In this document: positions 1-32,867 of the stretch, piece after piece
Position numbering within the stretch: position 1 is the stretch's first letter
Layout: each line of letters begins with the position of its first letter
Assembly: GCA_014803545.1 (NCBI GenBank)
Contig: JAAVBN010000008.1
Span: 1 to 32,867, forward strand
From: a bacterium
GTDB lineage: Bacteria; Pseudomonadota; Alphaproteobacteria; Rs-D84; CACZYB01
DNA: 32,867 bases
Direction of reading: 5' to 3'
Notes under the pieces: generated by a model
What the model was told of the DNA's origin: nothing
What the model saw: the letters and a program-made list of their open reading frames with translations, nothing else
Database searches by the model: none
Translations under genes and position numbers: made by a program

Positions 1-287
1 AAAGTTAAATCACTAAAATTATTATAATCAATTCTAAAGTTTTTTATAATTTTATCAGAATTATCTATTGTAATATTCCCTTTATTATTTTTTATACTTA
101 TAGACTTATTATTTTCGTTGATATTGTTAACAATATTTGATGTATTACTTTTATAAAATTCATATAGCAAAAATAAAACAAAACACAATACTGCAAGAAA
201 ACAGATAAACATTACTGCATTTTTATTTTCACTAATCCATTCTTTATTATCAGTTACAAAATTCAGAAAATTTTCTATTATATTCAT
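1..287 (-). CDS. Partial membrane-anchored protein, unknown function
   Basis: An open frame runs on the minus strand from an ATG at 287 to the window edge without a stop, giving about 95 residues; the C-terminus is missing. A Shine-Dalgarno AAGGA lies 8 nt before the ATG. Residues 1-23 are polar, residues 24-42 form one strongly hydrophobic helix, and the remainder is Asn/Ile/Lys-rich with alternating short hydrophobic and polar residues (around 60-75), suggesting beta structure. The start is 4 nt after the stop of the gene at 292-765, so the two are probably co-transcribed. I do not recognise the family. The Asn/Lys-rich composition and the position on the integrase side of tRNA-Leu suggest accessory DNA (inference). 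Confidence 0.6.
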   Translation of the reverse strand, partial: MNIIENFLNFVTDNKEWISENKNAVMFICFLAVLCFVLFLLYEFYKSNTSNIVNNINENNKSISIKNNKGNITIDNSDKIIKNFRIDYNNFSDLT

Positions 288-291
288 ATCA

Positions 292-765
292 TTAATCCTT
301 AACTAAACCAGTTAAATTTTCAATCTCTACAACATTTGCTGCAACACCACCAAATTTAAATTCATCTCTTACAATTTTATCCATAATTCTTTTTGTTTCA
401 TCATCACGAATAAGGGTTCCTCTAAATGCCCATCTATCACATTTTTCTACTGGAAATTTATCGGCACTAGAATACTGTGTAGAGCCCCTTTCTGAAATTT
501 TAAACCATTCCTCTGGTCTAAATACAGCCTTTACTCGAGTATTTGCGACAGATACTACATAATCAATATCTAACATTTCAGATACAGATTTATTTCTTCT
601 ATTATTAATAAACCAACAAGCTGATGATACCTTATACATTTCGTAATCGGTCATTTCTGTATGTTTTATATATTTACTCACACAAACTAATAATACTTTC
701 ACTTTTTCTCCCTCTTTATTTCTATTAGTAAAAGAATTTTTTATTATATTCTTAAAAATATCCAT
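292..765 (-). CDS. Small PUA/EVE-like protein, hypothetical
   Basis: A 157-residue soluble protein. From about residue 22 it follows a pattern I recall from a widespread family of small uncharacterised proteins: a KVLLV strand, an 'S.CW.(I)NN' segment, 'DYVVSVANTRVKAVF' and a Trp (EEWF), then 'RWAFRG'. This pattern suggests a PUA/EVE-like beta-barrel fold that might bind modified nucleotides; the assignment is from memory of the pattern, not a search. Two starts are plausible: ATG at 765 (GAAGG 7 nt upstream) and GTG at 702 (AGGGAG 5 nt upstream), the latter placing the start right at the conserved strand. It follows its own promoter (807-835) and is tightly followed by the membrane-anchored gene ending at the window edge. 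Biochemical role unknown. Confidence 0.55.
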   Translation of the reverse strand: MDIFKNIIKNSFTNRNKEGEKVKVLLVCVSKYIKHTEMTDYEMYKVSSACWFINNRRNKSVSEMLDIDYVVSVANTRVKAVFRPEEWFKISERGSTQYSSADKFPVEKCDRWAFRGTLIRDDETKRIMDKIVRDEFKFGGVAANVVEIENLTGLVKD

Positions 766-806
766 CTCTAAACCTTCTATACCTCATCATTTTATTACAT
801 TCCTAC

Positions 807-835
807 ATTCTAAATCCTACTAAATATACTTTCAA
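807..835 (-). promoter_or_regulatory. Sigma-70-type promoter for the 765-to-1 operon
   Basis: Minus-strand TTGAAA (830-835), a 17-bp spacer and TAGAAT (807-812). Predicted transcription starts near 800, leaving a leader of about 36 nt before the ATG at 765. It lies just beyond the terminator of the small heat-shock gene, so the two minus-strand genes are separate transcription units. Confidence 0.5.
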
Positions 836-869
836 GGAAAAATAAAACTCCCCATCGGATGATGAGGAG
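835..869 (-). terminator. Rho-independent terminator after hsp20
   Basis: On the minus strand a nine-base stem (CTCCTCATC / GATGGGGAG, one mismatch) with loop ATCC spans 848-869 and is followed by a T-rich run (TTTTATTTTT). It lies 34 bp downstream of the hsp20 stop, and correct orientation makes it that gene's terminator. Confidence 0.75.
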
Positions 870-902
870 GGAGAAATAAGGAAAGAGTAAGCAGGAAAAA
901 TT

Positions 903-1376
903 TTATTTATGAGTTATCTCAATCTTCTTTTTCTTTGATGCAATAGGTTCAGCTTTCGGCACAGTAATTGTAAGTGTTCCGTTTTCAAAATCTGCCTTTG
1001 CATTATCAAACTTCAAATCAGTTGGAAGTGGAATTGTCCTTGAAAAAGATCCGTAAGAAATCTCAGAGAAATATTTGCCTTTGTGATGCTCTTCGTGTTC
1101 TTCTTTCTTCTCGCCGGAAATGGTAATATAACCATCAGATGAAATTTCCAAATCAATATCTTTCTCATTTATTCCTGGAATTTCAGCCTTTACAACCACC
1201 TCGTTTTCTTTCTCTTTAAGCTCTATTTTTGGTTCTGCTTGTTTAGTGTTAGCAAGCATTCTACGATCAACAGGGATATCAAACCAATCAAACACATCAA
1301 GTAGATTGTTAAAATCTCTGTCAAAAGCATAATTCATTAAATTATGATTATTTCTGTGTGTTAAAAAATTTGTCAT
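903..1376 (-). CDS. Small heat shock protein (Hsp20/alpha-crystallin family)
   Basis: A 157-residue ATP-independent holdase chaperone that binds unfolding proteins and forms large oligomers. The alpha-crystallin domain occupies about residues 48-147: 'VKAEIPGI', 'ISGEKKEE', 'GSFSRTIPLP' and 'FENGTLTITVPK' are the hallmark segments. The C-terminal I-x-I motif (IEI, 152-154), which docks onto neighbouring subunits, is present. The N-terminal 45 residues carry the usual aromatic-rich arm (FDWFDIP). AAGGA lies 7 nt before the ATG. Likely heat regulated through a candidate sigma-32 promoter at 1424-1452 and terminated at 835-869. Its place on the integrase side of tRNA-Leu suggests it may be element cargo, although the element boundary is not visible. 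Confidence 0.95.
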   Translation of the reverse strand: MTNFLTHRNNHNLMNYAFDRDFNNLLDVFDWFDIPVDRRMLANTKQAEPKIELKEKENEVVVKAEIPGINEKDIDLEISSDGYITISGEKKEEHEEHHKGKYFSEISYGSFSRTIPLPTDLKFDNAKADFENGTLTITVPKAEPIASKKKKIEITHK

Positions 1377-1423
1377 TTTAAAATCCTTTCTGTTAAAAGT
1401 TCTTTTTCTTTAACCAATAATTA

Positions 1424-1452
1424 ATGTGTGTATTAACAAGGATTTTTTCAAG
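1424..1452 (-). promoter_or_regulatory. Candidate RpoH (sigma-32) promoter for hsp20
   Basis: Minus-strand CTTGAA (1447-1452) and CACACAT (1424-1430) are separated by 16 bp, resembling the heat-shock consensus CTTGAA...CCCCAT. The predicted start would leave a leader of about 40 nt before the hsp20 ATG. The match is partial; the target gene makes it more credible. Confidence 0.4.
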
Positions 1453-1601
1453 TATTTTGGGGGAAATATATTTTTTCAAAAACATCTTGAAATAAATAAA
1501 CAAAGTACATATATAATATTATTATTGTGCTAAAATTTTACAATTTTGTGCATTTACACACTTTTGTTCGAAAAATCTAAACAATTTTGTGCATACTGTA
1601 T

Positions 1602-1628
1602 ACTTTTTACGCCTAGACTGTAAAAAGT
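1602..1628. promoter_or_regulatory. Inverted repeat 1, candidate operator
   Basis: ACTTTTTAC (1602-1610) and GTAAAAAGT (1620-1628) form a perfect 9-bp inverted repeat around a 9-bp centre. The half-site TTTTTAC is shared with inverted repeat 2. There is no T-run, and the element sits upstream of a promoter, so an operator is more likely than a terminator. Confidence 0.55.
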
Positions 1629-1643
1629 GTATAGAATTGTATA

Positions 1644-1668
1644 GTTTTTACATTCCAAGTGTAAAAAC
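1644..1668. promoter_or_regulatory. Inverted repeat 2, candidate operator
   Basis: GTTTTTACA (1644-1652) and TGTAAAAAC (1660-1668) form a perfect 9-bp inverted repeat around a 7-bp centre. Its midpoint is 41 bp from that of inverted repeat 1. It ends 2 bp before the -35 element of the ATPase promoter, a place where a bound protein could activate or repress. Confidence 0.55.
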
Positions 1669-1670
1669 TC

Positions 1671-1699
1671 TTTACTTTTATATAGTTTTTATATATAAT
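1671..1699 (+). promoter_or_regulatory. Promoter of the AAA_14 ATPase gene
   Basis: TTTACT (1671-1676), a 17-bp spacer and TATAAT (1694-1699). The predicted start near 1706 would leave almost no leader for the ATG at 1711 but about 26 nt for the ATG at 1732, supporting the latter as the real start. Confidence 0.5.
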
Positions 1700-1731
1700 G
1701 CACATATATTATGCTTAAAAAGAGGTATAAA

Positions 1732-2961
1732 ATGACAGATAAATTGATAAAAAGACCAGTTTATATAAATAAATTACTCAGTTTTAAAGATGCTGATGTT
1801 ATAAAAATAGTTACAGGTATAAGACGTTGTGGTAAATCTACTTTGTTCGATTTATACATAGAAGAATTAAAAAAACTTGGTGTAAAAGACAATCAAATAC
1901 AACTTATAAAACTTGAAGAAATAGAAAATGAAAATCTTCTTGATTATAAAAAACTTCATAAGCATATAATGGATAACATTGTTGACGGTAAAAATTATGT
2001 GTTTTTGGATGAAATTCAATTAGTTCCTGATTTTCAAAAAGCAGTTAGAAGCCTTTTTGAAAAAGGAAATATCGATTTATATTTAACAGGTTCAAACTCT
2101 AAATTACAATCTGGGCAATGGGCAACTTCTATAGCAGGAAGATATGTTGAAATAGAAATGTTTCCTCTTTCTTTTAGTGAATTTTTATCAACTTATGACA
2201 ATAAAGATGTTAACCTTGATAAAGTATATGCTGATTATTTAGATTATAGTTCATTCCCCTACACTTTACATTTTCTAAAACAAAATCTAAGGGATTTTAA
2301 AACTCAAATCAATTCTTATTTAGAAGGAATTTATAACACTATTATATTAAAAGACATCATGGAAAATAAAAATTTTTCCTCATCTGATAGATTGAAAAGA
2401 GTTGTTAAATTTATGGCAAGTTGCATAGGTTCTGAAATATCTATAAAAAAAATAAGTGATACAATAACTTCTGATGGTTTAAAAATGTTACCTACAACTG
2501 TGGAAGGATATATTGATGCCTTAATGGATTCATACATAATATATAAAGCTGATAGATATGATATAAAAGGTAAAAAAATACTTAAAACATTAAATAAATA
2601 TTATATTGTCGATATGGGAATAAGAAAGTTTTTACTTGGCAATAAAGGAGAAGATCAAGGCCATATCCTAGAAAACATAGTATACCTTGAATTACTTCGT
2701 CGTGGTTATAAAGTTTATATTGGAAAAACAAAATATAATAATAAAGATTTAGAAGTTGACTTTATCGCAGAAACACCTGATGGCATAGAATATTATCAAG
2801 TATCTGATACAGTAAAAGACAAAACTACTCTTGAACGAGAATTAACCCCTTTCAAAAGTATAAATGATAATTATCCTAAATTTATATTAACAAGAGATTA
2901 TGGAAATATAGATTATAATGGAGTAAAACAAATAAATGTGTTGGAATGGTTACTTAAATAA
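1732..2961 (+). CDS. AAA_14/DUF4143 ATPase (COG1373 family)
   Basis: A 409-residue protein of the predicted ATPase family common in host-associated bacteria. Visible: Walker A 'GIRRCGKST' near residue 30, Walker B 'YVFLDEIQLV' near 95, a sensor-like 'LTGSNS' near 120, and a C-terminal DUF4143 region ending in 'LEVDFIAETPDGIEYYQVS', which resembles a degenerate PD-(D/E)XK nuclease core. The start at 1732 was chosen because AGAGG lies 6 nt before it; the in-frame ATG at 1711 has no Shine-Dalgarno and would sit on the transcription start. The cellular role of the family is not settled; toxin-like and defence roles have been suggested. It is convergent with the integrase, and a weak imperfect hairpin (2941-2972) lies at the junction. 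Probably element cargo. Confidence 0.9.
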   Translation: MTDKLIKRPVYINKLLSFKDADVIKIVTGIRRCGKSTLFDLYIEELKKLGVKDNQIQLIKLEEIENENLLDYKKLHKHIMDNIVDGKNYVFLDEIQLVPDFQKAVRSLFEKGNIDLYLTGSNSKLQSGQWATSIAGRYVEIEMFPLSFSEFLSTYDNKDVNLDKVYADYLDYSSFPYTLHFLKQNLRDFKTQINSYLEGIYNTIILKDIMENKNFSSSDRLKRVVKFMASCIGSEISIKKISDTITSDGLKMLPTTVEGYIDALMDSYIIYKADRYDIKGKKILKTLNKYYIVDMGIRKFLLGNKGEDQGHILENIVYLELLRRGYKVYIGKTKYNNKDLEVDFIAETPDGIEYYQVSDTVKDKTTLERELTPFKSINDNYPKFILTRDYGNIDYNGVKQINVLEWLLK

Positions 2962-2986
2962 CTTCATTCCAACATAAATAAAATTC

Positions 2987-4522
2987 TTACTTCTTCAATT
3001 CAGGTTTAGTTTTCATAACCTTTTTCCATTCATCAAACTCAGATTGCAAGAAGTCATAACTAAACTTATTCAACTCAGTATTTATCTGTTTTAAATTATA
3101 GTTGGAATAAGATTGTTCCATTGTCCCCTTACCTTCCCAACCTATAATGGAATTTATAATAGTAGGAATTAAACCTGCAGATTGCAAAGCTAAACTTGCA
3201 TTTTTACGAAAAGAATGGAAATCATAACCTTTACCTTTAAGACCTATTTCAGCCAAAAACTTAAACAAATATCTGCCCAAATATTTATTATTATACTCCC
3301 CACTTTTCGTTTTACATTTTGGAAAAATAAAATCTTCATCACCTGCTTTTAACTTTGACTTCTTTCTATCCACATAATCAAGAAAACCTAAATCCAAAAG
3401 TTGTTTATGTATAGGAACAAATCTTTCACTCGCATCATTTTTCAAATGTTTAATAGGATGATTTTCACAAAAATGTATACACCACAAACCATCCTTTGAA
3501 ACCACATTATTGTATTGTAAAGTCATTGCTGCATTAGCTCTTGCCCCAGTAAACAAAGCAATCATACAAATCCAAAATAAATCTGGTTCCCCTTCAAAAA
3601 ACTTATGTTTCGGATTGAAAAGTTCTTTCAGTTGAGTTTCACTATAAGGCAAATGAGGTTGCCTTTCGCTACCCTTTGTTTTTTCAAGGTTTGGTATTGA
3701 TACAAGAATATTTTTCTTATAAAAATCAGATTCCAACTCACATGCAAAACAAACAAATTCCTTTATATATCTAAGTTTTTGCCTCTTGTTGTCGTTTTGA
3801 ATATCCTTTTTATTAACAATATCCTCAGACAACTTTTGAATATTTTCAATAGTATGAAATTTTGCATAATCATCATCCAAAGATAAATTCAAATCATTAA
3901 AAATACCTTCAAAAAAATGTCTTTTTCTTGTAGTTTCAGCCTCACCATTATTTGCTTTCATAAGCATTGAATCCAACATATATTTAAGTGTGTATTTTGG
4001 TGGTTCTGATTTTTTAGGCATAATGCTTTGTCTTATTTGCTCTAACATATCAGGAGTAATTGACTTCTCACATAACTTATATTTATCTTCCATTGAATTC
4101 AATTTATCAAGAATTTCTTTTTGAACATTATACTTTCCAATATTTTGATTTACTTCATTTAAAAGTTTCATAAAGTCAAGAATTGTCTTTGGGTCATTAT
4201 CTTTTGATAAAAACAATCCGTCTGGAATATTAAGCATAAGTCCATAATAACCAGAAGGTAAAGAACCTCTTCTATACTCTATAACTTCAATTTTTGAATA
4301 TAGTTCACATAATCTATCAAATTTTTCATTGAACTCTTTAATTTCATCCATTTTACCCAAAGCCTCATAATAATTGGAGGTATGCAAAGAATAGCAAAAA
4401 TACCTTCTTTTACCTCCATTCCTTGATAATTCAATTCTACAATAAAATACATTATTTCTCAACCATAAATGAGGTTGAATTCTGCCTTGTGCCATACACT
4501 TTGCCATACACTTTTCACCCAT
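2987..4522 (-). CDS. Tyrosine recombinase/phage-type integrase
   Basis: A 511-residue site-specific recombinase. The N-terminal 'LWLRNNVFYCRIEL' region resembles the DUF6538 arm-binding domain of alphaproteobacterial integrases, and a SAM-like core-binding domain follows. The catalytic domain shows Arg328 (GARANAAM), a Lys near 361 (HLKNDASERFVPI), His436-x-x-Arg439 (HSFRKNA), Trp462 in place of the second His (GWEGKG) and a nucleophile Tyr472 (SYSNY; Tyr475 is the alternative). All catalytic positions appear intact. The frame extends to a TTG at 4591 with no Shine-Dalgarno; the ATG at 4522 has AGGGA 8 nt upstream, and two further in-frame ATGs follow within ten codons. The gene lies next to the 3' end of tRNA-Leu, the classic attachment position, so it probably integrated this element. 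Confidence 0.9.
   Translation of the reverse strand: MGEKCMAKCMAQGRIQPHLWLRNNVFYCRIELSRNGGKRRYFCYSLHTSNYYEALGKMDEIKEFNEKFDRLCELYSKIEVIEYRRGSLPSGYYGLMLNIPDGLFLSKDNDPKTILDFMKLLNEVNQNIGKYNVQKEILDKLNSMEDKYKLCEKSITPDMLEQIRQSIMPKKSEPPKYTLKYMLDSMLMKANNGEAETTRKRHFFEGIFNDLNLSLDDDYAKFHTIENIQKLSEDIVNKKDIQNDNKRQKLRYIKEFVCFACELESDFYKKNILVSIPNLEKTKGSERQPHLPYSETQLKELFNPKHKFFEGEPDLFWICMIALFTGARANAAMTLQYNNVVSKDGLWCIHFCENHPIKHLKNDASERFVPIHKQLLDLGFLDYVDRKKSKLKAGDEDFIFPKCKTKSGEYNNKYLGRYLFKFLAEIGLKGKGYDFHSFRKNASLALQSAGLIPTIINSIIGWEGKGTMEQSYSNYNLKQINTELNKFSYDFLQSEFDEWKKVMKTKPELKK
4491..4514. repeat. Perfect 12-bp tandem duplication in the integrase start region
   Basis: GCCATACACTTT occurs twice back to back (4491-4502, 4503-4514). 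On the coding strand it duplicates the codons for KCMA and yields alternative in-frame ATG codons near the integrase start. It may be a simple slippage duplication. Confidence 0.75.
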
Positions 4523-4658
4523 TTGCAAAATCCCTAACTTATCCAAGAGGTTAAAAAATCTTAAACCCTTGTTTTTACTAACTTTACACAAAAGTCAAAG
4601 CATATAGTTTTTAGCAAAAATTAAAAATAAAAATACAGTAAATTCAATAAGATAACAA

Positions 4659-4749
4659 TGGTGCAGATGGCCGGAATCGAACCGGCACGGGCGTTTAAAT
4701 GCCCGAGGGATTTTAAGTCCCTTGCGTCTACCTGTTCCGCCACATCTGC
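4659..4749 (-). tRNA. tRNA-Leu (anticodon UAA)
   Basis: The minus strand folds into a class II tRNA of 91 nt including an encoded CCA: acceptor GCAGATG pairing with CATCTGC, discriminator A, anticodon loop CTTAAAA with anticodon TAA, a long variable arm (CGGGCATTTAAACGCCCG) and T-arm GCCGGTTCGATTCCGGC. It reads UUA (and UUG by wobble). Its 3' end faces the integrase, and it is the likely attB of the element to its left; the gene is intact, so the element restored the 3' end. Confidence 0.97.
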
Positions 4750-4832
4750 AAAAGGTAGATTTCAATAATACAAAGAATTATAACCCAAAAAATATTTTTT
4801 TCAAGTCATATTTTCAAAAGCACAAAAATAAA

Positions 4833-5396
4833 CTAAATACACATAAAATTGCTCAAGTTTCTCGTCTCTGTATCATAATCAAAAGAAATCAAACAACAAT
4901 TGGTAATAGAAATTTCCTCCTTTGAAAAAGACTTTATCACAACATTTATAAACCCACCATGGGACACAATCAAAACATTATCAAAATCAGAAGGAAGTTG
5001 ATTTATAAAGGAACAAAATCTTTCATAAATTTGTTTATTGCCTTCACCATTTGTTTTTTCAACAATTAAATAAAAATTTTCTTTTTCATATTCGGTAAAA
5101 TCAGAAACACATCGTCCTTCCAAACCACCACAACATCTTTCTTTTAAAAGAGGATTTTTTATAACTTCAATGCCACCCAATTTAGAAGAAATAATTTCCG
5201 CAGTCCTGTATGCTCGTTTAAGCGGACTTGAATAAATATGAGAGATTTTTATACCCAAAGATAAAATTCGCTCCGCCAAAGACTCCGCCTGCTCTTCCCC
5301 ATTTTGATTAAGCGGGACATCAGTCCAACCTTGAATTTTTTGAAGGAGATTCCAATCTGTTTGACCATGACGCACAAAATAAAAATGCTTTAACAT
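4833..5396 (-). CDS. Histidine phosphatase family protein (phosphoglycerate mutase-like)
   Basis: A 187-residue branch-1 histidine phosphatase. The N-terminal 'FVRHGQTDWN' RHG motif carries the phospho-accepting His, 'SSPLKRAYRTAEI' holds the second Arg, a Glu follows in 'LLKERCCGGLEG', and 'IVSHGGFI' holds the second catalytic His. Possible substrates include 3-phosphoglycerate, alpha-ribazole phosphate or other phosphoesters, and the sequence alone does not decide. The ATG at 5396 is preferred to an upstream in-frame codon at 5450 because it gives the canonical N-terminus just before RHG and has AGGT 5 nt upstream. It starts 7 bp after the ffh stop and is probably the last gene of that operon. 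Confidence 0.93.
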   Translation of the reverse strand: MLKHFYFVRHGQTDWNLLQKIQGWTDVPLNQNGEEQAESLAERILSLGIKISHIYSSPLKRAYRTAEIISSKLGGIEVIKNPLLKERCCGGLEGRCVSDFTEYEKENFYLIVEKTNGEGNKQIYERFCSFINQLPSDFDNVLIVSHGGFINVVIKSFSKEEISITNCCLISFDYDTETRNLSNFMCI

Positions 5397-5403
5397 ATTA
5401 TAC

Positions 5404-6795
5404 CTAAAATTTAAAATCAGATAGATCTGGCATATTCGCAAATTCACCACTATCTTGCATAGACTTTGCCATTTGCATCAAACCTTTCAACCCACCCATC
5501 TTTTGCATTTGATCCATCATCTGCTTTGTCTTTTGATATTGGCGAATAAGCTTTTCCACATCGGAAACAGAAACCCCCGCACCCTTTGCAATACGCTTTT
5601 TCCGTCCCATAAGAAGTATGTCAGGATTAATCCGTTCCTTCGGTGTCATAGAAAGGATTATCGCTTCCTGCCTTTTCATCATATCATCATTCATTCCAGC
5701 CGAGGCAAGCTTTTCTGCCAACCCACCAATTCCAGGAAGAAATTTCATAATTCCACCAATGGAACCAAGCTTTTTTACTTGCCTAAATTGTGAAAGCATA
5801 TCATTAAAATTGAACTGTCCCGAAAGCATACGTTCGGTAAGTTTTTTTGCCTCATCTTCATCAATTTTCGCCTGTGCCTGCTCTACAAGAGAAACTATAT
5901 CCCCCATACCAAGGATACGGCTTGCAATTCTGTCTGGAAAAAAGATTTCCAAATCTTCTGGCTTTTCACCACTTCCCAAAAATTTAATCGGCACACCAGT
6001 AATATGACGCATAGAAATCGCAGAACCTCCCCTTGCATCACCATCAACTCGGGTCATAATGATACCAGAAAGCCCTATCGCATCATTAAAAGCTTTCGCA
6101 ACATTAACACCATCTTGCCCCATAAGGCTGTCCACACAAAGAAGTATTTCCGATGGCGATGAAAGTTTTTTAATTTCAACAATTTCACGCATCATCTCAT
6201 CATCAATACTAACCCGTCCCGCCGTATCAATAAAAAGCACATCATAGGAGGAATCCTTTGCAACCTTTAACGCTCTTTTTACTATATCAAAAGGTTTTTC
6301 ATCAGGAACAATGTCAAGACTGTCAACACCAATTCTTTCCGCCAAAGTCCTAAGTTGCTCCCTTGCCTGTGGTCTGTAAATATCAACAGAGGAAAGCAAA
6401 ATTTTCTTATCTTCTTTATCTTTTAAAAACTTCGCAAGTTTGGAGGTAGTAGTAGTTTTACCACTTCCATTTAAACCAGCCATTAAAATAACAGCAGGCT
6501 TTCCAGCCCCTAAATCAAGAGTTTCATTTTTCTCACCAAGAAGAGATACCAACTCATCATTTACAATTTTCACAACTTGATTTGCTGGCGACACATCAGA
6601 AATAATTTTTTGCCCTACTGCCTTAGTTTTAATACGCTCCATCAAATCCTTTACAACGGAAAGTGAAACATCCGCCTCCAACAAAGCAATTTTTATTTCA
6701 CGAAGCGCACTTTCAACATCTGATTCTGAAAGTTTATCCTTCCCCCTTATTGCATCAAGGGTTTTAATAAGTTTTTTTGATAAAGATTCAAACAT
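5404..6795 (-). CDS. ffh: Signal recognition particle protein Ffh (SRP54)
   Basis: A 463-residue GTPase that binds 4.5S RNA and signal sequences of nascent inner-membrane proteins and docks with FtsY. N domain residues 1-90 (ALLEADVSLSVV), G domain with P-loop GLNGSGKTT (107-115), 'SVDIYRPQAREQL' (136-148), DTAGR (190-194) and TRVDGDARGG (248-257). The methionine-rich M domain runs from about 300 to the end (GMGDIVSLVEQAQ, then MLSQFRQVKKLG and clustered Met near the C-terminus). Length is typical. AAGG lies 7 nt upstream of the ATG. It follows the Cys/His mini-protein gene by 9 bp and precedes the phosphatase gene by 7 bp, so these are co-transcribed. The usual rpsP-rimM-trmD neighbours are absent. 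Confidence 0.98.
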   Translation of the reverse strand: MFESLSKKLIKTLDAIRGKDKLSESDVESALREIKIALLEADVSLSVVKDLMERIKTKAVGQKIISDVSPANQVVKIVNDELVSLLGEKNETLDLGAGKPAVILMAGLNGSGKTTTTSKLAKFLKDKEDKKILLSSVDIYRPQAREQLRTLAERIGVDSLDIVPDEKPFDIVKRALKVAKDSSYDVLFIDTAGRVSIDDEMMREIVEIKKLSSPSEILLCVDSLMGQDGVNVAKAFNDAIGLSGIIMTRVDGDARGGSAISMRHITGVPIKFLGSGEKPEDLEIFFPDRIASRILGMGDIVSLVEQAQAKIDEDEAKKLTERMLSGQFNFNDMLSQFRQVKKLGSIGGIMKFLPGIGGLAEKLASAGMNDDMMKRQEAIILSMTPKERINPDILLMGRKKRIAKGAGVSVSDVEKLIRQYQKTKQMMDQMQKMGGLKGLMQMAKSMQDSGEFANMPDLSDFKF

Positions 6796-6804
6796 AATAT
6801 AACC

Positions 6805-7044
6805 TTACTTACTTTTTTTATTTCCTTTTTTTGGTAGGGATTTTTCCTTACCCTTATGACATTCACAAGTACATTCATTTTGATGGCAAGAACAATGACA
6901 ACCACAATTACAATTACCATTTTTATCCATCTTACTCATCTTATGTAAATGATATTTAGTTTTTAAAAAAGCCAACCCAGATATAACAGCCGCACCACTT
7001 ACGACACTTGCCTCAACAACGGTTTTTAAGCACATCATACACAT
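6805..7044 (-). CDS. Membrane-anchored Cys/His-cluster mini-protein
   Basis: A 79-residue protein. A hydrophobic segment (about residues 8-27) is followed by a basic/His stretch and then a dense metal-ligand cluster: C45-x-C47-x-C49-H50-C51-x-C53-H54, then C58-x-C60-x-C62-H63. The tail is Lys-rich. Two more Cys (2 and 5) precede the helix. The pattern resembles a small metallothionein-like or zinc/copper-binding module tethered to the membrane, but I do not recognise the family. AAAGGAGG lies 5 nt upstream of the ATG, so it is probably well translated. It sits between pgm and ffh in one tight operon. Confidence 0.8.
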   Translation of the reverse strand: MCMMCLKTVVEASVVSGAAVISGLAFLKTKYHLHKMSKMDKNGNCNCGCHCSCHQNECTCECHKGKEKSLPKKGNKKSK

Positions 7045-7063
7045 AGTAGCCTCCTTTATCTTA

Positions 7064-8674
7064 TTAATTTATTGCACTAGGTTTTATATCACCAAAGTTT
7101 TTGGAAATTTCAAATACTTCATCAACAAGCTTAAACACATCTGCCAAATAATCCAGCACAGGAGTATCAAACTTTGATTTGTCTTCCTCAAACTTTTCAA
7201 TATAAAATCTTATTGTTGCACCAACAGTTCCAGTTCCAGAAAGTCGTGCAAAAATCCTTGTTCCATCAGTTGTAAAAATCTGAATACCTTGATTTTTGGA
7301 CTCTTCCCCACTGACAGGATCAACATAATTAAATATTTCTTTCTTTTTAATTATAAAGTTTCCAAAACTTTTTCCATCAATATCAACAGTTTTCATACGT
7401 TCAATAATAGCCTCCGCCTTTGGCTTATCAACACCTTCATAACTGTATTGAGAATAAAAATATCGTCCGTTTTCATTCCACATTTCCTCCACAATTTCAC
7501 GCACAGTTTTACCAGTTTTAGAAAGTATGTTAAGCCAGAAAAGTATCGCAAAAATACCGTCCTTTTCACGGATATAATCACCACCCTGACCAAAACTTTC
7601 CTCACCACAAAGATTTATTCTGTTTGCATCAAGAAGACTTGCAAAAAACTTCCAACCAGTAGGAGTTTTATATACATCAATTCCCATTTTATCTGCGACT
7701 AAATCCACCGCACTTGATGTAGGAATTGAACGAGCGACACCAGTCAATCCATTTTTATAATATGGAATAAGTTTATGATATTTTGTAAGTATAGCAAGAC
7801 TATCCGATGGCTTCACATAAAAACCACTACCAAGTATCATATTTCTGTCGCCATCACCATCACATGCACAACCAAAATCCGCACCACCTTCCATCATAAA
7901 ATCATATATAGGCTTTGCATAAGTTGGATTTGGTTCTGGGTGAACTCCACCAAAATCAGGAAGAGGTTTATCATTTATAATCCATTCCCTTTTTGCACCA
8001 AGTCTGTTTACAAAAATTTCAACAGCCACTGGTCCAGTAGACGCATTCATCGCATCAAAACGGAAAGTATTTCCAGCCTCAAACCAACCTTTTATTGCAT
8101 CAAAATCAAACATAGATTGCATAAGGTCAGCATAATCTTTTATTGGGTCAAGATACTCAACTTCCGCCAAATTCAACGCCTCCTCATCACTTATATCCAA
8201 AGTTTTATAAAATGCAATTTTCTTTGTATCTTCATAAATCGCATTTGTAACCGCCTCTGGTGCTTGCCCCCCATTTGACATTTCAACCTTAATGCCAAAA
8301 TCTCCATCAATTCCCGCAGGATTATGAGAAGCAGAAAGTATAAATCCTCCATCGGCTTTATATTTTCTTATAATATTAGAAATCGCAGGTGTAGGAGCAA
8401 CCAAATCACGCCCAACAACAAAAACTTTTTTAACACCATTTGCAATTAACATTTTTATAATTTTTGGAAGGAATGCCAACCCTGGGTATCTTCCATCACC
8501 ACCAACAACCCAAGTATCAATTTTATCGCCACTTGCAATACGAACATTCAACGATGCTTGTATAAAATTTTCTAAAAAATTAGGTTCCATAAAAATTTTT
8601 GTTCTTTGTCTTAATCCACCTGTTCCAGGTTTTTGATTATCAAAAGGTTTAGTCGCAATTTCTATTATTTTCAT
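7064..8674 (-). CDS. pgm: Phosphoglucomutase (alpha-D-glucose-1,6-phosphomutase)
   Basis: A 536-residue enzyme interconverting glucose 1-phosphate and glucose 6-phosphate, feeding UDP-glucose, glycogen and envelope polysaccharide synthesis. It is of the PGM1/ExoC type: N-terminal 'KPGTGGLRQRT', active-site SASHNP with phosphoserine Ser116, metal loop DGDGDR (272-277), sugar-specificity loop CGEESFG (356-362) and phosphate-binding loop RLSGTGT (477-483). All four catalytic loops are intact. AAAGGAG lies 7 nt before the ATG. The gene ends 19 bp before the Cys/His mini-protein gene and heads the minus-strand set pgm-mini-protein-ffh-phosphatase. Confidence 0.97.
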   Translation of the reverse strand: MKIIEIATKPFDNQKPGTGGLRQRTKIFMEPNFLENFIQASLNVRIASGDKIDTWVVGGDGRYPGLAFLPKIIKMLIANGVKKVFVVGRDLVAPTPAISNIIRKYKADGGFILSASHNPAGIDGDFGIKVEMSNGGQAPEAVTNAIYEDTKKIAFYKTLDISDEEALNLAEVEYLDPIKDYADLMQSMFDFDAIKGWFEAGNTFRFDAMNASTGPVAVEIFVNRLGAKREWIINDKPLPDFGGVHPEPNPTYAKPIYDFMMEGGADFGCACDGDGDRNMILGSGFYVKPSDSLAILTKYHKLIPYYKNGLTGVARSIPTSSAVDLVADKMGIDVYKTPTGWKFFASLLDANRINLCGEESFGQGGDYIREKDGIFAILFWLNILSKTGKTVREIVEEMWNENGRYFYSQYSYEGVDKPKAEAIIERMKTVDIDGKSFGNFIIKKKEIFNYVDPVSGEESKNQGIQIFTTDGTRIFARLSGTGTVGATIRFYIEKFEEDKSKFDTPVLDYLADVFKLVDEVFEISKNFGDIKPSAIN

Positions 8675-8749
8675 AACAATACTCCTTTTTTTTTAATTGA
8701 AAAATATTAAAAAGCATAACACAAACAAAAAAACATATCAAGAAAGTTT

Positions 8750-9526
8750 TTATTTCAAAATATTACACCAATCACCATTTGCACGCATCTGACTGCAAAG
8801 ATAAAAAAGCTCTCCTTCATTACCTAAGAAATAAAGCAAATAACGTTCACCCTTACCATCAACATACTCATTACTTATAAACGGTTCAAATCGTTCCGCA
8901 AACGGATAATCAGACACAAAAACGCCAATCCCTTTTTTTGCACTTTCCCTGTCATTATAAGTCGCAACGTGAGCTACCGATTGATAAGGAGATTTTTTCT
9001 TTTTTCCTTTATTTTCAAACAAAGGTCTATTTATCATTTTACTTTTTTTCTCATTCACAACATTAGACGATATATTTTGAGGAGAAGACATCAAAACAAG
9101 ATTTCCATTTCTATCTTCTGAATATGACGAAGGTTTTATAACTCCCTGCTCTCTTACCATTTGCATAAGCTCATCATACCCCTCTGGTTTATCAAGCTTT
9201 GGACCACTCGCCCTAAAATCATTACTTTCATCAACAGACACATTATTTGAAGGAACAGGTCTTTTAAGGAAAAAACTTTCCTTTCCATCATCAACCATAA
9301 TACCATCACTTGATACAATCACTGGCTCATCATAAATATCACTATTTTCCATAGCTTTATTCTCAGCCACCTTTTCAACAACTTTCACCTCATCCTGCTT
9401 CGTTTCAACCTTTTCATCAAAAGAAGCTTTCGGCATCAAACTATGCCTACTATCAAACCCACTATCTGCAAATAACAAAGAGGGAAATCCAAAAACAAAT
9501 AAAATTATAAATAAATTTTTTTTCAT
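8750..9526 (-). CDS. Exported SPOR-domain protein
   Basis: A 258-residue protein. Residues 1-20 are a signal peptide (Lys-Lys, hydrophobic core, cleavage near LFA-DS). Residues 21-185 are low-complexity, charged and probably disordered. The last 75 residues resemble a SPOR domain: 'VAHVATYNDRESAKKG', then 'RYLLYFLGNEGELFYLCSQM', ending 'GDWCNIL'; the C...C pair near the end is common in alphaproteobacterial SPOR proteins. SPOR domains bind denuded septal peptidoglycan, so a periplasmic role in division or wall remodelling is likely (family knowledge). Match quality is moderate by eye. It is divergent from the coiled-coil gene, and the pgm gene starts 75 bp downstream of its stop. Confidence 0.75.
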   Translation of the reverse strand: MKKNLFIILFVFGFPSLLFADSGFDSRHSLMPKASFDEKVETKQDEVKVVEKVAENKAMENSDIYDEPVIVSSDGIMVDDGKESFFLKRPVPSNNVSVDESNDFRASGPKLDKPEGYDELMQMVREQGVIKPSSYSEDRNGNLVLMSSPQNISSNVVNEKKSKMINRPLFENKGKKKKSPYQSVAHVATYNDRESAKKGIGVFVSDYPFAERFEPFISNEYVDGKGERYLLYFLGNEGELFYLCSQMRANGDWCNILK

Positions 9527-9551
9527 TTTCCCCTCATTTAATAATAAAAAG

Positions 9552-9580
9552 TTGTTTTAACATCATTTTTATGATAATAT
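9552..9580 (+). promoter_or_regulatory. Promoter of the coiled-coil gene
   Basis: TTGTTT (9552-9557), a 17-bp spacer and TAATAT (9575-9580). The predicted start near 9587 rules out the ATG at 9571 and leaves about 20 nt before the ATG at 9607. Confidence 0.5.
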
Positions 9581-9606
9581 ATAAAAATTATAGGGGCAAG
9601 AAAAAA

Positions 9607-12180
9607 ATGACTAACAAATTAAAAGATTTTACATCAAATTACAATAATTTTAAAAATACTTATGGCTTCAAAAAAATAAATCCATTATATATTTTTGGAA
9701 CAACTTTTATTATAAACATAGTCTGGATTTTCTTAATAATAGGATACTTTAATAAACAAAGTATAAAATTTTCTGTCCTTACCCCATTTGAACTTGGCAA
9801 TATAATAAGTGTATCATTAATCCCAATGTGTATTACATGGATAATCGCATTTTATATAAACAAGGCACTAAACTATAACTACGAAGAAAAAATAATTTTC
9901 CCATTTTTACAATCAATTATGGACCCATACGGGGACAATACAAGCATAATAAATTCAATCAAAAATAAACTTCAAACCGAAACAAACGAATTAAAAACTA
10001 CACTTGATAGTTTTAAAGAGTTTAGTGATAAAGTTGAAAATATCTACACCCAAATTTCCGAAAATATAAAACTTAATACTACATATATGGAAAATCATAA
10101 GGATGTTTTAAATTCCATCACAACAAAATTAAATCAATCCATAAACGATATTGAAACATTAAATAATACTACTAATATAGTAGAGGAAAAAACAAACATC
10201 ATTACAAACACTTTAACCGACCGAACAAGGGCTCTTGAAACAAGTATCAACCGATTAAATCAAAGCAAAACTGACATTGAAAATTCTGTAAACAAGGCTA
10301 TTACAATTTCAAATGATATATCAAATAACTTTACCACCGCAGGAAATAAAATAATTTCCTCAACCGAAATTGCAAATACCCACGCCACACAAATTTTAAA
10401 TAAAATTGATGAAAAGACAAAGGAGTTTATAAACAAAAGCAATACCTCCGCTGAACGAATTGCAAATGTTTCAAACGATTTAACTTCATCAATTAATACA
10501 ATAAATATTATTTCAAATGAAAATAAAAAACTTGCACGTGATGCACTTGAAAAACTATCCCTACATTCACAAGTCATCACAACAAAACTAAACGAACAAA
10601 CAAAAAGATTTGAGGACAATTCTGGCACAATTTTAAACACCGTTTCAAACGTTGAAAATAAATTTAATAATATCACAAATGTAATGAACGGAATATCAGA
10701 AACAATAATTTCCAACTTCAAGGAAATAGGTTCCGAAATCAACCTTCAAAAGGATAAACTTTTTGAAACATCATCAGAGGTCGCCGAAAACATCACCGAC
10801 CTTTCCAATAAAATTATAAATGAAAAAGATAATTTCATCAAATCAATAGAAGATGTTAAGACTACAAGCAATGATGCAACAACAAGCCTTAAAAATTCAT
10901 CAACCGAAATTATAAATACCTCTGATAATATAAAGTCGGCAACCAAAGAAATAAATGATTTAATGACTAAATCCAAAACAAATTTAGCAAACCAAACCGA
11001 AGCAAGTTTGAAATTCGCAACAGAGATAAAAAATACACTTAAAAATCAAATCAATGATTTAGAGGTAATAGTAAATTCTGTTTCCACCCAAACAAAACTT
11101 GGCGAAATATCTATTGAAAAACAGGGTGAAAAACTAACCTCCCTTACCGAAGATTTATTCCTTAAAATTGATACAATGAATGGAAAAATTTCATCAACAA
11201 TAAATAATATCCTAAACCTTTCAACACAAATTGATGAAAAATTCAAAACTATGAACAACAGCATTTTACAAAACTCATCAACTGCATCAAAAATTATATC
11301 TGAAAACATAAATGATACCATTAATCAATCAAATAATTTCAAACAATTATCATCAGAGTTTTCAACACAAACAAAAAATATAAACAATGAAATAACATCA
11401 CTTATAAACGAATTAAAACAACAAACTATAACCCTTGATACAACAACAAATAAAACAAAGGATTTAATCGGAAACATTTCTGCCGATATAATAAAAATGA
11501 CAGGTATCATTCCACAAATAAATAACTCTATGAATGGACTTGAAAACACAATCAAAACCAATATAAATAATATCAATAGTTCCATAGATAATACAAAGGA
11601 AAAGTCATCAGCACTTATTGAAAATTTAAACATAGTAGGAGCAAAATTTTCAAAATTCACAACCGAAAAAACTTCTGAATTGGAATACATTTCCAACAAT
11701 TCAACCCAAGCAATTACAAAGATTGCAAACTACACATCACAATTAACAAAGGAGCTTCAAACAAACCTTGAAAAACTTTCCTCACATCAAACAACACAAA
11801 CAAAGGCATCAATTTCTTCCTCTGATACATTCTTAAACGACGCAGGATACATAATTGAAAAATTAAATTCCATCGCCATAGATTTAAGTCAGATTTTATC
11901 CCCTGATGTATCAAACGAACTTTGGAATAAATATAATGCAGGCTACAAAAGCGTATTTTCAAAATATCTAAACCACATATTAAATAAAAAACAAATTACA
12001 AGTTTAAAGGAACTTCTTGATACAAACAAAGATTTCAAACAATACACCGATAATTATATAAAGGAATTTGATAACCTTATACTTAAAGCATCAACTACGG
12101 ATAAAAGAGAAATCTTGCTTGCTACAATCACATCAACCGATATTGGTAAGGCATATATGGTATTAAAGGAATTAAAATAA
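9607..12180 (+). CDS. Large two-TM coiled-coil protein (possible TipN-like polar protein)
   Basis: An 857-residue protein counted from the ATG at 9607, which the promoter at 9552-9580 supports over the ATG at 9571. TM helices lie at about residues 26-48 and 63-86. Some 600 residues of Asn/Thr/Ser/Lys-rich heptad-like helix follow (many I/L spaced 3-4 with 'S.ID..T..' patterns), and a distinct globular-looking C-terminal segment of about 120 residues contains 'LWNKYNAGYKSVFSKYL', 'YTDNYIKEFDNLI' and 'STDIGKAYMVL'. I recall that C-terminal pattern from large coiled-coil proteins of other Alphaproteobacteria. Two N-terminal TMs plus a very long coiled coil also match the architecture of the Caulobacter polarity factor TipN, but sequence identity is not shown. 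Its stop codon abuts the convergent sufT-like stop. Confidence 0.75.
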   Translation: MTNKLKDFTSNYNNFKNTYGFKKINPLYIFGTTFIINIVWIFLIIGYFNKQSIKFSVLTPFELGNIISVSLIPMCITWIIAFYINKALNYNYEEKIIFPFLQSIMDPYGDNTSIINSIKNKLQTETNELKTTLDSFKEFSDKVENIYTQISENIKLNTTYMENHKDVLNSITTKLNQSINDIETLNNTTNIVEEKTNIITNTLTDRTRALETSINRLNQSKTDIENSVNKAITISNDISNNFTTAGNKIISSTEIANTHATQILNKIDEKTKEFINKSNTSAERIANVSNDLTSSINTINIISNENKKLARDALEKLSLHSQVITTKLNEQTKRFEDNSGTILNTVSNVENKFNNITNVMNGISETIISNFKEIGSEINLQKDKLFETSSEVAENITDLSNKIINEKDNFIKSIEDVKTTSNDATTSLKNSSTEIINTSDNIKSATKEINDLMTKSKTNLANQTEASLKFATEIKNTLKNQINDLEVIVNSVSTQTKLGEISIEKQGEKLTSLTEDLFLKIDTMNGKISSTINNILNLSTQIDEKFKTMNNSILQNSSTASKIISENINDTINQSNNFKQLSSEFSTQTKNINNEITSLINELKQQTITLDTTTNKTKDLIGNISADIIKMTGIIPQINNSMNGLENTIKTNINNINSSIDNTKEKSSALIENLNIVGAKFSKFTTEKTSELEYISNNSTQAITKIANYTSQLTKELQTNLEKLSSHQTTQTKASISSSDTFLNDAGYIIEKLNSIAIDLSQILSPDVSNELWNKYNAGYKSVFSKYLNHILNKKQITSLKELLDTNKDFKQYTDNYIKEFDNLILKASTTDKREILLATITSTDIGKAYMVLKELK

Positions 12181-12621
12181 TTATTCCAACATCATACCCA
12201 TATTTAAATCCATATCAGCAATATCAAGTTGGAATCTTGCCTCATCACTCATCTTTGATAAATCCCAAGCAGGCTCCCAAACAAGTTTGATTTTAACCTT
12301 TCCAACTCCTTCAACCGAGGCAACACTATCCGCCACCCAATGAGGAATATCTTCCGCCATAGGACAAGTAGGAGAAGTCAAAGTCATTTCAATATAAACA
12401 TTCCCACGCTTTGAAATTTCTATTTTATAAATAAGCCCAAGATTATACACATCAACATTTATTTCAGGATCAAATACAAGTTTTAAAGCATCAATCACAT
12501 CATCCTTTTTCGCAACACGATGAAACCTTGATAGCTCCTCCCCTATCTCAAATTCAATATCAGAAATTTCCTTCACATCACCATCAAAAGTAATTTTTTC
12601 ACTTTTCACATCTTCAACCAT
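12181..12621 (-). CDS. sufT: SufT-like DUF59/MIP18-family Fe-S assembly protein
   Basis: A 146-residue protein of the DUF59 family, which helps mature Fe-S proteins. Residues 40-130 carry the signature: 'LKLVFDPEINVDVYNLGLIY', 'MTLTSPTCPMAEDIP' with the conserved Cys, and 'KLVWEPAWDLSKMSDEAR'. The N-terminal 35 residues are acidic and variable. The ATG immediately follows the sufS stop (TAA-ATG) with AAGGTG upstream, so translation is coupled. The order sufS-sufT is usual at the end of alphaproteobacterial suf operons; here the sufBCD genes are not next to it. The gene symbol is by family and context. Confidence 0.88.
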   Translation of the reverse strand: MVEDVKSEKITFDGDVKEISDIEFEIGEELSRFHRVAKKDDVIDALKLVFDPEINVDVYNLGLIYKIEISKRGNVYIEMTLTSPTCPMAEDIPHWVADSVASVEGVGKVKIKLVWEPAWDLSKMSDEARFQLDIADMDLNMGMMLE

Positions 12622-13821
12622 TTAAACACCTTTTATAACACTTATCGCTTTTTTAAGTTCAAAAATAAAAGTATCTATATCACTTTTATCATTATAAATT
12701 CCAAGTGAAAGTCGCACACTGCTTTCCACACCAAATTTTAAATGCAAAGGCTCTGAACAATGCTTTCCAACACGAACACAAACATTCTTCATCGCCAAAT
12801 AAGAACCTATATCAAACGAAGAAATTCCATCAACGACAAAGGTTATCACACCATTTGCATCACTACTGCTTAACAACTTCACACCATCAATTTGTAAAAG
12901 CTGTGAAATTGTATAAGAGGTCAATTCCAAAGACTCACGTTCAATTTTATCCATACCAAATTCATTTATAAAATCAATCGCGAACCCTAAACCAATCGCC
13001 CCTGCAATAGGAGGAGTCCCCGCCTCAAACTTCTCTGGTATATCCTTAAAAGTAGCCTTATCATAAGACACCCTGTCAACCATATCCCCACCAAATTGAT
13101 ATGGAGGAAGCTCCCTTAAAAACTGAGTCTTTCCATACAAAACACCAATCCCAGTAGGTGCATAAATTTTATGCCCAGAAAACACCATAAAATCCACATC
13201 CAATTCAGAAACATTAACCTTGTAATGACAAATAAGTTGCGCTGCATCAATCAAAACCTTTGCTCCCACCGAATGCGAAATGGAAACAATTTTTTCAATA
13301 TCATTTTTAAGTCCAATAACATTTGATTGCCCAGAAACCGAAACCAACTTTACCCTATCCGAAATATTCTCCCTCAACCATTCATAATCAAGCGAACCAT
13401 CAGATAACACAGGTATAAACTTTAACACCACATTTTTTTTCAATGCCACTTGTTGCCAAGGGACAAGATTTGAATGATGCTCCACCTCTGACAAAATAAT
13501 TTCATCGCCAGCATTTAATAAAGAAGAAAAAGAACTCGCAAGTAAATTTATCCCCTCGGTTGTTCCTTTTGTAAAAATAATTTCAGATGGACTTCCCGCA
13601 CCAATAAAATCACAAACCTTCTTTCTTGCAATATCATACATAGAAGAAGCAACATCAGACAGCTTGTAAATCCCCCTGTGAATATTGGCATAATCATTTT
13701 TGTAAAAATCATCCAAAGCATTTATCACAGACAAAGGCTTTTGTGCCGACGCCCCACTATCCAAAAATATAAGTCCCTTATTATTATCAAATATAGGGAA
13801 AAATTGTTTAATATTTTCCAT
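12622..13821 (-). CDS. sufS: Cysteine desulfurase SufS (class II)
   Basis: A 399-residue PLP enzyme that takes sulfur from L-cysteine, leaving alanine, and passes persulfide to the SUF Fe-S assembly machinery. Visible: 'HRGIYKLSD' and 'KGTTEGINLLA' phosphate-binding region, 'EHHSNLVPW', 'DAAQ' (192-195), PLP lysine Lys218 in 'SGHKIYAPTGIGVLYG', 'FEAGTPPIAGAIG', and catalytic Cys355 in 'RVGKHCSEPLH' (CSE rather than the more common CAQ). The ATG at 13821 is chosen over a TTG one codon earlier. It is divergent from trxA across 81 bp and is co-transcribed with the sufT-like gene. Confidence 0.96.
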   Translation of the reverse strand: MENIKQFFPIFDNNKGLIFLDSGASAQKPLSVINALDDFYKNDYANIHRGIYKLSDVASSMYDIARKKVCDFIGAGSPSEIIFTKGTTEGINLLASSFSSLLNAGDEIILSEVEHHSNLVPWQQVALKKNVVLKFIPVLSDGSLDYEWLRENISDRVKLVSVSGQSNVIGLKNDIEKIVSISHSVGAKVLIDAAQLICHYKVNVSELDVDFMVFSGHKIYAPTGIGVLYGKTQFLRELPPYQFGGDMVDRVSYDKATFKDIPEKFEAGTPPIAGAIGLGFAIDFINEFGMDKIERESLELTSYTISQLLQIDGVKLLSSSDANGVITFVVDGISSFDIGSYLAMKNVCVRVGKHCSEPLHLKFGVESSVRLSLGIYNDKSDIDTFIFELKKAISVIKGV

Positions 13822-13862
13822 CAAAATATACCTATTGCAATTTTTTTAAATTTATATTATAT

Positions 13863-13891
13863 AATATAATACGCTTTTAATAATTAAACAA
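13863..13891 (-). promoter_or_regulatory. Candidate sufS promoter, overlapping the trxA promoter region
   Basis: Minus-strand TTGTTT (13886-13891), a 17-bp spacer and TATATT (13863-13868). On the plus strand the same bases hold two TATAAT hexamers (13860, 13865) that could serve trxA. Divergent transcription units therefore share about 30 bp, which could couple Fe-S and thiol-redox gene expression. No clear IscR or Fur/RirA box was recognised. Confidence 0.35.
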
Positions 13892-13902
13892 GGAGAAAAA
13901 AT

Positions 13903-14223
13903 ATGGCTTTTACACAAATAACTGACGCAAATTTTGAAGAATTAGTATTAAAATCCACAAAAATTGCACTTGTTGATTTCTGGGCTCAATGGTGTGGTCC
14001 ATGCAGACAATTTTTACCAATAGTAGAAGAAGTTTCAAACGAAATGGGCGACAAATTAAACTTTTTCAAGGCAAATGTAGACGAAGCACAAACACTTCCT
14101 GCAAAATATAATATCACAGGCGTTCCAACAATAATTTTATTTAAAAACGGTGATATACTTGCAACCCACAGTGGTTCTATGTCAAAAAAATCTTTGATTG
14201 ATTTTATAAACGAACACATATAA
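13903..14223 (+). CDS. trxA: Thioredoxin
   Basis: A 106-residue protein disulfide reductase. It has the active site WCGPC (30-34), the conserved 'VDFWAQ' strand before it, 'KANVDEAQTLPAKYNI' and the cis-proline loop 'GVPTI'. It is a single soluble domain of usual length without a signal peptide, so it is cytoplasmic. AAGGAG lies 7 nt before the ATG. dksA follows after 40 bp and is likely co-transcribed. Confidence 0.97.
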   Translation: MAFTQITDANFEELVLKSTKIALVDFWAQWCGPCRQFLPIVEEVSNEMGDKLNFFKANVDEAQTLPAKYNITGVPTIILFKNGDILATHSGSMSKKSLIDFINEHI

Positions 14224-14263
14224 AATATATATGTAATTTAGCTAACTAACAAAGGATACAACT

Positions 14264-14716
14264 ATGACCGAAGAAAAGAATAAAGTCCTAAAAAATATAG
14301 AACTTCCACCAAATTATAAGCCTTCTGAGGATGAAGAATATATGAATCCTATGCAACTTGAATATTTCAAAAGAAAGCTTTTAACATGGAAAGAAGAACT
14401 TTTACAAGGAAGCGAGGAAACCCTTAAAACATTAACAGAAGAAACTGGCGATACATACAGCTCCTCTGGTGATGAAGTTGACCGTGCAAACGACGAAGCA
14501 TTAAAACAACTTGAACTTCGTGCAAGGGACAGGGAAAGAAAACTAATTTCAAAAATTGATGCAGCCCTTAAAAGAATAGAGGACGGCACATTCGGTTATT
14601 GTGAAATCACAGACGAACCAATCGGACTTAAAAGATTGGAGGCACGTCCCGTTGCAACTATGTCAGTAGAGGCACAGGAAGAACACGAAACAAAGGAAAA
14701 ATTATATAATAATTAA
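14264..14716 (+). CDS. dksA: DksA/TraR-family RNA polymerase-binding regulator
   Basis: A 150-residue transcription factor that enters the RNA polymerase secondary channel and acts with ppGpp. A coiled coil (residues 30-108) carries the tip motif D70-x-x-D73-x-A75, needed for function in E. coli DksA. The C-terminal finger 'GYCEITDEPIGLKRLEARP' keeps only Cys113; the other zinc ligands are replaced, as in many alphaproteobacterial DksA proteins, so it should not bind zinc (family knowledge). AAAGGA lies 7 nt upstream. A strong terminator follows. relA/spoT in the same window would supply ppGpp. Confidence 0.95.
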   Translation: MTEEKNKVLKNIELPPNYKPSEDEEYMNPMQLEYFKRKLLTWKEELLQGSEETLKTLTEETGDTYSSSGDEVDRANDEALKQLELRARDRERKLISKIDAALKRIEDGTFGYCEITDEPIGLKRLEARPVATMSVEAQEEHETKEKLYNN

Positions 14717-14734
14717 AATTATCTTAATTCAAAA

Positions 14735-14765
14735 AATTCCCCTTTTAAAAAGGGGAGTTTTTTTA
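14735..14765. terminator. Bidirectional Rho-independent terminator
   Basis: CCCCTTTT (14739-14746) and AAAAGGGG (14748-14755) form a strong hairpin, with a T-run after it on the plus strand (TTTTTTT) and another on the minus strand (ATTTTTT). It ends dksA on the plus strand and the exported-protein gene at 14783 on the minus strand. Confidence 0.9.
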
Positions 14766-14782
14766 TCACAAAACATTAACCT

Positions 14783-16520
14783 TTAATCCCAATATTTGAA
14801 TAACTGCTTTTCTGAGGAATATTGTTTCAGCTTTGAAACATAATCACTACCATAATTATAAAGATGATAAGCGTTCGAAGTGTTTCTACATAGATAATCC
14901 TGGGCAACCCATGTTCTCCCTTCAAGTAATGATAGATTAAAATAAGCTCCAATAATAGGTCTGTATCCATCCCATGCTTCATATTCTTCCTCCGTCCAAC
15001 CATTAACTCCTGTATTATCAATATCAGAAGAATTCATTTTCACCTTTAATAAACCAATACGTGAATAAATTTTTGTTGTTGAAGTAGAAGGGCAAATATT
15101 AACAGTAATAGATTTTGAATCAATATCTCTAGAAAGAACATTTACTGCATTAGTCATGCATGTATATTTATAACTAGAAAAAGTAGCATCAGATAAACTC
15201 CTTAACTTAATAATTGATGTATATGATTTACCATAAGGAATAACATCCACATAATTATCAAACTTTATAGGGCATCCCTTTTTATTTTTACCATAATTAT
15301 TTCTATCAACAATATTCTTAATTTTACCATCCTTATCCATAATAAAAGCCTTTCTAAAGAAGTCACTACAATATAGGTTTGTTGGATCAGCAACAGCCCA
15401 ATTATTGGTCCAGCCGTCAACACAGGTGTAATCGTCCTCTGTTCCCTCAACTTTTTTGATACGGAGTTTGGCAAGTCTTTGTGCCTCATCTTCATTTACT
15501 TGAGGGGCACTTACCACAGGTTGAGGTGCCTCATCCTCAACTACTGGTTCTGGTTCAACAACATCATCTTTACCCACACAATCAGCAATAGAAGATGCTC
15601 CCTTTGTTGACGAAGTTCCCGTTGGGCAAGCCTCACATTTTACCTTTAATGAAGTCGCCATATCTTCTACTGGATAATAATTTGCTGGGCATTCAAACTT
15701 ATACGCCTTTTCATCAGCCAATGTATAGGACAAAAGATTTTCGTCACCCTTCACATTCCTTACTACCGCCTTTTCTGGTGCCAAACACACATCCTGAGTA
15801 TTTGGATTCTTATAGGTGGTTCCAGATTTTTCAACTATATCATTTATAGGACAAATTCCAGACGCGATAATACAGGTCTTTACCTTGTTCACCGTTTTTT
15901 CAACATACCCAGGGATACAAGTCAAAAACGCAGTTTCCGCCTCACTTATCCAAGAAGGTCTGGTCTGCAAACTTTTATCATAGGTGTCTTTTTTAGCCTT
16001 TTCCCAGGTCACAACCTCTGCAATATCGCCCTCTGGCAAAGTACATTCCTGAGTTTTTGAAGAGTAGTAAATGTATTCGGCTTTTTCTTCATTGTATGTT
16101 TTTCTTAAAAATGTAGCAACAGGACATACCGTAGTTTTTGCTGAGGAAGTAGTGGTTGAGGTTGTAGTCACAGCTTTCTTTGTAGAACCTCTTGAAATAG
16201 CTCTTTTAGTTGAAGCTTTGGTTGTCGCGGCACGCTTAGTGCTTGATTTGTTAGAAGTCACCGCCCTTTTTGTTGAAGTTTTAGTTGTTGCGGCCCTCTT
16301 GGTTGAAGCTTTGGTCGTCGCCGCTCTCTTTGTGCTTGATGTTGATTTAGAAGATGAACTCGCCCTTTTCCTTGGCGCTGCATTAACAAAATTTTGTGAA
16401 GATACTACAATAGTGGCAATAATCATAAAGAACAATGAAAGGATATAATCCTTTGATTTTACAAAACTTTTACCCCCCCCCTTGTGGATTCTTACAAATA
16501 TAAAATACTTTCTTTAACAT
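14783..16520 (-). CDS. Exported cationic-repeat protein, frame broken by a G9 tract (phase-variable candidate)
   Basis: The body is an open frame from 16435 to 14783. The natural start seems to be the ATG at 16520: it has a promoter (16548-16576) and GGAG 8 nt upstream. From it the frame reads MLKKVFYICKNPQ and then meets nine G (coding strand; 16473-16481), after which TAA follows in frame. With eight G the frame would run through GGGKSFVKSKDYILSLFF into the signal-peptide core (IIATIVVSS...FVNAA) and the rest. The mature N-terminus has six STKRA-type repeats (16160-16336), then a Cys-rich ectodomain with one 'CPTGTSST...DCV' module like eukaryote-type GCC2/GCC3 repeats. No Shine-Dalgarno precedes the internal ATG at 16426. 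Function is unknown; probably secreted or surface-exposed. A sequencing error in the homopolymer would look the same. Confidence 0.75.
16160..16336 (-). repeat. Coding tandem repeat, STKRAATTKA-type
   Basis: About six degenerate copies of a 9-11-codon unit (STKRAATTKA, STKRAATTKT, STKRAVTSNKS, STKRAATTKA, STKRAISRG, STKKAVTTT) lie directly after the signal peptide region. The composition is Lys/Arg/Thr/Ser/Ala, strongly basic and probably unstructured. It could act as a cationic stalk contacting peptidoglycan, lipid A or host glycans (inference). Confidence 0.85.
16473..16481. repeat. Homopolymer tract of nine C (G on the coding strand)
   Basis: Nine consecutive C on the plus strand, outstanding in DNA this AT-rich. 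It lies 14 codons into the apparent reading frame of the exported protein and decides whether that frame continues (8 G) or stops at once (9 G). Confidence 0.95.
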
Positions 16521-16547
16521 AATATATTCTCCTTTTTTTATACGGAT

Positions 16548-16576
16548 ATTATATCACAAATTTCAAATATACACAA
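16548..16576 (-). promoter_or_regulatory. Promoter of the exported cationic-repeat gene
   Basis: Minus-strand TTGTGT (16571-16576), a 17-bp spacer and a perfect TATAAT (16548-16553). Transcription would begin about 20 nt upstream of the ATG at 16520 and so upstream of the G tract, supporting that ATG as the start. Confidence 0.55.
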
Positions 16577-16612
16577 CAAAAAAATCCCCGTATAAAATAA
16601 CGGGGAATTTTT
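16577..16612 (-). terminator. Rho-independent terminator
   Basis: TCCCCGT (16585-16591) and ACGGGGA (16600-16606) form a 7-bp stem with an 8-base loop. On the minus strand seven T follow, ending the gene at 16627; a shorter T-run exists on the plus side. Confidence 0.85.
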
Positions 16613-16626
16613 CTACTCAAAACAAA

Positions 16627-17046
16627 TTATCTTTGATAAGAAGCTTCTATAAATTCAGGCTTCTTCAAATCAGCCAATTCACGTTCAAAAACCAAAGCTT
16701 CATCTTTACCAACATTCATTTTTAAATAATATGACAAATCTTCTTTATTAAAATCCTTTATCATAATAAGCAAATTTTTATAATCATCTGGTAATTTTCC
16801 AAAATATTGAGGTTTTGTTATTGCTCCATTCATCTTAATTCCAGATTTTTGAATATAATAAGCAATTCTTTGTTCTTCTCTAAAAGTATTAATAGCTTCT
16901 TTATCATCTATTTCTTCAACAGGTTCTTTTACCTCTGCATTTTTTGAAGCAACTTTATAACTGTTATAAGCTGTTGCACAATTAACACTTACTAATCCTG
17001 CAAATGCTATCATTAATACTGCATCTTTTACATTGTTTTTTTTCAT
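16627..17046 (-). CDS. Hypothetical exported or membrane-anchored protein
   Basis: A 139-residue protein with a basic N-terminus (MKKNN), a hydrophobic stretch at about residues 9-26 ending near 'NCATAYNS', and then a charged, helix-rich soluble part (residues 35-139) without cysteines. The first part can be a signal peptide or an anchor; the lone Cys lies in a poor lipobox (SVNC). AAGGAG lies 6 nt before the ATG and a terminator follows the stop. I do not recognise the family. Confidence 0.75.
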   Translation of the reverse strand: MKKNNVKDAVLMIAFAGLVSVNCATAYNSYKVASKNAEVKEPVEEIDDKEAINTFREEQRIAYYIQKSGIKMNGAITKPQYFGKLPDDYKNLLIMIKDFNKEDLSYYLKMNVGKDEALVFERELADLKKPEFIEASYQR

Positions 17047-17138
17047 TTTTTACTCCTTATATTTGATTATTAAAAAACATTTTATATATTAAACAATTAT
17101 TTCATTTTGTCAACAATTATTTATAAATTTAATTTTAT

Positions 17139-18674
17139 TTATCTTTTTCTTTGAAAAATCAATATATTAGAACCATAGAAAGAATACATCAATCCAATAA
17201 TTAAAAGGAAAATTATAAACAAATTTCCCGTTTTAGCAAAAAAAGTAGACCCGATTCGTGAAACCAAATCAACATCAAGCACCCCTACAACATTTAAAAA
17301 CTTTGCATCAAAGCTTTTATCCTTTGAAACAGTCAATTTTCCAGACACAAATTCACCCAGCGGAGAAATAACTCCACTTATTCCATCATTTGCAACCCTG
17401 ATAACAGGAACACCCTCCTCTACTGCCCTAAATTTTACAATCGCACTATGCTGATATTTTCCAAAACTCGCAAACCACTTATCATTTGAAATATTCACAA
17501 TAAAATCCACATCCTTTGAAATACGAAGTCCCGAAAATATCACCTCATAACAAATAAGCGGATACAAGGTAAGTCCTGCCACATCAAACTTTCCACTCTC
17601 AATCCCACTTGAAAAATCAATCGCCCCCTCCGTCAATTTTTTAAACGGAATAAGAAATTTAAGCGGGATATACTCACCAAACGGCACCAAATGACGCTTA
17701 TCATAAAAATCAAGTATACCATCTTTATCAATCGCAACCATAGTATTAAAAAGCTTGAAATTCCTGCCACCCAAAAACTCAATTCTATTAAACCCAGTAA
17801 TGATATTCGCCCCATTAACAGCCGAAAGGTTCATCAACTTCATCATAGAAAAATCATCCCTGAATAAATCAGTCGGCACAGATGTTTCCGACCAAACAAT
17901 AATATCCGAACTCTCACCAAGCTTTGACATTTCTATATATTTATCAAGATTACCTTCATTATATTTGTCTTCTTGTATAACATTAAGATTTACAAGCTTC
18001 ACTTTCTTACCAACAGGTTCAAAATTTTTATATTTCAAAACCCTCAACCAACCAAATCCCAAAACAAAAAATATTATAAGGATTATAAGGAAGAAAGTTC
18101 TACTCTTAAATACCTTTTTCCCATTTTTTAAAACCAAATATGGAAATGTCAATACAAATACAGTTAAAAAGGAAAGTCCCAAAATTCCAACCAAACTTGC
18201 CACCTGTATCACAGGCAAACACTCCGACCAAATAAGAGCCACAGAGTTCCAAGGGAACCCCGTAAAAATCCAACTTTTCACCCATTCAATAAATGTAATT
18301 GATAATGCAAAACCAAAATAACGCTTATTCTCCTTCATATAGAAAGTCATAATTCCAGCAAGCCCAAAAAATATCGCCCAACCAAAATCAAAAAGCCCAA
18401 CTACAAAAGGAGCAATAACACCAGCACCAACAAATTCAAACGGACGCACCATCCAAGAAAACGAAACTATATTTGAAAGAAACGAAAGCCCAAAGGCAAA
18501 CCAAAACGCCCTCTTCCAATTCTTGGAAATACCTATCCCATATAACATATAGGAAAGATAAACCGCCATCCCTATAATAGAAAAAAGGACACACTTATTA
18601 AAGGGAGGAAATACAAAACCACCCAACATTCCAACCAAAATATAGATTAAAATATTTAAAATTCTATTCTTCAT
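17139..18674 (-). CDS. lnt: Apolipoprotein N-acyltransferase Lnt
   Basis: A 511-residue inner-membrane enzyme that adds the third acyl chain to the N-terminal Cys of lipoproteins. The N-terminal 210 residues contain about six TM helices, and another TM closes the C-terminus. The periplasmic nitrilase-like domain shows the catalytic triad Glu263 (WSETSVP), Lys326 (YDKRHLVPFGEYIP) and Cys375 (LICYEVIF). Length is typical. It overlaps the end of ybeY by 11 nt and has no clear Shine-Dalgarno, so translation is probably coupled. Last gene of the glyS-mlaD-ybeY-lnt set. The META-domain lipoprotein in this window is a plausible substrate. Confidence 0.97.
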   Translation of the reverse strand: MKNRILNILIYILVGMLGGFVFPPFNKCVLFSIIGMAVYLSYMLYGIGISKNWKRAFWFAFGLSFLSNIVSFSWMVRPFEFVGAGVIAPFVVGLFDFGWAIFFGLAGIMTFYMKENKRYFGFALSITFIEWVKSWIFTGFPWNSVALIWSECLPVIQVASLVGILGLSFLTVFVLTFPYLVLKNGKKVFKSRTFFLIILIIFFVLGFGWLRVLKYKNFEPVGKKVKLVNLNVIQEDKYNEGNLDKYIEMSKLGESSDIIVWSETSVPTDLFRDDFSMMKLMNLSAVNGANIITGFNRIEFLGGRNFKLFNTMVAIDKDGILDFYDKRHLVPFGEYIPLKFLIPFKKLTEGAIDFSSGIESGKFDVAGLTLYPLICYEVIFSGLRISKDVDFIVNISNDKWFASFGKYQHSAIVKFRAVEEGVPVIRVANDGISGVISPLGEFVSGKLTVSKDKSFDAKFLNVVGVLDVDLVSRIGSTFFAKTGNLFIIFLLIIGLMYSFYGSNILIFQRKR

Positions 18675-19140
18675 AAGGATTTGAAATTCCCATACTTTCC
18701 AATATCTTTATTTCAAAAAACTCCATCTCTCTTGCTTCCTCATCATCAATATGATCAAAACCCAAAAGATGAAGTATCCCATGACAAAGCAAATGCGCAT
18801 AATGATTTTCAAGGGAAATATGCTGTAGCCCAGCCTCCTTTTTAAGTGTAGCAAGCGACATCACAATATCACCCAACAAAAGCTCATCCCCCGTTTCAAA
18901 AGATAAAACATTTGTTGGCTTATTTTTTCCACGATAGTTTTTATTAAATTCCTGTATTTCCTTATCCCCAGTCAAAAGGACATTTATTTCCATACCCTTT
19001 AATTGCTTAACACCAACCATTTTAAAGGTTTCACAACAAACCCTCTTTGATAATTTTTCCAAATTTTTAATTGATGTAAGCCAAGCCTTATTTTTATAAA
19101 TAAAGGAAAGCTTTACACGACAAGACATAATTCCAAACAT
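18664..19140 (-). CDS. ybeY: Endoribonuclease YbeY (rRNA maturation factor)
   Basis: A 158-residue zinc-dependent RNase involved in 16S rRNA 3'-end maturation and 70S quality control. The metal-binding motif H120-x3-H124-x5-H130 is intact in 'HGILHLLGFDH'. Other family features seen are 'FNKNYRGKNKPTNVLSF' and 'LGDIVMS'. The ATG follows the mlaD-like stop directly (TAG-ATG), and the 3' end overlaps lnt. ybeY near lnt is common in Proteobacteria; the usual phoH and corC-like partners are missing here. Confidence 0.96.
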   Translation of the reverse strand: MFGIMSCRVKLSFIYKNKAWLTSIKNLEKLSKRVCCETFKMVGVKQLKGMEINVLLTGDKEIQEFNKNYRGKNKPTNVLSFETGDELLLGDIVMSLATLKKEAGLQHISLENHYAHLLCHGILHLLGFDHIDDEEAREMEFFEIKILESMGISNPYEE

Positions 19141-19623
19141 CTATTTTTCCTTTTCTTTGTCCTTATTCTTCATAAATTGAGAAACACCAATCTCAATCAT
19201 TTCTGAAATATTAACAGAATCTTGGGAATAATCAAAACTATCACCATCAACCATATAATCATTACTTCCACCAGGAAGCACCGCAACATACTTTGCTCCC
19301 ATCAAACCATCAGTATAAATTGCAACAGAACTGTCATCAGGTATAAAGACATCATTGTTGATTTTCATATAAATCTTAACCGAAAAGTTATCCATAAGTT
19401 CAAGCTTTGATATAGTCCCAATATCAATACCAGAAAGTCTTACATGTCCCCCTTCTTTAAGCTCATCAGTTTTTCTTACCTCTGCAATCAAGGTATAGAA
19501 ATGCTCATTATTAACTTCTTTAAAATACGAATAAAGTCTTACACACACAAAAATAAATAATGAATAAATAATAACTGTTCCAAAAAACTTTTTAAGCCTT
19601 TGTATCATCTTTTTTCTATTCAT
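19141..19623 (-). CDS. MlaD-like MCE-domain protein
   Basis: A 160-residue protein with a TM anchor (about residues 14-30) and one periplasmic MCE domain. 'TDELKEGGHVRLSGIDIGTI' and 'YTDGLMGAKYVAVLPGGS' are the characteristic segments. In the Mla system such a protein forms a hexameric ring on the MlaFEDB transporter and moves phospholipids between the membranes. The mlaE/mlaF partners are not adjacent. GGAGG lies 5 nt before the ATG; the gene starts 17 bp after glyS and abuts ybeY. It is shorter than E. coli MlaD (about 183 residues) but has the whole domain. Confidence 0.9.
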   Translation of the reverse strand: MNRKKMIQRLKKFFGTVIIYSLFIFVCVRLYSYFKEVNNEHFYTLIAEVRKTDELKEGGHVRLSGIDIGTISKLELMDNFSVKIYMKINNDVFIPDDSSVAIYTDGLMGAKYVAVLPGGSNDYMVDGDSFDYSQDSVNISEMIEIGVSQFMKNKDKEKEK

Positions 19624-19640
19624 TTTCCCCTCCTAAATTT

Positions 19641-21014
19641 TTATACATATTTAAAGAAATTAGAAATGTAATTTATAACCTCACTAACAGGAAGCCTTAT
19701 TTGACTCATTGTATCCCTATCTCTAATAGTAATAGTTTCTGGACTTTTTTCCAAAGTTTCAAAATCAACTGTTAAACAGATAGGAGTTCCAATTTCATCA
19801 TGCTTTCTGTAACATTTACCAACATTACCCGATGTTTCAAGAGCAATCTTTCCAATACCAAGTATTTTAAGCCTGTCCCTTAACTCCTCTGCCTTTTCCA
19901 TAATTTGAGGATTATTTTTAGCAAGCGGAACAATCGCTACCTTCACAGGTGCTAAATGAGGTTTCAAACGAAGATATATTCTCTTTTCTCCATTTTCCAA
20001 TATCTCCTCTGTATATGCTTCATTAAGTATAGCCAAAGCACCTCTATCAACACCAGCCGATGGCTCTATCACAAATGGAACATAGGTTTCCTTTGTATAT
20101 GGATCAGTATATGAAAGTTTAACTGCGGAATCTTTATTTTCCAAAACCTTGGATTTTACACCCAAAGCTTCTGAATCCTTTGTATGTGAACCAAGGTCAA
20201 AATCACATCTGTTTGCAATACCTTCCAATTCTTCCACACCATGTGGGAATTTGTAAACTATATCGGTACAAGCTTTTGCATAATGTGCCAAATCAGCCTT
20301 TTCATGAACTTCAAAGTCAATATTTTCCTCTGAAAGTCCTTGTTTAAGCCACCATTTTTTTCGCTCATCAATCCAGTATTTATGCCACTTTTCATCTTCA
20401 CCAGGCTTTACAAAAAATTCCATTTCCATTTGTTCAAATTCACGAACACGGAAAATAAAGTTGCGTGGAGTAATTTCGTTTCTAAATGCCTTTCCAATTT
20501 GCGCAATACCAAATGGAACTTTTCTTGCCGTAGCATCCATAATATTTTTAAAGTTCACAAAAATACCTTGTGCTGTTTCTGGTCTTAAATAAGCATAGGA
20601 ATTTTCATCAACAACTGGACCAATATTCACTTTCATCATAAGATTGAAATCACGAGGCTCTGTAAGTTCATCCGACCCACAAAAATCACATTTTCCAGGA
20701 ACAAGAAGTTTATCCGCACGCATACGTTGTTTACACTTCTTACAATCAACAAGAGGATCTGTAAATGTAGTTTCATGACCTGAATGTTTAAAAATAAGTC
20801 TGTTGGAAAGCACCGCAGAATCAAGCCCTTCGGTATCATCTCTGTCATAAATCATCGCTCTCCACCAAGCATTTTTAAGATTGTTTTTAAGCTCCACTCC
20901 AAGAGGACCATAGTCATAAGTTCCCTTTAATCCGCCATAAATTTCACCACTTTGGAAAACAAAACCACGTCTTTTACAAAGTGAAACTAAATCTTCCATA
21001 GATTTTGCAGTCAT
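19641..21014 (-). CDS. glyS: Glycine--tRNA ligase, dimeric (eukaryote/Gram-positive) type
   Basis: A 457-residue class II synthetase charging tRNA-Gly. It is the single-chain alpha2 type rather than the alpha2beta2 glyQ/glyS enzyme. Visible: '[18 protein letters not shown]' (motif 1 region), a zinc knuckle CKKC...CDFC (about 92-117), '[12 protein letters not shown]', motif 2 '[21 protein letters not shown]', motif 3 '[14 protein letters not shown]', and a C-terminal anticodon-binding domain ([10 protein letters not shown]). AAGGAG lies 7 nt upstream. It heads the operon with the MlaD-like gene. The alpha2 type is unusual for most Alphaproteobacteria. Confidence 0.96.
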
Positions 21015-21046
21015 AATAAAACTCCTTAAATTTTAATACTCAAAGA

Positions 21047-21075
21047 AAAATACAACATTTAATTGCAACTTTCAA
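21047..21075 (-). promoter_or_regulatory. Promoter of the glyS operon
   Basis: Minus-strand TTGAAA (21070-21075), a 17-bp spacer and TATTTT (21047-21052). The start near 21040 gives a leader of about 26 nt, too short for a T-box or riboswitch. Confidence 0.45.
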
Positions 21076-21120
21076 GGTTTATTTTAATAAAAAAACTTAA
21101 AAAAAATAAACAAATCCATC

Positions 21121-21149
21121 TTTACAATCCAAACTTTTTGGAATAATAT
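21121..21149 (+). promoter_or_regulatory. Promoter of relA/spoT
   Basis: TTTACA (21121-21126), a 17-bp spacer and TAATAT (21144-21149). Predicted start near 21156, about 20 nt before the TTG start codon. It is divergent from the glyS promoter. Confidence 0.5.
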
Positions 21150-21175
21150 TTATATATAAGACAAAGGATACACAA

Positions 21176-23341
21176 TTGGAAACAAAAGCTGATTTAGTAA
21201 ACGCAGTAAAAAATTACATTCCCGACCTAAAACCTTCTGATAAGGCACGGCTTGAACTCGCATACACTTTTGCCCAAGAAAAACACGCTGGTCAAAAACG
21301 CGCAAGTGGGGAAGATTACTTCACTCATCCACTAGCAGTTGCAATGATTGCCGCACGAACTTATGAACTTGATGTGGACTCAATTATCGCCGCCCTTCTT
21401 CATGATGTAGTAGAGGACACAGAAACCTCCATCAAAACAATCAAAAATCTTTTTGGTGATGATGTCGCCGAACTTGTCATAGGTCTAACAAAACTCCGCT
21501 CCATAAAAATAAAATCAGAAAAAACATTAAAGGCGGAAAACTACCGCAACTTTGTTTTATCAGTATCAAAGGATATAAGAGTTTTAATCATAAAATTATT
21601 GGACAGATTCCATAATATGAGCACATTGCAATTCCACAAATCACCCGAAAAACGACAAAGGATTGCACATGAAACTTTAAACATCTATATTCCACTTGCC
21701 GAACGTATGGGTATGGAAGAATTAAAACACAAAATGGAAACAATTTGTTTTAAGGAATTATATCCCCAAGAATATCATTTTATTCAAGATAAATTAGAGG
21801 ATATAAGAAAACGTGGAACTGACTTAATTGAACCTATTGTTGATGAATTAAGCGAACTTACATTCAAACATAAAATAAAGGCAAAAATTTACGGCCGTGA
21901 AAAAAGTCCATATTCCATATGGAAAAAAATGCAAAATAAAAACATATTGTTTGAGGAAATTTTTGATATAATCGCTTTCCGATTTATCGTAAAAACTGTT
22001 GAAGATTGTTATAAAATTTTGGGTATGATTCATTCCACATATAAAATGATTCCTAATCGTTTCAAGGATTATATATCAACTCCAAAACCAAACAAATATC
22101 AATCACTTCATACAACAGTCATCGGTCCACAAAACAAACGTATTGAAATACAAATCAGAACCGAAGAAATGGACAGGGTCGCCCAATATGGATACGCCGC
22201 CCACTGGATGTATAAGGAAGGTAAAACCGACATCAGATCAAAGGATTTTGATTGGCTCCGAAATATGGTAAATGCAATCAAACATATATCCTCGCCTGAT
22301 GAAATTGTGGAAAATACAAAACTTTCTCCATTTATTGATTCTGTATTCTGTTTTACACCAAAGGGAGATTTGATTGTCCTTCCTCTTGGCTCCACAGCAC
22401 TTGACTTTGCATATAACATTCATTCAAACATAGGAAACCATTGTGTCGGTGCAAAAATAAATAAAGTTATAAAGAATATCAGAACCGAACTTAAAACTGG
22501 TGATGAGGTTGAAATCCTAACCTCCAAAACACAAATTCCAACACCCGAATGGGAAAGATTTGTCGCAACAATAAAAGCAAAATCAGAAATAAGACATTAC
22601 TTAAAGCAACAAAAAAAACAACAAACTATACTATATGGAAAACAACTTATCCAAACAACATTTGAAAATTACAAAAAAAGTTTTCATGAAAAAGATTTAA
22701 ACTCTATCATAGATAAATACGGTGCAACAAACCTTGATGACTTATATTTACTTATCGGATCAAAGGAATATACACCTGAACACGTTCTATTTTCCATATA
22801 CCCAGAATTAAAAAATTCTACACAAAAGAAAAATTTTGATGTTGATAACTTCCTAAGTGCAATTGGAAAAGTTCACCCACAAAATTCATCACAAACATTA
22901 ACCTCTGGTGTACTTTCAAATATTCCTATACACTTTGCAAAGTGTTGCTATCCTCTTCCTGGTGATAAAATCATTGGTGTTATTCATACGGGAAAGGGCA
23001 TAACTATACACAAGGAAAATTGTAAACAACTTTCAAAATATGCAAAAACACCAGAAAAATTATTCAACCTTTCCTGGAACGATTACAACGCATTCAAGGA
23101 TTCAAAATTCAGCACAAAACTTTCCGTCCTTTGCGATTATATCCCAGGTGCATTAAATAAAATTACTTCTATAATCGCACGTGAAAATGCAATAATAGAG
23201 GATATAAAGGTTGCAAACAAAACTCACGAATTTATTGAATTTTTAATAACAATTGACGTTGATAATATTGAACATCTAAACAATATTGTCAGCGACCTAA
23301 AATCAATAAAAATGATTAACACAGTTTTAAAATATAATTAA
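21176..23341 (+). CDS. RelA/SpoT-type (p)ppGpp synthetase/hydrolase
   Basis: A 721-residue long RSH enzyme making and degrading the alarmone (p)ppGpp. The hydrolase HD domain is intact (H51, H76-D77, 'LLDRFHNMSTL' with D143), so hydrolysis is expected. The synthetase domain has the G-loop region 'YGREKSPYSIWKKM' (239-252), 'RFKDYISTPKPNKYQSLHT' and 'IEIQIRTEEMDRVAQYG'. TGS (about 385-445), a Cys-containing helical/zinc-finger-like segment (HFAKCCYPLPGD) and a C-terminal ACT domain follow. The start is TTG, supported by AAAGGA 7 nt upstream and by the next Met falling inside the HD domain. It is the first gene of relA/spoT-recN-pepA. It should act with DksA encoded in this window. Confidence 0.97.
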   Translation: METKADLVNAVKNYIPDLKPSDKARLELAYTFAQEKHAGQKRASGEDYFTHPLAVAMIAARTYELDVDSIIAALLHDVVEDTETSIKTIKNLFGDDVAELVIGLTKLRSIKIKSEKTLKAENYRNFVLSVSKDIRVLIIKLLDRFHNMSTLQFHKSPEKRQRIAHETLNIYIPLAERMGMEELKHKMETICFKELYPQEYHFIQDKLEDIRKRGTDLIEPIVDELSELTFKHKIKAKIYGREKSPYSIWKKMQNKNILFEEIFDIIAFRFIVKTVEDCYKILGMIHSTYKMIPNRFKDYISTPKPNKYQSLHTTVIGPQNKRIEIQIRTEEMDRVAQYGYAAHWMYKEGKTDIRSKDFDWLRNMVNAIKHISSPDEIVENTKLSPFIDSVFCFTPKGDLIVLPLGSTALDFAYNIHSNIGNHCVGAKINKVIKNIRTELKTGDEVEILTSKTQIPTPEWERFVATIKAKSEIRHYLKQQKKQQTILYGKQLIQTTFENYKKSFHEKDLNSIIDKYGATNLDDLYLLIGSKEYTPEHVLFSIYPELKNSTQKKNFDVDNFLSAIGKVHPQNSSQTLTSGVLSNIPIHFAKCCYPLPGDKIIGVIHTGKGITIHKENCKQLSKYAKTPEKLFNLSWNDYNAFKDSKFSTKLSVLCDYIPGALNKITSIIARENAIIEDIKVANKTHEFIEFLITIDVDNIEHLNNIVSDLKSIKMINTVLKYN

Positions 23342-23358
23342 AGGGATTATTTTATAAA

Positions 23359-25065
23359 ATGCTTACAAACTTAATAATTAAAAATTTTATATTAATAGAA
23401 AATCTAACTCTTTCATTCGGACATAAACTAACTGTCCTAACTGGTGAAACTGGTGCTGGAAAATCAATACTTCTTGATGCAGTAAGTTTTGTTTTGGGCG
23501 CTCGGAGCGACACTTCTATAATAAGCAAAGATTGCGAACAAACCTCTGTATGTGCAACATTTGATTTACAAAAAAATCACCCTGCAATAACAAAACTTAT
23601 TGATAACGATATATTATCAAAATCCGATATTCAAAACCAAAACGAAATTATTATAAGAAGAGTTTTAAACAAAGATGGCAAAAACAAAATCTTTATAAAC
23701 GATATTCCAGTAAGTCTTACACTTGTAAAATCAATTGGCGAAGATTTAATTGAAATACACGGACAATTTGATAACCAAAGTTTGCTTAATCCTGCAACCC
23801 ACATAAATACACTTGATACATTCGGTAATTTGGATGGATTAAAGGAACAAACAAAAATAGCCTATAATATCTGGCAGGATAAAAAAAATGAACGCATAAA
23901 AACCGAAGAGGAATTTTTAAAGGCAAAACAAGATGAGGAATACCTTAAACATAATCTTGCTGAACTTGAAACCCTAAATCCACAAGTTGGTGAGGAAGAG
24001 GAGCTAAATCAAAAACGCCACCTTCTTCAAAATTCAGAAAAAATTATCACCGCGATAAAGGACTGCTACGACTACCTTTCAAAATACGGCGACAGCCCAG
24101 AAAAATTTATAAATGAGGCTTCCTATTCATTAGAAAGAATTCCTGATGATGCAAAAAATGATAACATCAAGGAAATAATTTCCGAACTTGAAACCACATC
24201 ACAAAACCTTTGCGATGCCTATGAAAGATTATCACAAATTCTTTCATCCGACATTTCTGATACTCAAAGTTTAGAGGAAACCGAAGAACGTCTTTTCACA
24301 ATTCGCGAACTTGCAAGAAAACATAAAATCACACCTGACGAACTTCCTACCTTCACAAAAAATTTAAGGGAAATTGTGGAAAATATAAACAACTCCGACA
24401 ACGTTTTAAATGAAAAGAAAAAGGCAGAGGATTTAGCAAAATCATCATACATTGAAATTGCAACAAAACTTTCCGAAGAACGGAAAAAAACAGGTAGCGA
24501 ATTATCAAAACGCGTGCTTGCCGAACTTGCCCCACTTAAACTTGAAAAGGCAACTTTTGAAACTGCAATCACAACCGAAACTGATGAAAAAAAATTTGGA
24601 CCAAACGGAATAAACACTGCTTACTTTATGGGGACAACAAACGTTGGTGGCAAAAAAGATTATATTCACAAAATCGCATCTGGTGGTGAACTCGCAAGAT
24701 TCACTCTCGCAATAAAAGTTGTAATTTCAAATGAACAATCCATCTCTTCAATGATATTTGATGAAGTTGATACAGGAATTTCTGGTGCCACCGCAAGTGC
24801 CGTTGGTGAACGTCTTGCAACCTTAAGCAAACACATACAAACTATGGTAATCACCCATTCACCACAAGTCGCATCTTTCGGAAATCATCATTTCAAAGTT
24901 GAAAAATATTACGATGATGAAAAAAATAAAACTATAACATCAGTCAATCAATTATCAGAACAAGAAAGAATTCAAGAAATCGCAAGAATTATTTCTGGCG
25001 ATAAAATCACAACCGAGGCAATAGAAGCCGCTAAATCACTTTTTCATCAATCAATAAAGGCATAA
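23359..25065 (+). CDS. recN: DNA repair protein RecN
   Basis: A 568-residue SMC-like ATPase acting early in double-strand break repair. Walker A 'GETGAGKS' (29-36), the family-typical 'EIHGQFDNQSLLNP', a long central coiled coil (about 150-380), the ABC signature 'SGGELARF' (441-448) and Walker B 'MIFDEVDTGISG' (465-476) are all present. It is close to E. coli RecN (553). It begins 17 bp after relA/spoT with a loosely spaced AGGGA. The family is SOS-induced in many bacteria; no LexA box was recognised here, and the gene sits inside an operon. Confidence 0.97.
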   Translation: MLTNLIIKNFILIENLTLSFGHKLTVLTGETGAGKSILLDAVSFVLGARSDTSIISKDCEQTSVCATFDLQKNHPAITKLIDNDILSKSDIQNQNEIIIRRVLNKDGKNKIFINDIPVSLTLVKSIGEDLIEIHGQFDNQSLLNPATHINTLDTFGNLDGLKEQTKIAYNIWQDKKNERIKTEEEFLKAKQDEEYLKHNLAELETLNPQVGEEEELNQKRHLLQNSEKIITAIKDCYDYLSKYGDSPEKFINEASYSLERIPDDAKNDNIKEIISELETTSQNLCDAYERLSQILSSDISDTQSLEETEERLFTIRELARKHKITPDELPTFTKNLREIVENINNSDNVLNEKKKAEDLAKSSYIEIATKLSEERKKTGSELSKRVLAELAPLKLEKATFETAITTETDEKKFGPNGINTAYFMGTTNVGGKKDYIHKIASGGELARFTLAIKVVISNEQSISSMIFDEVDTGISGATASAVGERLATLSKHIQTMVITHSPQVASFGNHHFKVEKYYDDEKNKTITSVNQLSEQERIQEIARIISGDKITTEAIEAAKSLFHQSIKA

Positions 25066-25078
25066 AAAGGAGGATAAA

Positions 25079-26527
25079 ATGCAAATAAAATTTACTGAAA
25101 TTATAAAAGATAATTACGACTACACAATCCTAGGAGTTTATGAAAACAACAAACTTTCACAAACAACATCTAAATTTGATAAGGATTTAAAAGGTATAAT
25201 TACAAAATCCCTAAAAAATTCTTCTTTCAAAGGTAAAGCTGGCGAAATACTTATCATACATTCAGAAAAAATTATCCTTACAGGTCTTGGCAATGCGGGC
25301 GAACTTACAACCCCTACATTAAATAAAATTGGTGGTATTATTGGAACAACTCTTAAAAGAGAAAAAGTATCAACCGCTCTTTTAATGCTTGATAATTTTG
25401 AAGATAAGAAAAATTTTGAAATTATATATGGTGCAAAACTTAAAACCTATAAATTTGATAAATATTTAACAAAGGACAAAGAAAACTTTAACTGCACACT
25501 TTTTGTTCACACAGAAAATCCAACAAAGTCAAAAGAAGATTTTACAGAAATAAATTCTATCATTGATGGAGTTATTACAACAAGGAATCTTGCAACCGAA
25601 CCATCAAATATTTTAACCACAACCGAATTTACAAAGCAAATCAAATACCTTTCTAAATTAGGTATAAGTATCGAAATCATTGATGAAAAACAACTTAAAA
25701 AAATGGGTGCAAATTTAATTCTTGCTGTGGGTAAAGGTTCCGCATACCCTCCATATATAGTAATAATGAAATACACAGGCAACAAAAAATCCAAAAAAAC
25801 TATTGCCCTTGTTGGAAAGGGACTTTGCTTTGACAGTGGCGGTATATCAATCAAACCATCTGCACATATGGATGAAATGAAATCCGATATGACAGGCGCC
25901 GCAACAGTCGTTGGCATAATGGAAATGATTGCAAAACAAAAAGCAAAAATAAACTTAACTGGTATCATAGGACTTGCCGAAAATATGCCAGACGGTGCAT
26001 CATACAAACCAGGCGATATTTTAACATCACTTTCTGGTCAAACAGTAGAGGTCTTAAACACAGATGCCGAAGGTCGCCTAGTCCTTGCCGATTGCATCAC
26101 CTATGCAAACCAAAAAGTAAAGCCAACTGCAATAATTGATTTTGCAACACTCACAGGTGCAATTATGATTGCCCTTGGCGAATACAAAGCTGGACTTTTC
26201 ACAAATTCAGATAACTTAGGAACAAAACTTTTAACAGCAGGAAACGAAAGCGGTGATGAATTATGGCAATTCCCACTTTCAAAAAAATATAATGAAATGC
26301 TTTCCTCCCCTGTTGCAGATATGGCAAACATAAGCCACCCAGACAGACTTGCTGGCTCTATCACCGCAGCCGAATTTTTGCATAACTTCGCGGGCGATAC
26401 CCCTTGGGCTCATATTGATATAGCAGGAACCGCATGGACCACATCTGGAAATGATATATCACCAAAGGGATTAACTGGTTTCGGTGTAAGGTTGATAAAT
26501 GACTTCCTAAAAAACTTTAATGAATAA
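25079..26527 (+). CDS. pepA: Leucyl (cytosol) aminopeptidase, M17 family
   Basis: A 482-residue dimetal aminopeptidase releasing N-terminal residues from peptides. The catalytic domain shows 'GKGLCFDSGGISIKP' with metal ligands Lys247 and Asp252, 'MKSDMTGAA' with a further Asp, and the signature NTDAEGRL (327-334) with Asp329 and Glu331, plus Arg333. The N-terminal 170 residues are the variable macro-like domain; some M17 members (PepA) also bind DNA at cer/carAB sites, which cannot be judged here. AAAGGAGG stands 6 nt before the ATG. It ends at a good terminator. Confidence 0.96.
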   Translation: MQIKFTEIIKDNYDYTILGVYENNKLSQTTSKFDKDLKGIITKSLKNSSFKGKAGEILIIHSEKIILTGLGNAGELTTPTLNKIGGIIGTTLKREKVSTALLMLDNFEDKKNFEIIYGAKLKTYKFDKYLTKDKENFNCTLFVHTENPTKSKEDFTEINSIIDGVITTRNLATEPSNILTTTEFTKQIKYLSKLGISIEIIDEKQLKKMGANLILAVGKGSAYPPYIVIMKYTGNKKSKKTIALVGKGLCFDSGGISIKPSAHMDEMKSDMTGAATVVGIMEMIAKQKAKINLTGIIGLAENMPDGASYKPGDILTSLSGQTVEVLNTDAEGRLVLADCITYANQKVKPTAIIDFATLTGAIMIALGEYKAGLFTNSDNLGTKLLTAGNESGDELWQFPLSKKYNEMLSSPVADMANISHPDRLAGSITAAEFLHNFAGDTPWAHIDIAGTAWTTSGNDISPKGLTGFGVRLINDFLKNFNE

Positions 26528-26532
26528 AAATC

Positions 26533-26558
26533 ATCCCCATCACGGGGATTTTTTTTAT
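26533..26558. terminator. Rho-independent terminator after pepA
   Basis: ATCCCC (26533-26538) and GGGGAT (26544-26549) enclose a 5-base loop and are followed by eight T. The minus strand also shows a T-rich tail, so it can end the convergent reductase gene too. Confidence 0.88.
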
Positions 26559-26564
26559 AACAAA

Positions 26565-27044
26565 TTACAACTTCAACTTATCAAGTTTTTTATACAGGAT
26601 AAGTTCTGTCTTACTACTTAAATCAATCTTCTTTATAACTTTAAAATCTTTTTCATACAAAGAAAAATCAAAATCCAATCCACCACCCAAAAAGATTTCT
26701 TTTTCAACCGTCAACCTTACCTCATCAACCAATTTTTTAGATAGAAAATATTGATATGTTTTAACTCCACCAAGCAACGCAAAATCTAAATTGGGCAACC
26801 TAATCCAATCATCAAAATAATTTCTTCCAACAAAAGAATTTGTGAATATATATAAGGGCTTATAATAAAGTCTTTCCCCAAATTCCTCCGCAGTTTTTCT
26901 TCCAGCTATAAATGCATCAACTTTATTACTGTGAAGAAATTCCCTAAACTGTTTTTTATCCTCCCCAGAAGAAAAATCACCATTACCATTACTATCAGCA
27001 ATTTTTCCATCTGCACTAAGGGCAACACACATTATAATTTTCAT
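26565..27044 (-). CDS. RibD_C/DHFR-like reductase
   Basis: A 159-residue single-domain protein of the RibD C-terminal/dihydrofolate-reductase superfamily, NADPH-dependent reductases. 'CVALSADGKIADSNG', 'DAFIAGRKTAEEFG' and 'LLGGVKTYQYFLSKKLVDEVRLTVEKEIFLGGG' are the recognisable segments (substrate loop, NADPH-binding region and terminal strand). It lacks the RibD deaminase domain. It starts inside the end of the CofE-like gene (ATGA overlap), implying a shared pathway. Possible roles are folate, pterin or riboflavin reduction; the pairing favours folate (inference). Confidence 0.85.
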   Translation of the reverse strand: MKIIMCVALSADGKIADSNGNGDFSSGEDKKQFREFLHSNKVDAFIAGRKTAEEFGERLYYKPLYIFTNSFVGRNYFDDWIRLPNLDFALLGGVKTYQYFLSKKLVDEVRLTVEKEIFLGGGLDFDFSLYEKDFKVIKKIDLSSKTELILYKKLDKLKL

Positions 27045-27757
27045 TTCAACACTTCCAAAAGAGGTCTGTATATATCAACCTCCAACGGTATATTGAAATT
27101 TTCCATACTTGCGGTTTCTGAGAATTCTATACCCTCATACCCGCGAAGAATTACAATAGGAACTCTTTCATCTGCCTCCCCACTAATAAGTGTAGCCATA
27201 GCCGTCAATGGGTCTATTTTATTTACTTGTGTAAGTTTCATAGTCCTTCCAAATATATCAGATTTTCCCCGAATATCTTCCAGCGGATTTATTCCCGCAA
27301 GCCCAGTTGTAATACCAGTCACACCCCAACGAAGTGGAGTTGTATGACTGTCCGTAGATACAATACCAAGTCGTTTTATATTATTTTTTTGCATCAAATA
27401 TTTTCGTATCTCTGCACATAATTTATCAACATCCTTTGACCACAAAATATAATGCTCATTCGCATTACTTTCATCAATTCCAGCCGCAGGAATAAGTATG
27501 TTATTCGTGATAGTAAGGTTTACATGAAATCCCTTATCACTTTCATACGGCAAATAATAAGTTGCTTCTTGCTTGATAAGTTCTTTCTTATCCGCCCCAG
27601 AAACAGGCACACACCTACCCTGATGTATCGCAAGGATTTTAGAAGTTATAAAAATAATATCACCATCAACGATTTCAAGATTATCAAGTATATCCCAAAT
27701 TTCATCTTTTGGTGGTTGAACTATACGAGTTTTTATTGGAATAAAATTAAGTTGCAT
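27041..27757 (-). CDS. CofE-like gamma-glutamyl ligase (putative folate-metabolism type)
   Basis: A 238-residue protein of the coenzyme F420-0:L-glutamate ligase fold. 'DGDIIFITSKILAIHQGR' near the N-terminus, 'GFHVNLTITNNILIPAAGIDESN' and the conserved 'STDSHTTPLRWGVTGITTGLAGINPLEDIRGKSDIFGR' region (quoted in parts) with 'SGEADERVPIVILRG' are diagnostic. Nothing else here suggests F420 synthesis, and relatives in non-F420 bacteria are commonly annotated as putative folate gamma-glutamate ligases. The ATG at 27757 is preferred to GTG at 27763 because GGAGG lies 5 nt before it and overlaps the GTG. It overlaps the reductase gene by 4 nt. Confidence 0.82.
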   Translation of the reverse strand: MQLNFIPIKTRIVQPPKDEIWDILDNLEIVDGDIIFITSKILAIHQGRCVPVSGADKKELIKQEATYYLPYESDKGFHVNLTITNNILIPAAGIDESNANEHYILWSKDVDKLCAEIRKYLMQKNNIKRLGIVSTDSHTTPLRWGVTGITTGLAGINPLEDIRGKSDIFGRTMKLTQVNKIDPLTAMATLISGEADERVPIVILRGYEGIEFSETASMENFNIPLEVDIYRPLLEVLK

Positions 27758-27835
27758 TTTCACCTCCGCAGTTTTAACTGTAACAATGCTTTTGTTAATA
27801 GACTATTTTTATATAATCCCAAATTTATAAATTGT

Positions 27836-27870
27836 AAAGATAAAAATAAGGAGGAAAAAATTTCCCCCTT
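27836..27870 (-). terminator. Rho-independent terminator for the gene at 27897
   Basis: Minus-strand AAGGGGGAAA and TTTCCTCCTT (one mismatch, 27848-27870) form a hairpin followed by a T-rich run (ATTTTTATCTTT). It lies 26 bp after the stop of the hypothetical gene. Confidence 0.7.
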
Positions 27871-27896
27871 AATAAAAAAAGGTGATAAATGAAAAC

Positions 27897-28619
27897 TTAT
27901 CGTGAAAAAACTTTACTAATATTTTTAATAATATTGTTATCAACAAATTCAACTTTAAAAGGCACATTCAAACAGTTATTAAATTCAGAAACACCATTTA
28001 ATAAATCATCTCTATCTTTTGCCCCTTTTATAATAGAAACTAATTTATAATCATCAATCCTTTTTTTTGGGAAACCAGAAAACTTATAAAAATCATAAAA
28101 TGACTTATATGCTTTATCATTAAATTCTATCAATTTTTTAGGTTCACTTTTCCCATTTTTAGAAAATACCTTAACCTTATAATCATCTTGTGTTTTCTTT
28201 ACACCAAAAACGGAATTTAATGGATAATATATACATATCAAATCCACAGGATCCAAATTATCCCATTTTTTAAGAACTTTTTTACAATCCTTCTTACTCA
28301 TAAAATCAAGTTTTTTATAAATATTTTCATCCTCCTTAAATATATCAGTTTTTGAAATATCAATTCCGCCCTCATTTAAAAGATAAATCATATAATAATC
28401 AATAAACCATTTAAACATATCAGAGTTATCAAAACCTTCTTTAAGCATAGTAGTATAAAAATCATAAAATCCATTCTTAACATTATTTATATCTAAAATG
28501 CTAAAATGAGTATTAAGATTCATAAAACCAATATGTTTATTAGAATATATTGAAAGATACTTAATATTCAAAAGATAATTAAATACTTCCTGACGCCTAA
28601 TTTGAGCAAAATTTTTCAT
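27897..28619 (-). CDS. Hypothetical protein
   Basis: A 240-residue protein without signal peptide or TM segments, rich in Lys, Asp, Asn, Phe and Tyr. It appears alpha-helical with aromatic clusters ('NGFYDFYTTML', 'MFKWFIDYYMIYLL', 'KSFYDFYKFSGF'). AAGGAG lies 6 nt before the ATG. It has its own terminator and is divergent from the CorA-like gene. I do not recognise the family; the composition suggests fast-evolving or accessory origin. Confidence 0.75.
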   Translation of the reverse strand: MKNFAQIRRQEVFNYLLNIKYLSIYSNKHIGFMNLNTHFSILDINNVKNGFYDFYTTMLKEGFDNSDMFKWFIDYYMIYLLNEGGIDISKTDIFKEDENIYKKLDFMSKKDCKKVLKKWDNLDPVDLICIYYPLNSVFGVKKTQDDYKVKVFSKNGKSEPKKLIEFNDKAYKSFYDFYKFSGFPKKRIDDYKLVSIIKGAKDRDDLLNGVSEFNNCLNVPFKVEFVDNNIIKNISKVFSR

Positions 28620-28712
28620 AAAAAACTCCTTTTATTAAAAGAAATTATATTTTTTGTTTAAATATGTAAATAATAAAATAAACTAATAAAAAAAAATGTC
28701 AACAAAAAACTT

Positions 28713-28741
28713 TTAACAATTTGAAAAAAATATGGTATTAT
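28713..28741 (+). promoter_or_regulatory. Promoter of the CorA-like gene
   Basis: TTAACA (28713-28718), a 17-bp spacer and TATTAT (28736-28741), giving a start near 28748 and a leader of about 20 nt. There is no room for a magnesium-sensing leader. Confidence 0.45.
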
Positions 28742-28766
28742 TATATAGCAAAACAAGGAAACAATA

Positions 28767-29579
28767 ATGATAGTTGAAAGCATAAACATAAAAGAAAAAA
28801 ATATAAAAGACATCATATCAAAATATGAACTTGACGAAGATTTACTTCTTGATGTGGAAGATTCAAGCGAAATTGCCCGTTTCCTTGAAAAAAAGAAATA
28901 TACCGAAGTAATCCTAAAATACCCAATCAAAAACGATATTGCCACCCTTGGTATATATTTAGAGCAAAATAAAATACTGTTTTTATATAATGAGGATTTT
29001 CCCTTTACAATCAATAATTCTTTAAAAACAACAACTATGATTTTAGTTGATGTAATATACCAAATCACAGAAAATTACTTCAAAATACTAAAAACAACTG
29101 ATAAAAAAATAAGAAAAATCAAACTCGCATCAAAAACATCAGTCAAAAATAACGACTTATTAACCCTATTTGAATTACAAAATGATTTAGACGATTACGT
29201 CATATCAATAAAGGGAAACTTGGGTGTTTTAAATAAAATCATCACAATAACCCGAACAAATAATGAATTTATAAACGATGCAAAGATTGAAAATGAACAA
29301 GCCCTAGAAACCGCAGTATCCTACTCCAAAATAGTTTCAAATTTACGAAGCACCCTTGAAATTATAACAAACAACATAACAAATAAACGAATGGAAGGCT
29401 TAACAATCGTAAATGTTTCCGCCCTTATCATAACAAGTATTTCGGGTCTTTACGGTATGAACGTCCGCCTACCTCTCGCAAATATATATAACATATTCTA
29501 TTACATAATTCTATTAAGCATAATATTTGCACTAAGCTTTGGTTTCTTCCTAAAAAAGAAGTTTAGCGAGAAAAAATAA
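28767..29579 (+). CDS. CorA-family Mg2+/Co2+ transporter, compact
   Basis: A 270-residue member of the 2-TM-GxN family. A short N-terminal alpha/beta cytoplasmic domain (1-95) leads into long helices (100-215) and two C-terminal TM helices flanking the selectivity signature Y229-GMN-232. The loop after GMN (VRLPLANI) lacks the usual MPEL-type sequence. It is shorter than typical CorA (about 315-350), mostly from reduction of the N-terminal domain. AAGGA lies 7 nt before the ATG. Metal specificity cannot be told from sequence; a ZntB-like zinc function is an alternative. Confidence 0.85.
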   Translation: MIVESINIKEKNIKDIISKYELDEDLLLDVEDSSEIARFLEKKKYTEVILKYPIKNDIATLGIYLEQNKILFLYNEDFPFTINNSLKTTTMILVDVIYQITENYFKILKTTDKKIRKIKLASKTSVKNNDLLTLFELQNDLDDYVISIKGNLGVLNKIITITRTNNEFINDAKIENEQALETAVSYSKIVSNLRSTLEIITNNITNKRMEGLTIVNVSALIITSISGLYGMNVRLPLANIYNIFYYIILLSIIFALSFGFFLKKKFSEKK

Positions 29580-29598
29580 ATAAGTTGAAGGATTTTTT

Positions 29599-29675
29599 TG
29601 GTGGCGCCCCCCAGATTCGAACTGGGGACCTGCGGATTATGATTCCGTCGCTCTAACCGACTGAGCTAGGGCGCC
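29599..29675 (-). tRNA. tRNA-Met (anticodon CAU)
   Basis: A 77-nt cloverleaf on the minus strand with encoded CCA: acceptor GGCGCCC/GGGCGCC, D-arm GCTC...GAGC, anticodon loop ATCATAA with CAT, T-arm CCCAGTTCGAATCTGGG. The acceptor is fully paired from G1-C72, unlike initiator tRNA-fMet, so it is an elongator. The GCGGAATCATAATCCGC-like anticodon arm matches alphaproteobacterial elongator Met. A tRNA-Ile2 with lysidine at C34 is the alternative. Confidence 0.93.
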
Positions 29676-29720
29676 AAAGATTAAATCATAATAATTTAAT
29701 CTTATCAAATTGTCAACAGA

Positions 29721-30119
29721 TTAATTTTCGGTTTCAGGAATTTCCTCAACCTTATCAAATATCATAGTATCACCATTCTTATTTTTAAGAATAAGTTGAT
29801 TACCCTTTATCTCATATTCAACAGGATTATTATTCAAAAATCCAAAATACTTTTGCTCTACTTCCATCGCATTTTGAGGACCCATCATCATAGTTGAAGC
29901 AATACCACCAAAATTTAATGCCTTATCTTCTATTTTATAAGTCGTAAAGTAGTTATTTACAACCTTACCAAACAATCTATCCTCATCTTCTGCAAATGAC
30001 AAACTTATTTGCACATTATCATTGGATTTATTTATATAATTATTGCCATTAAGTTTTTCCTTTTTACAACAAGCAAAAAGCATAGTAGTAGCAAACATAA
30101 CAGATATAATTTTCTTCAT
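29721..30119 (-). CDS. META-domain (HslJ-like) lipoprotein
   Basis: A 132-residue lipoprotein precursor: signal peptide 1-16 with lipobox LFAC (Cys17 lipidated, followed by Cys18 and Lys-Lys). The rest looks like one META domain ('VQISLSFAEDEDRLFGKVVNNY', 'TTYKIEDKALNFGGIASTMMM', 'YEIKGNQLILKNKNGDTMIFDK', quoted in parts). META proteins are periplasmic or outer-membrane-linked and often stress-related (HslJ), but the function is not settled. AAAGGAGG lies just before the ATG. Its processing would need Lgt, LspA and the Lnt found in this window. Confidence 0.82.
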   Translation of the reverse strand: MKKIISVMFATTMLFACCKKEKLNGNNYINKSNDNVQISLSFAEDEDRLFGKVVNNYFTTYKIEDKALNFGGIASTMMMGPQNAMEVEQKYFGFLNNNPVEYEIKGNQLILKNKNGDTMIFDKVEEIPETEN

Positions 30120-30171
30120 TTTTACCTCCTTTTGTTAATAATATAAATATAACACTTTCAAAAGAAAAAAG

Positions 30172-30202
30172 AAATAAAAAAATCCCCTAAAAAAAGGGGA
30201 TT
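30172..30202 (-). terminator. Rho-independent terminator after HU
   Basis: AATCCCCT (30181-30188) and AGGGGATT (30195-30202) are a perfect 8-bp stem, followed on the minus strand by seven T. It lies 19 bp after the hup stop. Confidence 0.9.
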
Positions 30203-30221
30203 TCAAATCAAAGAAAAAAAC

Positions 30222-30497
30222 TTATTTGTTAATAGCTTCTTTCAATGTTTTACCAGCTTTAAATTTAGGTTGTTTAGAAGCAGGTATTTTAATTTCTTCA
30301 CCAGTTCTTGGGTTATGACCTTTTGTTGCTTTTCTTTTTGAAACAGCAAAAGTACCAAAACCAATAAGACGAACTTCTTCACCTTTTTTCAAAGCTTTTG
30401 TTATAACATTTACAAAGCTATCAAGAACTTCACCAACTTTTACTTTTGAAAGTTCTGTTGAATCTGCAATAGCATTTATTAAATCATTTTTGTTCAT
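30222..30497 (-). CDS. hup: DNA-binding protein HU
   Basis: A 91-residue nucleoid protein of the HU/IHF family that dimerises and bends DNA. The signature 'GFGTFAVSKRKATKGHNPRTGEEIKIPA' region (quoted in parts) contains the intercalating Pro in the 'NPRTG' arm tip, and the 'KFKAGKTLKEAIN' tail is typical. The arm sequence is that of HU rather than IHF. AAGGAG lies 6 nt before the ATG; it has its own promoter and terminator. Confidence 0.97.
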   Translation of the reverse strand: MNKNDLINAIADSTELSKVKVGEVLDSFVNVITKALKKGEEVRLIGFGTFAVSKRKATKGHNPRTGEEIKIPASKQPKFKAGKTLKEAINK

Positions 30498-30550
30498 ATC
30501 TATCTCCTTTTCTTTTGTTTAACAATGTTGATTTTTACAACACATAACAG

Positions 30551-30580
30551 ATTCTAACTAATAAAAGTCAAAGAAGTCAA
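30551..30580 (-). promoter_or_regulatory. Promoter of hup
   Basis: Minus-strand TTGACT (30575-30580), an 18-bp spacer and TAGAAT (30551-30556), near consensus. The leader is about 46 nt. Confidence 0.55.
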
Positions 30581-30691
30581 TAAAAAATCTACATTTTCCC
30601 TAAAAAAAATTGATTTTTCCCCAAAAAAGCTAGTTTTTTATACTAAAAAATAACATTTGTCCCTGTTTTATAAGAAAAAATAACTAAGAAT

Positions 30692-31360
30692 CTAGTAAAG
30701 TCCTTTAAATGTCTTTGACTGTGCAGATAGATGATTCACATCAAATAAATAAATAGATTCCTTATCAACTGCACCCTCTACCTCCACAGAACATCTATAA
30801 AGTCCCTTATCAGGCTCACGACAATCAACATAAATCTCACTATTTCTTATATCATCAATCGTAACCCTGTTTGTTGCAATATCCAAAAACACCTCTGCAA
30901 AAGCAAGCATAGTAACACCAATAAGCATCATACCTATATGCATCCACTTCATATCACCTTCATACATAGCTTTTACTAAAATCCAAAGCAACATAAACAC
31001 CGCAGCAATATAAATAAGACGGCGGAATTGTTTAAATACCTTTTCAAGAGCATACACAAATTTTTCCCATGGACCCAAATCCGATTTTTCAAGTTCAATT
31101 GAATTAACCGAACACATATACACTATTTCAGATTCTATATCGGATTTACCTCTTGCCTTCATCTCTCTTGAAAATTGTTGAGCTTTTCTCATAACCGATT
31201 GGCAACCAACTTTTATTCTATCCTTTGCATCTTGTGAAAAAGTAAAACCATTACCACGACCAGAAGCAACTCTTCTACCACCTCTTGCCCTATTTTGTGA
31301 AAAAGAAACATTAGCAAAAGAACACATAATTATTAAAAATAAAATAAAAAATTTTTTCAT
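30692..31360 (-). CDS. Exported two-TM protein with paired cysteines (weakly VirB2/TrbC-like topology)
   Basis: A 222-residue protein: signal peptide 1-21 (cleavage near SFS-Q), a basic Gly/Arg segment (24-38), a helical region, TM helices at about 114-132 and 140-162, and a soluble tail of 60 residues. Four cysteines remain after processing, C53 and C83 before the membrane and C180 and C190 after it; both sides would be periplasmic, so disulfides are likely. Cleaved signal plus two adjacent TMs ('AAVFMLLWILVKAMYEGDM', 'GMMLIGVTMLAFAEVFLD') resembles VirB2/TrbC pilins, but the tail is unlike them and no type IV secretion genes are nearby. Function is unknown. Confidence 0.75.
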   Translation of the reverse strand: MKKFFILFLIIMCSFANVSFSQNRARGGRRVASGRGNGFTFSQDAKDRIKVGCQSVMRKAQQFSREMKARGKSDIESEIVYMCSVNSIELEKSDLGPWEKFVYALEKVFKQFRRLIYIAAVFMLLWILVKAMYEGDMKWMHIGMMLIGVTMLAFAEVFLDIATNRVTIDDIRNSEIYVDCREPDKGLYRCSVEVEGAVDKESIYLFDVNHLSAQSKTFKGLY

Positions 31361-31419
31361 AAGAAAACTCCTAATAACTTTTATTATAATATCACAAACA
31401 AACGATTAAAGCAATCTAT

Positions 31420-32601
31420 TTATTCCTCATCAGAAGAGATTAACTTTTTACTATCAATCCCAATACTTTTTATTGTTCTTGCCCCCTTCGCCTTCATATC
31501 CTCAGCAATGGAAATTGCCGACCCTCTTCCATCAGAAAGCTGATTAAATGCTTCATCATAGGCATTTTTTGCACTAATCAACCCCTTATCAATCTTTTTC
31601 ATATTTTCAACAAACCCGACAAGCTTATCATAAAGTCGCCCAGCCTTTTCCGCAATAACAGAGGCATTTTGATTTTGCTTTTCAATATTCCACAAATTTT
31701 TAACCGTTCTAAGTATAGGAAGTATAGATGATGGCGTAGTAATAGCGACATTTGCCTTATACGCATTATCATAAATACAATTATCACATTTTAAGGCCTC
31801 TATATACGCTTGCTCATTCGGAATAAACATAAACACAAATTCAAAATCCGAAAGATACTTTTGATATTCCTTGCTTGAAAGCTCCGCAATATGCTTTTTT
31901 ACTGATGCTATATGATTTTTCAAAAACTCCTTTTTTCTATCTGGATTCTCCTCTCTTATAAAATCAATATAGGCAGAGATTGAAACTTTTGAATCCACAA
32001 TCAACTTTTTTCCATTTGGAAGATTTATCACACAATCAGGACGAAGATTTTCTCCATTTTCACCCTTTACATTAAATTGCATTTGATAATCTGTCCCTTC
32101 AAGGAAACCAGCCATATCAAGAATATCTTTAAGCATATGTTCGCCCCAATCCCCCTGCACTTTTGCATTACCTTTAAGTGCATTTGTTAAATCATCCGCG
32201 TTTTTTGACAATGTTGCATTAAGATTTTTAAGTTCCAAAAGTTCTTTACTCAATGCACCCTTATCATTTTCATTTTTAAGATTCGTTTTTTCTATCAAAT
32301 CCCTAAAATCTCTTATCTGAGTTTGAAATGGATTAAGAAGGACAGAAAGCGAAGCCCTTTGTTCCTTATCAAAATCCTCCCTTTGCATTTTCAAAATCCT
32401 GTTTGATATATTTTCAAATTCGCGTGAAAATTCCTCTTTTACCTTGGAAACTTCTGATACTTTCGCCTCCACCGATTTCCGCTCCTGCTCTAATAAAACT
32501 GAAAGCTTAAAATTATCCCTCACTAAATTTTGATTTTTCAAAAATAAATAAACTGTGGCAATAACAAAACCAACAAACAAAGAAATAAAAACTATTGTCA
32601 T
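31420..32601 (-). CDS. rmuC: DNA recombination protein RmuC
   Basis: A 393-residue protein with an N-terminal TM anchor (about 4-21), a coiled coil (30-140), and the conserved RmuC nuclease-like domain: 'VQGDWGEHMLKDILDMAGF', 'RPDCVINLPNGKKLIVDSKVS' (PD-(D/E)XK-like core with D and D-x-K), 'FVFMFIPNEQAY', 'ITTPSSILPILRTV'. RmuC limits inversion at short inverted repeats in E. coli, by an unclear mechanism. It is divergent from def, a neighbourhood conserved in Alphaproteobacteria. Confidence 0.95.
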   Translation of the reverse strand: MTIVFISLFVGFVIATVYLFLKNQNLVRDNFKLSVLLEQERKSVEAKVSEVSKVKEEFSREFENISNRILKMQREDFDKEQRASLSVLLNPFQTQIRDFRDLIEKTNLKNENDKGALSKELLELKNLNATLSKNADDLTNALKGNAKVQGDWGEHMLKDILDMAGFLEGTDYQMQFNVKGENGENLRPDCVINLPNGKKLIVDSKVSISAYIDFIREENPDRKKEFLKNHIASVKKHIAELSSKEYQKYLSDFEFVFMFIPNEQAYIEALKCDNCIYDNAYKANVAITTPSSILPILRTVKNLWNIEKQNQNASVIAEKAGRLYDKLVGFVENMKKIDKGLISAKNAYDEAFNQLSDGRGSAISIAEDMKAKGARTIKSIGIDSKKLISSDEE

Positions 32602-32658
32602 TTTAAACTTTTCCTCTTATATTAATAATATAGATATAATAACAGAAAGATTTATAAA

Positions 32659-32867
32659 ATGGAAGATTTAAAAAAGAATAAAAGAACAATCACCCTATAC
32701 ACAGAACCAGATCCAATTTTACGAAAGCCAACAACAGAAGTTGAACAAATCACAGACGAGCTTTTACAAACCTTTGATGATATGGCACAGATTATGGAAC
32801 GCTTTGATGGTATAGGACTCGCAGGCCCACAAATCGGACTTTTAAAAAAAATAATTTTAATTGATGC
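32659..32867 (+). CDS. def: Peptide deformylase, 5' part
   Basis: An open frame from ATG at 32659 to the window edge (about 69 residues; the C-terminal two thirds are missing). 'YTEPDPILRKPTTEV' is the typical N-terminus and 'GIGLAGPQIG' is motif 1 (GxGLAAPQ, with Gly for the second Ala). The enzyme removes formyl from nascent N-terminal Met. The metal-binding motifs (EGCLS, HExDH) lie beyond the window. A weak Shine-Dalgarno (AGAAAGA) precedes it. Confidence 0.93.
   Translation, partial: MEDLKKNKRTITLYTEPDPILRKPTTEVEQITDELLQTFDDMAQIMERFDGIGLAGPQIGLLKKIILID

Follow-up and report, generated by a model that had tools for sequence, protein, structure and literature searches.

The window, that is, the whole stretch of 32,867 nucleotides analysed here, carries on its minus strand a run of nine G residues between a start codon and the long open frame of a predicted exported protein. 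The locus is made up of the following features:

16548–16576, minus strand: σ70-like promoter (TTGTGT-17-TATAAT), read from the sequence
16529–16532, minus strand: Shine–Dalgarno sequence GGAG, 8 nt 5′ of the ATG, read from the sequence
16482–16520, minus strand: start codon (16520–16518) and 13-codon stub MLKKVFYICKNPQ, from sequence and frame analysis
16473–16481, minus strand: G9 tract, the proposed slippage switch (OFF at G9, ON at G8 or G11)
16470–16472, minus strand: TAA abutting the tract, an immediate stop in the assembled frame
16446–16458, minus strand: predicted IHF-consensus site AATCAAAGGATTA (WATCAAN4TTR), 14 nt 3′ of the G9 tract
16379–16471, minus strand: rest of the signal peptide in the open frame (KSFVKSKDYILSLFFMIIATIVVSSQNFVNA)
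14783–16471 with the stop codon (16471–14786 without), minus strand: 562-codon open frame, exported Cys-rich protein
15572–16138, minus strand: conserved Cys-rich domain, for which most AF2 pLDDT values exceed 90 and likeness to Ephrin_rec_like/TNFR is weak

Rereading this region directly on the minus strand, we found the promoter, the GGAG and the ATG at 16520 upstream of the G9 tract, with TAA immediately after it, as the first-pass annotation had described. That annotation had further proposed that one G fewer would join this start to a long open frame with a signal peptide. In agreement with this, the +1 frame beyond the tract is open for 562 codons, its N-terminal start (KSFVKSKDYILSLFFMIIATIVVSSQNFVNA followed by APRKR) is a plausible signal peptide, and the ATG at 16520 is joined to it at 8 or 11 G, not at 9. 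The frame is otherwise intact, the tract being its sole interruption. The internal ATG at 16426, described as having no Shine–Dalgarno sequence, indeed lacks one and is located within the hydrophobic core of the signal peptide. Orthologues starting at an ATG of the 16426 type without a tract, which would have refuted the proposal, were not found among the homologues compared. The tract-less homologues (in the genomes G001, G002 and G004, together with the paralogue L136 in the window's own genome) start at their own ATG in front of an ordinary, continuous signal peptide, and for this reason the tract in this family looks, on comparison of the homologous sequences, like a lineage-specific addition to the n-region of the signal peptide.

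The Cys-rich domain spans about 190 residues and follows a stretch rich in Ser, Thr, Lys, Arg and Ala. The window protein has no Pfam or NCBIfam match above cut-off; Ephrin_rec_like is matched by 7 of 13 aligned homologues and only weakly by the window protein itself. The AF2 fold of the Cys-rich core is confident, and Foldseek returned only weak TNFR-like matches (E ≥ 0.013). It can safely be described as an exported protein, probably one of the surface.

The genome from which the window comes (G000; 1.06 Mb, 39 contigs) contains 45 runs of at least eight G, the window's G9 being one of them. From dinucleotide content, about 1.3 such runs are expected in the 248 kb around the tracts, compared with the 45 seen, which bears out the earlier description of G9 as exceptional in such AT-rich DNA. 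Counted over the same 248 kb and not over the whole genome, runs of G or C have a bimodal length distribution, with 87 of length 5, 5 of length 6, none of length 7, and then 4, 31, 9 and 1 of lengths 8, 9, 10 and 11. The sequence analysed in detail came from segments surrounding tracts and motif sites alone. Lengths peak sharply at G9, and almost every tract retrieved from G009 has this length; a signal of fixed length would also fit. TAA comes next after 42 of the 45 tracts, and genome-wide the pattern G8TAA occurs 42 times in G000 versus once for the reversed control pattern. Corresponding counts are 24 versus 1 in the sister species G005, 39 versus 4 in G008 and 18 versus 3 in G009; the enrichment is less clear in G192, from another family of the order (13 versus 5). 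It is limited to these four or five among the 201 genomes of the order counted, nearly all the others having 0–6 matches, and no G8TAA tracts were found in G001, G003 and G004, which belong to the same genus as G000. Counting G9 followed by two non-G bases gives 114 tracts in G008, 97 in G009, 41 in G192 and 26 in G005, and in G009 the TA after the tract is often replaced by CA. The 41 tracts of G192 suggest a second repertoire, independent or ancestral. At L015 (G000 C6, minus-strand position 2924), a G9 lies midway in a 533-residue coding frame with CAA instead of TAA. Loss of mutS was considered as a cause and rejected: each of the 13 genomes tested has the gene, which means that missing mismatch repair does not account for the tracts.

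Tracts occur at the 5′ ends of exported-protein genes, in promoter spacers, upstream of promoters and in intergenic hairpins. In the coding class, an ATG with a Shine–Dalgarno sequence is followed 0–45 nt on by the tract and then by a long frame, as in 14 genes of G000 and about as many of G005; as assembled, 24 of these tracts are OFF and 4 ON. Joining start and frame requires G8 or G11 in 19 of 27 coding tracts of the genus (G000 and G005) and G7/10 or G9/12 in L022, L047, L051, L024, L035, L065 and L066, so that ON lengths fall in all three classes. The P-value for the G8/G11 bias (about 1e-4) assumes independent genes, which these are not. The promoter-spacer class, TTGACA-N-G9-TAnnnT, accounts for 29 of the 65 tracts retrieved from G008 versus 0.16% of random positions; these tracts were picked for TAA, and the fair comparison is with the −35 element alone, at 5.5%. 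Spacing in G008 is mostly 18–19, with a second group at 15–16, and in G009 TTGACA-G9 spacers of 18 lead to TATAAT. Locus L117 of G008 has divergent promoters at 3447 and 3500, each with a G9 spacer. In the class upstream of promoters, an IHF-like site is followed by C9 and, 0–18 nt further, by the promoter; the genes behind encode GmrSD-type restriction (L012), ABC transporters (L018, L032) and an outer-membrane β-barrel protein (L025). The hairpin class consists of intergenic repeats with G8–10 in or beside the loop. Hairpin-repeat families with G9 or G10 were seen at L010, L011, L016, L017, L021–L024, L029, L030, L034, L037 and L039, and some of them lie at the ends of contigs; within one genome, L021 (G9) and L022 (G10) are almost identical. 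Structured RNA was considered and rejected, 14 loci giving no Rfam match other than tRNAs. Overall, the tract-linked genes, which include those for exported proteins, a sulfatase, a PAP2 phosphatase, a GT92 glycosyltransferase, GmrSD restriction, outer-membrane proteins and ABC transporters, are typical contingency genes with surface, exported or defence products. Several targets have no family match.

For twelve of the G000 tracts, G005 has kept a tract in the syntenic position. Five of the twelve pairs differ in length (8/9, 8/10, 11/9, 9/8 and 10/9), which fits independent draws of tract length, the fraction expected from the observed distribution being 0.48. Tract length thus varies between relatives in these five pairs; in the window's own pair, G9 is kept (L052/L123, 9/9). 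The syntenic gene in G005 encodes an exported protein with an N-terminus of like kind and a different C-terminal part; L124, from an alphaproteobacterial MAG, has no gene at this place. Together with the ON lengths in all three classes, the orthologous length differences elsewhere support the first-pass reading of the tract as a contingency locus, switching itself being inferred. They also bear on the possibility that the tract is of fixed length, with programmed slippage of RNA polymerase or the ribosome on G9 taking a fraction of the products into the long frame. G9 as the mode, and the need of most coding tracts of the genus for one and the same one-base correction, would suit such a mechanism; the G8 bias may reflect shared descent of the 5′ ends. 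Since other coding tracts need a different correction, orthologous lengths differ, and tracts in promoter spacers and upstream of promoters have no frame to correct, we consider programmed slippage unlikely.

A further conserved element accompanies the tracts. The sequence GTAAAWTCAAN4TTA, found beside them, has 23 genomic copies in G000 versus none for the control, and its A form contains the IHF consensus WATCAAN4TTR. At the window locus, the site at 16458–16446 matches the IHF consensus WATCAANNNNTTR exactly, binding being inferred. A strict or relaxed IHF-like site is located near 40 of 67 tracts of the genus (G000 and G005) versus 4–5% of control gene starts. The relaxed form, WWTCAAN4TTR, lies within 90 nt of 22 of 42 tracts in G000 and 18 of 25 in G005 (control gene starts, 4.4% and 5.3%), and the strict form is near 8 and 14 tracts, respectively (3.3% and 4.0%). 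Three layouts recur: 13–15 nt 3′ of the tract (14 in the window), abutting it in reverse, and 14–15 nt 5′ of it in reverse. Many copies share descent and nominal P-values overstate the surprise, though the layouts differ in sequence. The IHF–tract link is absent from G008 and G009. We had considered the protein motif GGGKxxVxSxxY as the conserved entity and rejected it; the DNA is kept in frame-less intergenic copies (L019, L020 and L040), which led us to recognise the IHF consensus instead. Two HU/IHF-family proteins, encoded at C9 and C12, have IHF alpha and beta as their best NCBIfam matches, below the curated cut-offs; a third is HU-like (best match HU-beta), its gene lying in the window at 30222–30497 on the minus strand. 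IHF binding at the tract-linked sites is an inference from sequence. Copies of GTAAAWTCAAN4TTA also occur in relatives without tracts, at parS-like sites and close to a tRNA. A parS-like TGTTTCACGTGAAACA site and, about 20 bp from it, an IHF-like site were seen at L142, L150 and L161 (G000), L159 (G003) and L153–L156 (G007); in G007 they belong to a multi-copy element in which 41 bp separate two IHF-like sites.

It is possible, though we put this forward only tentatively, that the genus has a recurring IHF–poly-G module in two orientations, serving either as a coding frame switch or, placed between a promoter and a bend made by IHF, as a spacer of variable length, in which one base would rotate the bend by about 35 degrees; the rate of slippage may also be set by IHF or by the fixed context. 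The same sites could be taken to mean that G9-TA(A) serves in protein binding or chromosome organisation, IHF possibly taking part, and that its length changes are incidental. The TAA found after tracts in all contexts, the fixed spacing of IHF-consensus sites in both orientations and the tracts in intergenic hairpins are in keeping with this. However, tracts just past start codons or in promoter spacers are placed where length would alter frame or spacing, the tract is absent from same-genus relatives, and the TA is often CA in G009, so that a binding motif of this kind seems very unlikely. A decayed pseudogene, or an artefact of assembly or base calling, is highly unlikely despite the single metagenome assembly, error-prone homopolymers and a frame broken as assembled, given that the enrichment recurs in four related genomes and in none of the siblings, the tract is the only break in the 562-codon frame, lengths of 8–11 are manageable for short reads, and the syntenic G005 gene also has G9. 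Tracts in promoters and between genes share the narrow 8–11 distribution, which makes a uniform assembly error unlikely.

We therefore think it very likely that the window's G9 is a simple-sequence contingency (phase-variation) locus, one of a genome-wide repertoire. The sequence anatomy, the excess of tracts, their positional conservation with between-species length differences and the gene classes are directly observed; slippage, switching within populations and the effect on expression are inferred. The usual features of such loci are met, namely a homopolymer longer than chance, placed where a change in length alters frame or promoter, with lengths that differ between relatives and with exported, surface or defence genes affected. 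Replication slippage would add or remove a G in the window tract. With 8 or 11 G, the start codon would be in phase with the open frame, so that the exported Cys-rich protein would be made; with 9 or 10 G, translation would stop within a few codons. On the best-supported reading, the window tract is OFF at its modal length of G9, the consequence for expression being inferred. The repertoire of about 45 tracts may act at translation (in the signal-peptide n-region), in the spacer separating −35 from −10, or in the interval from an IHF site to a promoter.

Large repertoires of poly-G tracts have been described chiefly in a small number of cultured pathogens, such as Campylobacter, Helicobacter and Neisseria. 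Campylobacter jejuni NCTC11168 has 29 poly-G/poly-C tracts of at least 7 (PMC4965091). The likeness lies in a small AT-rich genome with reading frames that contain long runs of G, in frame switching and in surface or glycan genes. In contrast to C. jejuni, tracts are more numerous here (45 of at least 8 in 1.06 Mb, and more than 100 in the relative G008), are located in the signal-peptide n-region, with a near-constant TAA and a link to the IHF consensus, and belong to another phylum. Neisseria porA and opc are reportedly examples of promoter-spacer homopolymers. Homopolymers between −10 and −35 have been described in Neisseria (PMC2791445). Here, too, the tract lies between TTGACA and the −10 element, with spacing mostly 18–19 at the modal length and 17 if one or two bases shorter, but dozens of promoters share the layout in G008 and G009. 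Bordetella fim promoters contain a C-stretch (PMC1891110), likewise placed downstream of a binding site and ahead of the core promoter, whereas the upstream site here is an IHF consensus instead of an activator site and the module is also found inside coding sequence. In Neisseria meningitidis nadA, IHF binds at the edge of a length-variable TAAA promoter tract (PMC2791445). This resembles the predicted IHF site at a length-variable repeat in a promoter here; nadA differs in having a tetranucleotide at one locus, as opposed to poly-G at many loci with a spacing of 13–15 nt or zero. The repeat of Helicobacter pylori sabA is a T-tract, not poly-G, and we know of no link of it to IHF. Repeat length in the sabA promoter region tunes promoter activity as a rheostat (PMC4081817). 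By analogy, each layout has its separate known parallel, in Campylobacter, the Neisseria promoters and nadA, Bordetella fim or H. pylori sabA.

In the open-licence literature we found no report of such tracts for this alphaproteobacterial group. The best reading is that the principle of phase variation is known, that its scale in such an alphaproteobacterium is new to us and that the IHF-linked module is unusual. Tracts are gained or lost between close relatives in this uncultured, small-genome alphaproteobacterial family, and in one genus the repertoire is tied to a predicted protein-binding site. The system offers a way to study how such tracts arise and persist, and whether a switch based on slippage is tuned by a protein that bends DNA.
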